Shown here one piece after another: positions 1 through 64,000 of a stretch of 64,000 nucleotides of DNA. The translations under genes and the position numbers were made by a program. How positions within the stretch are numbered: the first letter of the stretch is position 1; each line of letters begins with the position of its first letter. The notes below the pieces were generated by a model. The model was not told the origin of the DNA. It saw only the letters and a program-made list of their open reading frames with translations, and searched no databases. Source of the DNA: Aquincola tertiaricarbonis (GTDB taxonomy: Bacteria > Pseudomonadota > Gammaproteobacteria > Burkholderiales > Burkholderiaceae_C); assembly GCF_023573145.1 (NCBI RefSeq), contig NZ_CP097636.1, positions 744,001-808,000 of the forward strand, given 5' to 3'.

Positions 1-152
1 GCGTCCAGCCGCTGCTGGCGCATCGCCAGGCTGTCGGCCAGCAGGGCTTTGGTAGCTGCGACGGAAACGAAGTCGTTGGAGGTCGTGGACTTGGTGCGGA
101 CCCTCACGCTGCCGCGGGAGTCCGTTGAGATAAGGTGAGGTGCAAACTTCAT
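1..152 (-). CDS. Hypothetical protein, 5' part only (runs off the left edge)
   Basis: An open frame starts at the ATG at 152 and reads leftward for 50 codons without a stop until the window ends. The protein begins MKFAPHLISTDSRGSV and has no recognisable domain, signal peptide or membrane segment in the visible part; it is rich in Ser, Thr, Arg and Ala. It lies 14 bases downstream of the gene at 167-481 on the same strand, so the two may share a transcript. The base composition here is visibly less GC-rich than in the rest of the window, which may mean acquired DNA. No function can be assigned. Confidence 0.45.
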   Translation of the reverse strand, partial: MKFAPHLISTDSRGSVRVRTKSTTSNDFVSVAATKALLADSLAMRQQRLD

Positions 153-166
153 CGGGGCAACTCTGC

Positions 167-481
167 TCAGGGAAGGTTGCGTGCGTCAACCTTCGCCGCG
201 TGGAAAAACGCCCCGTTGCGTTGCGCGGCGGTTGTCACGAACGCAGCGCGCGCCTTCACCATCGGAAGGCGGCCGGCCAGCTTGCGCAGGAGGCGTGATG
301 CTTCTTGAAGCCGTCGTGCAGCCTCAGCGAATGCGTTGGCATTCAGGTCATCGAACACCGAGCAAAAGCCAGCCAGGGCAGCTAAACAACTGTCAAAGGC
401 TGTCTGACCGCTCTCGTCCAATGAGCTACGGGAGACTCGCCCGAGGTTGCCGATGATGATGACGCTATTGACGGAGGCCAT
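167..481 (-). CDS. Small hypothetical protein with an SSB-like N-terminus
   Basis: This 104-residue frame starts at the ATG at 481. Its first 15 residues, MASVNSVIIIGNLGR, nearly match the conserved start of single-stranded DNA-binding proteins (typically MASVNKVIIVGNLGR). After that the resemblance stops: the OB-fold strands, conserved aromatics and acidic C-terminal tail of SSB are absent, and residues 25-85 look alpha-helical with many Ala and Leu (for example AFAEAARRLQEASRLLRKLA). The frame stays open further upstream to 661, but that part lies over the 3' end of the histidine kinase gene and was rejected. It may be a relic or chimera of an ssb gene, or an unrelated helical protein. The function is unknown; the start choice is fairly firm because of the SSB-like opening. 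Confidence 0.5.
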   Translation of the reverse strand: MASVNSVIIIGNLGRVSRSSLDESGQTAFDSCLAALAGFCSVFDDLNANAFAEAARRLQEASRLLRKLAGRLPMVKARAAFVTTAAQRNGAFFHAAKVDARNLP

Positions 482-552
482 GTCAAGTACGATAGGTTCG
501 TAAAGTTGGTAGTGTAGGCCGATTCCACGAGCCCGCGACCAACCGGTCCCTT

Positions 553-3423
<2,871 letters not shown>

Positions 3424-3499
3424 CCTAAGGCGCCCCGCAGCGGCGGCGCCAGGGGCGCTTGCCGCGGTCTTCCGACGGGTCGCCCAATTGGTTGCTTTA

Positions 3500-3573
3500 C
3501 GCACGCATTCGTGCGCGCAACCTGGCTTCACACGGGCACGATCGTTGCGTTCTGCCGGCACCTGCCCGTGTGA
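3500..3573. promoter_or_regulatory. Divergent intergenic region with two inverted repeats
   Basis: Between the divergent kinase and amidase genes (3424-3624) there are two dyads. One is CGCACG (3500-3505) and CGTGCG (3510-3515) with a four-base centre. The other is an 11-base perfect inverted repeat, TCACACGGGCA (3528-3538) and TGCCCGTGTGA (3563-3573), separated by 24 bases. Either could be an operator for one or both divergent genes or a cruciform. No clear -35/-10 pair was identified. The repeats are seen directly; the regulatory role is inferred. Confidence 0.4.
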
Positions 3574-3624
3574 CGGTCTTCCTCGTGGTGAGGCGCCGGC
3601 GCGGGTGGCAGGAGCAGTACCCCC

Positions 3625-5406
3625 ATGACCCGAGCCCCCGATTCCACGTTCTTCGCTGGCCGCCGCCGCTGGCTGGCCCTGGGCACCAGCAGCCTGATGC
3701 TGGCCGTGCTGGCCGCCTGCGGCGGCGACGATGGCGTCTATCTCGATCCCAACCGCAAGCCGTTCCCGCTGGTGGAAACCACGGTGGCCCAGTTCCATGA
3801 GGCCATGAGCAAGGGCCAGGTGTCCTGCCGCGACATCGTGCAGGGCTACCTGAATCGGATTTCCGCCTACGACAAGGACCCGAGCACCGCTTTTCCGTCC
3901 AGCCCCGCGCTCAAGAGCGTGATCCTGGCCAACCCCAAGGCGCTGGCCGAGGCCGATGCGCTGGACCAGCGCTACTTCGGCAGCGGCCGCCTGGCCGGCC
4001 CGCTGCACTGCGTGCCGGTGATCGTCAAGGACAACGTCGACACCGGCGACATGCCCACCACCGCCGGCTCGCTGGCGCTGGCGGCCAACCAGCCGCCGGA
4101 CGACGCCTTCATCGTCAAGAACATGAAGGCCAAGGGTGCCATCGTGCTGGGCAAGGCCAACCTCGATGAGTTCGCCTTCGGCTTCGGCGGCGCCTCGGCG
4201 CTGGGCGGCCGCGTGGCCAATGCCTACATCCCGGCCAACAGCCCGGGTGGCTCGTCGTCGGGCACCGGCACCGCGGTGGCGGCCAGCCTGGCGATGATCG
4301 GCATCGGCACCGACACCGGCGGTTCGGTGCGTGTGCCTTCGGCGGTGGAAGGCCTCTTCGGCATCCGGCCCACGCTCCGCCTGGTCAGCCAGGACGGCAT
4401 CGTGCCGCTGGCCCACTCGCAGGACACGGCGGGCCCGCTGTGCCGTGCGGTGGCCGACTGCGCGCTGCTGCTCGATGCGATGGTGGGCTACGACGCCAGC
4501 GCCTTCAGCGGTCAGCGCAGCGCCAAGGCCTACGACGCGCCGCTGGTGGCCGACGCCGCCGCCTACGCCACGATGACCCAGGTGCCCAAGAGCTACACCG
4601 CCGAGCTGAAGGCCGATGGCCTGAAGGGCGCACGCATCGGCGTCGTGCGGGCGATGTTCCCCACCGCCACCGCGGCCAACCAGGCCTTCCTCGACACGCT
4701 GGAAGCCGCGCTGACCAGGATGCGCGAAGCCGGCGCCATCGTGGAAGACGTGGTCATCACCGACAACCGCATCGTCATCGGCGCGGCGTCGGCGCCGATC
4801 GAAGGCAACCCGGGCAGCTTCGCCAGCCTGTCGGCCTACGAGTTCTCGGCCGACCTGACGGCCTACCTGTCGTCCTGGCCTTCCACCACCGACCAGCACC
4901 TGCGCAGCACGCAGGAGGTGGCCACCGCGCTGGCGGCCTTCCCGTCGGAGGCCACGGTGCTGCGCTCATTCAACGGCTACCTGGCCAATGGCGCCGCGTT
5001 GTCCGACACCACCAGCGCTGCCTACCTGACCTGGCAGCGCAACCTGAAGCCGCGTGACGCCTACGTGATCCCGCGGGTGCTGGCCGCGCTGGACAACAAG
5101 GACTTTGCCACCGGCACCGCCAAGGGCCCCGCATACGACGTGCTGGTGTACCCGGTGCTGCAGGGCTTCAACGGTGCCAGCGTCAACTCGGGCAGCAACA
5201 ACCGGTTGAGCCCGTTCAGCGGCTTCCCGGCCATGGCCTTCCCGGCCGGCTTCGCCAAGGCCACGGCCAGCGCCACGGTGGCCGAGCCGGTGGCCTTCGA
5301 GATGCTGGGCCGCGAGTTCGCCGAGGGCACGCTGATCCGCCTGGGCTATGCCTGGGAGATGCTGGCCAAGCCGCGCGTGGCGCCGCCCACCACGCCGGAG
5401 CTGTAA
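3625..5406 (+). CDS. Amidase-signature-family hydrolase, probable lipoprotein
   Basis: This 593-residue protein is an amidase-signature enzyme, a family that hydrolyses carbon-nitrogen amide bonds. The Ser-cisSer-Lys triad is visible: Lys135 in VPVIVKDNVDT, the cis serine at 210 in SPGGSSSGTG and the nucleophile Ser234 in DTGGSVRVPS, with the spacing usual for the family. The N-terminus has a double arginine, a hydrophobic stretch and a lipobox-like LAAC with cysteine near residue 33, so it is probably exported and membrane-anchored, which is less common than the cytoplasmic form. The start ATG at 3625 is the first in frame and precedes the signal. The gene stands alone, 114 bases upstream of the PhoX gene. 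The substrate is unknown; neither gene order nor length (longer than GatA) suggests the tRNA amidotransferase. Confidence 0.88.
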   Translation: MTRAPDSTFFAGRRRWLALGTSSLMLAVLAACGGDDGVYLDPNRKPFPLVETTVAQFHEAMSKGQVSCRDIVQGYLNRISAYDKDPSTAFPSSPALKSVILANPKALAEADALDQRYFGSGRLAGPLHCVPVIVKDNVDTGDMPTTAGSLALAANQPPDDAFIVKNMKAKGAIVLGKANLDEFAFGFGGASALGGRVANAYIPANSPGGSSSGTGTAVAASLAMIGIGTDTGGSVRVPSAVEGLFGIRPTLRLVSQDGIVPLAHSQDTAGPLCRAVADCALLLDAMVGYDASAFSGQRSAKAYDAPLVADAAAYATMTQVPKSYTAELKADGLKGARIGVVRAMFPTATAANQAFLDTLEAALTRMREAGAIVEDVVITDNRIVIGAASAPIEGNPGSFASLSAYEFSADLTAYLSSWPSTTDQHLRSTQEVATALAAFPSEATVLRSFNGYLANGAALSDTTSAAYLTWQRNLKPRDAYVIPRVLAALDNKDFATGTAKGPAYDVLVYPVLQGFNGASVNSGSNNRLSPFSGFPAMAFPAGFAKATASATVAEPVAFEMLGREFAEGTLIRLGYAWEMLAKPRVAPPTTPEL

Positions 5407-5427
5407 GCCGGCTGTCCGTGCAGGGGC

Positions 5428-5467
5428 GTGTCATGCGTTGGTCACACGCATGTCACGTCCCTTTCAT
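5428..5467 (+). promoter_or_regulatory. Tandem Pho box (PhoB operator) upstream of phoX
   Basis: Four seven-base half-sites follow one another at an exact 11-base pitch: GTGTCAT (5428), TGGTCAC (5439), ATGTCAC (5450) and CTTTCAT (5461), each separated by four bases. This matches the known PhoB operator, direct repeats related to CTGTCAT with four-base spacers. The array ends about 53 bases before the TTG start of the PhoX-type phosphatase, which fits activation under phosphate limitation. The half-sites are seen in the sequence; PhoB binding is inferred from the family of operators. Confidence 0.75.
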
Positions 5468-5520
5468 CGTCGGCCGAGAACATCGCGGGCTTGTCTGCCC
5501 TAGCACCCGCGAGGTTTTCC

Positions 5521-7770
5521 TTGATCAAGCCGAACGACTACGAACTGCGCTACGTCGACCCCGATACCGTCGACCACAACCCCACCCGCAACGCCAGCTT
5601 TGACACGGTGCTGCAGGCGCGGCTGTCGCGCCGCTCCATCCTGCGCGGCAGCATCGGCACGGCCGCCACCGCGCTGCTGGGCGGCATCGGCCTGTCGGCC
5701 TGCGGCAGCGACAGCGACGACGACACCCCGCAGATGGTGACGGCGCTGTCTTTCACCCCCGTGGCCAAGAGCGTGGCCGACGTCTGCAGCGTGCCCACCG
5801 GCTACACGGCCACCGTGATCTACGCGCTGGGTGACCCGCTGACCGCCAGCACCACCGCCTACAAGAACGACGGCACCGACGGCGACTTCGACAACCGCGC
5901 CGGCGATCACCACGACGGCATGGAGTACTTCGGCCTGTCGTCCGACGGCACCCGCCGCGACCCCAACGGCTCCGACCGTGGCCTGCTGGCCATGAACCAC
6001 GAAGCCACCAGCCACGCCGGCAACGAGCGCGCATCGGCCTTCGTGCATGCCAACGGCGGCACCAACACGCTGCCGCGCCCGGCCGCCGAAATCGACCGCG
6101 AAGTGCCGCTGCACGGGGTGTCGATCGTGGAGGTGCGCAAGACCAACGGTGTCTTCGGCACCGTGCAATCCTCTGGCTACAACCGCCGCATCACGCCGCT
6201 CACCCCGGTGGAGCTGTCCGGCGCCGCCCGCGGCAACGCGCTGATGAAGACCCGCTTCTCCACCACGGGCACCAGCGCCCGCGGCACGCTGAACAACTGC
6301 GGCACCGGCATCACGCCCTGGGGCACGCTGCTCACCGGCGAAGAGAACTGGGCCGGCTACTTCTTCCGCTCCAGCACCGACAACGCGGCCCGCGGCGACA
6401 AGAGCGTGACTTCGCTCAACCGCTACGGCCGCACGCAGGGCTCGGCCAGCCGCCACGGCTGGGAAACCGGCGGTACCGACGACAAGTACGTGCGCTGGAA
6501 CATCAGCAAGACGGGCACCTCGGCCGACGGCAGCGACGACTACCGCAACGAGCTGAACACCTTCGGCTACCTGGTCGAGATCGACCCGTACGACAAGACC
6601 AAGGCCATCAAGAAGCGCACCTCGCTGGGCCGCTTCGCGCACGAGAGCGCCGCCTTCAGCAAGCTGGTGGAAGGCAAGCCGCTGGCCGTGTACATGGGCG
6701 ACGACTCGCGCGGCGAGTACATCTACAAGTGGGTGTCGGCCGCCAACTGGGCCGCCGCCGATGCCAACGCCAGCGACCGCGTGGCCGTGGGCGACAAGTA
6801 CCTGGACAGCGGCAAGCTGTATGTGGCCAAGTTCAATGCCGATGGAAGCGGCACCTGGATCGAGCTGTCGATCGACAACGCCACCATCAAGAACTACACC
6901 GGCTACGCCTTTGCCGACCAGGCCGACGTGGTGGTGAATGCCCGCCTGGCGGCCGACGCCGTGGGCGCCACCAAGATGGACCGCCCGGAGTGGTGCGCCA
7001 CGCACCCCACCACCGGCGAGGTGTACTTCACCCTCACCAACAACAGCAACCGCAAGGTGGACGCCAGCGGCAGCTCGCAGATGGTGGTGGACGCGGCCAA
7101 CCCGCGCGCCTACACCGACAGCTACGCCGGCGGTGCCGCCGGCTCGCCGGGCAACCTCAACGGCCACATCGTGCGCGTGGCCGAGACCGGCGGCGACGCC
7201 GCGGCCACCGGCTTCAAGTGGGACGTGTACCTGTTTGGTGCCGAGTCGGGTGCCGATGCCGGCAAGGTGAACCTGTCGTCGCTGACCGCCGACCAGGACT
7301 TCTCCAGCCCCGACGGCCTGTGGTTCAGCAAGGCCAGCGGCCTGTGCTGGATCCAGACCGACGACGGCGCCTACACCGACGTCACCAACTGCATGATGCT
7401 GGCCGGCATCCCTGGCACGGTGGGCGACGGCGCCGCCAAGACGCTGGCCTACACCAAGGCCGACGGCAGCGCGCTGAACGTGACCACCTACGTGGGCAAG
7501 ACGCCGACCCCGGCGACGCTGCGCCGCTTCCTGGTGGGCCCGAAGGACTGCGAGCTGACCGGCTGCACCGAGACGCCGGACGGCCAGACGCTGTTCGTCA
7601 ACATCCAGCACCCGGGTGAGACCATCACCTCCGCCAACGTGGCGGACCCCAGCAAGTACCTGAGCCACTGGCCGGGCAACGCCGGCTACGGCGCCGGCGG
7701 CACCACCGCCCGCCCGCGCTCGGCCACCGTCGCCATCACCAAGAACGGTGGCGGCGTGGTGGGCAGCTGA
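5521..7770 (+). CDS. phoX: PhoX-type alkaline phosphatase (DUF839 family), Tat-exported
   Basis: The 749-residue product belongs to the PhoX/DUF839 family of Ca2+/Fe3+-dependent phosphatases that release phosphate from organic phosphoesters in the periplasm or outside the cell. A twin-arginine signal, LSRRSILRGSIG, begins near residue 36 and is followed by a hydrophobic stretch ending LSACGSD. Family hallmarks include a MNHEATSHAG-like segment, GTLLTGEENWAGYF, GRFAHESAAFSK and GDDSRGEYIYKW. The TTG at 5521 is preferred as start because GCGAGG lies just upstream and no ATG fits; a frame open to 5428 would run through the Pho box. Upstream is a four-unit Pho box and downstream a clear terminator, so it forms a single-gene transcript. 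The long N-terminus before the RR motif is usual for proteobacterial PhoX. Confidence 0.92.
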   Translation: MIKPNDYELRYVDPDTVDHNPTRNASFDTVLQARLSRRSILRGSIGTAATALLGGIGLSACGSDSDDDTPQMVTALSFTPVAKSVADVCSVPTGYTATVIYALGDPLTASTTAYKNDGTDGDFDNRAGDHHDGMEYFGLSSDGTRRDPNGSDRGLLAMNHEATSHAGNERASAFVHANGGTNTLPRPAAEIDREVPLHGVSIVEVRKTNGVFGTVQSSGYNRRITPLTPVELSGAARGNALMKTRFSTTGTSARGTLNNCGTGITPWGTLLTGEENWAGYFFRSSTDNAARGDKSVTSLNRYGRTQGSASRHGWETGGTDDKYVRWNISKTGTSADGSDDYRNELNTFGYLVEIDPYDKTKAIKKRTSLGRFAHESAAFSKLVEGKPLAVYMGDDSRGEYIYKWVSAANWAAADANASDRVAVGDKYLDSGKLYVAKFNADGSGTWIELSIDNATIKNYTGYAFADQADVVVNARLAADAVGATKMDRPEWCATHPTTGEVYFTLTNNSNRKVDASGSSQMVVDAANPRAYTDSYAGGAAGSPGNLNGHIVRVAETGGDAAATGFKWDVYLFGAESGADAGKVNLSSLTADQDFSSPDGLWFSKASGLCWIQTDDGAYTDVTNCMMLAGIPGTVGDGAAKTLAYTKADGSALNVTTYVGKTPTPATLRRFLVGPKDCELTGCTETPDGQTLFVNIQHPGETITSANVADPSKYLSHWPGNAGYGAGGTTARPRSATVAITKNGGGVVGS

Positions 7771-7793
7771 GGCCTCAAAGCCCTGAGATGCAG

Positions 7794-7820
7794 AAAGCCG
7801 GCGTGAGCCGGCTTTTTTGC
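7794..7820. terminator. Rho-independent terminator after phoX
   Basis: AGCCGGC (7796-7802), a four-base GTGA loop and GCCGGCT (7807-7813) form a strong stem that is followed directly by a run of Ts (7813-7818). On the other strand the stem is preceded by As, so it may also stop the convergent minus-strand operon that ends at 7838. Confidence 0.85.
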
Positions 7821-7837
7821 TTTGGGCGGGGGCTGGG

Positions 7838-8656
7838 TTACTCCGGCTGCCCGAACGTATCGACAAAGCTGAAGTACAGCGACACGTAGAAGGCCACGGT
7901 GAACATCAGTGCGGCGGGCATGGCGGCCACGCCCACCAGCTGGCGGGCGCCGATCAGCGAGAACACGGTGGCGGTGATGATGCCGAAGGCGCCCACCACC
8001 AGCGCCCAGGCCACGCCGTACATGAAGAAGGCGCCCTTGGTGCGCCACACCGCCAGCGTGCTGGAGAACAGCGACTGCGCCAGCCCCTGGCCGCCCCACC
8101 ACACCAGCGCCGGCGCATGCCAGAACGGGATGGCCAGCAGCGCCGCCAGGCCGAAGCGCACCAGCAGGCCGTTGACCAGGGCCGGGTCGGCCAGCAGGCG
8201 CTGCACCTCGGCCTCGTTCGCGCTGTCGGTGCCCTGGCCACCGGCCATCAGCTCCTGCAGGCGGTCGAAGCGGCCACCGTCGATGCTGTTGCTCAGCCAG
8301 ATGATGAGCAGCGTGACCAGGGCATAGAGCGCGCACAGCATCAGCAGCGACTTGCGGCGGCGCTGGGCCTCGGGCTGGCCGGCGCCCGCGCGCAGCGGCT
8401 CGATCAGCTGGCCCGGGTGCACCGGCCCGCCGGCCAGCGCCGAGCGGGTGGCGATCATGTAGCCCAGCGACAGCAGCGGCAGCGCCAGCACCAGCAGCAG
8501 GCCGCCGGCCGGCAGCGCCATGGCCAGCACGCCGACGAACATGAAGCTGATGAACAGGCTGGCCAGTGCCATCGGCCGCTTGAAGAAGGCGCGAAAGCCT
8601 TCGCGCGTCCAGGCGATGCCCTGGCGCGGGGCAACCTCGTGAAGATGGAACGTCAT
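7838..8656 (-). CDS. Integral membrane protein resembling the BPSS1780 family
   Basis: A 272-residue inner-membrane protein beginning MTFHLHEVAPRQG at the ATG at 8656. About six hydrophobic segments can be seen, roughly at residues 30-55, 58-75, 107-125, 165-185, 210-235 and 240-265, with an acidic soluble loop around 130-155. The opening and the pattern resemble a family common in Burkholderiales annotated as BPSS1780-type membrane proteins of unknown function. It follows thrB by 16 bases and is probably cotranscribed with it and the DUF2782 gene. A longer frame reaching 8764 overlaps thrB and lacks support. There is no evidence for a transport substrate or enzymatic role. Confidence 0.75.
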   Translation of the reverse strand: MTFHLHEVAPRQGIAWTREGFRAFFKRPMALASLFISFMFVGVLAMALPAGGLLLVLALPLLSLGYMIATRSALAGGPVHPGQLIEPLRAGAGQPEAQRRRKSLLMLCALYALVTLLIIWLSNSIDGGRFDRLQELMAGGQGTDSANEAEVQRLLADPALVNGLLVRFGLAALLAIPFWHAPALVWWGGQGLAQSLFSSTLAVWRTKGAFFMYGVAWALVVGAFGIITATVFSLIGARQLVGVAAMPAALMFTVAFYVSLYFSFVDTFGQPE

Positions 8657-8672
8657 GGCGATGGGGCGGGGT

Positions 8673-9641
8673 TCAGCGCGCCGGGTGCCAGGGCTTGTCG
8701 ATGCGTGCCCGCAGCACCCGTTCGAAGTGGGTGGGATCGTGGGGCTTGAGCAGCGCCGCATCACGCGGCAGGTGGAAGTCCCACAGCCGCGAGGTCCAGA
8801 AGCGCAGCGCCGCGGCCCGCAGCATCGCCGGCAGCAGCCGGTGCTCGTTGCCGTCCAGCGGGCGTTGGCTCTCGTAAGCGGCCACGAAGGCGGCGGCGCG
8901 TTCTTCCACCAGGGCGCCGCTGTCCAGGTCGATGCACCAGTCGTTCAGGCACACCGCGATGTCGAACAGGAAGCTGTCGACACCGGCGAAATAGAAGTCG
9001 AAGAAGCCGGTGAGCCGCTCATGGCCGGGCAGGCCCGCGAACATCACGTTGTCGCGGAACAGGTCGGCATGGATGGGCCCGCACGGCAGCGCCTGGCACG
9101 CGGGCGAGGCGGCCAGCGACTGCTGGAAGGCCAGCTCCTCGGTGATCAGCGCATGCTGGCCGGGCTGCAGGTGCGGCAGCACGGTGGGAATGGTCTCGGT
9201 CCACCAGGCCAGGCCGCGCAGGTTGGGCTGCTGGCGCGGGTAGTCCTGTCCGGCCAGGTGCATGCGCGCCAGCATGCTGCCCACCTGCTGGCAGTGGTGC
9301 AGGTCGGGCGCCAGTTGATGGCTGCCTTCCAGCTTGTCCACCAGCGCGGCGGGCTTGCCCTTGAGGGTGTGCAGGATGCGGCCCTGCGCATCGGCGCGAG
9401 GGTTGGGCACCGGAATGCCGCGCTGCGCCAGGTGCTGCATCAGGTGCAGGTAGAAAGGCAGCTGCTCGAAGCTCAGCCGCTCGAACACCGTGAGCACGTA
9501 TTCGCCACCGTCGGTGGTGACGAAGTAGTTGGTGTTCTCGATGCCGGCGCGGATGCCGCGCAGTTCAGTCAGCTGGCCGACGCCCAGCGGGGCGATGAAG
9601 TTGCGGGCCTCGTCGGTGGAGACCTCGGTGAAGACGGCCAC
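8673..9641 (-). CDS. thrB: Homoserine kinase (phosphotransferase-fold type)
   Basis: This 322-residue protein is the aminoglycoside-phosphotransferase-fold form of homoserine kinase, which phosphorylates L-homoserine with ATP in threonine synthesis. The start MAVFTEVSTDEARNFI, the substrate-side segment RGIRAGIENTNYFVTT, the strand YVLTVFER and the catalytic-loop motif IHADLFRDNVMF, followed by FFDFYFAG, are all typical, as is the length. It lies six bases downstream of the DUF2782 gene and 16 bases upstream of the membrane-protein gene on the same strand, an arrangement seen in many Burkholderiales next to polA. It should be cytoplasmic. No attenuator was recognised. Confidence 0.94.
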   Translation of the reverse strand: MAVFTEVSTDEARNFIAPLGVGQLTELRGIRAGIENTNYFVTTDGGEYVLTVFERLSFEQLPFYLHLMQHLAQRGIPVPNPRADAQGRILHTLKGKPAALVDKLEGSHQLAPDLHHCQQVGSMLARMHLAGQDYPRQQPNLRGLAWWTETIPTVLPHLQPGQHALITEELAFQQSLAASPACQALPCGPIHADLFRDNVMFAGLPGHERLTGFFDFYFAGVDSFLFDIAVCLNDWCIDLDSGALVEERAAAFVAAYESQRPLDGNEHRLLPAMLRAAALRFWTSRLWDFHLPRDAALLKPHDPTHFERVLRARIDKPWHPAR

Positions 9642-9647
9642 TTCGCG

Positions 9648-9950
9648 TCAGAACGAGAGCACGGTCCACACCCGCTGGCCGGCCGCGCCGCGGCTGGCCC
9701 CGGCGGCCTGCACCATGTTGCGGGCGCCGTCGGCGGGGATGATCTCGTACTCGGCGGCGCCGCCCTTGGGGCGCACCACCAGGCGCTGCGTCTGTCCGCG
9801 CACCCGCAGTTCCTCGATGCGCACGCCGTCGTCCTCGATCACGGTTTGTTGCACCTTGGGCTCGATCGGCTCGGCCACGGCGTTGCCGTGTACGGCCGAC
9901 AAGGCCAGGAGGGACGCCGCATACGGCAGCAGGAAACGGGCGGGGCTCAT
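9648..9950 (-). CDS. DUF2782 family exported protein
   Basis: This 100-residue protein starts at the ATG at 9950 with MSPARFLLPYAASLLALSAV, a Sec-type signal peptide probably cut after the NAVA segment. The mature part, with EDDGVRIEELRVRGQ and AEYEIIPADG, matches the DUF2782 family of small exported proteobacterial proteins usually encoded beside thrB and polA. The function is not known. A longer frame to 9992 adds residues without a signal peptide and would almost reach the divergent polA start, so it was rejected. Only 49 bases separate the two divergent starts, so their promoters must overlap each other or the coding sequences. Confidence 0.8.
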   Translation of the reverse strand: MSPARFLLPYAASLLALSAVHGNAVAEPIEPKVQQTVIEDDGVRIEELRVRGQTQRLVVRPKGGAAEYEIIPADGARNMVQAAGASRGAAGQRVWTVLSF

Positions 9951-9999
9951 ACCCGGGATTCTAGCGAGGCGGCTGCCGGCGCCGTCGCACAATCACCCA

Positions 10000-12861
10000 A
10001 TGACCGAGACGACCAACGCCCCCGGCAACGACGCCCACCGCACGCCCGAGCCCGACGTGGCGCCGCCCACCACGCTGCTGCTGGTGGACGGCAGCAGCTA
10101 CCTGTACCGCGCCTACCATGCGCTGCCCGACCTGCGCGGGCCCGACAATTTCCCCACCGGCGCACTGCACGGCATGGTGTCCATGCTCACCCGGCTGCGG
10201 GCGCAGTTCCCGGCGGTGCATGCCGCCTGCGTGTTCGACGCGCCGGGCAGGACCTTCCGCGACGACCTGTACCCCGAGTACAAGGCCAACCGCGCCAGCA
10301 TGCCCGAGCCGCTGGCGCAGCAGATCAAGCCCATCCACGAGGTGGTGCGGCTGCTGGGCTGGCCGGTGCTGGAGGTGCCCGGCATCGAGGCCGACGACGT
10401 CATCGGCACGCTGGCGCGCACCGTGGCCGCGCGCGGCGGCAAGGTGGTGATCTCCACCGGCGACAAGGACCTGGCGCAGCTGGTGGACGAGCAGGTGGTG
10501 CTGATCAACACCATGAGCAACGAGTCGCTGGACATCGCCGGCGTGCAGGCCAAGTTCGGCGTGCCGCCCGGGCGCATCGTCGACTACCTGACGCTGATCG
10601 GCGACACCGTGGACAACGTGCCCGGCGTCGAGAAGGTGGGCCCCAAGACCGCCGCCAAGTGGCTGGCCGAGCACGGCTCGCTGGACGGCGTGGTGGCCGC
10701 GGCCAGCGGCATCAAGGGCGTGGCCGGCGAGAACCTGCGCAAGGCCCTGGACTGGCTGCCGATGGGCCGCGAGCTGGTGACCATCCGCACCGATTGCGAC
10801 CTGGCCGCCCACGTGGCCGGCTGGCCGGGCGAAGACGCGATGACCGCGCTGCACTTCGCCGAGCCCGACAACGCGGCGCTGCTCGACTTCTACGCCCGCT
10901 ACGGCTTCAAGACGCTGCGCCGCGAGCTGGAAGCGCGCATGTCGGCCACGCGGCAGATGTTCGCCTCGGCCGACGAGCCCTTTGCGGAGGGCCGCGGCGA
11001 CCCGGCGCAGCCCGCGGTGGGCGCGGGCGAGTCCGCCAAGGTGGAGGGCAGCTACGAGACCGTGACCACCTGGGAGCGGCTGGACCACTGGCTGCAGCGG
11101 CTGCAGGCCGCGCCGCTGGCGGCGCTGGACACCGAGACCGATTCGCTGGACCCGATGCATGCGCGCATCGTCGGCATCAGCTTCGCGTTGCAGGCGCATG
11201 AGGCGGCCTACGTGCCGCTGGCCCACAACTACGCCGACGCGCCCGACCAGCTGCCGCTGGACGAGGTGCTGGCCCGGCTGAAGCCCTGGCTGGAGGACGC
11301 CGCCGCCGGCAAGATCGGCCAGAACGTCAAGTACGACACCCACGTCCTGGCCAACCATGGCATCCATGTGCGCGGCTGGCGCCACGACACGCTGCTGCAG
11401 AGCTATGTGCTGGAGGCTCACCTCACCCACAGCCTGGAAAAGCTGGCCGACCGCCACCTGGGCCGCAAGGGCCTGAGCTACGAGGACATCTGCGGCAAGG
11501 GCGCCAAGCAGATCCCGTTCGCGCAGGTGGACGTGCAGACCGCCACCACCTACAGCGGCGAAGACAGCGAGATGGTGCTGGACCTGCACCGGGTGCTGTG
11601 GCCGCAGATCGAGCAGCAGCCGGCGGCCGCCCCCGGCCTGCGCTACGTGTACGAGCAGATCGAGCTGCCCACCAGCGAGGTGCTGCAGCGCATCGAGCGC
11701 CACGGCGTGCTGGTGGACGCGGCCGCGCTGGCGCGCCAGAGCCAGCAGCTGGCCGAACGCATGATGGCGCTGGAGCAGGAGGCCTACGAGATCGCCGGCC
11801 AGCCCTTCAACCTGGGCAGCCCCAAGCAGATCGGCGAGATCCTGTTCAACCGCCTGGGCCTGCCGGTGCAGAAGAAGACCGCCAGCGGCGCACCGTCCAC
11901 CGACGAAGAGGTGCTGGAGAAGCTGGCCGCCGACTACCCGCTGCCGGCCCGGCTGCTGGAGCACCGCAGCCTGTCCAAGCTCAAGGGCACCTACACCGAC
12001 AAGCTGCCGCTGATGATCAACCCCAACACCGGCCGCGTGCACACCAACTATGCGCAGGCGGTGGCGGTGACGGGCCGGCTGTCCAGCAACGACCCCAACC
12101 TGCAGAACATCCCCATCCGCACGCCCGAGGGCCGGCGCGTGCGCGAGGCCTTCATTGCGCCCGAAGGCCATGTGATCGCCAGCGCCGACTACTCGCAGAT
12201 CGAGCTGCGCATCATGGCCCACATCAGCGAAGACCCCGGCCTGCTGGCCGCTTTTGCCGAGGGCCGCGACGTGCACCGGGCCACCGCGGCCGAGGTGTTC
12301 GGCGTGGCGCTGGACCAGGTGCGCAACGAGCAGCGCCGCTATGCCAAGGTCATCAACTTCGGGCTGATCTACGGCATGGGCGCCTTCGGCCTGGCCAGCA
12401 ACCTGGGCATCGACCAGAAGGCGGCCAAGAACTACATCGACCGCTATTTCGACCGCTTTGCTGGCGTCAAGCGCTACATGGATGAGACCCGCGCCAGCGC
12501 CGCCGAACGCGGCTATGTGGAAACGCTGTTCGGCCGCCGCATCGTGCTGCCCGAGATCCAGGGCGGCAGCGGCCCGCGCCGGGCCGCGGCCGAGCGCCAG
12601 GCCATCAATGCGCCGATGCAGGGCACCGCGGCCGACCTGATCAAGCTGGCGATGATCGCGGTGCAGGCCGAGATCGACCGCAGTGCCAAGGCCACCCGCA
12701 TCGTGATGCAGGTGCATGACGAACTGGTGTTCGAGGTGCCCGAGGCCGAGGTGGACTGGGTGCGCACCGAGGTGCCGCGCCTGATGGCCGGCGTGGCGCA
12801 GCTCAAGGTGCCCTTGCTGGCGGAAGTCGGACTGGGTCCGAACTGGGACAAGGCCCACTGA
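10000..12861 (+). CDS. polA: DNA polymerase I
   Basis: The 953-residue product has all three domains of DNA polymerase I, which fills gaps and removes primers during repair and lagging-strand synthesis. The 5' nuclease domain (about 25-310) opens with LLLVDGSSYLYRAYHAL and contains EADDVIGTLA and STGDKDLAQLV. The proofreading domain is intact, with the DTETD motif at residues 377-381. The polymerase domain has motif A, DYSQIELR, with Asp730, the O-helix segment RRYAKVINFGLIYG and motif C, VHDELVFE, with His906-Asp907. The ATG at 10000 puts the nuclease motif about 28 residues in; longer frames upstream lie over the divergent DUF2782 gene. It appears to be a single-gene transcript. Confidence 0.98.
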   Translation: MTETTNAPGNDAHRTPEPDVAPPTTLLLVDGSSYLYRAYHALPDLRGPDNFPTGALHGMVSMLTRLRAQFPAVHAACVFDAPGRTFRDDLYPEYKANRASMPEPLAQQIKPIHEVVRLLGWPVLEVPGIEADDVIGTLARTVAARGGKVVISTGDKDLAQLVDEQVVLINTMSNESLDIAGVQAKFGVPPGRIVDYLTLIGDTVDNVPGVEKVGPKTAAKWLAEHGSLDGVVAAASGIKGVAGENLRKALDWLPMGRELVTIRTDCDLAAHVAGWPGEDAMTALHFAEPDNAALLDFYARYGFKTLRRELEARMSATRQMFASADEPFAEGRGDPAQPAVGAGESAKVEGSYETVTTWERLDHWLQRLQAAPLAALDTETDSLDPMHARIVGISFALQAHEAAYVPLAHNYADAPDQLPLDEVLARLKPWLEDAAAGKIGQNVKYDTHVLANHGIHVRGWRHDTLLQSYVLEAHLTHSLEKLADRHLGRKGLSYEDICGKGAKQIPFAQVDVQTATTYSGEDSEMVLDLHRVLWPQIEQQPAAAPGLRYVYEQIELPTSEVLQRIERHGVLVDAAALARQSQQLAERMMALEQEAYEIAGQPFNLGSPKQIGEILFNRLGLPVQKKTASGAPSTDEEVLEKLAADYPLPARLLEHRSLSKLKGTYTDKLPLMINPNTGRVHTNYAQAVAVTGRLSSNDPNLQNIPIRTPEGRRVREAFIAPEGHVIASADYSQIELRIMAHISEDPGLLAAFAEGRDVHRATAAEVFGVALDQVRNEQRRYAKVINFGLIYGMGAFGLASNLGIDQKAAKNYIDRYFDRFAGVKRYMDETRASAAERGYVETLFGRRIVLPEIQGGSGPRRAAAERQAINAPMQGTAADLIKLAMIAVQAEIDRSAKATRIVMQVHDELVFEVPEAEVDWVRTEVPRLMAGVAQLKVPLLAEVGLGPNWDKAH

Positions 12862-12874
12862 AATCACGCCTTCA

Positions 12875-12903
12875 AGCGGCGCCCGCGGCCGCTGCTTGAG
12901 CCG
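12875..12903 (+). terminator. Possible hairpin terminator after polA
   Basis: Shortly after the polA stop, TCAAGCGGC and GCCGCT-GCTTGA can pair with one bulged base around a short GC-rich loop. There is no T run after the stem, so it would be a weak or Rho-assisted terminator. The structure was judged by eye. Confidence 0.3.
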
Positions 12904-12924
12904 GAACAGAGATGTAAACGGAGT

Positions 12925-12950
12925 GTTACTCGCGGGAACCGAGTTGTAAC
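12925..12950 (+). promoter_or_regulatory. Dyad upstream of the lipoprotein-TpsB-TpsA operon
   Basis: GTTACTCG (12925-12932) and CGAGTTGTAAC (12940-12950) form an inverted repeat with one bulged T, and a further TGTAA lies just upstream near 12914. It sits about 140 bases before the lipoprotein start, in the only gene-free stretch ahead of the operon (12862-13086), so it may be an operator. The rest of the stretch shows nothing clear. Confidence 0.3.
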
Positions 12951-13086
12951 AGCAGGCCGAAGATCCTCGGGTCGCCAGAGCGTGCGTGCTGCAGCGCTGG
13001 CCTGACGCCAAGATCGGGCCGGTTGTTCGTTGCCTTCGCGAAGTACAGCCGCCCGGAGCATCACAACGCTTCGAGGATTGCTGTAC

Positions 13087-16000
13087 ATGACCATCTCGCA
13101 CGCGGTCCGGGTCCGCCTGGTCGCCGTCGCCGTCAGCGCATTGCTGGCGGCCTGCGGTGGCGGTGGCGGCGGCGCAGAAACGCCGACCCCCACCAGCCCC
13201 ACCGACACCGGCACCGTCTCCCAGGGCGTCGACATCACCAACGTCACCACCGCGCAGGTGGAGGCGGCCAAGGCCCAGAAGCACTTCGCGGCGCTGGGCG
13301 TGCTCGTCGGCGCCAAGGTCGAGGTGCGTGATGCCTTCGACAAGTCGGGCACCGTGCTCTACGAGACGGTGACCGACGACAACGGGCAGTACACCGTCAC
13401 GCTGCCCGACTATTCCAAGTACGCGTTCTTCCGCGTCACCGTCTCGGGCGGCAATGACTGGGACGTCAACGACACCGGCACCCGCGACGCCACGCCGACG
13501 CCCTTCAAGGGCGAGATCAACGCCCTGGTGGACGCCAGCGACCTGCTCAACGGCTCGGTGCGGGTGACCATGCTCAGCGATGCGGCCTACCGCCTCATCG
13601 GCGGCGACCTGACGCGCTTCGACGCCAGCTCGCTGAACATCGAGCTCAACCGCGTGGCCGGCCTGCTGATGAAGCGCAGCCTGGGCAATGCCAACGCCGC
13701 AGCGGTGTCGTCCGACCTGCTGCAGTTCGACGCCACCCGCACCGAGCACCGCGATGCGCTGGCCTTTGCCTTCACCGAGCTGCAGCAGCCGCTGGGTGGC
13801 GATGCCAACCAGCGCTCGCTGCTGCAGAAGTACCACGCGGGCGAAACCACCGAAATGGCCGCCGCGTGGCGCCAGATGACCAGCACGCTGGGCGTGGCCA
13901 AGAGCCTGTCGGCCGAGATCGACCGCAACACGGTGAAGTTCCAGGCCGGCGTCACCGGCGTGGGCAGCATCACCGGCAGCCCCTTGCCCAATGGCAGCTA
14001 CGGCGAAGCGAAGGAGCCCTACAGCACCGTGCTGCCGCGTGACGGCAGCACCGTCAACCTGACCGCCGCCGAGATCGACGGCAACTGGCAGTTCCATTCG
14101 TGGACGGGTTGCAAGCAGGTGGTGGGCACCCGCTGCGAGCTGGAGCTGTCTGCCGACGTGACCGCGATCGCCCGCTTTGCGCTGAAGGAAGCCAAGGTCA
14201 ATGCCGAGGTCACCTCGCTGGGCCGCATCGCCCCGCAGGACAGCGTCACCGGCATCCGCTTCAATGCCGACGGCACCGCCACCATCGTCTCGCGCGATCC
14301 GGCGACCGTGGCCTACCTGAACACGCTGATCGTCGGCTCGTTGGTGCAGACGGGCCATGTCGACCACCCGACGGTGCGCATCAGCCAGATCGTCACGCCG
14401 GCCACCGTGGTCACGGCCAATGCGCCGGAGGCCACCACGGCGCCGATGACCACCATCAGCTTCCGCTGGACGGAAGCCTCGCCGGTGGATGTGTACGAGA
14501 GCATCTCCATCGTGGCCGACGCCACGCCGATGGCCTTCGACGAGGTGCGCGCCATCGAGGTGGGTGACGGCGTCTCGGGCTCGGTGCGCACCGTGATTCC
14601 GGCGCCCGACTTCACCACCAGCGTGGTGGCCGGCTCGGTGCTGGGCACCGCGCCCACTTGGTACGTCACCCTGGCGCCCGATGCGCGCAGCTGCCGCGGC
14701 TTCGGTGCCGACGCGGTGGCGCGTGCGGCGCTGCAGACGGCCTGGGAAGCCTCGCCGCGTGGCTACCCCTTCAACACCGCCGCGCTGGCCAACTGCGTGG
14801 CCACCGGCAACTTCAGCATTGCCGGTGACCTGACCGACTACGTGATGGGCAAGTCCACCGGCGACGTGGACCAGTTCTCCGGCCGCCACGACGGCACCGG
14901 CAAGCTGGCCATGCGCCTGCCCAAGGACGTGTTCAAGTACGAAAGCAAGGGCACCATGCTGGCCAGTGCCGCCGGTGCCGAGGGCGGCCGCAGCGCCGAG
15001 CCGGTGTGGGTCTCGGGCGTGGGGGTGGCGGTGCCGCTGGGCAACAACCTGTTCCTGGCCAGCCGCGAGCGCGAGGCGGGCTTCCGCCTGGTGGCGCTGA
15101 AGGACACGGCCAAGATCACCACCCAGCAGGCGGTGCGCCAGGCGCGCAGCGACTGCGCCATGCAGGGCCTGCCCAGCGCCTGCGGCCTGCTGGCCGGGCT
15201 GGAGCGTGAACGCCAGGGCCTGAGCAACGTGGGCATGATCCCGCTGCTGTCGTCGCCGCTGTCGGTCACGCTGTCCAAGCCGGGCACCAACCTCAGCGGC
15301 ACGGTCTCGCTCAACCTCAACATCGACCTGCGGCCCAAGGCTTCGGTCGACTGGAGCCTGCGCAGCCTGTGGATCCGCGCCAGCGCGGGTGCCGACTACG
15401 AGATCAAGCCCGAGCTGGGCCTGACCGCCACCTACGGCAAGACCCCCGGCGGCTTCCGCGTGCCGGTGGAAAGCAAGAAGAAGAAGTTCGATGCCAAGCG
15501 CGCCAAGGAAAAGGTCGGCACCACCAAGGTCCCCTTCAAGAAGACGCTGATCAAGATCGACCTCGGCCGGGCCATTCCGTATGCCGGCGCGGTGCTCGAC
15601 CTGAGCCTGAACCTGGAGGTGGGCGTGGACTTCACCGGCGAAATGTCGGTGACCATCACGCCCACGCTGACGATGGCCGGCGACTTCGGCGTGCGCGGCT
15701 ACTACGAGTGGCGCTGCTGCCGCTCCAACGACCGCGAGTTCTCGGCCTGGTTCAACATGCCTACGCGCCAGCCCGGCATCTCGGGCGAGCTCAAGGGCAC
15801 GCTGGCGGTGGAGCCGTATGCCGAGCTGAACCTGGCGGCCGGCCTGCGCGGCGTGGCACCCGAGGTGGCCAAGGTGTTCGTGCGCGGCGGCGTGATGTTC
15901 CGCGGCGAGGCGGCCACCAGCTTCAGCTACGCGACCTTGTTCCGCGACCAACCCGGCCCCGACACCTGGGCCGAAGGGCGTGTGTTCGGCAACTCGCGCA

Positions 16001-16389
16001 AGTACTGGGAGGACTGCTCGCTCGACACCCGTGTGCGCAATGGCGGCTCCTGCACCTGCGACCGGGACGAGACCCGGCGCCATTGGTGGGGCGGATCGTA
16101 CGTCTCGCGCAAGTGCGTGCAGCGCGGTGATCCGGTGCGCGTGCCGGGCGTGGTCAAGAAGATCCCGCAGCGCTGCGTGAACGAGCCTGAGCTGGCCCTG
16201 GGCGTGTACCTGCACGGCAAGGCGGGCGTGGTCACCTCGTCCAGCAACTTCGCATGGCCCTTCCGCGGCTGGTTCGACTTCCTCAACCGCGAAGTCAACT
16301 TCTTCGACCAGGAATGGCCGATCTGGGAGTACCCCGCCAAGGACAACAGCCCCGATGCCGAACTGGTCGGCTGCAGGGACATCACGTGA
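13087..16389 (+). CDS. Large lipoprotein of unknown function, first gene of the TPS operon
   Basis: This 1,100-residue protein starts at the ATG at 13087 with a short signal ending in the lipobox LLAAC (Cys23), followed by a glycine run and a Thr/Pro-rich linker. Residues about 75-115 look like a carboxypeptidase-regulatory-type beta sandwich (VTDDNGQYTVTLP). Residues about 300-370 resemble a bacterial beta-grasp repeat (WQFHSWTGC, then CELELSADVTAIARF). The last 400 residues are rich in amphipathic beta strands, with a very basic patch (ESKKKKFDAKRAKEK, near 798) and a cysteine cluster near 975-1015 (EDCSLDTR, GGSCTCDRD, RKCVQRG). Its stop overlaps the GTG start of the TpsB gene, so the two are translationally coupled. 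No known family covers the whole protein. A role in presenting or anchoring the secreted TpsA protein is an inference from context only. Confidence 0.8.
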   Translation: MTISHAVRVRLVAVAVSALLAACGGGGGGAETPTPTSPTDTGTVSQGVDITNVTTAQVEAAKAQKHFAALGVLVGAKVEVRDAFDKSGTVLYETVTDDNGQYTVTLPDYSKYAFFRVTVSGGNDWDVNDTGTRDATPTPFKGEINALVDASDLLNGSVRVTMLSDAAYRLIGGDLTRFDASSLNIELNRVAGLLMKRSLGNANAAAVSSDLLQFDATRTEHRDALAFAFTELQQPLGGDANQRSLLQKYHAGETTEMAAAWRQMTSTLGVAKSLSAEIDRNTVKFQAGVTGVGSITGSPLPNGSYGEAKEPYSTVLPRDGSTVNLTAAEIDGNWQFHSWTGCKQVVGTRCELELSADVTAIARFALKEAKVNAEVTSLGRIAPQDSVTGIRFNADGTATIVSRDPATVAYLNTLIVGSLVQTGHVDHPTVRISQIVTPATVVTANAPEATTAPMTTISFRWTEASPVDVYESISIVADATPMAFDEVRAIEVGDGVSGSVRTVIPAPDFTTSVVAGSVLGTAPTWYVTLAPDARSCRGFGADAVARAALQTAWEASPRGYPFNTAALANCVATGNFSIAGDLTDYVMGKSTGDVDQFSGRHDGTGKLAMRLPKDVFKYESKGTMLASAAGAEGGRSAEPVWVSGVGVAVPLGNNLFLASREREAGFRLVALKDTAKITTQQAVRQARSDCAMQGLPSACGLLAGLERERQGLSNVGMIPLLSSPLSVTLSKPGTNLSGTVSLNLNIDLRPKASVDWSLRSLWIRASAGADYEIKPELGLTATYGKTPGGFRVPVESKKKKFDAKRAKEKVGTTKVPFKKTLIKIDLGRAIPYAGAVLDLSLNLEVGVDFTGEMSVTITPTLTMAGDFGVRGYYEWRCCRSNDREFSAWFNMPTRQPGISGELKGTLAVEPYAELNLAAGLRGVAPEVAKVFVRGGVMFRGEAATSFSYATLFRDQPGPDTWAEGRVFGNSRKYWEDCSLDTRVRNGGSCTCDRDETRRHWWGGSYVSRKCVQRGDPVRVPGVVKKIPQRCVNEPELALGVYLHGKAGVVTSSSNFAWPFRGWFDFLNREVNFFDQEWPIWEYPAKDNSPDAELVGCRDIT

Positions 16390-18041
16390 GGCTGCACGCC
16401 CAATGCGGCGCCGCCGCGCGCTGGCGGCGCACGGCAGTGGCCGTGGCCACCTGCGCTGTGGCCGGTGCGGCCCCGCCGGTGGCAGCGGCCGAGCCAGCGC
16501 CGCCTGCCGCCGCCGCTGCCGAGCCCACGGTCACGGTGCAGGCCTTCGAGATCGAAGGCGCCGAACAGGTGGGCTTTGAAGAGCTGCAGGCCGTGCTGGC
16601 GCCCTGGCGCGGCCGGCCGCTCACCCGGCAGGCCCTGGGTGAAGCCGCCCGCGCGGTGGAGCGCCACTACCAGCAGGTGCACCGCCGCCTGGCGCGGGTG
16701 ACGCTGCCGCCGCAGGACGTGACCGAAGGCCGGGTGCGCCTGCGCGTGGCCGAAGGCCGGCTGGGCCGCGTGGTGGTGCAGGCCGATGGCGTGCGCGCCA
16801 TCGCCCCCGAGCGGGCACGTGCGGCCGTAGAGGCGCTGCAGGCCCCCGGCCAGGCGCTGTCGCTCAGCGCGGTGGAACGCGCCACCATGCAGCTGGCCGA
16901 ATGGCCGGGGCTGGAGGTGCGCAGCAGCCTGGTGGCCGGCAGCGGCGCGGGTGAAACCGACGTGGCGCTGGTGCTCACCGACCGCCGCCCCTGGGACCTG
17001 CAACTGCGCGCCGACAACGAAGGCGCCCGCGCCACCGGCCATGCCCGCGTGGCGGCCGACGGCTGGGCCGTGCTGCCCGGTGGCGGTGGCCATGCCGTCA
17101 CCGCCGGCACCATGATCAGCGAAGGCAGCCGCCAGCTGCGCCTGGGCGCCAGCACGCCGCTGCCGGCCAGCGGCTGGCGCGCCTCGGCCTATGGCAGCGC
17201 GCTGGACTACCGGCTGGTGACGCCCGAGTTCAATTCGCTCGATGTCAAGGGCCCGTCCAGCACGCTGGGGCTGGGCCTGTCCTGGGCCATCGATCGCAGC
17301 GCCACCGGCAGCCGCGATGCGTCGGCGCAGCTGGAGCGGCGCTGGTTCCGCAACAAGGCGCTGGACACGGTGCTGTCGGACTACCGCATCGACGTGCTCA
17401 CGCTGCGCTATGCGCGCCTGTGGTCCGACGAGGCCGGTGACGCCCGCCGTGCCTGGGAGTTGAGCCTGGCGGTCGGCGATGTCGACCTGTCCGGCTCGCC
17501 CAACCGCGAGGCCGATGCCCTGACCGCCGACACCGCGGGCGGCTATGCGCTGCTGCGCGGTGCCTGGCAGCACAGCCGCCAGGCCGGTGCGCACGGGCGC
17601 TGGTCGCTGCGGGCCAGCGGCCAGTGGAGCGCGCAGAACCTGGACGTGTCCGAGCGCATGCTCATCGCCGGCCCGGCCGGCGTGCGCGGCTACCCGGTGG
17701 GTGAAGCCACCGGCAGCCGCGCGCTGCTGGGCACCGCCGAATGGCAGCAGGGCCTGGCCGGCCTCGGCCAGCCTTCGCTCACGCTCTCGGCCTTTGCCGA
17801 TACCGGCGTGGCCTGGCAGTACGCCGATGCCGACTTCGCCGGCGCGCCGCCGCGCAACCGGCTGCGCCTGTCGGCCGCCGGCCTGTGGCTGGAGTGGCGA
17901 CCTGCGGCCGTGCCGCTGGTGGCCCGCTTGACCGTGGCACGCCCGCTGGGCCATCACCCCGACCCCACCGCCAACGGCGACAACCAGGACGGCAGCCGCT
18001 TCGGCACCCGCTGGTGGCTCAGCGCGCAATGGTCGCTGTGA
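16386..18041 (+). CDS. Two-partner secretion outer-membrane transporter (TpsB, ShlB/FhaC/HecB family)
   Basis: The 551-residue product resembles TpsB transporters, Omp85-type barrels that move a single TpsA protein across the outer membrane. The GTG start at 16386 overlaps the TGA of the preceding lipoprotein gene (GTGA) and is followed by a signal peptide (RRTAVAVATCAVAGAAPPVAAA). A POTRA_2 domain covers about 55-130 (FEIEGAEQVGFEEL to GRVRLRVAEGRLG). A second soluble stretch leads into the barrel, which begins near 205. The conserved loop motif VRGYPVGEATG is present near residue 437, and the last residue is the C-terminal Leu after an aromatic strand end (WWLSAQWSL), as usual for outer-membrane barrels. 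It lies 52 bases upstream of the presumed TpsA gene. Family assignment is strong; specificity for the neighbour is inferred from gene order. Confidence 0.92.
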   Translation: MRLHAQCGAAARWRRTAVAVATCAVAGAAPPVAAAEPAPPAAAAAEPTVTVQAFEIEGAEQVGFEELQAVLAPWRGRPLTRQALGEAARAVERHYQQVHRRLARVTLPPQDVTEGRVRLRVAEGRLGRVVVQADGVRAIAPERARAAVEALQAPGQALSLSAVERATMQLAEWPGLEVRSSLVAGSGAGETDVALVLTDRRPWDLQLRADNEGARATGHARVAADGWAVLPGGGGHAVTAGTMISEGSRQLRLGASTPLPASGWRASAYGSALDYRLVTPEFNSLDVKGPSSTLGLGLSWAIDRSATGSRDASAQLERRWFRNKALDTVLSDYRIDVLTLRYARLWSDEAGDARRAWELSLAVGDVDLSGSPNREADALTADTAGGYALLRGAWQHSRQAGAHGRWSLRASGQWSAQNLDVSERMLIAGPAGVRGYPVGEATGSRALLGTAEWQQGLAGLGQPSLTLSAFADTGVAWQYADADFAGAPPRNRLRLSAAGLWLEWRPAAVPLVARLTVARPLGHHPDPTANGDNQDGSRFGTRWWLSAQWSL

Positions 18042-18093
18042 GCCCCGCCGCCCCTTCATTCCTTTCCCCTGAATCCCTGCGAGGAGTCGCACG

Positions 18094-21000
18094 ATGAGTA
18101 CTTCTGCGAGCCTGAATACCGCTTACCGCCTGGTGCGCCGCGCCGATGCGCAATGGGTGCCCGTGCCCGAGACCGCCACCGGCCACGGCGCCGCCCGCGC
18201 CGGTGCGCAGCTGGTGGCCCACCTGCTGCTGGCGGCGCTGCCGCTGGTCGCCAATGCCGGCCCGCCCGGCGCCGGCACCTTGCCCACCGGCGGCACGCTG
18301 GCCGCGGGCCAGGCCAGCTGGCAAGCCCAGGGCAGCACGCTGACCGTCAACCAGGCCAGCCAGCGCGCCGTCATCGACTGGCAGCGCTTCGACCTGGGCA
18401 GCCAGGCCAGCGTGGTGTTCAACCAGGCGGCCGGCCGCAATGCCGCCACGCTCAACCGCGTGCTGGGCAACCAGCCCAGCCAGATCCTGGGCCGCATCCA
18501 GGCGCCGGGGCAGGTGTTCATCAGCAACCCGTCCGGTGTCATCTTCGGCGCCAGCGCCCGCGTGGACGTGGGCGGCCTGGTGGCCACCACGATGTCCACC
18601 AGCAATGCCGACTTCATGGCCGGCAACGGCCTGTGGCAGCGCCAGGGTAGCACTGGCGCAGTGGTCAACCAGGGCACGCTGACGGCGGCCGATGGCGGCT
18701 ACGTGGCGCTGCTGGCGCCCGAGGTGCGCAACGAAGGCGTGGTGCTGGCACGTGCCGGCACCGTGGCCCTGGCTGCCGGTGAAAGCGTGCGGCTGGACTT
18801 CGACGGCCCGGGCCTGGCCAGCGTGCTGGTGACGCCCGCAGCGCTGAAGACACTGGTGGACAACCGCCAGGCCCTCCTGGCGCCCGAAGGCGTGGTCATC
18901 CTGTCGGCGCGCAGCGCCGAATCGCTGCGCAGCGGCGTGGTCAACCAGGCGGGCCTGATCGACGCCTCCAGCCTGGTGTCGCGCGGCGGCCGTGTGCTGC
19001 TGGAAGGCGACAGCCTGACGCTGGCCGCCGGCAGCCGCATCGACGCCACCGGCGCCACCGGTGGCGGCACCGTGCATGTGGGCGGCGGCTGGCAGGGTAG
19101 CGGCCCGCTGGCCGGCGCCACCACGGTGGTGATGGCCGAAGGCGCCAGCATCGACGCCAGCGCCACCCGGCGCGGCGACGGCGGCGAGGTGGTGCTGTGG
19201 AGCGACGTGGCCCGCAACGGCACCCGCACCGCGGTGCAGGGCCGCATCAGCGCCCGCGCCGGTGCCGAAGGCGGCGACGGCGGCCGGGTGGAAACCTCGG
19301 GCCACACGTTGGACATCCGCGGTGCCACGGTGGACGCATCCTCCGCCAAGGGCCGCGGCGGCCGCTGGCTGCTGGACCCCACCGACCTGACCATCGATGC
19401 GGCGCAAGCCGCCACCATCGTCACCGCGCTGGAAGGCGGCACCGACACGACGGTGCAGACGGTGGCAGGCGGCAGCGACGCCGGCCACCTGACCGTGGGC
19501 AGCGGCATCCGCTGGACCAGCAGCGCCGACCTGACCCTGCAGGCGGACGGCGACATCTTCGTGCGTGCGCCCATCCTGGCCGAGCATGCCAACGCGGTGC
19601 TCACCTTCCAGTACGGCCAGGGCGCTGTGGCCGCCGGCAACACGGCCGACTACCACGTGCTGGCGCCCATCGGCCTGAACGGCGGTCCCAATTTCGTCAC
19701 CCTCAAGGGCAGCGACGGCACGCCCATCACCCACACCGTGATCAATGCGGTGGGCACGGAAAACGACAGCGGCGGCCTGACGCTGCAAGGCATGCGCGGC
19801 AACCTGGCCGGCCACTACGTGCTGGGCGCGTCGCTGAACATCGGCCATGTGAGCGGCTGGAACAGCGGCGCCGGCTTCACGCCGGTGGGCGACAACAGCA
19901 CGCCCTTCACCGGCAGCTTCGACGGCCTGGGCAATACCCTCATCGGCCTGACCATCAACCGGCCATCGGCCGAGTACCAGGGCCTCTTCGGCAAGACGCA
20001 AGACGCCAGCATCCGTAACCTCGGGTTGGCTGATGTGAGCATCACGGCTTCGGCGCGTGGCGGCGCCCTGGCCGGCGTGGTGGGTGCCAACACGCAGGTG
20101 TCCACGGTGTATGCCACCGGCACGGTGGCGGGCGGAAGCATGCTGGGTGGCCTGGCCGGGTCGCTGTCCAGCGGCGTGGTGGTCAGCGACAGCTACCTGA
20201 GCGTCAACGTCGGCGCCAGCGGCGGCTGGGCGGGTGGCCTGACCGGCGACCAGAGCGGCGCCACCGTGCAGCGCGTGTTCTCCACGGGTTCGGTGAGCGG
20301 CAGCTTCAACGCCGGCGGCCTGCTGGGCGGCAAGAACGGCACCGTCACCAACAGCTTCACCACCGGATCGCTGTACGGCTACAACTTCGGCGGCTCCGAA
20401 ACCAACAGCGGCACCCGCAGCGCCTCGCAGCTGAAGCAGGCCAGCACCTTCGCCAGCTACGACCTCGCCAACGTCTGGACGATCTACGAAGGCCGGACCA
20501 CGCCGCTGCTCAATGCCTTCCTGACGCCGGTGACGGTGACCGCGGCCGCGCAGAAGACCTACGACGGCACGCTCGATGCCGTGCTGGCCGATGCCACGCT
20601 GTCCAGCGAAGGCCTGCGCAACCAGCTGCAGGGCACGCTGGTGTATGGCGGCGGGGCCAACTCGGCCAATGCCGGCAGCTACGCCAGCACCACCGCTTCG
20701 GGCCTGTACTCCGGCCAGCAGGGGGTGCGCATCAGCTATGCGCCGGTGGGCACGCTCACCATTGATCCGAAGGCCTTGACCGTGGTCGGGGCGGCGGCCG
20801 CCAACAAGGTGTACGACCGCAGCACCGACGCCACGGTCAGCGGCACGCTGCAGGGCGTGGTGGGCAGCGATGCCGTCAGCCTGCAGGCCTCGGCCAGCTT
20901 TGCCGACAAGAACGTGGGCACCGCCAAACCCGTGACCGCCACCTTCACGCTGGACGGCGCAGCCGCCGGCAATTACACCGTGGCGCAGCCGACCGGGCTG

Positions 21001-22992
21001 ACCGCCGACATCACCCCGGCCCAGCTGACGGTGAGCGGCGTCACCGCGGCCAACAAGGTGTACGACCGGGAGACCGTGGCCAGCGTCAGCGGCGGCACGC
21101 TGTCGGGCGTGCTGGGCGGTGACACGGTCACGCTGGGCGCCGGCAGCGGCAGCTTCGCCGACAAGAACGTGGGCACGGGCAAGGCGGTGACCGCGGGCTT
21201 CAGCCTGGCGGGTGCCGATGCGGCCAACTACGTGGTGGCCCCGGTCACCGGTCTGACCGCCGACATCACGCCGGCCACGGTGGCGCTGGCCAGCACCTCG
21301 GTGGGCAGCAAGGTGTACGACGGCCAGACCGCAGCCACGCTGAGCGGCGGCGCCCTGACGGGGGTGCTGGGCAGCGATGCCGTGACGCTGCAGGCCAGCC
21401 AGGTGAGCTTCCTCGATGCCAACGTCGGCACCGCCAAGCCGGTGACGGCGCAGCTCTCGCTGGCAGGTGCCGATGCCGGCAACTACGTGCTGGCCGCCGG
21501 TGCGGCCGATGCGCTCACCGGCGACATCACCCGCCTCGGCTCGGTCAGCTGGGTGGGCGGCAGCCGCGGCAGCTGGTTCGACGCCAGCAACTGGGCCGGC
21601 GGCGCCGTGCCCATCCGCGACAACGTGGCCAACGTGGTGATTCCGCAGGGCACGCTGGTGACCGTGGCCGACGGCGCAGCGGCCGATGCGCCGATGCTGG
21701 CCAGCCTGACGGGCGCCGGCAGCGTGAGCGTGGCGCGGCAGGCCTTGTCGGCCAGCGGCGCCATCAGCCTGGCCAGCCTGGCCGTGGGTGCGGGCGGCGA
21801 GCTGGCCGCCGGCAGCCTGACCGTGCCCAGCCTGACGCAGACCGGCGGCCGCATCAGCGTGAACGGCGCGCTGACGGTCAACGGCCAGTTCGCGCAGGTG
21901 GACGGCCAGCTGCGCGCCGGCGGTGCCGCCAGCGTGACGCAGGCGGCGGGCGACCTGTCGGTGCGCCATCTGGTGGCCGGCAGCCTGGTGCTGCGCGCCA
22001 ACGACGGCGCGCTGACGCTGGGCAACGTGGGCAGCGTGGCCGATGCGCGGCTGCATGCCGCGGCCGACATCACGCAAACCGACGGCGGCTCCCTGACCGT
22101 GCTGGGTGCGCTGGACGCCACCGCCGGTGGCGACGTGCGGCTGGCCCAGGCGCGCAACATGGTGGTGGGCACGGTGGCCGTGCAAGGCCGCCATGTGCAG
22201 CTGGTGCAGGCCATCGACGACCTGGTGCTGGGCAACGTGGTGGCCAGCGGCGACCTGGCGGCCACGGCGGCCACCGGCCACCTGCGCCAGGCCACCGACA
22301 CCACGCTGAGCGTGACCGGCAGCACCACGGCCGTGGCCAGCCAGGGCTCGGTGTACCTGATGAACGAGGGCAACCGGCTGGTGGGCACCGTCTCCGCCCG
22401 CGGGCAGGACGTGGGTCTCACCCAGGGCGCGGCACCGCTGGTGCTGGGCACGGTGACGGCCGGCGCCAACCTGGCCGTCAAGAGCGGTGGCACCGTCACC
22501 CAGGTGGGCGCGCTGACCGTGGGTGAGCGCACCAGCCTCGATGCGGTGGGGCAGGACGTGCGGCTGGACCGCCGCGACAACGACTTCACCGGCGCCGTCA
22601 CCGCCCGCACCGGCGCGCTGACGCTGGTGGACGGCAGCGGCGGCCTGCAGCTGGGCGGCGTGCAGACCAGCGGCGCCACCCTGGTGGAGTCGTATGGCGG
22701 GCCGATCAGCCAGACCAGCAGCTTCGCCACCACTTCGGGCCTGCTGTCGGTGTTCAACGCCTGGCAGGACGGCAGCTACACCTCGGTGAGCCTGAACACC
22801 GAGGCCGCGGTGCAGATCAACGGCCAGGTGGCCAGCACCGCCAGTGCTGGCGTCAGTGCGGGCATTGCGCGGGCGCTGAGCGCGCTGTCGTGGAGCACGC
22901 TGCCCACCAGCCTGGCGGCGGCCCAGGACACGGCACGGCCGGCCGACCAGAAGCTGACCCTGCCGGCCACCGTTCCGGTCAAGGCAGAGTGA
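18094..22992 (+). CDS. Two-partner secretion exoprotein (TpsA, filamentous haemagglutinin-like)
   Basis: The 1,632-residue product starts at the ATG at 18094 behind a GAGGAG ribosome site. It opens with an extended signal region (LNTAYRLVRRADAQWVPV, then AHLLLAALPLVANA). The TPS domain follows, with RFDLGSQASVVFNQ, LGNQPSQILGRI and the NPSGVIFG motif recognised by TpsB transporters. A beta-helix-like repetitive body continues, including GLUG-type repeats around residues 655-775 (GGLAG, GGLTGDQ, GGLLGGKN) and three YDG/MBG-type repeats around 893-1145 (each with KVYD and NVGTAKPV-like segments). The C-terminal third is a plain repetitive region without cysteines or a toxin domain. It is probably a secreted or surface adhesin-like filament. 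No contact-dependent-inhibition toxin or immunity gene follows, which argues against a CdiA role. Confidence 0.9.
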   Translation: MSTSASLNTAYRLVRRADAQWVPVPETATGHGAARAGAQLVAHLLLAALPLVANAGPPGAGTLPTGGTLAAGQASWQAQGSTLTVNQASQRAVIDWQRFDLGSQASVVFNQAAGRNAATLNRVLGNQPSQILGRIQAPGQVFISNPSGVIFGASARVDVGGLVATTMSTSNADFMAGNGLWQRQGSTGAVVNQGTLTAADGGYVALLAPEVRNEGVVLARAGTVALAAGESVRLDFDGPGLASVLVTPAALKTLVDNRQALLAPEGVVILSARSAESLRSGVVNQAGLIDASSLVSRGGRVLLEGDSLTLAAGSRIDATGATGGGTVHVGGGWQGSGPLAGATTVVMAEGASIDASATRRGDGGEVVLWSDVARNGTRTAVQGRISARAGAEGGDGGRVETSGHTLDIRGATVDASSAKGRGGRWLLDPTDLTIDAAQAATIVTALEGGTDTTVQTVAGGSDAGHLTVGSGIRWTSSADLTLQADGDIFVRAPILAEHANAVLTFQYGQGAVAAGNTADYHVLAPIGLNGGPNFVTLKGSDGTPITHTVINAVGTENDSGGLTLQGMRGNLAGHYVLGASLNIGHVSGWNSGAGFTPVGDNSTPFTGSFDGLGNTLIGLTINRPSAEYQGLFGKTQDASIRNLGLADVSITASARGGALAGVVGANTQVSTVYATGTVAGGSMLGGLAGSLSSGVVVSDSYLSVNVGASGGWAGGLTGDQSGATVQRVFSTGSVSGSFNAGGLLGGKNGTVTNSFTTGSLYGYNFGGSETNSGTRSASQLKQASTFASYDLANVWTIYEGRTTPLLNAFLTPVTVTAAAQKTYDGTLDAVLADATLSSEGLRNQLQGTLVYGGGANSANAGSYASTTASGLYSGQQGVRISYAPVGTLTIDPKALTVVGAAAANKVYDRSTDATVSGTLQGVVGSDAVSLQASASFADKNVGTAKPVTATFTLDGAAAGNYTVAQPTGLTADITPAQLTVSGVTAANKVYDRETVASVSGGTLSGVLGGDTVTLGAGSGSFADKNVGTGKAVTAGFSLAGADAANYVVAPVTGLTADITPATVALASTSVGSKVYDGQTAATLSGGALTGVLGSDAVTLQASQVSFLDANVGTAKPVTAQLSLAGADAGNYVLAAGAADALTGDITRLGSVSWVGGSRGSWFDASNWAGGAVPIRDNVANVVIPQGTLVTVADGAAADAPMLASLTGAGSVSVARQALSASGAISLASLAVGAGGELAAGSLTVPSLTQTGGRISVNGALTVNGQFAQVDGQLRAGGAASVTQAAGDLSVRHLVAGSLVLRANDGALTLGNVGSVADARLHAAADITQTDGGSLTVLGALDATAGGDVRLAQARNMVVGTVAVQGRHVQLVQAIDDLVLGNVVASGDLAATAATGHLRQATDTTLSVTGSTTAVASQGSVYLMNEGNRLVGTVSARGQDVGLTQGAAPLVLGTVTAGANLAVKSGGTVTQVGALTVGERTSLDAVGQDVRLDRRDNDFTGAVTARTGALTLVDGSGGLQLGGVQTSGATLVESYGGPISQTSSFATTSGLLSVFNAWQDGSYTSVSLNTEAAVQINGQVASTASAGVSAGIARALSALSWSTLPTSLAAAQDTARPADQKLTLPATVPVKAE
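20770..21535 (+). repeat. Three tandem YDG/MBG-type coding repeats within the TpsA gene
   Basis: The codons for KVYD recur at 20806, 21055 and 21310, giving unit lengths of 249 and 255 bases. Each unit encodes a segment of about 83-85 residues with KVYD, a GSDAVTL-like strand, NVGTAKPVTA and an NYVVA/NYTVA-like close. The copies differ at many positions, so this is an old protein-level duplication, though still a possible site for unequal recombination. A fourth degenerate start, KTYDGTLDAVL, lies just upstream. Confidence 0.75.
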
Positions 22993-23000
22993 GCCTGCAG

Positions 23001-23029
23001 CCGGCACGCGGCGCCATGCCGCGTGCCGG
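23001..23029 (+). terminator. Perfect 12-base-pair hairpin after the TpsA gene
   Basis: CCGGCACGCGGC (23001-23012) and GCCGCGTGCCGG (23018-23029) pair perfectly around a five-base loop, eight bases after the TpsA stop. There is no following T run, so termination may need Rho, but the stem is very stable. It ends three bases before the Pho-box-like site of ppk and so insulates the two units. Confidence 0.6.
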
Positions 23030-23032
23030 TGC

Positions 23033-23061
23033 TTGTCACCGATCTGTCGCAGAAGGTTCAT
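23033..23061 (+). promoter_or_regulatory. Pho-box-like operator upstream of ppk
   Basis: TTGTCAC (23033), CTGTCGC (23044) and GGTTCAT (23055) lie at exactly 11-base pitch with four-base spacers, the geometry of a PhoB operator. The first two are good half-sites and the third is weaker. It ends only 12 bases before the chosen ppk start, so the transcript would have almost no leader, or the true start codon lies further downstream. Control of ppk by phosphate starvation is known in other proteobacteria; here it is inferred. Confidence 0.55.
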
Positions 23062-23073
23062 AAACTGAGCCCT

Positions 23074-25179
23074 ATGCCGGAAGTCTCAGATCAGCCGTAT
23101 CCCACCGCCACGGCCGAGGCGGCGCCGCAGGAGCCGGCGCCCACGCTGGCGCCGCTCAACCGCGAACAGGCCATCCTCGAGTTCAACCGCCGGGTGCTGG
23201 CGCAGGCCAGCCGGCCCGACGTGCCGCTGCTCGAGCGGCTGCGCTACATCACCATCGTCTCGTCCAACCTGGACGAGTTCTTCGAGGTGCGCTACGCCGA
23301 TTACCTGGAAGCCGCGGCCGCGATGGGCTCGGCGGCCGATGCCGACCTGCAGGCCCTGTCGGCCGACGCACATGACCTGATCGACCAGCAGTACACGCTG
23401 TTCAACGAGCTGGTGATGCCGGCGCTGGCCGCCGAGGGCATCGTGGTGCTCAACCATGCCGAGCGCAACGAAGCCCAGCGCCAGTGGGTGGCCCGCTTCT
23501 TCGAGCGGCAGGTGATGCCGCTGCTGGTGCCGGTGGGCCTGGACCCGGCGCACCCGTTTCCGCTGGTGGCCAACAAGAGCCTGAACTTCATCGTGCGGCT
23601 GAGCGGGCGTGATGCCTTCGGCCGCGCCAGCAGCATCGCCATCGTCAAGGTGCCGCGGGTGCTGCCGCGCGTCATCCGGCTGCCGGCATCGGTGTGCAAG
23701 CCGGGTGAGCAGGGCTTCGTGCTGCTGTCCAGCGTGATCCGCGCCCACCTGGCCGACCTGTTCGCCGGCCGCGAAGTGGAAACCTTCTCGCAGTTCCGCG
23801 TCACCCGCGACTCCGACCTGGAGGTGGACGAAGACGACGTGACCAACCTGCGGCAGGCGCTGCGCTCGGGCCTGACCACCCGCCACTTCGGCCAGGCCGT
23901 GCGGCTGGAGGTGGTCAAGAGCTGCCCCGAAGAACTGTCCGGCTTCCTGCTGCAGCAGTTCGCGCTGCCGCCGGCCGCGCTGTATCGCGTCAACGGGCCG
24001 GTGAACCTGGTGCGGCTGAACCAGCTGATTGACCAGGCTGCCGCCGACCGCTTGCGCTTCGAGCACCATGAGCCGGCCTGGCCGGCGCAGCGGCTGCCGC
24101 GCTCGCAGTCCATCTTCGCGCGGCTGCGCCAGGGCGACGTGCTTCTGCACCACCCCTTCGAGAGCTTCGAGCCGGTGGTGCAGTTCCTGCGCGAGGCGGT
24201 GCACGACCCCGATGTGCTGGCCATCAAGCAGACCATCTACCGCACCGGCACCCAGAGCGTGCTGATGGACCTGCTGATCGAGGCGGCCCGCCGCGGCAAG
24301 GAAGTGATGGTGGTGGTGGAGCTGAAGGCCCGCTTCGACGAAGAGGCCAACATCAACTGGGCCGAGCGGCTGGAAGCCGTGGGCGCCCAGGTGGTGTACG
24401 GCATCGTCGGCCTCAAGACCCATGCCAAGCTGCTGCTGGTGACCCGGCGCGAAGGCACCCGCCTGCGCCGCTATGGCCACCTGTCCACCGGCAACTACAA
24501 CCCGCGCACCGCGCGGCTGTACACCGACGTCGGCTACCTCACCGCCGACGAGCACCTGACGGCCGATGCCGATGCGGTGTTCCACCAACTGGCCAGCCTG
24601 ACGGCGATGAAGCCGCCGCGCCACCTGCTGACCGCGCCTTTCGTGCTGCATGGCCGCATGCTCAAGCACCTGCAGCAGGTGACCGATGCGGCGCGCGAGG
24701 GCCGGCCGGCGCGCGTGGTGGTCAAGTGCAATGCGCTCACCGACCCGCGGCTGATCGACGGCCTGGTGGCCGCGGCGCAGGCCGGCGCGCAGATCGACCT
24801 GGTGGTGCGGGGCGCCTGCATGCTGCGGCCCGGCGTGCCCGGCTTCACCGAGCGCATCCGCGTGCGTTCGGTGGTGGGCCGCTTCCTGGAGCACACCCGG
24901 GTGCTGTACTTCCGCTGGGGCGAAGACGACGCGCACGAGGCGCTGTACCTCAGCAGCGCCGACTGGATGAGCCGCAACATGTTCCGGCGCATCGAGCTGG
25001 CCTGGCCCATCCACGACCGCGCGCTGCGCCAGCGTGTGATCGACGAATGCTTGGTGCCCTACCTGCACGACACCAAGGAAGCGTGGCTGCTGCGCTCGGA
25101 CGGCCACTACGAGGCCGTGACCACCACCGGTGAGCCGGTGAGCGCCCAGCAGGCCCTGATGGCCCGCTTCGGCGGTTGA
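23074..25179 (+). CDS. ppk1: Polyphosphate kinase 1
   Basis: The 701-residue enzyme makes inorganic polyphosphate from ATP, reversibly. It shows the four-domain PPK1 layout: the N-terminal domain with LLERLRYITIVSSNLDEFFEVR, the head domain, and two C-terminal phospholipase-D-like domains. His450 in KTHAKLLLV is the presumed autophosphorylated histidine, and His469 in GHLSTGNYNPRTARLYTD is the second conserved one, with the 19-residue spacing known from Escherichia coli. The ATG at 23074 is used; an upstream ATG at 23023 would put the Pho-box-like site inside the gene. The sixA gene follows after 23 bases. The N-terminus carries a Pro/Ala-rich extension of about 30 residues. Function is secure; the exact start is less so. 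Confidence 0.96.
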   Translation: MPEVSDQPYPTATAEAAPQEPAPTLAPLNREQAILEFNRRVLAQASRPDVPLLERLRYITIVSSNLDEFFEVRYADYLEAAAAMGSAADADLQALSADAHDLIDQQYTLFNELVMPALAAEGIVVLNHAERNEAQRQWVARFFERQVMPLLVPVGLDPAHPFPLVANKSLNFIVRLSGRDAFGRASSIAIVKVPRVLPRVIRLPASVCKPGEQGFVLLSSVIRAHLADLFAGREVETFSQFRVTRDSDLEVDEDDVTNLRQALRSGLTTRHFGQAVRLEVVKSCPEELSGFLLQQFALPPAALYRVNGPVNLVRLNQLIDQAAADRLRFEHHEPAWPAQRLPRSQSIFARLRQGDVLLHHPFESFEPVVQFLREAVHDPDVLAIKQTIYRTGTQSVLMDLLIEAARRGKEVMVVVELKARFDEEANINWAERLEAVGAQVVYGIVGLKTHAKLLLVTRREGTRLRRYGHLSTGNYNPRTARLYTDVGYLTADEHLTADADAVFHQLASLTAMKPPRHLLTAPFVLHGRMLKHLQQVTDAAREGRPARVVVKCNALTDPRLIDGLVAAAQAGAQIDLVVRGACMLRPGVPGFTERIRVRSVVGRFLEHTRVLYFRWGEDDAHEALYLSSADWMSRNMFRRIELAWPIHDRALRQRVIDECLVPYLHDTKEAWLLRSDGHYEAVTTTGEPVSAQQALMARFGG

Positions 25180-25202
25180 TACCCAGACCAAGGAAATCGG
25201 CG

Positions 25203-25667
25203 ATGGACCTTATTCTGTGGCGCCACGCCGATGCGGTGGAACTGCACGAGCCCGGCGACGATCTGGCCCGCCCGCTGACCTCCAAGGGCGAGCGGCAGGC
25301 CGCGCGGGTGGCCGCCTGGCTCAACCAGGTGCTGCCCGAGAGCACCCGCATCCTGGCCAGCCCGGCCCGCCGCACGCAGCAGACGGCGCAGGCACTGGAC
25401 CGCAAGTTCAAGACCGCACCCGGCCTGGCCCCCGACGGCACGGTGGAATCGCTGCTGGCCGAGGCGCGCTGGCCCGATTCACGCCACCCGGTGCTGGTGG
25501 TGGGCCACCAGCCCACGCTGGGGCTGACGGCCTCCTACCTGCTCACCGGCGGCACGGTGCAGCCCTGGAGCATCCGCAAGGCCGGCGTCTGGTGGCTGCG
25601 CCTGCGCGAGCGCGGCGGCAGCTCCGAGGTGGTGCTGGCCAGCGTGCGCGGGCCTGAGCACCTGTAG
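25203..25667 (+). CDS. sixA: Phosphohistidine phosphatase SixA
   Basis: This 154-residue histidine phosphatase of the phosphoglycerate-mutase-like superfamily removes phosphate from phosphohistidine on proteins. The RHG-type catalytic motif is seen as LWRHADA with His8, and the second conserved histidine is in VVVGHQPTLGLTASYLL. The ATG at 25203 places the catalytic motif at the very N-terminus, as usual; a longer frame starting at 25176 lies within the ppk end and was not chosen. It follows ppk by 23 bases, a common pairing in Burkholderiales, and its stop lies three bases from the stop of the convergent ppx gene. The in vivo target is not shown by the sequence. Confidence 0.9.
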   Translation: MDLILWRHADAVELHEPGDDLARPLTSKGERQAARVAAWLNQVLPESTRILASPARRTQQTAQALDRKFKTAPGLAPDGTVESLLAEARWPDSRHPVLVVGHQPTLGLTASYLLTGGTVQPWSIRKAGVWWLRLRERGGSSEVVLASVRGPEHL

Positions 25668-25670
25668 TTT

Positions 25671-27176
25671 TCAGCCAGCTACTTTCAGATCCACCGCGCC
25701 GTTGCGCTGCCACGCGGCGGCTTCTTCCTGCAGCAGGTACAGCGTGCGCGGGTTGCTGCTGGCCCAGTCGGCCGGCAGCTGGATGGTGGCGCCGCGCCCG
25801 TGGCGCTCGATGTCGATCGCATGGCCGGCGAAGGCGCCGCGTGCATGGCATTCGATGGCGGCCAACCGCAGTGCCACCACCTGCCAGGCAAAGCCTTCGT
25901 TGGCCAGCGCCGCCTCGATCTTGCGCAGCCCGCCGCGCTGGCCCAGCACCAGGTCGGCGATGCGGCGCTGCTGGTTCTGCGAGAAGCCCGGCGCGTCCAC
26001 ATGGCTCAGCAGGTAGGCGCTGTGGCGGTGGTGATCGTGGTGCGAGACCATCATGCCCAGCTCGTGCAGGTCGCAGGCCCAGCCCAGCTCGCGCACCGCA
26101 TCGGCATCGGCCTGCGGTGCCAGCTGGCGGTACAGCGCCAGCGCCACCACGCGCACCCGCTCGGCCTGGGCCACGTCCACCTGGAAGCGCTTCTGCAACT
26201 CGCGCACCGAGTGGTCGCGCACGTCGCCGTGCTGGCCGTCGCGCGGGGCATGCACCCGGTCGTAGAGGTCGATGATCACGCCCTGGCGCAGCGCGCCGCG
26301 GGCCGGCTGCAGGTGCTCGATGCGGAAGTGCGCCGCCAGCGTGTACAGGATGGCCAGGCCACCGGCGATGACCGCGCGGCGGTCTTCCTTCAGGCCGGGC
26401 AGGTCCAGCTTGTCGATGTGGCCGGCGCTGATGCATTGCTGGATCAGCCAGCGCAGGCCCTTGGGCGTGATGCTGCCGTCGGTCACGCGGCTGGCGGCCA
26501 GCAGCTGCGACACCGCGCCGGCGGTGCCCGATGAGCCCAGCGCCTCGGTCCACAGCCGCGGCGCGAAGGCGTCCAGGCCTTCTTCGAACTCGGCGCCGGC
26601 GGCGATCTGCGCCTCGCGGAAGCCGGCTTCGGTGAGCCGGCCGTCAGGGAAGTGCCGCATCGACAGGCTCACGCTGCCCACGCGGAACGACTCGGCGGTG
26701 GTGGGCAGGCGGCCGGTGCCCAGGATCATCTCGGTGCTGCGGCCGCCGATGTCGATCACCAGCCGCGGCGCGTCGCTGGGCTGCAGGTGGGCCACGCCCG
26801 CATAGATCAGGCGCGCTTCTTCACGGCCCGAGATCACCTCGATCGGCTTGCCCAGCGCCTCCTGCGCGCGCGCGAGGAAGGCGTCGCGGTTGCTGGCTTC
26901 GCGCAGCGTCTGCGTGGCCACGGCCCGCACCTGCGCCACTTCAAAGCCCTGCAGCCGCTTGGCAAAGCGTTGCAGGCAGGCCAGGCCGCGCTGCGCGGCG
27001 GGCTCGGTCAGCAGGCCGTCGGCGTCCAGCCCGGCGCCCAGACGAACGGTTTCCTTCAGGTAGTCGATGCGGCGGTAGCGGCCGTGCTGCATCTGGCCGA
27101 TTTCCAGCCGGAAGCTGTTCGAGCCCATGTCGATGGCCGCGAGCGGGCCGGAGGTCAAGGTGCGCTGAAGGTCCAT
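25671..27176 (-). CDS. ppx: Exopolyphosphatase (Ppx/GppA family)
   Basis: This 501-residue enzyme of the actin-like ATPase fold splits phosphate from the ends of polyphosphate, with possible pppGpp hydrolysis. Visible motifs are LAAIDMGSNSFRLEIGQ near the N-terminus, ISGREEARLIYAGV and the phosphate-binding VIDIGGRSTEMILG. The C-terminal half has HD-domain-like metal residues (DLHELGMMVSHHDHHRHSAY). The start at the ATG at 27176 gives MDLQRTLTSGPLAAID; an ATG at 27200 adding MASHDNAG is possible, and neither has a clear ribosome site. The gene faces ppk-sixA, with three bases between stop codons, so synthesis and breakdown genes of polyphosphate end against one another. Confidence 0.93.
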   Translation of the reverse strand: MDLQRTLTSGPLAAIDMGSNSFRLEIGQMQHGRYRRIDYLKETVRLGAGLDADGLLTEPAAQRGLACLQRFAKRLQGFEVAQVRAVATQTLREASNRDAFLARAQEALGKPIEVISGREEARLIYAGVAHLQPSDAPRLVIDIGGRSTEMILGTGRLPTTAESFRVGSVSLSMRHFPDGRLTEAGFREAQIAAGAEFEEGLDAFAPRLWTEALGSSGTAGAVSQLLAASRVTDGSITPKGLRWLIQQCISAGHIDKLDLPGLKEDRRAVIAGGLAILYTLAAHFRIEHLQPARGALRQGVIIDLYDRVHAPRDGQHGDVRDHSVRELQKRFQVDVAQAERVRVVALALYRQLAPQADADAVRELGWACDLHELGMMVSHHDHHRHSAYLLSHVDAPGFSQNQQRRIADLVLGQRGGLRKIEAALANEGFAWQVVALRLAAIECHARGAFAGHAIDIERHGRGATIQLPADWASSNPRTLYLLQEEAAAWQRNGAVDLKVAG

Positions 27177-27297
27177 GCCGGCATTGTCGTGGCTGGCCAT
27201 GGCGACACCGTGGCGCGCGCGCATCGCGGCGCGGCACAAGGGCCGGCTTCTAGAATGCCGCTCCCCCACGTTTGTCGACCGCCCGTCACGCCGCTTC

Positions 27298-28077
27298 ATG
27301 ACCTTGCTGTACATCGTCCTGGCCACCCTGGCCGGCGGCCTGCTGTCGGTGGGCATCGCGGCCAGCCTGACGGTGCATCTGCTGGGCCGGGTGGTCAAGA
27401 GCCTGGTCAGCCTGTCGGCCGGCGTGCTGCTGGCCACCGCGCTGCTCAACGTATTGCCCGAAGCCTTCGAGAGCCAGGCCGAGCCGCATGCGCTGTTCGC
27501 CACGCTGCTGGGCGGACTGCTGTTTTTCTTCCTGCTGGAAAAGGTGGAGCTGTACCGCCACACCCACCACCATGAAGGCGACGGCCACCACCACCATCAC
27601 CACTTTGATGCCGAGCAGGCGGGCCGTGGCGGCTGGAGCGTGCTGCTGGGCGACAGCATCCACAACTTCTGCGACGGCGTGATCATCGCCGCCGCCTTCC
27701 TCACCGACGTGCGGCTGGGCACGGTGACGGCGCTGGCCATCATCGCCCACGAGATTCCGCAGGAGGTGGGCGACTACATCGTGCTGCTGAACGCCGGGCT
27801 GTCGCGTACCCGGGCGCTGGTCTACAACGCGCTGTCGGGCGCGGCGGCGGTGGTGGGCGGCGTGGTGGGCTACTTCGTCGTGGGCCCGTGGGAGGCGCTG
27901 TTCCCGTACCTGCTGGTGGTGGCAGCCAGCAGCTTCGTCTACGTGGCGGTGGCCGACCTCATCCCGCAGATGCAGCGGCGCCTGTCACTGCGCGACACGC
28001 TGCTGCAGGTCGGTTGGCTGGCTGCGGGCTTGGTGATCGTGCTGCTGGCCATGAGCGGCCTGCAGCACAACCACTGA
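27298..28077 (+). CDS. ZIP-family metal transporter
   Basis: The 259-residue membrane protein is a ZIP transporter, which brings divalent metals such as Zn2+ into the cytoplasm. Metal-binding helix motifs are clear: HNFCDG with His122 and HEIPQEVGD with His151. About eight hydrophobic helices are seen, and between helices 3 and 4 a histidine-rich loop (HTHHHEGDG followed by six histidines) that probably binds metal. The ATG at 27298 was chosen since it begins the first helix; a TAGAAT hexamer at 27251-27256 could be the -10 of its promoter. Its 3' end faces the stress-protein gene across seven bases. Substrate preference cannot be read from the sequence, and a Zur site was not recognised. Confidence 0.92.
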   Translation: MTLLYIVLATLAGGLLSVGIAASLTVHLLGRVVKSLVSLSAGVLLATALLNVLPEAFESQAEPHALFATLLGGLLFFFLLEKVELYRHTHHHEGDGHHHHHHFDAEQAGRGGWSVLLGDSIHNFCDGVIIAAAFLTDVRLGTVTALAIIAHEIPQEVGDYIVLLNAGLSRTRALVYNALSGAAAVVGGVVGYFVVGPWEALFPYLLVVAASSFVYVAVADLIPQMQRRLSLRDTLLQVGWLAAGLVIVLLAMSGLQHNH

Positions 28078-28084
28078 ACCACGT

Positions 28085-28519
28085 TCACTTCACCACCAGC
28101 ACCGGCAGCTTGCTGTGGATCAGCACGCGCTGGGTTTCGCTGCCCAGCAGCAGCGCGGCCATGCCGCGGCGGCCGTGGGAGGCCATCACCACCAGGTCGA
28201 CGCCTTCCTTTTCAGCCACCTCCAGGATGGCTTCCCAGGGGTGCAGGGCTTCCACCGTGCTGCCGCTGCAGGACAGGCCGGCCGCGGTTGCCGTCTCGAT
28301 CACCGACTTCACGCGGCCGGCGGCGATGCGTTCCTGCGCGTCGAAGAATTCCTGCGGCGGCACCGGCTGCATCTCCGAGATCGCGCTGTAGGGGAAGGGC
28401 TCCTTCACGCTCACGGTAGACAGCTTGGCGCCCGTGGTGCGGGCCAGGGTGGTGGCCGTCTGTACCGCCTTGGCGGTGATGTCGGAGCCGTCGGTAGGGA
28501 CCAGGATGTGCTTGAACAT
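28085..28519 (-). CDS. Universal stress protein, UspA family
   Basis: This 144-residue protein of the UspA fold starts MFKHILVPTDGSDITAKAV and ends with the nucleotide-binding signature VMASHGRRGMAALLLGSETQRVLIHSKLPVLVV (here in two parts: GRRGMAALLLGSET and SKLPVLVV). The G-2x-G-9x-G-S/T pattern suggests the ATP-binding subclass. It is cytoplasmic and single-domain. A GGAG ribosome site precedes the ATG at 28519. About 70 bases upstream is an FNR/Anr-like palindrome, which would fit the known induction of such proteins under low oxygen. It is separate from the convergent ZIP gene. Confidence 0.93.
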   Translation of the reverse strand: MFKHILVPTDGSDITAKAVQTATTLARTTGAKLSTVSVKEPFPYSAISEMQPVPPQEFFDAQERIAAGRVKSVIETATAAGLSCSGSTVEALHPWEAILEVAEKEGVDLVVMASHGRRGMAALLLGSETQRVLIHSKLPVLVVK

Positions 28520-28586
28520 GCCTTACTCCTCGTACGCTGAATGCGTTGCTGTGTGAGCACTGTCCCGCCAAACCGGTTCCCGGCTT

Positions 28587-28600
28587 TTGACCTGGATCAC
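28587..28600 (-). promoter_or_regulatory. FNR/Anr-like operator upstream of the UspA gene
   Basis: TTGAC (28587-28591), CTGG and ATCAC (28596-28600) match the FNR/Anr consensus TTGAT-N4-ATCAA in eight of ten positions. The site is centred about 75 bases upstream of the stress-protein start and overlaps the last codon of the sulfurtransferase gene. A transcription start 41.5 bases downstream of the centre would leave a leader of about 30 bases, as in class II FNR promoters. The -10 there is not convincing. Confidence 0.45.
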
Positions 28601-29466
28601 GAACCCCGGGCCACGGGCCGCGCCGGATCGGCCGACCATTCACTCCAGGAGCCGGGGTACAGCGTCGATTCGCCCAGCCCCGCATGCGCCATCGCCAGCA
28701 GGTTGTGGCACGCCGTGACGCCCGAGCCGCACTGCTGCACCACGCCCCATTCTGAACCCGGGCGCCCGATCAGGGCAGCCCATTCGGCCCGCAGGGTCTC
28801 GGCCGGCTTGAAGCGGCCGTCCGCGCCCAGGTTGTCCTTGAAGAAGCGGTTGCGCGCCCCGGGGATGTGGCCGGCCTGGGCGTCCAGCGGTTCCACCTCG
28901 CCGCGGTAGCGCTCGGGCGCGCGGGCGTCGAACAGCCGCACCCGGCCGGCCTGCTGCAGCAGCTCGGCCGCGCTGATGGTGGGCATGCCCGCTTGGGCGG
29001 TGGCCGGGTAGGGCGGCTGCGCCTCGGGCGATGAGGCTGCCTCGGTGCTCAGCGTGCCGCCGTCGGCCTGCCAGGCGGCCGGGCCGCCGTCCAGCACGGC
29101 CACGTCGGCATGGCCCAGCCAGCGCAGCAGCCACCAGGCGCGGGCGGCGTAGGGGCCGCCCTGTGCGTCGTAGGCCACCACCGGCACGCCCGGCCGCACG
29201 CCCCAGCGGCCGGCGGTGGCCGCGAAGGCTTCGCGCGTGGGCAGCGGGTGGCGGCCGCCCTGGGCGGGGCCCGCCGACTTGTCGCCCGACAGGTCGCGGT
29301 CCAGGTGGGCGTACACGGCGCCGGGCAGGTGGCCGGCGGCATAGGCGCGCTCGCCGGCAGCGGCGTCGGTGAGGTCGAAGCCGCAGTCCAGCAGCACCAC
29401 GGGCTGGCCGGCAGCCAGCAGGGCGCGCAGCTCGGGCGCGGAGATGAGCGGGCGGGTGAGGTTCAT
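28597..29466 (-). CDS. sseA: Sulfurtransferase with tandem rhodanese domains (3-mercaptopyruvate type)
   Basis: This 289-residue protein has two rhodanese domains, the first inactive-like (about 10-140) and the second catalytic (about 160-280). The active-site loop reads CGSGVTA, the form seen in 3-mercaptopyruvate sulfurtransferases, whereas thiosulfate sulfurtransferases usually have CRxGVTA. The enzyme would transfer sulfane sulfur from 3-mercaptopyruvate to cyanide or thiols in the cytoplasm. Its ATG at 29466 overlaps the stop of the upstream permease gene by four bases (ATGA), so the pair is translationally coupled. Whether the permease feeds a sulfur compound to this enzyme is not known. 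Confidence 0.9.
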   Translation of the reverse strand: MNLTRPLISAPELRALLAAGQPVVLLDCGFDLTDAAAGERAYAAGHLPGAVYAHLDRDLSGDKSAGPAQGGRHPLPTREAFAATAGRWGVRPGVPVVAYDAQGGPYAARAWWLLRWLGHADVAVLDGGPAAWQADGGTLSTEAASSPEAQPPYPATAQAGMPTISAAELLQQAGRVRLFDARAPERYRGEVEPLDAQAGHIPGARNRFFKDNLGADGRFKPAETLRAEWAALIGRPGSEWGVVQQCGSGVTACHNLLAMAHAGLGESTLYPGSWSEWSADPARPVARGS

Positions 29467-30377
29467 GTTTCCACCGAGTTGTTGGACACGGCGGGCGCCT
29501 GGCGGGCCCGCAGCAAGGTGGCGCCCAGGCCGGCGCCGACGATCAGCAGCATGCCCCCGAGCGCCATCCACGTCACAGGGTCGTCGAACAGCAGCACCCC
29601 ATAGCCGAACGCGAAGGCGATGCCCAGGTACTGCAGGCTGGCGTTGGTGAGCGCATGGCCGATGGCATAGGCGCGGGTCATCATCATCTGGGCGCTGGTG
29701 GCCAGCAGGCCGGTGGCCACCAGCAGTGCGAAGCCCTGCCAGGTGTGGCCGTGCAGGCCGTTGACCACCATCGAGGCCGCGCCTACGGTGCAGCTGCCCA
29801 GCGAGAAGTAGAAGACCACGCGGTACTCGGGCTCGCCGATGCGGCCCAGCGCGGTGACCTGCAGGTAGGCCATCGCGGCCAGCATGCCGGAGATGAGGCC
29901 GGCCACGCCGTACCAGAGCTGGTGGCTGTCCATCGTGGGCCGCAGCACCAGGGCCACGCCGACAAAGCCCAGCACGATGGTGATCACGAGCCGGCCGTCG
30001 ATGCCGTGGCTGGCGGGCTGGCCGCTGCCGTTGAAGCTCACCAGCACCGCGCCGCCGATGAGGAACATCGCCATCCAGATCGACGACATGTAGTTCAGCG
30101 TCATCGCCGTGGCCAGCGGCAGGTTGCCCAGCGCATAGAACCACAGCACCAGCGAGGCCACGCCGACCACGCTGCGCCACAGATGCATCATCGGCACCGG
30201 CGTGCGCAGCGTGCCGCCGCGCGCCCGGGCCACGCCGGCGATGAAGAGCGCGCCGATGAGGCCCCGGTAGAACACGATCTCACCGGCCGGGTAGTAGGCC
30301 GAAGCCAGCTTGACGCACACCCCCATCGTGGCAAACAGGAAGGCGGCGGCGACCATCAACATCGGAGCGGACATCAT
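29463..30377 (-). CDS. DMT-superfamily permease with two EamA domains
   Basis: The 304-residue membrane protein has ten predicted hydrophobic helices in two EamA repeats (about 5-135 and 150-285). It begins MMSAPMLMVAAAFLFATMGVC, and a conserved FYRGLIGALF helix follows near residue 40, as in drug/metabolite exporters of the RhaT/EamA type. It overlaps the sulfurtransferase gene by four bases and is the first gene of that pair. The Rieske oxygenase gene upstream on the same strand is separated by 53 bases containing a hairpin. Substrate unknown; efflux is more usual in the family than uptake. Confidence 0.9.
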   Translation of the reverse strand: MMSAPMLMVAAAFLFATMGVCVKLASAYYPAGEIVFYRGLIGALFIAGVARARGGTLRTPVPMMHLWRSVVGVASLVLWFYALGNLPLATAMTLNYMSSIWMAMFLIGGAVLVSFNGSGQPASHGIDGRLVITIVLGFVGVALVLRPTMDSHQLWYGVAGLISGMLAAMAYLQVTALGRIGEPEYRVVFYFSLGSCTVGAASMVVNGLHGHTWQGFALLVATGLLATSAQMMMTRAYAIGHALTNASLQYLGIAFAFGYGVLLFDDPVTWMALGGMLLIVGAGLGATLLRARQAPAVSNNSVET

Positions 30378-30403
30378 CCGCCCGATTGTGGCAAGTGCTT
30401 GCT

Positions 30404-30424
30404 CACCGGGCTGTCACCCCGGTG
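30404..30424 (-). terminator. Possible hairpin between the Rieske and DMT genes
   Basis: CACCGGG (30404-30410) and CCCGGTG (30418-30424) form a seven-base-pair stem seven bases after the Rieske oxygenase stop on the minus strand. No T run follows, so the call is weak. Confidence 0.3.
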
Positions 30425-30430
30425 CGCGGC

Positions 30431-31543
30431 TCAGCGCTTCATTTGGAAGGAGGCGCGATACCACTCGTGGAAGTGCTTCATGCCGTCTTCCATCGGGCTC
30501 TGGTAGGGGCCGCATTCGTCGTCGCCGCGTTCGTACAAGGCCTTGCGGCCGGCGTCCATGCGCAGCGCGATCTCGTCGTCCTCCACGCAGGTTTCCATGT
30601 AGGCGGCCTGCTGGGCTTCGACGAACTCGCGCTCGAAGGCGACGATCTCCTCGGGGTAGTAGAACTCCACCACGTTGGTGGTCTTCTGCGGGCCCTTGGG
30701 GTAGAGCGTGCTCACCACCAGCACGTGCGGATACCACTCGACCATGATGTTCGGGTAGTAGGTCAGCCAGATGGCGCCGTGCGGCGGCGTCTGGCCGCCA
30801 CTGAACTGGCGGACCGCGTCGTGCCAGCGGCGGTACACCGCCGAGCCGGGCTTTTCCAGGCCCTTGTGCACGCCCACCGTCTGCACCGAGTGGTGGCGGC
30901 CGAACTCCCAGCGCAGGTCGTCGCAGGTGACGAAGCTGCCGAGCCCGGGGTGGAACGGCCCGACGTGGTAGTCCTCCAGGTAGACCTCGATGAAGGTCTT
31001 CCAGTTGTAGTCGCACTCGTGGATCTGGATCTTGTCGAGCACGTAGCCGTTGAAGTCCAGCGCCGCGCGCGGGCCCAGCTGGGCCAGGTCGGCGGCGACG
31101 TCACGACCGTTGTCCTCAAACAACATGCCGTTCCACTCGCGCAGGCGGTAGTTGTTCAGGTGCAGGCAGGGGTCCTGCTGGAAGTGCGGCGCACCCACCA
31201 GCTGGCCATGCAGGTCGTAGGTCCAGCGGTGCAGCGGGCAGACGATGTGGCTGCGCGTGTGGCCGCGGCCACGCAGCATCACCGCCTGCCGGTGGCGGCA
31301 GACGTTGGACACCAGTTCGATGCCGTCCCGGGTGTGCACCAGGGCCCGGCCTTCGCCTTCCTGGGGCAGCGCGTAGTAGTCCCCCACCTCGGGCACGGCC
31401 AGTGTGTGCCCGACGTAGCGGGGACCATGCTGAAAGATGAGTTCCTGTTCCCTGCGGAACCGGTCCTCGTTGAAGTAGGTGTCAACCGACAGTTGCGTGC
31501 GGTTGCGTTCGAGCGCTGCAAGCTTGATGCTCAGGTCGGACAT
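30431..31543 (-). CDS. Rieske non-haem iron oxygenase, alpha subunit type
   Basis: This 370-residue protein is a Rieske oxygenase large subunit. The Rieske [2Fe-2S] ligands are Cys82 and His84 (CRHRQA) and Cys102 and His105 (CPLHRW). The catalytic domain has the mononuclear-iron facial triad region EDYHVGPFHPG, with two histidines four residues apart, and a later acidic residue. The start at the ATG at 31543 (MSDLSIKLAALERN) is chosen over the ATG at 31561, which adds six residues. There is no beta subunit, ferredoxin or reductase next to it, so it must borrow electron carriers or be a homo-oligomer such as the choline/carnitine-monooxygenase type. Substrate cannot be assigned. Confidence 0.9.
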   Translation of the reverse strand: MSDLSIKLAALERNRTQLSVDTYFNEDRFRREQELIFQHGPRYVGHTLAVPEVGDYYALPQEGEGRALVHTRDGIELVSNVCRHRQAVMLRGRGHTRSHIVCPLHRWTYDLHGQLVGAPHFQQDPCLHLNNYRLREWNGMLFEDNGRDVAADLAQLGPRAALDFNGYVLDKIQIHECDYNWKTFIEVYLEDYHVGPFHPGLGSFVTCDDLRWEFGRHHSVQTVGVHKGLEKPGSAVYRRWHDAVRQFSGGQTPPHGAIWLTYYPNIMVEWYPHVLVVSTLYPKGPQKTTNVVEFYYPEEIVAFEREFVEAQQAAYMETCVEDDEIALRMDAGRKALYERGDDECGPYQSPMEDGMKHFHEWYRASFQMKR

Positions 31544-31652
31544 GATCCCCAGGATCTCCAAAAACCAATGTCAACCCCCCGCCACGAGATGGCGGGTTTG
31601 AAGGAATCTCTCCGGGAGTACCCCCCGAAAAGCGAGCGCGGGATTGTACCCA

Positions 31653-31687
31653 GGGGGGGTGTCCGTGGGGCGCGAGGGGCAACCGGG
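31653..31687 (+). other. Potential G-quadruplex sequence upstream of xseB
   Basis: Four G runs (31653-31659, 31667-31670, 31676-31679 and 31685-31687) are separated by loops of seven, five and five bases, which meets the usual G3+N1-7 rule. It lies on the coding strand about 100 bases ahead of xseB in the gene-free stretch 31544-31785. Such runs are not rare in very GC-rich DNA. Confidence 0.35.
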
Positions 31688-31752
31688 CGAAACAACCGTC
31701 TTCAATCCGTCAAGGATGGGATACGGACCCCGGGGGCGGGGGTCGGGCTGTC

Positions 31753-31758
31753 TACAAT
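31753..31758 (+). promoter_or_regulatory. Candidate -10 element for the xseB-ispA-dxs operon
   Basis: TACAAT lies 27 bases before the xseB start, a position and form common in betaproteobacterial promoters, giving a leader of about 20 bases. A matching -35 at 17 bases distance is not recognisable in the G-rich sequence upstream, so the call rests on the -10 alone. Confidence 0.4.
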
Positions 31759-31785
31759 GATCGACCTGACTTTTCACAAGACGAG

Positions 31786-32040
31786 ATGCCCAGCCGAATG
31801 ACCGCGAAGCCCGAGGCGGCCGACGCCGAGCTGCCAGCGCTTCGCTACGAGGATGCGCTGGCCGAGCTCGAACAACTGGTGCAGACGATGGAAAGCGGCC
31901 AACTGCCGCTGGACCGCCTGCTCGAAAGCTACAAGCGTGGTGCCGACCTGCTGAACCTGTGCCGCTCGCGCCTGCAGGCCGTCGAGGAACAGGTCAAGGT
32001 GCTGGAAGACGGGCAGCTCAAGCCCTGGACGACCGCCTGA
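31786..32040 (+). CDS. xseB: Exodeoxyribonuclease VII small subunit
   Basis: This 84-residue protein matches XseB, the small helical subunit that binds XseA to form exonuclease VII, which degrades single-stranded DNA to oligonucleotides. Conserved features are [22 protein letters not shown] and the second helix [19 protein letters not shown], followed by KVLEDGQL. The length is typical. It is the first gene of the xseB-ispA-dxs run, an arrangement common in proteobacteria, and lies 33 bases before ispA. The ATG at 31798 is a possible alternative start. Confidence 0.95.
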
Positions 32041-32073
32041 GGGCGGCCCGGCATGCACAGCGTGAGGGACACG

Positions 32074-32961
32074 ATGAAGGTGGACGATTTCGACGCCTGG
32101 ACACGCTCCGAACTGGACGCGGTCGAGGCTGCGCTGGACGCATGGGTGCCGGCTGACGCGCCGGCCGGCGTGGGCGTGGCCATGCGCTACGGCGTGCTGG
32201 ACGGTGGCAAGCGGCTGCGGCCGCTGCTGGTGCTGGCCGCCTGCGAGGCGGTGGGCGGCTCGCGCGAGGCCGCGATGCGCGCCGCCTGCGCGGTGGAGCT
32301 GATCCACGCCTATTCGCTGGTGCACGACGACATGCCCTGCATGGACAACGACGTGCTGCGCCGTGGCAAGCCCACGGTGCACGTGCAGTTCGGCGAGGCG
32401 CAGGCCATGCTGGCCGGTGATGCGATGCAGGCGCTGGCCTTCGAGGTGCTGACGCCCGACGCCGGCGTGGCGCCCGCTCTGCAGGCGCGCCTGTGCTCGC
32501 TGCTGGCCCGTGCGGCCGGCCATGCCGGCATGGCCGGCGGCCAGGCGATCGACCTGGCCAGCATCGGCAAGCCGCTGGACGAAGCCGCGCTGCGCGACAT
32601 GCACCGCCGCAAGACCGGTGCACTGCTGCAGGCCAGCGTGCTGATGGGTGCCGCCTGCGGCGACACCACGCCGGCCTCGTGGGCCGCGCTGTCCGATTAC
32701 GGCTCGGCCATCGGTCTGGCCTTCCAGGTGGTCGACGACATCCTGGACGTCACGCAGGCCTCCGAAACGCTGGGCAAGACCGCCGGCAAGGACCTGCACC
32801 ACAACAAGCCCACTTATGTGTCCGTGCTCGGCCTGGATGCCGCACGGCGCCACGCCGACGAACTGCGCGACCAGGCCCATGCGGCCCTGCAGCGCAGCGG
32901 GTTGGCCGATGCGCTGCGCCTGGCGATCCTGGCCGACAAGGTCGTCGAGCGCCACAGCTGA
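32074..32961 (+). CDS. ispA: Farnesyl diphosphate synthase (polyprenyl synthetase)
   Basis: The 295-residue enzyme condenses dimethylallyl or geranyl diphosphate with isopentenyl diphosphate. The first aspartate-rich motif is HDDMPCMDND, with the chain-length region before it (ELIHAYSLV), and the second is VVDDILDVT. RRGKPTVHVQFGEAQAMLAGDAM is also conserved. The ATG at 32074 (MKVDDFDAW) is chosen because GAGG lies six bases before it and family members start at this point; the ATG at 32053 would add seven residues. It sits between xseB and dxs, so substrate supply and use are linked in one operon. Confidence 0.96.
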   Translation: MKVDDFDAWTRSELDAVEAALDAWVPADAPAGVGVAMRYGVLDGGKRLRPLLVLAACEAVGGSREAAMRAACAVELIHAYSLVHDDMPCMDNDVLRRGKPTVHVQFGEAQAMLAGDAMQALAFEVLTPDAGVAPALQARLCSLLARAAGHAGMAGGQAIDLASIGKPLDEAALRDMHRRKTGALLQASVLMGAACGDTTPASWAALSDYGSAIGLAFQVVDDILDVTQASETLGKTAGKDLHHNKPTYVSVLGLDAARRHADELRDQAHAALQRSGLADALRLAILADKVVERHS

Positions 32962-32982
32962 CGCCAGGCCCGCCCCCTCGCG

Positions 32983-34881
32983 ATGACCACTACGCTGCTA
33001 CAAACCATCCACAGCCCGGCCGACCTGCGCCGGCTGCCCCGCACCAGCCTGCATGCGCTGGCCCGTGAACTGCGCGAATGCGTGCTGCAGAACGTCAGCA
33101 GCACCGGCGGCCACCTGTCGAGCAACCTCGGCACCGTGGAGCTCACCATCGCGCTGCACTACGTCTTTAACACGCCCGAAGACCGGCTGGTGTGGGACGT
33201 GGGCCACCAGACCTACCCGCACAAGATCCTGACCGGCCGCCGCGAGCGCATGAGCACGCTGCGCCAGCTGGGTGGCATCAGCGGCTTCCCGCGGCGCGAC
33301 GAGAGCGAGTACGACAGCTTCGGCACCGCGCACTCGTCCACCTCCATCTCGGCGGCGCTGGGCATGGCCATGGCCGCCAAGCTCAAGGGTGAAGACCGCA
33401 AGGCCGTGGCCGTGATCGGCGACGGCGCGATGACCGCCGGCATGGCCTTCGAGGCACTGAACAACGCCGGCGTGCCGCATGCCGGCCTGCTGGCCGACAT
33501 GCTGGTGGTGCTGAACGACAACGACATGTCGATCAGCCCGCCGGTGGGCGCGCTCAACAAGTACCTGGCGCGGCTGATGAGCGGCAAGTTCTACAGCGCC
33601 GCGCGCGAAGGCGCCAAGAGCGTGCTGAAGAACGCGCCCAGCCTGTTCGAGCTGGCCCGCCGCTTCGAGGAGCATGCCAAGGGCATGGTGGTGCCCGGCA
33701 CCATCTTCGAGGAATTCGGCTTCACCTACGTCGGCCCCATCGACGGCCACGACCTGGACGCGCTGATCCCGACGCTGGAGAACCTGCGTGACAAGAAGGG
33801 CCCGCAGTTCCTGCACGTGGTCACCAAGAAGGGCTACGGCTACAAGCTGGCCGAGGCCGATCCCATCCTGTACCACGGCCCCGGCAAGTTCGACCCCGCC
33901 AAGGGCCTGCCCAAGCCGGGCGTGCCGGCCAAGCCGGCCTTCATGCACATCTTCGGCCAGTGGCTGTGCGACATGGCGGCCACCGACCAGCGGCTGGTGG
34001 CCATCACGCCCGCGATGCTGGAAGGCTCGGGCATGGTCGAGTTTCAAAAGCGCTTCCCGCAGCGCTGCCATGACGTGGGCATCGCCGAGCAGCATGCGGT
34101 GACCTTCGCGGCCGGCCTGGCCTGCGAGGGGCTCAAGCCTGTGGTGGCGATCTACTCCACCTTCTTGCAGCGCGCCTACGACCAGCTGATCCACGACGTC
34201 GCGATCCAGAATCTGCCGGTGGTGTTCGCGCTCGACCGCGCCGGCATCGTCGGTGCCGACGGGGCTACCCACGCCGGCGCCTACGACATCGCCTACCTGC
34301 GCTGCATCCCGAACATGGGCGTGCTGACGCCGGCCGACGAGAACGAGTGCCGCAAGGCGCTGACCACCGCCTACCGCCGTGACCACCCGGTGGCGGTGCG
34401 CTACCCGCGCGGCACCGGCGCCGGCGTGGCCACCGATGCCGACCTGCCCGACTTCGAATGGGGCAAGGGCGAAGTGCGCCGCAACGGCCAGCGCATCGCC
34501 ATCCTGGCCTTCGGCACCCTGCTGTACCCGGCGCTGGCCGCCGCCGACAAGCTGGACGCCACCGTGGCCAACATGCGCTTTGCCAAGCCGCTGGACGAAG
34601 CCCTGGTGGCCGAGCTGGCGCGCACGCACGACGCCATCGTGACGGTGGAAGACGGCTGCGTGATGGGCGGCGCGGGCGCGGCGGTGATGGAGGCGCTGCA
34701 ACGCGCCGGCCTGCAGAACCCGGTGCTGTCGCTGGGCCTGCCCGATGAGTTCATCGAGCATGGCGACCCGGCCAAGCTGATGGCCGGCATCGGCCTGGAT
34801 GCCGCCGGCATCGAGCAATCGATCCGCAAGCGCTTCCTGGGCGGCAAGCCGGCGCTGGTGGTGGCGGCCTCGGCCGGCTGA
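32983..34881 (+). CDS. dxs: 1-deoxy-D-xylulose-5-phosphate synthase
   Basis: This 632-residue thiamine-diphosphate enzyme joins pyruvate and glyceraldehyde 3-phosphate in the first step of the MEP isoprenoid pathway. Family motifs include [33 protein letters not shown], the ThDP-binding stretch [18 protein letters not shown] through LNDNDMSIS, and in the pyrimidine-binding half [15 protein letters not shown]. Length and domain order are standard. It follows ispA by 21 bases. The deaminase gene begins 11 bases after its stop and may be cotranscribed. Confidence 0.98.
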
Positions 34882-34892
34882 GGGCGGCGCGC

Positions 34893-35399
34893 GTGGCCAG
34901 CTACCCGCCGCAGGGCCTGAAGCCCACGCACGAACAGATCCTCAAGCACCTGCGCCGCTCCAACGAAGTGGCGCAACGGGCGGTGGTGCTGGGCCACCAC
35001 CCGTTCGGCGCGGTGCTGGTGGGCCCCGACCAGGAAACCGTGTTGCTGGAGCAGTGCAACATCGACACGGTCAACCATGCCGAGTCGACGCTGGCCCGCG
35101 TGGCGGCCACCAACTTCACGCCCGAGTTCCTGTGGGGCTGCACGCTCTACACCGCGGTGGAGCCCTGCTGCATGTGCGCCGGCACCGCCTACTGGGCCAA
35201 CATCGGCCGCATCGTCTTCGGCATGACCGAAGAGCAGCTGCTGCAGGCCACCGGCAGCCACGAAGAAAACCCGACGATGAGCGTGCCCTCGCGGTACGTC
35301 TTCGACCACTGCCAGAAGCCGGTGGACCTGATCGGCCCGGTGCCCGAGATCGCCGCCGAGACGGTGGCGATGCAGCAGGCGTTCTGGTCCAGCCGCTAG
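34893..35399 (+). CDS. Nucleoside/nucleobase deaminase of the CDA fold
   Basis: The 168-residue product is a zinc-dependent deaminase of the cytidine-deaminase-like fold. The zinc ligands and proton shuttle are visible as His62-Ala-Glu64 (NHAEST) and Cys92/Cys95 (EPCCMCAGT). The set resembles guanine deaminases or the TadA-like enzymes; the segment NIGRIVFGMTEEQL is typical of the former group. It begins with GTG at 34893, 11 bases after dxs, and probably shares the operon. Substrate (guanine, adenosine, cytosine or other) cannot be decided from sequence. Confidence 0.88.
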   Translation: MASYPPQGLKPTHEQILKHLRRSNEVAQRAVVLGHHPFGAVLVGPDQETVLLEQCNIDTVNHAESTLARVAATNFTPEFLWGCTLYTAVEPCCMCAGTAYWANIGRIVFGMTEEQLLQATGSHEENPTMSVPSRYVFDHCQKPVDLIGPVPEIAAETVAMQQAFWSSR

Positions 35400-35415
35400 G
35401 CCACCGCGGGCGGGT

Positions 35416-35847
35416 TCAGCGGGTGGCGCGCCGCCGCACGCATTCCAGGTAGGCCTGGCCGTCGGGCGGCAGGCCACTGCGCTGCGAGGCCCAGATCATC
35501 TCGCCCAGGCAGTCCATCATCTGGTGCTGCGCCTCGTGCGCCGAGCCCAGCTTGGCCGCCAGCAGCCCGAAGGCCTGCTTGATGCCGGTGGGCTGGTCGA
35601 TCGACACCTGTTCGCTGATCGACAGGTGCATGCTCAGGTGCAGGAAGGGGTTGGTGCGGCCTTCTTCCACCGTATAGCTGGCGGCCAGCGCCGCCTCCAG
35701 GTCCGACAGGTCGGCGTGGTACTCCGGATGCTCGTCGATCCATGGCGCCGCCACCGCCTCCATCGGGACCAGCGGCATGCCCTCGCGCTGCTTGCGCAGC
35801 ACCTCGCAGAAGAAGCGGCGGACGTCGTGTTGGCTGGGCTGGAACAT
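35416..35847 (-). CDS. DUF1841 family protein
   Basis: This 143-residue soluble protein starts MFQPSQHDVRRFFCEVLRKQ and contains NPFLHLSMHLSISEQVSIDQP and HQMMDCLGEMIW, features of the DUF1841 family found in beta- and gammaproteobacteria. Histidines and acidic residues are well placed for metal binding, but no function has been established that can be read here. The frame extends further upstream to 36039 through a repetitive GC-rich element, which is not credible as coding. It follows the Fic gene by 17 bases on the same strand and faces the deaminase gene. Confidence 0.85.
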   Translation of the reverse strand: MFQPSQHDVRRFFCEVLRKQREGMPLVPMEAVAAPWIDEHPEYHADLSDLEAALAASYTVEEGRTNPFLHLSMHLSISEQVSIDQPTGIKQAFGLLAAKLGSAHEAQHQMMDCLGEMIWASQRSGLPPDGQAYLECVRRRATR

Positions 35848-35864
35848 GGCGGGATTGTCGCGCT

Positions 35865-37136
35865 TCAGCCGCCTGATGGCAGCGCGTTCGGAGGCAGGCC
35901 CACCCGCCCGCCGGGCCGCCCCAAGGGCGGGTGCGCCCCCTCGGGGGGCAGCGAGCGCAGCGAGCTTGGGGGTAGGCTTACCGGCCAACCGGGCATGTTC
36001 AGGTAGTAGCGCAAGGCCTTGCCCTGTCCATGCGTCCACAGCATTCCGGCCGCCACCAAGTCGGCCAGATCGCGCGTTGCGGTGGGCTTGGAGGCACCGG
36101 TGAGCTTGATGTACTTCTGCGCATTCAAGCCGCCCAGGAAGCCACCGTCTCCGTCGTCCAGCAGCCGCTGCACCACCTTGCGCTGTCGTTCGTTCAAAGC
36201 AGCGGCGGCCGGCGTAGTCCAGAAGCGGGCTTTGGCAAGCACCGTGTCGACCACGCGGCCCGACTGCTCGGAGGCCAGCGCTACCTGTTGCGCAAACCAG
36301 ACCACCCAGGCCGTCGCGTCGGTGCTGCCGCGTTGAGCGGCGTTGAGTGCTTCGTAGTAGCCGTTGCGCTCGGCCAGCAACTGCCGGGACAACCCATACA
36401 GCCGCACTGGCGCCTGGTGATGTTGTGCCATCGCCAAGTCGACGATGGCACGGCCAATGCGGCCGTTGCCGTCTTCAAACGGGTGGATGGTCTCGAACCA
36501 CAGGTGCGCCAGCGCCGCCCTTGCCACGCCGTCCATCGCCGGCGCCTCGCCAGCTCGTGGGGTTGGTTGGTTGAACCAGGCGAGGAAAACCGTCATCTGG
36601 CCAAAGACCTGCGAGGAAGGCGGCGCTTCATAGTGCACCACTTCCTTGCCCGGGCGCCCACTGACGATTTGCATGGGGTCGGCATGGCTGCGGTAACGAC
36701 CGACCTCGATGCGGCGGATGCCGCTGGTGCCGCCCGGAAACAAAGCCGATTGCCAGCGCCACAATCGGTCGTGGTCCAGGGGCTGGTCAAAACTGCGGAT
36801 GGCGTCGTCGATCACCGCCACCTGGCCGTCGGCATGACGATCCTGGGGTCCAGCATTGGACAGGCCCAGGCGGCGCATGACCGAAGACCGCACGGCATCC
36901 GGCGACAGCCGTTGGCCCTCGATGGCGGCTGTGGCGATGGTTTCTTCCTCCATCAAGGTCTGCAACACCGAGACATCGCTTTGCAGACCAATGGCCTGCG
37001 CCTTGCCTTCGAGGCGCCCCTGCATGCGATGCGCATGAGCCAGCACCGGGCCGGCCTGCGCGGCGTTGAAGGTCAGCGCGGGCCAGTCGGGCTGCTGCCA
37101 CACCCAGCGTGGTTTGCGGAAGCTCATGAGCCGCAT
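35865..37136 (-). CDS. Fic-domain protein (AMP-transferase type) with DUF4172-like N-terminus and winged-helix-like tail
   Basis: The 423-residue protein has an N-terminal DUF4172-like region (WVWQQPDWPALTFN), an inhibitory-helix motif TAAIEG with Glu73, and the Fic core HPFEDGNGRIGRA with the catalytic His218. Fic enzymes usually transfer AMP from ATP to a target protein, and Glu73 would restrain this activity as in class II Fic proteins. Residues about 310-385 look like a winged helix (LNERQRKVVQRLL, then PTATRDLADLVAAGML). The ATG at 37136 is used; 37127 (MSFRKPRW) is as likely, and neither has a clear ribosome site. Palindromes overlap the start. The last 35 or so residues come from a repetitive intergenic element. 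No antitoxin gene is adjacent. Confidence 0.85.
   Translation of the reverse strand: MRLMSFRKPRWVWQQPDWPALTFNAAQAGPVLAHAHRMQGRLEGKAQAIGLQSDVSVLQTLMEEETIATAAIEGQRLSPDAVRSSVMRRLGLSNAGPQDRHADGQVAVIDDAIRSFDQPLDHDRLWRWQSALFPGGTSGIRRIEVGRYRSHADPMQIVSGRPGKEVVHYEAPPSSQVFGQMTVFLAWFNQPTPRAGEAPAMDGVARAALAHLWFETIHPFEDGNGRIGRAIVDLAMAQHHQAPVRLYGLSRQLLAERNGYYEALNAAQRGSTDATAWVVWFAQQVALASEQSGRVVDTVLAKARFWTTPAAAALNERQRKVVQRLLDDGDGGFLGGLNAQKYIKLTGASKPTATRDLADLVAAGMLWTHGQGKALRYYLNMPGWPVSLPPSSLRSLPPEGAHPPLGRPGGRVGLPPNALPSGG
35899..35973. repeat. GC-rich repetitive element at the 3' end of the Fic gene
   Basis: CCCCAAG (35919-35925) and CTTGGGG (35965-35971) enclose GGGCGGGTGCGCCCC, a C/G run and GCAGCGAGCGCAGCGAGC, giving a strong imperfect hairpin. 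The composition resembles a dispersed element often seen after genes in Comamonadaceae-type genomes; this is from memory and not searched. Only one copy lies in this window. The Fic reading frame continues through it to the stop at 35865. Confidence 0.5.
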
Positions 37137-37195
37137 TTTAGACAATTCGGCTCAAATCATGAGCCGTATAGGTCGAATTGGGGCTCATGAGCCCC
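37122..37195. promoter_or_regulatory. Three phased palindromes in the fic/GMC divergent region
   Basis: GCTCATGAGC (37122-37131), GGCTCA-AATCA-TGAGCC (37149-37165) and the perfect 16-mer GGGGCTCATGAGCCCC (37180-37195) share the core TCATGAGC. Their centres of symmetry are 37126.5, 37157 and 37187.5, that is 30.5 bases apart each time, close to three helical turns. The first covers the Fic start codons. This is a strong operator-like array for a dimeric regulator, possibly the winged-helix part of the Fic protein itself (inference). Confidence 0.6.
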
Positions 37196-37282
37196 AGCGC
37201 CTAACATGCACCCGGCCCGACCTGCCGGCCGGGTGCACAAGAACACGACGAACAAGACCGACAAGTTGGAGACAAGCCCGGC

Positions 37283-39016
37283 ATGCCTGAAGCAATCTAC
37301 GACCATGTCATCGTGGGCGGCGGTACCGCCGGCTGCCTGCTGGCCAACCGGCTGAGCGCCGATCCGCGGCGGCGCGTGCTGCTGCTGGAGGCGGGGCCGG
37401 CCGACAACTACCACTGGATCCACATCCCGGTGGGCTACCTGTACTGCATCGGCAACCCGCGCACCGACTGGCTGTACCAGACCGATGCCGACGCCGGCCT
37501 CAATGGCCGCCAGCTGCGCTACCCCCGCGGCCGCACGCTGGGTGGCTGCAGCAGCATCAACGGCATGATCTACATGCGTGGCCAGTCGCGCGACTACGAC
37601 GGCTGGGCCGCGGCCACCGGCAGCGACGACTGGGCCTGGCGCCAGGTGCTGCCCTACTTCCTGCTGCACGAAGACCACCACGGCGGCGCCAGCGAACTGC
37701 ACGGTGCGCAGGGCACCCTGCCCGCGGTGCTGCGAGGCCAGGCCGATGGCGACCGCGACGACGCCTACCTGCAGTCGCTGCGCGCCCGCGGCGCCGGTGG
37801 CGAGTGGCGGGTGGAGAAGCAGCGGTTGCGCTGGGACATCCTGGACGCCTTCGCCCGCGCGGCCGAGCAGGCCGGCATCGCCGCCACGCCCGACTTCAAC
37901 CGCGGCAGCAACGAAGGCGTGGGCTACTTCGAGGTGAACCAGCGCGCCGGCTGGCGCTGGAATACCGCCAAGGCCTTTTTGCGGCCGGCGCAGGGCCGGC
38001 CCAACCTGTCCATACAAGTGGGCGCGCAGGTGCAGCGGCTGCGGCTGCAGGCCGATGCCGACGGTGCCATGCGCTGCACCGGCCTGCGCTATTGGAACGG
38101 CCGCGAATCGGTGGAAGTGCGGGCGCGGCATGAGGTGGTGCTCAGCGCCGGCAGCATCGGCACGCCGCAGATCCTGCAGCTGTCGGGCATCGGGCCGGGT
38201 GCGCACCTGCACGAGCAGGGCGTGGCCGTGCTGCACGAGCTGCCCGGCGTGGGTGAGAACCTGCAGGACCACCTGCAGATCCGCGCGGTGTTCAAGGTGC
38301 AGAAGGTGAGCACGCTCAACGTGCTGGCCAACAGCCTGCTGGGCAAGGCCCGCATCGGGCTGGAGTACGCCGTCAACCGCAGCGGGCCGATGAGCATGGC
38401 GCCCAGCCAGCTGGGGGCGTTTGCGCGCAGCGACCCGTCGCGCGCCTGGCCCAACCTGCAGTACCACGTGCAGCCGCTCAGCCTGGATGCGTTTGGCGAG
38501 CCCTTGCACGGTTTTCCAGCGTTCACCGCCAGCGTGTGCAACCTCAACCCCACCAGCCGCGGCCGGGTGCGCATCCGCAGCCCGCGCTTCGAGGACGCGC
38601 CTTCGATCGCGCCGCAGTACCTGAGCACCGAAGAAGACCGCCAGGTGGCCGCGCAATCGCTGCGGCTGACGCGGCGCATCGTCGCGCAGCCGGCGCTGGC
38701 CGCCTACCAGCCGCAGGAGTGGAAGCCCGGCACCCAGTACCAGACCGATGAGGAACTGGCCCGGCTGGCCGGCGACATCGCTACCACCATCTTCCACCCC
38801 GTCGGCACCACGAAGATGGGCCGTGACGATGACCCGATGGCCGTGGTGGATGCGCGGCTGCGGGTGCGCGGCGTGCGCGGCCTGCGGGTGGTGGATGCGG
38901 GCGTGATGCCCACCATCACCAGCGGCAACACCAACTCGCCCACGCTGATGATCGCCGAGCGCGCCGCGCAGTGGATCGCACAGGACGCGCTGCGCGAGGA
39001 GGCCGCTCTCACGTGA
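37283..39016 (+). CDS. GMC-family FAD oxidoreductase
   Basis: The 577-residue flavoenzyme belongs to the glucose-methanol-choline family of alcohol oxidases and dehydrogenases. The FAD-binding motif [17 protein letters not shown] is at the N-terminus, followed by LLLEAGP. The GMC signature [21 protein letters not shown] (in parts: [11 protein letters not shown] and MIYMRGQ), the second signature [17 protein letters not shown] and the C-terminal catalytic region [10 protein letters not shown] are clear. The length suits alcohol or choline dehydrogenases without an export signal. It overlaps the downstream TauE/SafE gene by four bases. The substrate is unknown; betaine-pathway neighbours (betB, betI) are absent, so choline is not supported. 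Confidence 0.93.
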
Positions 39017-39756
39017 TCACTGATCCGTGGTTTTACGCCGTGGCGGTGCCCGCGGTGCTGCTGATGGGCCTCAGCAAGACCGGCTTCGGCGCCGGCTTCG
39101 GTGCGCTGGCAGTGCCCCTGATGGCGCTGGCCGTGCCGGTGCCGCAGGCGGCGGCCATCATGCTGCCGTTGCTGGCCATCATGGACGCTCTGGGCCTGGC
39201 CGCCTTCATCAAGGAGTTCGACCGGCAGCTGATCAAGCTGATCCTGCCCGCCGGGCTGCTGGGCACCGTGATCGGCACGCTGCTGTTCGGCGTGCTGCCG
39301 GCCAAGGTGGTGGCCGGCGTGGTGGGTGCGATCACGCTGCTGTTCCTGGCCATCCGCACGGTTTTTCCGCCGCGCGCCGATGCACCGCCGCCGCCGCGCT
39401 GGCTGGGCTTCGGGCTGGCCACGGTGTCGGGCTTCACCAGCTTCGTCGCCCATGCGGGCGGGCCGCCGATCAGCTTCTACGTGCTGCCGCTGCGGCTGCC
39501 GCCGGTGCGCTTCACCGCCACCATGGCGGTGTTCTTTGCGGCGGTGAATGCCTCCAAGTGGATTCCGTATGCGTGGCTGGGTTTGATCGACCTGGGCAAC
39601 CTCAGCACCTCGGCGGTGCTGGCTCCGCTGGCGCCGGTGGGGGTGTGGATCGGCGTGAGGCTGGTGCGACGGGTGTCGCCGACGCTGTTCTACCGCCTCT
39701 TTTCCCTCGGAATGCTACTGACCGGCTGCAAACTGCTATGGGATGGCATTCGCTAG
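39013..39756 (+). CDS. TauE/SafE (TSUP) family membrane transporter
   Basis: This 247-residue membrane protein has about seven or eight hydrophobic helices and the TSUP features GLSKTGFGAGFGALAVP in the first helix pair and VSGFTSFVAHAGGPPISFY in the second half. Members move sulfite, sulfonates or organic anions, mostly outward. The GTG start at 39013 overlaps the TGA of the GMC gene (GTGA), so the two are translationally coupled; a longer frame from 38971 lies inside the GMC gene. Export of a product of the GMC enzyme is possible but only inferred. Confidence 0.9.
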   Translation: MITDPWFYAVAVPAVLLMGLSKTGFGAGFGALAVPLMALAVPVPQAAAIMLPLLAIMDALGLAAFIKEFDRQLIKLILPAGLLGTVIGTLLFGVLPAKVVAGVVGAITLLFLAIRTVFPPRADAPPPPRWLGFGLATVSGFTSFVAHAGGPPISFYVLPLRLPPVRFTATMAVFFAAVNASKWIPYAWLGLIDLGNLSTSAVLAPLAPVGVWIGVRLVRRVSPTLFYRLFSLGMLLTGCKLLWDGIR

Positions 39757-39788
39757 CAGATCATTTCTGATTTGATGTGAAAATTCGT

Positions 39789-39815
39789 TCAAGACGCTAA
39801 CGGATGGTTCGATAA
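39789..39815 (+). promoter_or_regulatory. Sigma-28-like promoter of the first chemoreceptor gene
   Basis: TCAAGACG (39789-39796), an 11-base spacer and TTCGATAA (39808-39815) match the flagellar sigma-28 consensus TAAAGTTT-N11-GCCGATAA in spacing and in most key bases (TNAAG and CGATAA). It lies 41 bases before the ATG of the chemoreceptor gene, which is the expected class of gene. Binding is inferred. Confidence 0.6.
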
Positions 39816-39856
39816 GACAGTTGCAGCAGTTTTGCTGCTCGTCTTTGAGACCCAAA

Positions 39857-41410
39857 ATGCGAACCAATCTGCCAGTGACTGGCCGCGAGCATGTGCTGCC
39901 TGCCGGTCAGACCCTGCTGTCCACCACCGATACCCGCAGCATCGTGACCTACGCCAACGCGTCGTTCTGCGATGCCAGCGGCTTCACCCTGGAAGAGCTG
40001 CTGGGACAGCCGCACAACCAGGTGCGGCACCCCGACATGCCGCCGGAGGCCTTTGCGGACATGTGGCGCACGTTGAAGGCGGGGCGCTCGTGGTCGGCCC
40101 TGGTCAAGAACCGCCGCAAGAATGGCGACCACTACTGGGTGCGTGCCAATGCCGCACCGGTGCAGCAGGGCGGGCAGGTCACCGGGTACATGTCCGTGCG
40201 CACCCATGCGCCGGCGCAGGAGGTGCAGCAGGCCGAGGCGCTGTACCGCCGCTTCCGCGAAGGGCGGGCCGGTGGCCTGGCCTTCCGTGAAGGCATCGTG
40301 GTGCACACCGGCTGGCGCGCCTGGCGCAGCCTGCTGCGCACCATGCCGGTCAGCTGGCGGGTGCAACTGGGCACGCTGGCCATGGGGCTGGGCAGTGCCC
40401 TGACCCTGTGGCAGGTGGCGCCGGCCGGCGCCGCAGGGGGCGTGGCTGCGGGTCTGGCGACCATCGCCGGCCTGACCGCGCTGGCCGGCCTGTGGCAGCA
40501 CCGGCAGATCGTGCAGCCGCTGCAGCGGCTGCAGCAGCAGGCCCTGCAGGTGGCCGCCGGCCAGACGCACGAGACCGCCTCGCTCAACCGCATCGACGAA
40601 ATCGGCACCGTGGCGCGGTCCATCAACCAGGCCGGCTTGAACCTGCGGGCGCTGCTGGACGACGTGAAGGCGCAGGCGGTGGGCGTGCAGACGGCCAGCG
40701 AGGAAATCGCGCAGGGCAACGTTGACCTGAGCCAGCGCACCGAAGAAGCCTCGGCCAACCTGGAAGAAACCGCCGCCTCGATGGAGCAGATGACGGCGGC
40801 GGTGCAGCAGTCTTCTGCCCAGGTGCGTGAGACGGCCGCGCTGTCGGCCAGCGCCAGCGCGGCGGCCGCCGGCGGCGGCGAGCTGATGCGCGAGGTGGTG
40901 CAGACCATGCAGTCCATCTCGCAGTCCAGCCAGCGCATCGCCGAGATCATCGGCGTGATCGACGGCATCGCCTTCCAGACCAACATCCTGGCCTTGAACG
41001 CGGCGGTGGAAGCCGCCCGCGCCGGCGAGCAGGGCCGCGGCTTTGCGGTGGTGGCGGGCGAGGTGCGCAGCCTGGCGCAGCGCAGTGCGCAGGCGGCCAA
41101 GGAGATCAAGTCGCTGATCGCCAGCAGCACCGACCATGTGGAGCGCGGCTCCAAGCTGGTGGATACCGCAGGTGGCGCGATGGCCGACATCGTCGACCAG
41201 GTGGCCCGCACCCGCCAGCTGATCGAGCAGATCAACGCCTCCAACCAGGAGCAGGCGCTGGGCATCGAGCAGGTGAACCGCGCCGTGGGCACGCTGGACG
41301 AGATGACCCAGCGCAATGCCGCGCTGGTCGAACAGTCGGCCGCCGCTTCCGGGGGCCTGCAACAACGCGCCAGCCGACTCGTCGATGCAGTTGTCGCCTT
41401 CGCGCGCTGA
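39857..41410 (+). CDS. Aer-like methyl-accepting chemotaxis protein (PAS sensor)
   Basis: The 517-residue protein joins an N-terminal PAS domain (about 1-125) to a chemoreceptor signalling domain. The PAS part ([51 protein letters not shown]) closely follows that of Aer, which binds FAD and senses redox state or oxygen. Two hydrophobic stretches near residues 165-210 form a short membrane hairpin. The signalling tip is conserved: [20 protein letters not shown], then [14 protein letters not shown]. The ATG at 39857 is preferred to one at 39821 since both this protein and its paralogue at 46814-48364 start MR-NLPVT. It is expressed alone behind a sigma-28-like promoter. Confidence 0.94.
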   Translation: MRTNLPVTGREHVLPAGQTLLSTTDTRSIVTYANASFCDASGFTLEELLGQPHNQVRHPDMPPEAFADMWRTLKAGRSWSALVKNRRKNGDHYWVRANAAPVQQGGQVTGYMSVRTHAPAQEVQQAEALYRRFREGRAGGLAFREGIVVHTGWRAWRSLLRTMPVSWRVQLGTLAMGLGSALTLWQVAPAGAAGGVAAGLATIAGLTALAGLWQHRQIVQPLQRLQQQALQVAAGQTHETASLNRIDEIGTVARSINQAGLNLRALLDDVKAQAVGVQTASEEIAQGNVDLSQRTEEASANLEETAASMEQMTAAVQQSSAQVRETAALSASASAAAAGGGELMREVVQTMQSISQSSQRIAEIIGVIDGIAFQTNILALNAAVEAARAGEQGRGFAVVAGEVRSLAQRSAQAAKEIKSLIASSTDHVERGSKLVDTAGGAMADIVDQVARTRQLIEQINASNQEQALGIEQVNRAVGTLDEMTQRNAALVEQSAAASGGLQQRASRLVDAVVAFAR

Positions 41411-41422
41411 AGTCGTCGGCGT

Positions 41423-43309
41423 TCAGCGCGGCGGCGCCGGGTCCTCCGGCGCGGGCGCTGCGCCTTCGTCTTCGCGCTGGGCGTACCAGTCCACCTGGCC
41501 GCGGCCCTGGGCCGCTTGTTCGCGCTCACGCGCCCACAGCTCGGCCAGCTGCTGCCGGCCCTGCTTGGTGATGGCGATGAGCTTGGCCTCGTCGCGGAAG
41601 TGCGGCGCCATGCGCTCCAGCAGCGCCAGGTTGTGGCGGCGGAACACCATCGCCCGGTTGCGCGCCGCATGCGGCTGCCAGCCCAGCACCTCCAGCGCGC
41701 TGCGGCCGGTCATCAGCGCCGCGTCGAAGGTTTCGCGTTCGATGTGCTCGACGCCGCGGTCGCGCAGGCCGTAGTAATGGGTCACGTTGCGGGCGCGTGC
41801 CACGATGGTCAGCGCCGGGAAGTGCTGCTTGACCAGGTCCACCAGCTTCAGGCTCTGGTCCACGTCGTCCAGCGCGATGACGATCAGCCGCGCCTCGGCC
41901 GCGCCGGCCGTGCGCAGCAGGTCCAGCCGCGTGGCGTCGCCATAGAAGGCCGGTATGCCGAAGCGGCGCACGGTGTCGATGGCGTCGGCGTCGTGGTCCA
42001 GCACGGTGGAGGGAATGCCGTTGGCGAACAGCAGACGGCCGACGATCTGCCCGTAGCGGCCGAAGCCGGCGATGATGACCGGCGCGGTCTGCGGCTCCTT
42101 CAGCTCGCTTGCGGGGTCGTTGGGCTTGCGCGGCGTCTGCCGGGCCAGGCGCGGCACCAGCCAGCGGTCCGACAGCACCAGCAGCAGCGGCGACATCAGC
42201 ATCGACAAGGCCACCACCGCCGCCAGCAACGACGACTGCGGCGCGGTGATGACGCCGGCCTGCTGCGCGGTCTGGAACACCACGAAACCGAACTCGCCGC
42301 CCTGCGCCAGCAGGATGACGAACACCGGCCGCTCGGCCAGCGGAATGCCCATGCCGCGGCCCATGCCCACCAGCACCGCCACCTTCAGCAGCAAGAAGCC
42401 GAACACCAGCGCCACGATCAGCCCGGGTGAGGCCAGCACCACGTGGAAGTCGATGCTCATGCCCACCGCGATGAAGAACAGGCCCAGCAGCAGGCCCTTG
42501 AAGGGCTCGATGTCGGTTTCCAGCTCGCGCCGGTACTCGCTTTCGGCCAGCAGCACACCGGCCAGGAAGGCGCCCAGCGCCATCGACAGGCCCACCGCCT
42601 GCATCAGCGCCGCGATGGCCACCACCAGCAGCAGCGCCGCGGCGGTGAAGATCTCGGGCGTGCGGCTGCCGGCGATCCAGCGCAGTGCCGGCCGCAGCAG
42701 CAGCCGGCCGCCCAGGATGATGGCGACGATGACGCCGATGACCTTCGCCCCTTCGGCCCAGCCGTGGCCGTGCGGTCCGTCGGCGCCGCCGAAGGCCAGC
42801 AGCGGGATCAGCGCCAGGATGGGGATGGCCGCGATGTCCTGCAACAGCGCCACGCTCAGCACGCTGCGGCCGGCGCCGGTGGCCATCAGGTTGCGCTCGT
42901 TCAGCACGCCCAGGCCGATGGCGGTGGACGACAGCGCCAGCCCCAGGCCGGCCACCAGGCCCAGCCGCCAGTCCACGCCCAGGGCCAGGGCCACGCCCAG
43001 CATCAGCGCGGCCGAGCCCAGCGTCTGCACGCTGCCCCAGCCGAAGATGGGCCGGCGCATGGCCCACAGCCGGCGCGGCTCCAGCTCCAGCCCCACCAGG
43101 AACAGCATGAGCACGACGCCGAATTCCGCGAAGTGCAGCATGTCCTGCGGGTCGCTCACCAGGCCGATGCCGAAGGGCCCGATGACGATGCCGGCCGCCA
43201 GGTAGCCGACGATGGAGCCCAGCCCGATCGCGCGGGCCAGGGGCACCGCGATGACCGCGGCCGCCAGGTAGATGAGGCTCGTGTCGAGCCAGGTGCTGCC
43301 GTGTTCCAT
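41423..43309 (-). CDS. KefB/KefC-like potassium:proton antiporter (CPA2)
   Basis: The 628-residue membrane protein is a monovalent cation:proton antiporter of the CPA2 family. About twelve hydrophobic helices cover residues 10-385, with family segments GLGSIVGYLAAGIVIGP, LFLVGLELEPRRLW and the pore-lining ALLQDIAAIPILA. A TrkA-N (RCK) domain follows near 405-520, with the nucleotide-binding VIIAGFGRYGQIVGRLL. The start MEHGSTWLDTSLIYL at 43309 begins the first helix; the frame stays open far upstream over the KefF-like gene. It lies 14 bases downstream of that KefF-like gene. In Escherichia coli such pairs protect against electrophiles through glutathione-gated potassium efflux; the same role is likely here. 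The C-terminal tail is charged. Confidence 0.93.
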   Translation of the reverse strand: MEHGSTWLDTSLIYLAAAVIAVPLARAIGLGSIVGYLAAGIVIGPFGIGLVSDPQDMLHFAEFGVVLMLFLVGLELEPRRLWAMRRPIFGWGSVQTLGSAALMLGVALALGVDWRLGLVAGLGLALSSTAIGLGVLNERNLMATGAGRSVLSVALLQDIAAIPILALIPLLAFGGADGPHGHGWAEGAKVIGVIVAIILGGRLLLRPALRWIAGSRTPEIFTAAALLLVVAIAALMQAVGLSMALGAFLAGVLLAESEYRRELETDIEPFKGLLLGLFFIAVGMSIDFHVVLASPGLIVALVFGFLLLKVAVLVGMGRGMGIPLAERPVFVILLAQGGEFGFVVFQTAQQAGVITAPQSSLLAAVVALSMLMSPLLLVLSDRWLVPRLARQTPRKPNDPASELKEPQTAPVIIAGFGRYGQIVGRLLFANGIPSTVLDHDADAIDTVRRFGIPAFYGDATRLDLLRTAGAAEARLIVIALDDVDQSLKLVDLVKQHFPALTIVARARNVTHYYGLRDRGVEHIERETFDAALMTGRSALEVLGWQPHAARNRAMVFRRHNLALLERMAPHFRDEAKLIAITKQGRQQLAELWAREREQAAQGRGQVDWYAQREDEGAAPAPEDPAPPR

Positions 43310-43323
43310 GCCGTGTGCCTGCC

Positions 43324-43932
43324 TTATTCCGCCGGGGGCCGGTCGCTGTCCGACACGGGCAGGGTGAATTCCTCGGGCAGCGAGAGGTGCAGCGTCCAGT
43401 CGGGCCAGCGGCGCAGCTTGGTCAGGTAGGCCTGGGCGAAGGTCTGCAGCTCGGCGTCGGTGGCGCGCTGGGCGCTGTGCAGCACCTTGGGCGGCAGAAA
43501 GCGCATGCCGCACAGGTCGGCGGTCTGGGCGTAAGGGGGCATGAAGGCGTCGAACGGGTGGCGGTTGTAGCCGGCTTCGCTGTAGGCATGCACGCTGCCG
43601 CCGGTGGAGGTGACCAGCCACAGGTCCTTGTCGCGCAGGTGGTGGCCGCCGGGGCCGTAGGCCCAGCCGAAGGACAGCACCTCGTCCACCCACAGCTTCA
43701 TCAGCGCCGGCATGCCGTACCAGTGCATCGGGTGCTGCCACACCACCAGCCGGGCCCGCGACAGCGCCTCCTGTTCGGCCTGCACGTCGATCACGTAGTC
43801 GGGGTAGAGCGCGTAGAGGTCGCGCACCTCCAGCTCGGCCAGCCCGGCCTGCTGCAGCGCCTGCAGCAGGCCCCGGTGCACGCGCGAGTGTTCCAGGTGG
43901 GGATGGGCGAGCAGGACGAGGGTGGGGGCCAA
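43324..43932 (-). CDS. KefF/KefG-like flavodoxin-fold NAD(P)H oxidoreductase
   Basis: This 202-residue protein of the NQO1/flavodoxin-like family matches the ancillary subunits KefF and KefG, with LVLLAHPHLEHSRVHRGLL, DLYALYPDYVIDVQAEQEAL and the active-site region VVWQHPMHWYGMPALMKLWVD. It would sit on the cytoplasmic face of the adjacent antiporter and modulate it, and may reduce quinones. No ATG fits: the first frame M at 44019 lies across the divergent ParA start, and the homology begins at LAPTLVLLAH, so the TTG at 43932 is taken as start, with moderate certainty. The antiporter gene follows in the same operon. Confidence 0.85.
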   Translation of the reverse strand: MAPTLVLLAHPHLEHSRVHRGLLQALQQAGLAELEVRDLYALYPDYVIDVQAEQEALSRARLVVWQHPMHWYGMPALMKLWVDEVLSFGWAYGPGGHHLRDKDLWLVTSTGGSVHAYSEAGYNRHPFDAFMPPYAQTADLCGMRFLPPKVLHSAQRATDAELQTFAQAYLTKLRRWPDWTLHLSLPEEFTLPVSDSDRPPAE

Positions 43933-43991
43933 GGCGTGTGAGGAAGGGTGGCGTCTTCGATACCATAACCTTTCGAGACAAGGAGGTTCGG

Positions 43992-44612
43992 ATGCCGGTG
44001 GTCGTGATCGCAAATCCAAAGGGCGGGGCCGGCAAGAGCACCGTGGCCACCAACACCGCCGGCTGGATGGCCCGCCAGGGCCATGCCGTGATGCTGGGTG
44101 ACGTGGACCGCCAGCAGTCTTCCCGCCATTGGCTGGGGCTGCGGCCGCCCCAGCTGCCGACCATCCGCGGCTGGGAGGTGCAGCGTGACCACATCGTCAA
44201 GCCGCCCAAGGGCACCACCCATGTGGTGCTGGACACGCCGGCCGGCCTGCACGGCAAGCGGCTGGACGAGGTGATGAAGATCGCTGACCTGGTGCTGGTG
44301 CCGCTGCAACCCAGCCTGTTCGACATCCATGCCACCTACGCCTTCATCCAGGAGCTGCAGCGCCACAAGCGCAGCGACCGGGTGCGGGTGGGCATCGTGG
44401 CCAACCGCGTGCGCGAGCACACGCTGGCGGCCGAGCAGCTGCGCCATTTCCTGGACGAGCTGGGCGTGCCGGTGGTGGCCCAGCTGCGCGACACGCAGAA
44501 CTACGTGCAGCTGGCGGCCCATGGCCTGACGCTGTGGGACGTGGCCCCGAGCCGCGTGGAACGCGATTTGCCCCAGTGGCAGCCGCTGACGCAATGGATC
44601 GCCCAGGCATGA
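43992..44612 (+). CDS. Orphan ParA/MinD-type ATPase
   Basis: The 206-residue ATPase has the deviant Walker A motif KGGAGKST near residue 10 with the signature lysine, a VVLDTPAG switch segment and IVANRVRE in the position of the guanine/adenine-contact strand. The ATG at 43992 follows an excellent ribosome site (AAGGAGG at 43980-43986). There is no ParB gene or obvious centromere-like repeat next to it, so it is more likely a positioning factor for a protein cargo than a plasmid partition protein. Its stop overlaps the ATG of the MaoC-like gene (ATGA). The link to that enzyme gene is unexplained. Confidence 0.88.
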   Translation: MPVVVIANPKGGAGKSTVATNTAGWMARQGHAVMLGDVDRQQSSRHWLGLRPPQLPTIRGWEVQRDHIVKPPKGTTHVVLDTPAGLHGKRLDEVMKIADLVLVPLQPSLFDIHATYAFIQELQRHKRSDRVRVGIVANRVREHTLAAEQLRHFLDELGVPVVAQLRDTQNYVQLAAHGLTLWDVAPSRVERDLPQWQPLTQWIAQA

Positions 44613-45061
44613 AGAAGACCTACCGTTTTGACGAGCTGCCCGAGCGGGTGGGCCAGGTGCTGGGCACCAGCGACTGGATCACCGTGGACCAGCGGCGCAT
44701 CGACCTGTTCGCCGAGGCCACCGAAGACCGCCAGTGGATCCACGTCGATCCGCAGCGCGCGGCCGAGGGGCCGTTCAAGACCACCATCGCGCACGGTTTC
44801 CTCACGTTGTCGCTGCTGCCCGAGTTCGGTGCCACCGCCTTTGAGGTGACGGGCACGCGCATGGGCGTGAATTACGGCCTGAACCGCGTGCGCTTCACTT
44901 CGCCGGTGCCGGCCGGCAGCCGGCTGCGCGGCCACTTCAAGCTGCTGGCCTGCGATGCGATCGAAGGCGGTGTGCAGCTCACTTGCGAGGTGACGGTGGA
45001 ATGCGAAGGCATGGCCAAGCCTGTCTGCATCGCCGAGTCGCTCGGCCGTCGATATCACTGA
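44609..45061 (+). CDS. MaoC-like (R)-specific enoyl-CoA hydratase
   Basis: The 150-residue hot-dog-fold protein carries the hydratase-2 motif as FAEATEDRQWIHVDPQRA with the catalytic Asp/His pair, followed by TIAHGFLTLSLLP. Such enzymes hydrate trans-2-enoyl-CoA to the R-3-hydroxyacyl form, feeding polyhydroxyalkanoate synthesis or fatty-acid breakdown. It is translationally coupled to the ParA gene by a four-base overlap and followed by an alpha/beta hydrolase after ten bases. With a ParA-type ATPase upstream, granule-related positioning is a conceivable theme, but no phasin or PHA synthase gene is present here. Confidence 0.9.
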   Translation: MKKTYRFDELPERVGQVLGTSDWITVDQRRIDLFAEATEDRQWIHVDPQRAAEGPFKTTIAHGFLTLSLLPEFGATAFEVTGTRMGVNYGLNRVRFTSPVPAGSRLRGHFKLLACDAIEGGVQLTCEVTVECEGMAKPVCIAESLGRRYH

Positions 45062-45071
45062 TCCGCGCCTG

Positions 45072-45926
45072 ATGCACATCACCATCGAGCCGGGCGTCCG
45101 GCTGTTCGTCGACATCGAAGGTCCGGGTCTGGTGCCCGACGGCGCCGGTTGGCGCGAGAAGCCCACGCTGATCGTGCTGCACGGCGGGCCGGGCTTCGAC
45201 CACAGCAGCTTCAAGCCGCTGTTCTCGCAGCTGGCCGACGTGGCGCAGATCGTCTACTACGACCATCGCGGCCATGGCCGCAGCAGCCCGCGGCCGCTGG
45301 CCGAATGCACGCTCGATCTGCTGGCCGACGATCTCGTGCGGCTGTGCGAGGTGCTGGGCATCGCGCGGCCCATCGTGCTTGGCCAGTCCTTCGGCGGCTT
45401 CGTCGCGCAGCGCTACATCGCCCGGCATCCGTCGCATCCGCTGCGGGTGGTGCTGTCCAGCACCTCGCCGCACCTGGGGCTGGCGCGCAAGCTGGCGATG
45501 TTCGAGCGGCTGGGCGGTGAGCCCGCCCGCGCCGCGGCCGAAGCCTTCTGGAGCCGACCCGCCGCCGACACCTGGGCGGTGTACGACCGCCTGTGCATGC
45601 CGCTGTACAACACCCGGCCACCGGCCGATCCGCAGGCCAAGGCGCGCGCGCATTTCACGCCCGAGATCCTGTTCCACTGGGCCGCGGGTGAGCAGCAGGG
45701 CATGGACCTGCTGCCCGGCCTGGCCCGGGCGCAATGCCCGGTGCTGGTGCTGGCCGGTGAACAAGACCCGGTGTGCCCGCTGGCCGATGCCCAGGACATC
45801 GCCGCCGCGCTGCCGCTGCGCTGGTCGCGTTTCACCGGCATCGCCGACGCCGGCCACGGCACCTGGCGCGACCAGCCCGAGGCCGCGATGGCGCGGCTGC
45901 GCGCCTTCATCGACGAGGGCGTCTGA
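45072..45926 (+). CDS. Alpha/beta hydrolase, prolyl-iminopeptidase-like
   Basis: The 284-residue enzyme has the alpha/beta-hydrolase fold: the oxyanion segment LHGGPGFDHSSF, the strand VYYDHRGHGRSS, the nucleophile elbow GQSFGGF and, near the end, GEQDPVCPLADA and the catalytic histidine in DAGHGTWRD. HGGPG is typical of proline iminopeptidases and related esterases. There is no signal peptide, so it acts in the cytoplasm. It is the third gene of the ParA-MaoC run and is followed by a LysR regulator gene after 13 bases. The substrate is unknown. Confidence 0.9.
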   Translation: MHITIEPGVRLFVDIEGPGLVPDGAGWREKPTLIVLHGGPGFDHSSFKPLFSQLADVAQIVYYDHRGHGRSSPRPLAECTLDLLADDLVRLCEVLGIARPIVLGQSFGGFVAQRYIARHPSHPLRVVLSSTSPHLGLARKLAMFERLGGEPARAAAEAFWSRPAADTWAVYDRLCMPLYNTRPPADPQAKARAHFTPEILFHWAAGEQQGMDLLPGLARAQCPVLVLAGEQDPVCPLADAQDIAAALPLRWSRFTGIADAGHGTWRDQPEAAMARLRAFIDEGV

Positions 45927-45939
45927 CGCAGCGCCACGC

Positions 45940-46827
45940 ATGGTCACCGCCCGCATCCCGCCGATCAACTGCCTGCTGAGTTTCGAGGCGCTGGCGCGGC
46001 TGCGCAGCGTGAGCCAGGCGGCCGATGAACTGAGCGTGACGCCCAGCGCGGTGAGCCACCGCATCCGCCAGCTGGAGTCGCAGCTGGGGCTCAAGCTGTT
46101 CGAGCGCGGCGACTTCAGCCTCACCGCCGACGGCAGCGCTTACCTGGGCCAGGTGCGCTCGGCCATCAAGCTGCTGGCGCAGCCGCCCGAGGCGGTGCGC
46201 TCGCCGCGCATGACGCAGCTGCGTCTGGCGGTCACGCCCACCTTCTCGCGGCAGATCCTGCTGCCCAAGCTGGCGCTGTTCCGCCACGCTTACCCCGACG
46301 TCGAGCTGATCCTGCAGGTGTCGATCCCGCTGCTCAACATCACCGCCGAGAGTGCCGACCTGGAGCTTCGCTACGGCCATGGCGGCTACCCGGGCTTCGA
46401 GAGCCGGCGCGTGCTCAGCGACGAGGTGTTTCCGGTGTGCAGCCCCGAGTACCTGCACGAGTTCGGGCCCTTCGACGGTTTCGACACCGCCGAGCGGGTC
46501 GGGCGGGCGCGCCTGATCCGCAGCCCGCTGGAGCCCTGGCGCACCTGGTTCGACGCCTGCGGCATCCACCTGCCCGAGCCGCGCGAAGGCTCGCAGTTCA
46601 ACGACGTGGGCCTGATGCTGGACGCGGCCGTGGCCGGCTTCGGCGTGGCCTTGTCGCGCAGCAAGCTGGGCATGGCCTGGGTGGACTCGGGCCGCCTGGT
46701 GCGGCTGTCGCCGCGCAGCGTGGCCTCGCCCTACCACCACTTCATCTGCTGGAAACCCGGCACGCTGGAGCGGTGGGAGTGCGCCGCCTTCGTCGACTGG
46801 CTGACCGAGACGCTCACCTCATCTTGA
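45940..46827 (+). CDS. LysR-family transcriptional regulator (GcvA-like)
   Basis: The 295-residue regulator has an N-terminal winged helix-turn-helix ([20 protein letters not shown] to [14 protein letters not shown]) and a LysR effector domain. The opening and spacing resemble GcvA-type regulators. The ATG at 45940 is the first one giving the complete helix-turn-helix; a longer frame lies within the hydrolase gene. It is read in the same direction as the hydrolase rather than divergently, so its target is not obvious from the layout. Its last 14 bases overlap the 3' end of the convergent chemoreceptor gene. Confidence 0.92.
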
Positions 46828-48364
46828 ACACGTCGATGGCCTCTTCCAGCCGCTGTGCGCGGGTCTGCAGCGAAGCGGCCGACTGCGCACTCTGCTGAAC
46901 CAGGCTGGCGTTCTGCTGGGTGGCGTCGTCCAGGCTGGCGACGGCGGTGTTGACCAGCACGATGCCGCTGATCTGCTCGTTCGACGCCTCGCTGATGTGC
47001 GAGATCAGGTTGGTCACCTGCGACACCTTGCTCACGATGTCGGTCATCGCCTGGCCGGCGTCATCCACCAGCGCCGTGCCGGCTTCCACCTTTTCCACGC
47101 TGGCCTGGATGAGCTGCTTGATCTCCTTGGCGGCATCGGCCGAGCGCTGGGCCAGGCCGCGCACTTCGGAGGCCACCACCGCGAAGCCGCGGCCCTGCTC
47201 GCCGGCGCGCGCGGCTTCCACCGCGGCGTTCAGCGCCAGGATGTTGGTCTGGAAGGCGATGCCGTCGATGGTGCCGATGATGTCGCTGATGCGGCGTGAA
47301 CTGGTGCTGATCTCGCTCATCGTGCCCACCACCCGGCCCACCACGTCGCCGCCGCGGCTGGCGGCGCTGCTGGCTTCGGCCGCCAGGCTGCTGGCCGAGC
47401 GGGCGGTGTCGGTGTTGTTGCGCACCGTGGTGGTCATCTGCCCCATCGATTCGGCCGTCTGCCGCAGCTGGCCGGCCGTCTGTTCCGTCCGCGCGCTGAG
47501 GTCGTGGTTGCCATCGGCGATCTCGTCGCTGGAGCGGCGCAGGCTGTCGATCTGCTGGCCCACGTCGTCCACCAGCGACTTCAGGTTCAGGCCCGACTGG
47601 TTGACCGCCCGCATCAGCATGCCGATCTCGTCGATGCGGTTGAAGTGCAGGTTGCGGCCGGTGGTGCCGGCCGCCACCGCCTGCGCCTGCTTGAGCACCT
47701 GGCGCAGCGGCTTCACCACCTGGCGCTGCAGGGTCCACAGCATCAGCGCGGTCACTGCCGACAGCAGCAGGCCCAGCTCCAGCAGGCCCACGGCCGGCAG
47801 GCCCAGTCCCCAGGCGCCCAGCAGGCCGGTGGCGGCGATGGCCAGCACCGGCAGCGCCAGCCGCCAGCGGATGGGCATGGTCTGGCCGATCGAGCGCCAG
47901 GCCATCAGGCCGCCGTACACGATCAGCCCGCGGTGGAAGCGGCGGCGGCCGGCCCGGCCTTCGCGGAAGTCCTTGTACGCGGCCTCGGCGGCCTGCACCT
48001 CCTCGGTCGAGGGCTTGGTGCGCACCGACATGTAGCCCACCACCTGGCCACCCCGCACCACCGGCGTGGCATTGGCACGCACCCAGTAATGGTCGCCGTC
48101 GCGGCGGCGGTTCTTCACCAGCGCGGTCCAAGACTGGCCGTCCTTTAGGGTCGCCCACATGTCGGCAAAGGCCTCGCGCGGCATGTCGGGGTGCCGCACC
48201 AGATTGTGCGGCTGACCCATCAGGTCGTCGCGCTCGAAGCCGCTGACCTGGATGAACGCTTCGTTGGCGTAGGTGATGTGGCTCTGTGTGTCGGTGCTCG
48301 ACATCAAGGTGGCGTCGGCGGCGTAGTCGAACTCGCGTTGGGTGACCGGCAGGTTTTGTCTCAT
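46814..48364 (-). CDS. Aer-like methyl-accepting chemotaxis protein (PAS sensor), second copy
   Basis: This 516-residue chemoreceptor is a clear paralogue of the one at 39857-41410: same start ([12 protein letters not shown]), same PAS segments ([52 protein letters not shown]), two hydrophobic stretches near 165-210 and a conserved signalling tip. It probably senses redox state or oxygen through FAD. The copies differ in the HAMP-like and helical parts, so the duplication is not recent. It is transcribed divergently from the lactate permease gene, with a sigma-28-like promoter upstream. A longer frame to 48481 adds an unlikely leader. Confidence 0.94.
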
Positions 48365-48386
48365 ACAAACTCCAGAGGTGCAGCGG

Positions 48387-48413
48387 TTGTCGGCTGGAGA
48401 AGCTGAGGACTGA
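48387..48413 (-). promoter_or_regulatory. Sigma-28-like promoter of the second chemoreceptor gene
   Basis: Read on the minus strand, TCAGTCCT (48413-48406), an 11-base spacer and GCCGACAA (48394-48387) fit the sigma-28 consensus; the -10 part differs from GCCGATAA at one base. It ends 22 bases before the chemoreceptor ATG at 48364. The spacing is the same as for the promoter at 39789. Confidence 0.55.
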
Positions 48414-48436
48414 AGCCAGAAATGATGTTGAGGTGG

Positions 48437-48462
48437 TTTTGTCCAATACAAACGCGACAAAA
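48437..48462. promoter_or_regulatory. Inverted repeat in the chemoreceptor/lactate-permease divergent region
   Basis: TTTTGTC (48437-48443) and GACAAAA (48456-48462) form a seven-base perfect inverted repeat with a 12-base spacer, and a further TTTGTC lies near 48489. The gap 48365-48635 separates two divergent genes, so this may be an operator for the lactate operon. The rest of the gap holds the sigma-28-like promoter and a GAGGAGAG ribosome site before 48636. Confidence 0.4.
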
Positions 48463-48635
48463 GTCCGGCGTCGAGCGGCACCCAGGGTTTGTCCTGATCC
48501 GTGAAAAAGTCTCACGCGGGCGGCCAAGAACTTTCAGCCGCCGCGGCGGGCGCATTCCTACAGTGCGCCACGCGGTACCTCGCCCTTGTGAGGTGGCCAG
48601 CAGTTCAACCACCACAACACGCGAGGAGAGACACC

Positions 48636-50297
<1,662 letters not shown>

Positions 50298-50319
50298 GCC
50301 ACCCAGGAGGAGCAGTCAC

Positions 50320-51489
50320 ATGCCGGTGATCACCAACATCGAAGACCTGCGGGTGCTGGCCGAAAAGCGCGTGCCCCGCATGTTCTACGACTATGCCGAT
50401 TCCGGCTCGTGGACCGAAGGCACCTACCGCGCCAACGAAAGCGACTTCCAGCGCCTGAAGCTGCGCCAGCGCGTGGCGGTGAACATGGAAAACCGCAGCA
50501 CCGCCACCACCATGGTGGGCGTGCCGGCGCGCATGCCGGTGGCCATCGCCCCGGTGGGGCTCACCGGCATGCAGCATGCGGATGGCGAGATCCATGCCGC
50601 CCGCGCGGCGCTGAAGTTCGGCATCCCGTTCACGCTGTCGACGATGAGCATCTGCTCCATCGAGGACATCGCGGCGGCCACGCAGCAGCCCTTCTGGTTC
50701 CAGCTGTACATGATGCGCGATCGCGATGCGATGGCCCGCATGATCGACCGCTGCAAGGCCGCGAACTGCAGCGCGCTGGTGCTGACGCTGGACCTGCAGG
50801 TGATCGGCCAGCGCCACAAGGACCTGAAGAACGGCCTGACCGCGCCGCCGCGGCCCACGCTGCGCAACATCCTCAACCTGATGACCAAGCCCGCCTGGTG
50901 CCTGGGCATGGCGGGCACGCGGCGCCGCACCTTCGGCAACCTGGTGGGCCATGTGAAGGGCGTGAGCGACATGAACTCGCTGGCCTCCTGGACCAACGAG
51001 CAGTTCGACCCGCGCCTGTCGTGGGCCGACATCGAGTGGGTCAAGAAGCAGTGGGGCGGCAAGCTCATCCTCAAGGGCATCATGGAGGTCGAGGACGCGC
51101 GGCTGGCCGCCGACATCGGCGCCGACGCCATCGTGGTGAGCAACCACGGCGGCCGCCAGCTCGACGGCGCGCCTTCGTCCATCACCGCGCTGCCGCCCAT
51201 CGTGGAAGCGGTGGGCCACCGCACCGAGGTGTGGATGGACGGCGGCATCCGCAGCGGCCAGGACGTGCTCAAGGCCTGGGCGCTGGGCGCGCGTGGCACC
51301 ATGATCGGCCGCGCGATGGTCTATGGCCTGGGGGCGATGGGCGAAGCCGGTGTCACCCGCGCGCTGCAGATCATCCACAAGGAGCTGGACGTGACCATGG
51401 CTTTTTGCGGCCACACCAACATCCAGAACGTCGACGCCAGCATCCTGCTGACGCCGCAGCGCACGGGCGATTCGCGTTACTTCGCCTGA
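50320..51489 (+). CDS. lldD: FMN-dependent L-lactate dehydrogenase / 2-hydroxy-acid oxidase
   Basis: The 389-residue flavoprotein oxidises L-lactate (or a related 2-hydroxy acid) to pyruvate and passes electrons to the quinone pool at the inner membrane. Motifs: PRMFYDYADSGSWTEGTYR, PVAIAPVGLTGMQHADGE, FWFQLYMMRDRD and the active-site signature VVSNHGGRQLDGAPSS with the catalytic histidine, followed by the FMN-phosphate site VWMDGGIRSGQDVLKA. A GGAGGAG ribosome site precedes the ATG at 50320. It lies 22 bases after the permease and 16 before glcD. Its loop region is compatible with lldD; glycolate as substrate cannot be excluded. Confidence 0.95.
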   Translation: MPVITNIEDLRVLAEKRVPRMFYDYADSGSWTEGTYRANESDFQRLKLRQRVAVNMENRSTATTMVGVPARMPVAIAPVGLTGMQHADGEIHAARAALKFGIPFTLSTMSICSIEDIAAATQQPFWFQLYMMRDRDAMARMIDRCKAANCSALVLTLDLQVIGQRHKDLKNGLTAPPRPTLRNILNLMTKPAWCLGMAGTRRRTFGNLVGHVKGVSDMNSLASWTNEQFDPRLSWADIEWVKKQWGGKLILKGIMEVEDARLAADIGADAIVVSNHGGRQLDGAPSSITALPPIVEAVGHRTEVWMDGGIRSGQDVLKAWALGARGTMIGRAMVYGLGAMGEAGVTRALQIIHKELDVTMAFCGHTNIQNVDASILLTPQRTGDSRYFA

Positions 51490-51505
51490 CCCGCAGGGGA
51501 CCGAC

Positions 51506-52975
51506 ATGACCGACCGAGCAAACCGCCAGGCCCAAGTGGTGCAGGCCCTGGCGCAGGTGCTGCCACCGCATGCGCTGCTGTGGCGCGGCGAGGACACCGT
51601 GCCCTATGAGTGCGACGGCCTGACCGCCTACCGCGAACAGCCGCTGGTGGTGGTGCTGCCCGAGACCGAAGAGCAGGTGAGCGCGGTGCTGCGCACCTGC
51701 CATGCGCTGGAAGTGCCGGTGGTGGCGCGCGGTGCGGGCACCGGCCTGTCGGGCGGCGCGATGCCGCACAAGCTGGGCGTCACGCTGTCGCTGGCCAAGT
51801 TCAACAAGATCCTGAAGGTGGACCCGTATGCCCGCACCGCGCTCGTGCAGTGCGGCGTGCGCAACCTGGCCATCAGCGAGGCGGCGGCGCCGTACGGGCT
51901 GTACTACGCGCCCGACCCCAGCAGCCAGATCGCCTGCACCATCGGCGGCAACGTGGCCGAGAACTCCGGCGGCGTGCACTGCCTGAAGTACGGGCTGACG
52001 GTGCACAACGTGCTCAAGGTGCGCGGCTTCACCGTGGAAGGCGAGCCGGTGACCTTCGGCGCCGATGCGCTGGACGCCGCAGGCCTGGACCTGCTGGCCG
52101 TGATGGTGGGCAGCGAAGGCATGCTGGCCGTGGCCATCGAGGTCACGGTCAAGCTGGTGCCCAAGCCGCAGCTGGCCCGCTGCATCATGGCCAGCTTCGA
52201 CGACGTGCGCAAAGCCGGTGATGCGGTGGCCGCCATCATCGCGGCCGGCATCATCCCGGCCGGGCTGGAGATGATGGACAAGCCGATGACCGCCGCGGTC
52301 GAAGACTTCGTGCGCGCCGGCTACGACCTCGACGCGGCGGCCATCCTGCTGTGCGAAAGCGACGGCACGCCCGAGGAAGTGGCCGAGGAGATCGAGCACA
52401 TGCAGGCGGTGCTGCAGGGCTGCGGCGCCACCCGCATGGAGGTGAGCGAGAACGAGGCCCAGCGGCTGAAGTTCTGGAGCGGGCGCAAGAACGCGTTCCC
52501 GGCCTCGGGCCGCATCAGCCCCGACTACATGTGCATGGACTCCACCATCCCGCGCAAGCGGCTGGCCGACATCCTGCTGGCCATCGCCGAGATGGAGAAG
52601 AAGTACGGCCTGCGCTGCTGCAACGTGTTCCATGCCGGCGACGGCAACCTGCACCCGCTGATCCTGTTCGATGCCAACGACCCCGACCAGATGCACCGCT
52701 GCGAGCTGTTCGGCGCCGACATCCTGGAAACCAGCGTGCGCATGGGCGGCACCGTGAGCGGCGAGCATGGCGTGGGCGTGGAGAAGCTGGGCTCGATGTG
52801 CGTGCAGTTCACGCCCGCCGAGAACGCCCAGATGATGGCGCTGAAGGCCGCCTTCGACCCTGCCGGCACGCTGAACCCCGGCAAGGTGATTCCCACGCTG
52901 CAGCGCTGCGCCGAGGGCGGCAAGATGCATGTGAAAAAGGGCCTGCTGCCCTTTGCCGACCTGCCGAGGTTCTAG
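51506..52975 (+). CDS. glcD: Glycolate oxidase subunit GlcD / FAD-linked 2-hydroxy-acid dehydrogenase
   Basis: This 489-residue FAD-binding protein of the PCMH/vanillyl-alcohol-oxidase fold is the catalytic subunit of glycolate oxidase, which also oxidises D-lactate. The FAD site is seen as ARGAGTGLSGGAMP and IGGNVAENSGGVHCLKYG; the C-terminal domain has NVFHAGDGNLHPLILFD and SGEHGVGVEKLG. Length is as in Escherichia coli GlcD. glcE follows after three bases and glcF after that, so the three-subunit enzyme is complete. Confidence 0.95.
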   Translation: MTDRANRQAQVVQALAQVLPPHALLWRGEDTVPYECDGLTAYREQPLVVVLPETEEQVSAVLRTCHALEVPVVARGAGTGLSGGAMPHKLGVTLSLAKFNKILKVDPYARTALVQCGVRNLAISEAAAPYGLYYAPDPSSQIACTIGGNVAENSGGVHCLKYGLTVHNVLKVRGFTVEGEPVTFGADALDAAGLDLLAVMVGSEGMLAVAIEVTVKLVPKPQLARCIMASFDDVRKAGDAVAAIIAAGIIPAGLEMMDKPMTAAVEDFVRAGYDLDAAAILLCESDGTPEEVAEEIEHMQAVLQGCGATRMEVSENEAQRLKFWSGRKNAFPASGRISPDYMCMDSTIPRKRLADILLAIAEMEKKYGLRCCNVFHAGDGNLHPLILFDANDPDQMHRCELFGADILETSVRMGGTVSGEHGVGVEKLGSMCVQFTPAENAQMMALKAAFDPAGTLNPGKVIPTLQRCAEGGKMHVKKGLLPFADLPRF

Positions 52976-52978
52976 GCC

Positions 52979-54118
52979 ATGACGCTCAACCTGCCTGTAC
53001 AAGTGGACGACGTGGCGCACAACCCGGTGATGCGCCGGCTGATCGATCAGGTGCGCAGCGCCGATGCCACCGCGCCTTTGGCCATCCGCGGCGCCAACAC
53101 CAAGCATTTCTACGGCGAGGCCATTGTCGGCGATCCGCTGGACATGGCGGGCCTCGCCGGCATCAGCAGCTACGAGCCCACCGAGCTGGTGGTCACCGCC
53201 CGTGCCGGCACGCCGCTGGCCGAGCTGGAGGCGGTGCTGGCCGACAAGGGCCAGTGCCTGCCTTTCGAGCCGCCGCGCTTGACCCATGCGGGCACGGGCG
53301 CCGACGGCGGCACCGTGGGCGGCATGGTCGCAGCCGGCCTGGCCGGCCCTTCGAGGGCCGCGGTGGGTGGCGTTCGCGACTACGTGCTGGGCGCCACGCT
53401 GCTCAACGGCCAGGGTGAGCTGCTGAGCTTCGGCGGCCAGGTGATGAAGAACGTGGCCGGCTACGACGTCTCGCGCCTGCTGGCCGGCTCCATGGGCATC
53501 CTGGGCGTGATCTGCGAGGTCTCGCTCAAGGTGCTGCCGGTGCCGCCGGCCGAGGCCACGCTCGCCTTCACGCTGGACGAAGCCAGCGCCATCCGCCGCC
53601 TGAACGACTGGGGCGGCCAACCGCTGCCCCTGAACGCCAGCGCCTGGCGCGACGGCCACCTGTACCTGCGCCTGCGCGGCGCCCGTGCCGCCGTGGCCGA
53701 CGCCTGCCGCCGCCTGGGCGGCGACGGCGTGGAGCCGGAGGTGGCGCAGGCGCTGTGGAATGGCCTGCGCGACCACACCGGCACCTTCCACACCCGCGCG
53801 CTGGAAGCGGTGGAGGCCGGCCAGTCGCTGTGGCGGCTGTCGGTGCCGGCCATCGCGCCGCCGCTGGGCCTGCCCGGCGAAGTGCTGGTGGAACATGGCG
53901 GCGCGCAGCGCTGGCTGGTGGCCAGCCTGCCCGCCGCCGAGGTGCGCGAGGCGGCCACACGCGCAGGCGGCCATGCCACGCTGTTCCGTGCGCTCGACAA
54001 GTCGCCTGGCGTCTTCGCGCCGCTGGCCCCGCCGCTGGAGCGGCTGCACCGCCAGCTCAAGCAGGCCTTCGACCCCCGCGGCGTCTTCAACCGCGGCCGG
54101 CTCTACCCCGGGCTCTGA
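52979..54118 (+). CDS. glcE: Glycolate oxidase subunit GlcE
   Basis: The 379-residue subunit is a shorter FAD-binding protein of the same fold as GlcD. The N-terminal part has AIRGANTKHFYG, and the FAD stretch reads THAGTGADGGTVGGMVAAG with GVRDYVLGATLLNG after it. GlcE is required with GlcD and GlcF for glycolate oxidation. It starts three bases after the glcD stop and ends six bases before glcF, so the three are surely cotranscribed. Confidence 0.93.
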   Translation: MTLNLPVQVDDVAHNPVMRRLIDQVRSADATAPLAIRGANTKHFYGEAIVGDPLDMAGLAGISSYEPTELVVTARAGTPLAELEAVLADKGQCLPFEPPRLTHAGTGADGGTVGGMVAAGLAGPSRAAVGGVRDYVLGATLLNGQGELLSFGGQVMKNVAGYDVSRLLAGSMGILGVICEVSLKVLPVPPAEATLAFTLDEASAIRRLNDWGGQPLPLNASAWRDGHLYLRLRGARAAVADACRRLGGDGVEPEVAQALWNGLRDHTGTFHTRALEAVEAGQSLWRLSVPAIAPPLGLPGEVLVEHGGAQRWLVASLPAAEVREAATRAGGHATLFRALDKSPGVFAPLAPPLERLHRQLKQAFDPRGVFNRGRLYPGL

Positions 54119-54124
54119 GACCCT

Positions 54125-55357
54125 ATGCAAACCACGCTGTCACCGGAATTCAAGGGCACGGCCGCTGGCGAAGAGGCCGAGGCCATCCTGCGCAAGTGCG
54201 TGCACTGCGGCTTCTGCACCGCCACCTGCCCCACCTACCAGCTGCTGGGCGATGAGCTGGACGGCCCGCGCGGCCGCATCTACCTGATGAAGCAGGTGCT
54301 GGAAGGCGCAGAGCCCACCCGCGCCACCCAGCTGCACCTGGACCGCTGCCTGACCTGCCGCAACTGCGAGACCACCTGCCCCTCGGGCGTGCAGTACGGC
54401 CACCTGGTGGACATCGGCCGCCAGGTGGTGGAAGCCAAGGTGCAGCGCCCGGCCGGCGAGCGCGCGGTGCGCTGGCTGCTGAAGGAAGGCCTGACCTCGC
54501 CGCTGTTCAAGCCGGCGATGCAGCTGGGCCAGCTGGTGCGGCCGCTGCTGCCCGAGCTGCTCAAGGACAAGGTGCCCGAACGCCAGCCGCCGCGCGCGCA
54601 TGAGTGGCCGCAGCGCGAGCATGCCCGCAAGGTGCTGATGCTCACCGGCTGCGTGCAGCCGGCGATGGCGCCCAACATCAACGCGGCCACCGCCCGCGTG
54701 CTGGATGCGGCCGGCATCCAGGCGGTGGTGGCGCCTTCGGCCGGTTGTTGCGGCGCCATCAAGACCCACCTGAACGACCAGGCAGGCGGCCATGAGCACA
54801 TGCGCCGCAACATCGACGCCTGGTGGCCGATGGTGTCGCAAGGAACGGCGGAGGCCATCGTCGTCAATGCCTCGGGCTGCAGCGTCACGGTCAAGGACTA
54901 CGGCCATGCGCTGCGCCACGACGCCGCCTACGCGGCCAAGGCAGCCAAGGTCTCGGCGCTGGCGCGCGACCTCAGCGAGCTGCTGCCCGAGCTGGCGCCG
55001 GCACTGGCCGGCAAGCTGCGCGAAGGCGGCCCGCGCAAGGTGGTGTTCCATCCGCCCTGCACGCTGCAGCACGGCCAGAAGGTGCGCGGCCCGGTGGAGA
55101 CGGGCCTGTCCACGCTGGGCTTCGACGTGTCGCTGGCCGCGACCGAAAGCCACCTGTGCTGTGGCTCGGCCGGCACCTACTCGGTGCTGCAGCCCGAGCT
55201 GTCGCACCAGCTGCGCGACCGCAAGCTGGGCCACCTGCAGGCCAGCGGCCCCGACGTCATCGTCTCGGCCAACATCGGCTGCATCCAGCAACTGCAGTCG
55301 GGCACCCAGACGCCCGTGCGGCATTGGGTGGAGCTGGTGGACGAAGCGTTGGGCTGA
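54125..55357 (+). CDS. glcF: Glycolate oxidase iron-sulfur subunit GlcF
   Basis: This 410-residue protein has two 4Fe-4S ferredoxin-type motifs near the N-terminus, CVHCGFCTATCPTYQ and CLTCRNCETTCPSG, and two CCG (cysteine-rich) domains, with GCCGAIKTHLND and LCCGSAGTYSVLQPELS. It carries electrons from GlcD/GlcE to the membrane. It is the last gene of the lactate/glycolate operon; a hairpin follows its stop. Confidence 0.95.
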   Translation: MQTTLSPEFKGTAAGEEAEAILRKCVHCGFCTATCPTYQLLGDELDGPRGRIYLMKQVLEGAEPTRATQLHLDRCLTCRNCETTCPSGVQYGHLVDIGRQVVEAKVQRPAGERAVRWLLKEGLTSPLFKPAMQLGQLVRPLLPELLKDKVPERQPPRAHEWPQREHARKVLMLTGCVQPAMAPNINAATARVLDAAGIQAVVAPSAGCCGAIKTHLNDQAGGHEHMRRNIDAWWPMVSQGTAEAIVVNASGCSVTVKDYGHALRHDAAYAAKAAKVSALARDLSELLPELAPALAGKLREGGPRKVVFHPPCTLQHGQKVRGPVETGLSTLGFDVSLAATESHLCCGSAGTYSVLQPELSHQLRDRKLGHLQASGPDVIVSANIGCIQQLQSGTQTPVRHWVELVDEALG

Positions 55358-55368
55358 ACCGGTTCATG

Positions 55369-55390
55369 GTCAAGCGAACCCGCGCTTGAC
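55369..55390 (+). terminator. Hairpin after glcF
   Basis: GTCAAGCG (55369-55376) and CGCTTGAC (55383-55390) form a perfect eight-base-pair stem with a six-base loop, 11 bases after the glcF stop. No T run follows. It separates the operon from the VgrG gene; the remaining bases to 55522 show a further short dyad near 55474-55492 (CCGAG and CTCGG) and no clear promoter. Confidence 0.45.
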
Positions 55391-55522
55391 GTCTGGGCGC
55401 GTTCGGACGAAATTAGCTGGGCCCGATGAAGTCTCCGGGCCGAAACGTCTCTTGCAGTAGCAGTCTGGCCGGCCCGAGCGGTTTTTCTCGGTGCCTCGTT
55501 CCATGCAGACCTGTCACGCAAC

Positions 55523-58285
55523 ATGAACGAGAGACTTCCCCTCGCGCGTCCGTTCAGCGGCGAACGCGCGCTGACGATCAGCAGCCCTGCAATTCCGCGG
55601 CACCTGGCCCGGCCGGCGCTGGTGCCCCTGCGGCTGAGCGGCCGCGAGGCGATCAACGGCCTGTTCGAGTACCAGCTGGTGTTGCAGACGCCGGATGAGG
55701 TGGCAGAGCTTGGCGGCCTGCTGCGCGGCGCCAACTTCAGCCTGCCGGACATGGTGGGGCGGGAGATCTCTTGCGCCATTGAGCTGGAAGGCCACGGGTC
55801 AGGCCTTCTTGGCAATCAAGGCGCAGGCGAGCGCCAGATCAACGCGCTGATCGCCGAAGCCCGCCTGCTGGGCGAAGACAGCCGCCACGCGCTGTATGAG
55901 CTGACGCTGCGGCCCTGGCTGTACCTGGCCACGCTGAGCACCGACTGCAAGGTGTTCCAGAACCAGACGCCGGTGCAGGTGCTGCGCGCGGTGCTGGACG
56001 ACTACATCTTCCCGGTGGAGTGGCGGCTCATCGAGCGGTACCCGGTGGTGGACTACCTGGTGCAGTACAACGAAACCGACTACCAGTTCCTGTGCCGGCT
56101 GATGCAGGCCTGGGGCATTAACCACCACTTTGAGCACACGAACGGCGTGCACCGGTTGGTGCTGAGCGACTACAACGGCGCCTTCAGGCCCTTGCAGGCG
56201 GACGACCCCGACAGCAGCTACCACGCCATCGCCTACTACCCGCCGGGCCACAAGATCGACGAGGAGTACATCCACGCGTTCGCACCGGTGGACCGGCTGA
56301 CCGCCGGGGCCTACGAAAGCCGCGAATACGACCACACGCGCCCGGGGGCGAGCTTGACCGCCACCGCCCGTGCAGCGCGTCCCACCGGGCAGGCCGGCCA
56401 AGACGTGTACCTGTGGCGCGGCAGCCAGACGCTCGGCGAGGGCGAAGCTGCCGTGCACCTGCCCGCCAGCGACTGGAGCCAACCCAACCGCGGCGCCGAC
56501 AAGACCGCGAACCAGACCGAAGCCCAAGGCCGGCACCTCGCCAGGCTGCGCATGGACGCGCTGCGGCAGCTCGGCCACCGCGCCCGCGGCCAGGGCCATG
56601 TGCGCGGCATCGCCGCTGGCCACAGCTTCCAGTTGCGCGAGCATCCGCAGCACGCCGCCAACATCTACTACCTGACGCTGGCCGCCGACCTGGTGGTGGA
56701 GAACGTCAGCGAAGACACGGCGCGGGCTGCAGCGCCCAAGGCGCTGTCAGACGCCCAACGCCTGGGCGGCCAGTGGCGCTGCACGGTGGACTTCGAGGTG
56801 CAGCCCGCCAGCGAACTGCTGCGGCCCGAAGCCACCCAGCCCAAGCCCCACATCCCCGGCCCCGAAACCGCCCTTGTCTGCGGTCCTGACGCGGGGACAG
56901 CGGAGACCAACCTCTACACCGATCACCTCGGCCGCATCAAGGTCCAGTTCCCGTGGGACCGGTACGGTCCCAACACCCACCACAGCAGTTGCTGGGTGCG
57001 CGTGAGCAGCGAGTGGGCCGGCAATCAACTGGGCGGCATGCACCTGCCCCGGGTGGGGCAGGAAGTCATCGTCAGCTTCATCGGCGGCGACATCGACCGG
57101 CCGATTTGCACCGGCCGGGTCTACAACCAGACCAACCTGCCGCCGTGGGAGCTGCCGGCGCAGCAGGCGCTCAGCGGCCTGAGAAGCCGGGAACTCACGC
57201 CCGGCGGCGGCAACAGTGCCGCGGGCCGGTCCAACCACCTGGTGCTGGACGACACCCACCAGGCCATCCAGGCCCAACTCAAGAGCGACCATCAGCACAG
57301 CAGCCTGAGCCTGGGCCACATCACCCGCATCGAAGACCGGCAGGGCCGCAAGGATCACCGCGGACAAGGCTTCGAGCTGCGCACCGACGGACACGGCGCC
57401 ATCCGCGCCAAGGACGGCTTGATCCTCAGCACCGAAGCCAGAAGCAAGGCCACAGGCCACGTCACCGACCTCAGCGAAACCATCGCGCGGCTGAACCAGG
57501 CCCAGGGTCAACACGACAGCCTGGCCCACCTGGCGCAGATGCACCAAGCCCAAACCCAAGGCGACCAGGACGACGTGGCGCAGGCGCTCAACGCGCAGAA
57601 CCAAGGCATCGCAGGCAAAGCCCAGGAAGGCCGGTTCCCTGAACTGCAGGAACCGCACCTCATCCTCGCCAGCCCCGCAGGCATCGAGAGCACCACCCCA
57701 GCCACCACCCACCAGCACAGCGGCCAGCACCACGCCATCAGCAGCGGCGGGCACACCAGCGTCAGCGCGGGCAAGAGCCTGCTGGCCAGTGCGGACCAGG
57801 CGATTCGCCTGTTCGCCTACAAGGCCGGCGTCAAGCTCATCAGCGCCACCAGCGGCATCGAACTCAAGGCCGTGGAAGCCAGCATCCACCTGCTGGCCAA
57901 GCTCAAGATCACCGCCACCGCGCAGCAGGTGCACATCGAAGCCAAAGAGGCGGTGACCATCAACGGCGGCGGCAGCGCCACGCAGTGGCAGGCCGACGGC
58001 ATCACCGAAAACACAGCAGGCACCTGGGCGGCGCATGCGGCGGTGCATGGGATGCCGGGTGGCAAGAGCATGCCGGTGCGGCCGCAAGACGAGGCTGCGC
58101 CGTACAACGAGTTGCTGGTGCTGCGAGACCGGAAGGGGCGACCCGTCGCCCATTTTCCGTACCGCCTGACCTTGGCCAACGGTCGCATCGTGAGCGGGGT
58201 GACCGACAGCCAGGGACGCACTCAGCGCCTGGGCAGCGGCGAGCGGCCCATGTCCATCCGGCTTGAACACGACATCACCCCTTGA
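55523..58285 (+). CDS. vgrG: Type VI secretion tip protein VgrG
   Basis: The 920-residue protein has the gp27-like domain (about 30-370), with YQFLCRLMQAWGINHHFEH and AYESREYDHTRPG, the gp5-like OB fold (about 450-560), with GRIKVQFPWDRYG, SSCWVRVSSEWAG and PRVGQEVIVSFIGGDIDRPI, and the repetitive beta-helical DUF2345-type C-terminal region. A last segment of about 90 residues (PYNELLVLRDRKGRPVAHFPY and on) is probably an adaptor for the effector encoded next. VgrG trimers form the spike of the type VI machine. No structural T6SS gene is present in the window, so this is an orphan island. tle1 follows after 29 bases. Confidence 0.94.
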   Translation: MNERLPLARPFSGERALTISSPAIPRHLARPALVPLRLSGREAINGLFEYQLVLQTPDEVAELGGLLRGANFSLPDMVGREISCAIELEGHGSGLLGNQGAGERQINALIAEARLLGEDSRHALYELTLRPWLYLATLSTDCKVFQNQTPVQVLRAVLDDYIFPVEWRLIERYPVVDYLVQYNETDYQFLCRLMQAWGINHHFEHTNGVHRLVLSDYNGAFRPLQADDPDSSYHAIAYYPPGHKIDEEYIHAFAPVDRLTAGAYESREYDHTRPGASLTATARAARPTGQAGQDVYLWRGSQTLGEGEAAVHLPASDWSQPNRGADKTANQTEAQGRHLARLRMDALRQLGHRARGQGHVRGIAAGHSFQLREHPQHAANIYYLTLAADLVVENVSEDTARAAAPKALSDAQRLGGQWRCTVDFEVQPASELLRPEATQPKPHIPGPETALVCGPDAGTAETNLYTDHLGRIKVQFPWDRYGPNTHHSSCWVRVSSEWAGNQLGGMHLPRVGQEVIVSFIGGDIDRPICTGRVYNQTNLPPWELPAQQALSGLRSRELTPGGGNSAAGRSNHLVLDDTHQAIQAQLKSDHQHSSLSLGHITRIEDRQGRKDHRGQGFELRTDGHGAIRAKDGLILSTEARSKATGHVTDLSETIARLNQAQGQHDSLAHLAQMHQAQTQGDQDDVAQALNAQNQGIAGKAQEGRFPELQEPHLILASPAGIESTTPATTHQHSGQHHAISSGGHTSVSAGKSLLASADQAIRLFAYKAGVKLISATSGIELKAVEASIHLLAKLKITATAQQVHIEAKEAVTINGGGSATQWQADGITENTAGTWAAHAAVHGMPGGKSMPVRPQDEAAPYNELLVLRDRKGRPVAHFPYRLTLANGRIVSGVTDSQGRTQRLGSGERPMSIRLEHDITP

Positions 58286-58314
58286 TGCGCGACGCATAGG
58301 GTGAAGGACCTGAT

Positions 58315-59664
58315 ATGTCAACGCAGCCCCACACGCAAGGCCTCCACGAGCACACGACGGTCACGACACCGGGCGACGACACGCAGCATGTGGTCGAAGT
58401 CGACAAGGTGCAGGTCAATCTGTTCTTCGACGGCACGTTCAACAACTACTACAACGTCACGACCGAAGACGCTGGCATCCGCAGGCAGTACGGCGGAGAG
58501 AACACCAGTTATGACAACGGCTTGTCCAACGTGGCGCGCATGTGGAGCGCGCTTCATAAAGACCGAGACAGCCCCGATCTTGGTATCTACATCGATGGCA
58601 TCGGCACCACCCGCCTGCAAGCGGACAGCCTGAGGGGGGCGGCGCTGGGCACCGGGGATACCGGCGTACGAGCGCGTGCCCAGCAGGCATTGGGTTCGTT
58701 GATCAGTGCCGTCAAGCGTAAGCGCCGCAATGGCGATCCGCCCGCAGTTCTTGAGCTCAACCTGTTTGGCTTCAGCCGTGGCGCTGCCGCGGCCCGCCAT
58801 TTCGCGAGCTTGCTGCGGCAGCGCGAGGATATTGCCAAGCACTTTCTGGACGAATGGCGGCGCGTCCTGGTGCAGGTGAACTTCGTCGGTCTTTTCGACA
58901 CGGTCTCTGCCGAAGGCGCGGTTCGCACCAATGACGTGGAGGGTCTGGGTCTCCGATTTGTCGATGACTCCGCCCGCCGTGTCTTTCAGTTGGCGGCGAT
59001 GGATGAATACCGCCGCCACTTCGCATTGACGACCATCGACAGCGCTTGCTGCGCGAAGACGACGGTGGATGGCATCCGGCGGCCCATGGGCTTTGAGCTG
59101 GGCATCCCCGGCTCGCATTCCGACGTGGGGGGAGGCTACAAAGCCGGCACGGCGGCTGACGAGCCGCCGGAGACCGTGGACTTGCCTCCAACCAGGCAGA
59201 CAGTCGACGGAGATGGCACTGGACAAGCAGTGCGGGGCCCCCAGGCCTTCGTCTACGCGCAGGGCTGGTACGCCTCCGAAGACCTGAGGGCAGGTGCGCT
59301 GCATCCGTACCGCCACCAGCGGCAGGTGGGAGGTGACTACTACAAGGTGGGTCTGTCTCTGATGGTGGATGTGGCAGAGCGGTGCACGACCACCTTGTAT
59401 CCCCCATCGCTCAAGGCCCACATGCAGGCACGGACGCCCGACATTGCAGCGGTCCAGGCTCAGCTGCGCGAGCTTGCGCGGCAGCGGGTGTTTGCTGCCG
59501 CCGGTGGCACCCGGGTCAGCCGGTCGCTGGAGGAGTTGGTGGGTCGACACAAGGCGCGGGCGTTTCGACGTGCTTACCTGCACTTGTCACTGCGAGACGA
59601 CTACGCGAATCAACCCCGCTACAAGAACGACACAGAACTGGAGCGACAACATGTGCCCGGTTGA
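58315..59664 (+). CDS. Tle1-like type VI lipase effector (DUF2235 family)
   Basis: This 449-residue protein has the alpha/beta-hydrolase DUF2235 domain of Tle1-type phospholipase effectors. It shows VNLFFDGTFNNYYNV near residue 37, the nucleophile motif GFSRGAAAARHF (GxSxG with its serine in the middle), the acidic residue in VGLFDTVSAEG and the histidine in GIPGSHSDVGGGYKAG. It has no signal peptide, as expected for cargo loaded on VgrG. Enzymes of this type attack membrane phospholipids of rival bacteria. It starts 29 bases after vgrG and its end overlaps the presumed immunity gene by 14 bases. The codon use is less GC-rich than in the housekeeping neighbours. Confidence 0.88.
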   Translation: MSTQPHTQGLHEHTTVTTPGDDTQHVVEVDKVQVNLFFDGTFNNYYNVTTEDAGIRRQYGGENTSYDNGLSNVARMWSALHKDRDSPDLGIYIDGIGTTRLQADSLRGAALGTGDTGVRARAQQALGSLISAVKRKRRNGDPPAVLELNLFGFSRGAAAARHFASLLRQREDIAKHFLDEWRRVLVQVNFVGLFDTVSAEGAVRTNDVEGLGLRFVDDSARRVFQLAAMDEYRRHFALTTIDSACCAKTTVDGIRRPMGFELGIPGSHSDVGGGYKAGTAADEPPETVDLPPTRQTVDGDGTGQAVRGPQAFVYAQGWYASEDLRAGALHPYRHQRQVGGDYYKVGLSLMVDVAERCTTTLYPPSLKAHMQARTPDIAAVQAQLRELARQRVFAAAGGTRVSRSLEELVGRHKARAFRRAYLHLSLRDDYANQPRYKNDTELERQHVPG

Positions 59665-60937
59665 GCTGCATGGCCGGCGTCGCTGGCTTCAGCGTGTCGC
59701 TGCGCTGGGCTTGTTCAGTGGTCCTTGTGCAGGCAGCGCCCAAATTCTTCGAGGACTGTTCATGAATAACGAAACGCCGGAAACCGCGTTCATGGAGTGG
59801 ACCGTGTCCTTCTGCAGTTACGGCATCGACATCGCCCGGCGCGACCAGACAAACCTGGAGACCTTGACCGGCAACAACTGGCTCAAGGATGTCGACGGCA
59901 AAACGGTGGCTGTTTTCTACACCGGCTTTGGGGCTGCCTGGGGTCTGGGCAGTTTCGGGATGGGGGGTACACCCGCCCAGGGTGCCCGCCTGCCCAAGAC
60001 GCTGCGGCTGAGCTACCACGATTACCTGGAGGACCGCTTCTACCGGCTGGATGCCGAGCTGCCGTTGCAGCGCCTGTTTGAGTTGTTCGTCAGGGCGCCG
60101 AAGATCGTGGCGCGTGAGATCAGGTACGGCGAGGTGACGCCACGGTATGAAGACTTGCGCATCGGCGTTGCACCCGATGGGCATGTGATGCTGTGGGTGT
60201 GGGGCGTGGGCAGTCAGGTGGAGCTGGGCACCTACCGCGCCCGGGTGTTGGAGGGCATGACACGCCAGAGCTACAACGCAAACGTGCCTGCTGGTGCCTT
60301 CACGCTGACCGAGGACCGGTGGCTGGCGCTGGACCGGATGAAACCCGAGACCGTCGAGCGTGTGAAGGCGGGATGGCGACCGGATCCCATGTGGTACATG
60401 CGGCACATCCGGGTGAAGTACCCCTGGCGCCATGTGCTCAGCGGCAATGTCTCGCGTGTGACCGAGCTGCAAAGCGCCCATGGCAATGCAGAGGCGGAGA
60501 ACGTGGGGCAGTGGGAGCTGGGTACCTACATGCAGGTCAACCGGTTGCGAGCAATTCCGGAGGCGGCCCTCTTCTGGTTCCATGACCGCCGGGGCCAGCG
60601 CCACTATCTGTCAATCAATTTTTCACTGCGCGAGCGCGCGGTGAGCGAGCCCGATCTGAGCGAGGTACGCGCCGCGTTCGAAGAGGTGTTCCCCGGCCGT
60701 ACCCTGGAGGACAACGACTGGTTGCCGGGTGATCAGGACATGGCGCTTGTCGAGGTGCAGGTGCCCGACGACTTTCAGCGCTTCACCGCATTCCTCGTCA
60801 AGGGCGAGCGCCGCATACCCTTGCCGGTTGGCCGCGTCAAGCACTTCGAGCTTGAGCCGTTCACCCATTGGGCCGGCCAGACCTCGGAGAGGCTCACGCC
60901 CGAGATGCGCAAGCTGTTTCAGCTGGGCCCGCCTTAG
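59651..60937 (+). CDS. Exported DUF2931-like protein, probable immunity protein of the Tle1-like effector
   Basis: The 428-residue product starts at the ATG at 59651, inside the effector gene's end, behind a GGAG ribosome site. The N-terminus is a Sec signal (RRWLQRVAALGLFSGPCAGSAQ). The mature part has features of DUF2931-type proteins, such as LPKTLRLSYHDYLEDRFYRLD and LRIGVAPDGHVMLWVWGVG, although this match is from memory. The periplasmic location and the 14-base overlap with the lipase gene fit an immunity protein guarding the periplasm. A later ATG at 59761 would lose the signal. Composition is lower in GC than the flanking genes. Immunity function is inferred from position. Confidence 0.65.
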   Translation: MCPVELHGRRRWLQRVAALGLFSGPCAGSAQILRGLFMNNETPETAFMEWTVSFCSYGIDIARRDQTNLETLTGNNWLKDVDGKTVAVFYTGFGAAWGLGSFGMGGTPAQGARLPKTLRLSYHDYLEDRFYRLDAELPLQRLFELFVRAPKIVAREIRYGEVTPRYEDLRIGVAPDGHVMLWVWGVGSQVELGTYRARVLEGMTRQSYNANVPAGAFTLTEDRWLALDRMKPETVERVKAGWRPDPMWYMRHIRVKYPWRHVLSGNVSRVTELQSAHGNAEAENVGQWELGTYMQVNRLRAIPEAALFWFHDRRGQRHYLSINFSLRERAVSEPDLSEVRAAFEEVFPGRTLEDNDWLPGDQDMALVEVQVPDDFQRFTAFLVKGERRIPLPVGRVKHFELEPFTHWAGQTSERLTPEMRKLFQLGPP

Positions 60938-60988
60938 GCGGGCTGGGGGTTGCCGCCGCCGCCAGCAAGCTACCATCCCCCTCAGAAA

Positions 60989-61004
60989 GCCGCCGCAAGG
61001 CGGC
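60989..61004 (+). other. Leader hairpin ahead of the response-regulator gene
   Basis: GCCGCC (60989-60994) and GGCGGC (60999-61004) pair around a GCAA tetraloop of the stable GNRA class. It ends five bases before the GAGGAG ribosome site of the response-regulator gene. It may close the preceding transcript or affect translation; nothing more can be said. Confidence 0.4.
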
Positions 61005-61019
61005 CACGAGGAGCTTGCC

Positions 61020-61766
61020 ATGAAGGTGCTGTTGGTCGATGACCATCCCCTGATCCTGTCCGCCCTGCAGGGCGTGATCCGCGGCCTCGGTGACGACGTC
61101 ACCGTCGTCGGCGTGGCCAGCGCAGCCGAGCTGCGCCAGCAGCTGGCCACCGACGCCGAGTTCGACCTCGTGCTGCTGGACCTGCAGCTGGGCGATGCCA
61201 ACGGCTTCGACGTGCTGACCGAGCTGCGCAGCCAGCATCCGGCGCTGCCGGTGGTGGTGGTGTCGGCCTCCGACCGCGCCAGCGACGTCATCCAGGCCAT
61301 CGACCTGGGCGCGATGGGCTTCGTGCCCAAGCGTGCCTCCAACGAGATGCTGTTCGAGGCGCTGCGCCTGGTGATGTCGGGCGGCATCTTCGTGCCACCG
61401 ATGTCGCTGGGCGGCGACTACAGCGCCGCGCCGCCGCCGGTGGCCGAGGACGAGACCGTGCCCGACGTGATGCGCATCGCCCAGCAGGCCGAGGCCACGC
61501 CTTTCCAGCAGAACGCACCGTCGCTGGCCTCGCTGGGCCTGACGCCGCGCCAGGCCGACGTGCTGGCGCAGCTGCTGCAGGGCAAACCCAACAAGCTCAT
61601 CGCGCGTGAGATGAACCTGTCGGTGGAAACGGTCAAGGACCATGTGGCCGCGGTGCTGCGGGCCCTCAACGTGAGCTCGCGCACGCAGGCGGTGCTGGCC
61701 GTCAGCCAGATGACGCAGGGCCAGCTGCCCAGCTTCCAGGCCTGGAAGCCGAATCGCCGCGGATGA
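61020..61766 (+). CDS. LuxR/NarL-type response regulator
   Basis: The 248-residue regulator has a receiver domain with MKVLLVDDHPLI at the start, the phospho-acceptor Asp54 in LVLLDLQLG, and PKRAS in the conserved-lysine position. A proline-rich linker of about 50 residues leads to a LuxR helix-turn-helix (LTPRQADVLAQLLQGKPNKL and MNLSVETVKDHVAAVL). The ATG at 61020 has GAGGAG seven bases upstream. Its stop overlaps the ATG of the kinase gene (ATGA), so regulator and kinase form one coupled pair. DNA targets are unknown. Confidence 0.94.
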   Translation: MKVLLVDDHPLILSALQGVIRGLGDDVTVVGVASAAELRQQLATDAEFDLVLLDLQLGDANGFDVLTELRSQHPALPVVVVSASDRASDVIQAIDLGAMGFVPKRASNEMLFEALRLVMSGGIFVPPMSLGGDYSAAPPPVAEDETVPDVMRIAQQAEATPFQQNAPSLASLGLTPRQADVLAQLLQGKPNKLIAREMNLSVETVKDHVAAVLRALNVSSRTQAVLAVSQMTQGQLPSFQAWKPNRRG

Positions 61767-63532
61767 AGGCCGACCAGATCCGGGCGCTGATTGCCCAGAG
61801 CCCCGCGTCGCTGACCGGCAACGCGGTCGGCTTCGGCGTGATGGTGGGCGTGTTCTTCCCGCTGGCCCACCCGCTGGTGCTGGGCGGCTGGGTGGCCGCG
61901 GTGATGCTGCTGTGGCTGCTGCGCCTGGGCCACTGGTGGCGCTACCGCCAGCGCGAGCTGGCCGGCACGCTGGACGATGCCACCTTGCTGGGCTGGGTGC
62001 GCAGCTACGTGGTGCTGGTGCTGCTGCAGGGTGCGCAATGGGGCGCGGCGGTGTGGCTGTTCTGGAACCTGGGCACGCCATACCACCGGCTGGCGCTGAT
62101 CCTGGTGGCCTATGCCTACACGCTGGGCGCGGTGCAGCTGCTGGTCACCCAGGGCAAGGTGTTCAACGCCTTCATCAGCCTGATCCTGGTGCCCACCATC
62201 GCCCGCATCGTCACCGACCGCAGCGAGCCCTTCCACTGGCAGCTGGCCGTGGTGCTGGGCGTGATCTTCGTGGCCACGCTGGTCATCGGCCGCACGCACC
62301 GCAGCGCGCTGGCGCAGGCCATCTCGCTGAAGGCGCGCACCGACCAGCTCGCGGCGCAGCTGCGGGTGGAAAAGGCCGCGGCCGACGAGGCCCGCCGCGC
62401 GGCCGAAGCGGCCAGCCGCGCCAAGACCCAGTTCTTCGCGGCGGCCAGCCACGACCTTCGGCAGCCGCTGCATGCGATGGGCCTGTTCGCCGAGGCGCTG
62501 CGCCAGCGCATCCGCGACCCCGAGGTGGCCTCGCTGGTCAACAGCATCAACGAGAGCGTGGACGCGCTGGAGGGCCTGTTCGGCGAGCTGCTGGACATCA
62601 CCCGCATCGACAGCGGCGGCGTGGACGTGAACCCGCACCCGGTGCGTATGAAGGAGGTGTTCACCCGGCTGCGTCTGCACTTCGAGCCGCTGGCCTTCGA
62701 GAAAGGCCTGGCGCTGAGCTTCCATGGCGACCAGCGCGTGGCCCAGACCGACCCGCTGCTGCTGGAGCGCATCCTGCGCAATCTGGTGAGCAACGCCATC
62801 CGCTACACCGAAGATGGCGGCGTGCTGGTCAGCTGCCGGCAGCGCGGCGAACGGCTGCTGGTGCAGGTGTGGGACAGCGGCATCGGCGTGTCCGAGGCGG
62901 CGCTGCCCCGCATCTTCGAAGAGTTCTACCAGGTGCACACCAGCCGCCCGCTGGAGGCGCACCACCGCAAGGGCCTGGGCCTGGGGCTGGCCATCGTCAA
63001 GCGCCTGGCCGACCTGCTGCAGGCACCGCTGACGGTGCGCTCGCGGGTGGACCGTGGCACCGTGTTCAGCCTGGAGCTGCCGGTGGGCATCGAGCAGCGC
63101 CGGGTCGAGCGCGACCTCACCCGCAGCAAGGCGGCCCTGGGCCTGACCCTCAACGGCCGCCGCATGGTGGTGGTGGAGGACGAAGCCGCGGTGCGCGAGG
63201 GCCTGGTGGTGCTGCTGCAGGCCTGGGGCGCGCAGGTGGATGCCTTCGAGACGGTGGAGGCGGTGCAGGCCTGGGCCGCCCAGCCCGGCACGCCGCAGCC
63301 CGACTTGCTGATCGTCGACTACCGGCTGCCGGCCGGCACCACCGGGCTGGAGGCGCTGGCCGTGCTGCGCGCACGCTGGCCCCGTGCGCAGCTGCCGGCC
63401 ATCGTGGTCACCGGCAGCAGCCTGGGCGGGCATGAGGACGAATCGGCGACGCACGACTTCCACCTGCTGATCAAGCCGGTGCTGCCCAACAAGCTGCGGG
63501 CGATGATCGCTTTCAAGCTGGGGATGCGCTGA
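61763..63532 (+). CDS. Hybrid sensor histidine kinase with C-terminal receiver domain
   Basis: The 589-residue kinase has five or six hydrophobic helices in residues 20-175, then a short coiled coil, a HisKA domain with SHDLRQPLHAMG (His230), an HATPase domain (RILRNLVSNAIRYTEDGGV, DSGIGVSEAALPRIFEEFYQ, GLGLGLAIVKRLADLL), and a receiver domain with Asp519 in LLIVDYRLP. SHDLRQPL is the form seen in kinases that partner LuxR-type regulators in betaproteobacteria. It overlaps the regulator gene by four bases. There is no extracytoplasmic sensor domain, so it may sense the membrane or a cytoplasmic signal. Confidence 0.94.
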   Translation: MKADQIRALIAQSPASLTGNAVGFGVMVGVFFPLAHPLVLGGWVAAVMLLWLLRLGHWWRYRQRELAGTLDDATLLGWVRSYVVLVLLQGAQWGAAVWLFWNLGTPYHRLALILVAYAYTLGAVQLLVTQGKVFNAFISLILVPTIARIVTDRSEPFHWQLAVVLGVIFVATLVIGRTHRSALAQAISLKARTDQLAAQLRVEKAAADEARRAAEAASRAKTQFFAAASHDLRQPLHAMGLFAEALRQRIRDPEVASLVNSINESVDALEGLFGELLDITRIDSGGVDVNPHPVRMKEVFTRLRLHFEPLAFEKGLALSFHGDQRVAQTDPLLLERILRNLVSNAIRYTEDGGVLVSCRQRGERLLVQVWDSGIGVSEAALPRIFEEFYQVHTSRPLEAHHRKGLGLGLAIVKRLADLLQAPLTVRSRVDRGTVFSLELPVGIEQRRVERDLTRSKAALGLTLNGRRMVVVEDEAAVREGLVVLLQAWGAQVDAFETVEAVQAWAAQPGTPQPDLLIVDYRLPAGTTGLEALAVLRARWPRAQLPAIVVTGSSLGGHEDESATHDFHLLIKPVLPNKLRAMIAFKLGMR

Positions 63533-63580
63533 TCGGCGGCCTGCGGCTAGAGTGCCCGCTTTACCCCGGGGAGAAGTCGC

Positions 63581-64000
63581 ATGCCGTTCCGTCGTCCTTT
63601 TCTGGGGGGGCGCCTGCACCCGCTGACCTTGGCGCTCAGCCTGCTGCTGGCAGCGCCGCTGGCCCAGGCGGCCGGCAGCTTCAGCGGTCTGTACGTGCTG
63701 GGCGACAGCCTGTCCGATGTCGGCAATGCGGCGCTGGCGGTCGGCACCGATCAGAACCAGGTCATCCTTTCCGACCTGTACGTGCCGCAGCGGCCTTATG
63801 CCAGCGGCACCTTGTCCAACGGGCCGGTGTGGGCCAGCTATTTCTCCAACAGCCTGGGCCTGGGCGACTCCCTGCCTTCGCTGGGCGGCGGCACCAACTA
63901 CGCCTTTGGCGGCGCCCGCACCAGCGGCGGCAGCGCGCCCAGCCTGACCACGCAGGCCGGGCAGCTGCTGGCTGCGGCAGGCGGCAAGCCCTTGCCGTCG
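63581..64000 (+). CDS. Secreted GDSL-type esterase, 5' part only (runs off the right edge)
   Basis: The visible 140 codons start at the ATG at 63581 after a GGGGAGAAG ribosome site. A Sec signal (LTLALSLLLAAPLAQAAG) is followed by the SGNH/GDSL block I motif YVLGDSLSDVGNAAL and by GPVWASYFSNSLGL and YAFGGARTSGG, as in secreted lipases/esterases of the GDSL family, many of which carry a C-terminal autotransporter domain or a sorting tag. That end lies outside the window. The gene follows the kinase by 48 bases but a separate promoter is likely. Confidence 0.88.
   Translation, partial: MPFRRPFLGGRLHPLTLALSLLLAAPLAQAAGSFSGLYVLGDSLSDVGNAALAVGTDQNQVILSDLYVPQRPYASGTLSNGPVWASYFSNSLGLGDSLPSLGGGTNYAFGGARTSGGSAPSLTTQAGQLLAAAGGKPLPS

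Follow-up and report, generated by a model that had tools for sequence, protein, structure and literature searches.

Type Vb secretion, also named two-partner secretion (TPS), is held to be simple: one pore (TpsB) and one substrate (TpsA). FhaC/FhaB, CdiB/CdiA and EtpA are examples of it. According to the available part of PMC5422565, H1-like helices are predicted in most TpsB proteins, and in FhaC the H1 helix is dispensable while the linker is necessary. The available part of PMC7644211 reports that H1 and linker are present in TpsB/CdiB and absent from BamA/TamA. The same part describes one CdiB mutant whose secretion was restored to near the wild-type level once H1 and linker were removed. 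A lipoprotein has already been linked to such a system. In the portion of PMC3415462 available, the gene 5' of bcpB in B. thailandensis encodes BcpO, a predicted lipoprotein of the outer membrane; in the class described, BcpO measures 73-74 aa. According to that portion, its loss abolished autoaggregation and cut the CDI activity, while BcpA still seemed to be exported.

Organization of the locus

The window, i.e. the whole stretch of 64,000 nucleotides of Aquincola tertiaricarbonis DNA that was analysed, carries three consecutive genes on its + strand. The first one (13087..16389) is an open reading frame for a lipoprotein of 1,100 aa without a confident family. It is followed by tpsB (16386..18041) and, after a gap of 52 bp, by tpsA (18094..22992), which encodes an exoprotein of 1,632 aa. 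The lipoprotein stop and the GTG start of tpsB overlap in a GTGA (16386..16389), with AGGGA 6 nt upstream of the GTG. The observation of the first-pass annotation, a 1,100-residue lipobox lipoprotein with a GTGA overlap to tpsB and tpsA next, was thus confirmed. The trio is flanked by the genes of DNA polymerase I (polA, left) and polyphosphate kinase (ppk, right). A strong hairpin (22997..23032, + strand; -34 kcal/mol, z -4.3) was found 3' of tpsA. It is a possible transcript end, though it has no T run, and it was not among the sites of a consensus terminator scan. The promoter scan gave 0 sites, and terminator-like sites appeared at chance rate.

In a genome of the same genus (G001), polA adjoins ppk and the trio is absent. 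When the window was compared by blastn with this locus (L132), the matches stopped at 12861 and restarted at 23034, with 7 bp between them in G001. This defines a 10,172-bp extra segment (12862..23033, + strand) that holds the trio and ends at the hairpin. In G006, 1.8 kb separates polA and ppk, and no match to the trio was found. In G008, G012 and G014 neither polA nor the trio was found in the stretch fetched. The simpler reading is a gain of the trio in the lineage of the window, the alternative being a loss in G001.

The lipoprotein and its family

The reading frame starts with a signal peptide and the lipobox LLAAC (13087..13155, + strand), whose Cys 23 is invariant in all 8 members of the family. 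The residue at +2, as read from the sequence, is Gly and not Asp. Following the +2 (Lol) sorting rule, Gly at this position points to the outer membrane. The predicted site of lipidation is Cys 23, and the protein would be bound to the outer membrane. A Gly/Pro/Thr-rich stretch comes after the lipidated cysteine, and residues 67-163 (13285..13575, + strand) form a possible transthyretin/carboxypeptidase-regulatory-like beta-sandwich. Twelve cysteines outside the lipobox are shared without exception by the 8 members, which fits a disulfide-bonded exported protein. The structure predictions were poor. The window lipoprotein had no match at the curated cut-off in Pfam or NCBIfam, and no Pfam match to the BAM lipoproteins was found for the window protein (E 1) or for the eight members (E 5).

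A database search yielded 7 homologues of near full length, with 53-95% identity across 96-100% of the query. In this search of 5.8 billion proteins, the scoring covered the best 7,996 candidates by common words, and a second, alignment-based search returned the identical 7 homologues. Among 60 genomes of relatives, the own locus was recovered together with short weak matches in 7 genomes, nearly all of them N-terminal. In the family of the window the lipoprotein occurs in one of 399 genomes, which is the own genome, and 399 genomes of the order gave the own lipoprotein plus 3 weak N-terminal matches. A scan of genome contigs with two short peptide patterns revealed one new locus, L016; when 148 relatives of the L016 genome were inspected, the only carrier was the L016 genome itself. 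No relatives were found in the plasmids or viral contigs searched. The lipoprotein family looks very rare.

A second locus and the trio as a unit

L016, a locus on a contig in the MAG of an uncultured member of the Burkholderiales, corresponds to the homologue P0009. Its three genes follow the order seen in the window, with identities of 53% (lipoprotein), 50% (TpsB) and 46% (TpsA). The junction between lipoprotein and tpsB reads GTGATGATG; from these letters, the start of tpsB may be a GTG that overlaps the lipoprotein stop, like that of the window, or either of the two ATGs just downstream. The neighbours include a DNA alkylation repair gene and, 3' of tpsA, a TonB-dependent receptor gene, and not polA and ppk.

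According to the first-pass annotation, the proposal would fail if homologues of the lipoprotein stood mostly away from tpsB/tpsA genes. The gene context was judged for 4 of the 8 members, a small sample, and none of the four lies away. Two members of the eight (window and P0009) stand beside tpsB and tpsA by direct reading. For two others, the contig sizes suggest that lipoprotein and TpsB homologue share one contig: P0007 and P0013 (both 23,912), and P0008 and P0014 (both 9,020). P0003-P0006, whose longest contigs are 3.8-5.9 kb, are outside the count. The divergence of both proteins was found to be parallel. For the six pairs among the four loci, the lipoprotein/TpsB identities were 53/49, 62/61, 59/59, 54/48, 53/49 and 65/66% (r = 0.99; the pairs are not independent, and two of the four pairings were derived from contig size). 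An HMM of the lipoprotein matched at 2 of the 60 tpsB loci screened, both inside the TpsB clade of the window described below. Given two unlike genomic settings and the empty site in G001, lipoprotein, tpsB and tpsA look like one rare cassette, a conclusion that is well supported on few loci. A description of the trio was not found in the open PMC literature, a scope outside which most subscription journals fall.

A TpsB clade with a short N-terminus

The window TpsB displayed the POTRA_2 (2.7e-12) and ShlB (1.1e-20) domains and the VRGY motif. Among 7,999 candidates scored, 10 relatives with identities of 46-99% reached an E value of 1e-60 or better. In a quick tree of 67 rows, which left out the window (same as P0002), L156, L153 and L065, these 10 relatives, the window TpsB and L016 form one clade (SH-aLRT 100, stem 0.61) nested inside the other screened TpsBs. 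The N-terminus of L155, the sister row of the clade, is long and shows no H1-like motif.

The stretch from the signal-peptide end, as guessed by a simple script, to POTRA1 measured 4-22 residues (median 15) in 11 distinct TpsBs of the clade (P0002 and P0010-P0019; two of them are 99% alike). Among the other TpsBs, 57 had a readable N-terminus, a count that omits the unreadable L156; their median was 44, and the stretch reached at least 38 residues in 53. The four short ones among them are L028 and L032, both of the genome of the window, and L065 and L153, each with a stop inside the tpsB frame. In solved chains, counted from alignments, POTRA1 begins near residue 53 (CdiB) and 58 (FhaC). As only 4-22 residues precede POTRA1, the H1 helix and the linker seem to be missing from the clade of the window TpsB. 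A strict H1-like motif was detected in 45 of 55 other TpsBs versus none of the 5 clade TpsBs having more than 40 residues before POTRA1. With a loose pattern, the figures were 47 of 57 versus 5 of 13 clade rows. The latter matches fall in low-complexity stretches; therefore reliance was placed on length. A TpsB clade that, judged by its sequences, has no room for H1 and linker is new beyond the first-pass annotation.

The genome of the window (G000) contains seven ShlB-family loci, L027-L032 and the window. L028 and L032, both with a short N-terminus, cluster with each other in the tree, and the screen detected no lipoprotein gene 5' of tpsB in either. The basal clade member P0019 is short as well. 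The size of its longest contig is not shared by any of the 7 lipoprotein homologues, and no genome encoding P0019 was found among 151 of the class.

The exoprotein

The window TpsA showed a TPS domain (4.3e-37, residues 63-314) as well as YDG and DUF5649 stretches. Its best solved sequence relative is EtpA. No cysteine is present in the window TpsA, and L016 TpsA has one, at residue 46.

Genes upstream of other tpsB genes

A total of 60 tpsB loci was screened, namely the window, L016, 6 others of the own genome, 39 of the family and 13 further ones from outside the own genome. The 39 family loci came from 40 of the best-scoring places, L060 (3 kb) being left out. Contig ends truncate some loci, and in L085 the upstream sequence spans only ~0.4 kb. 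Version 1 of the lipobox detector missed the window and L016, version 2 missed L016, and version 3 found both. This last version flagged L154 (G440), where a plausible lipoprotein gene (272 residues after the Cys, without Pfam match) precedes tpsB; further upstream there is a Sel1-caspase (Peptidase_C14) gene. The flags at L030, L066, L068, L072 and L078 were discarded as spurious on the grounds of their codon-position G+C, their small size or their location within another gene.

In L095, L096, L097 and L098 (G343, G278, G308 and G146) the gene immediately preceding tpsB is TPR-CHAT protease-like. CHAT was matched with E 1.1e-64 in L095, and L096-L098 were assigned by likeness on reading. The TpsBs of these four loci have a CxxC where the usual H1 motif stands. 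In L066 (G319) a subtilase-family gene (4173-5726) directly precedes tpsB. The statement of the first-pass annotation that TPS loci normally hold only tpsB and tpsA proved too strict, in view of these CHAT, subtilase and caspase-like genes near some tpsB genes and of the BcpO precedent in the available part of PMC3415462.

Discussion

Transporter and exoprotein place the trio among the type Vb systems. The interpretation given in the first-pass annotation found support in part, and the apparent lack of H1 and linker extends it. The reading we favour, tentatively and at somewhat less than even chances, is that of a type Vb cassette inherited and moved as a unit, in which the outer-membrane lipoprotein would be a dedicated accessory of a TpsB without H1. 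Besides this lipoprotein, such a cassette would comprise an unusual TpsB and a TpsA exoprotein with YDG repeats. Through coupled translation, the pore would be made along with the lipoprotein. The lipoprotein, anchored in the outer membrane and folded with up to six disulfides, may contact the POTRA side of TpsB or the nascent TpsA, and in this way guide, gate or hold TpsA. This putative role is modelled by analogy on the lipoproteins that serve BamA, which is also without H1. The observations behind this reading are the two unlike settings, the overlapping or abutting frames, the lipoprotein and TpsB identities that run in parallel, and the TpsB clade without room for H1 and linker.

A strict compensation model, in which the lipoprotein replaces what TpsB has lost, is opposed by the short TpsBs L028, L032 and P0019, and by the data on FhaC H1 and the CdiB mutant. 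As far as the available parts of PMC5422565 and PMC7644211 go, a dispensable H1 in FhaC and a CdiB mutant near wild type mean that the loss of H1 and linker does not necessarily call for a partner to make it good. Furthermore, the TpsB clade is one event, and so its link with the lipoprotein counts as one coincidence.

Alternatively, the lipoprotein could be a surface-exposed dock that holds TpsA on the cell after its exit from the pore, making a two-protein adhesin. We regard this as possible but rather unlikely. It would agree with a large lipoprotein, twelve conserved cysteines and the Gly/Pro/Thr-rich stretch after the lipidated Cys; the TpsAs of the window and L016 both end in short tails, and no anchor family match was obtained in the window TpsA. 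On the other hand, the cassette holds no gene for surface lipoprotein export, and docking would leave the missing H1 and linker unexplained.

It is improbable, in our estimate, that an independent lipoprotein is merely co-transcribed and travels with tpsBA outside secretion. The patchy occurrence of the lipoprotein and the CHAT, subtilase and caspase-like genes near some other tpsB genes would suit such a passenger, whereas the retention of overlapping or abutting frames by two loci ~50% apart, the parallel divergence and the presence of tpsB with all four judged members (of 8) argue against it.

A bolder version of the dedicated accessory is a class of type V secretion with three partners. 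Here TpsB would have lost the plug helix and the regulatory linker, and the co-made lipoprotein would have taken over gating and substrate hand-over, Bam-like, for one secreted protein. We give this proposal slightly less credit still, and consider it doubtful. The weakest option, that of a BcpO-like periplasmic accessory, convergent and unrelated in sequence to BcpO, that serves the full function of the exoprotein and not its export, could appeal to the phenotype described in the available part of PMC3415462, but it is highly unlikely given 73-74 aa against 1,100 aa and the absence of the CDI gene order here, and it overlaps in substance with the dedicated accessory that we favour.

A natural TpsB clade short of H1 and linker, and tied at least partly to a large outer-membrane lipoprotein, would be a ready-made case for the function of H1 and linker, and for asking if a separate subunit can replace them. 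In addition, the lipoprotein family appears to be very rare, and the exoprotein cassette is compact.

Comparison with known systems

As in type Vb systems, the window TpsB has POTRA_2 and the ShlB barrel, and a TpsA with a TPS domain adjoins tpsB. Unlike them, the window adds a large lipoprotein gene coupled to tpsB, and its TpsB appears to have no room for H1 and linker, a feature that is usual and not strictly defining. With BcpAIOB of Burkholderia, as far as the available description goes, it shares a lipobox protein without Asp at +2 whose gene lies immediately 5' of tpsB, but the window lipoprotein (1,100 aa) is ~15 times the size of BcpO, the gene order is another one and no immunity gene stands beside tpsA. 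In contrast to CDI systems, the immunity gene is absent after tpsA, where ppk (window) or the TonB-dependent receptor gene (L016) is found. The BAM complex is similar by analogy, with an Omp85-superfamily barrel without H1 plus an outer-membrane lipoprotein, the latter predicted here; the window differs from it in having a TpsB-type POTRA_2 domain and a cognate exoprotein.
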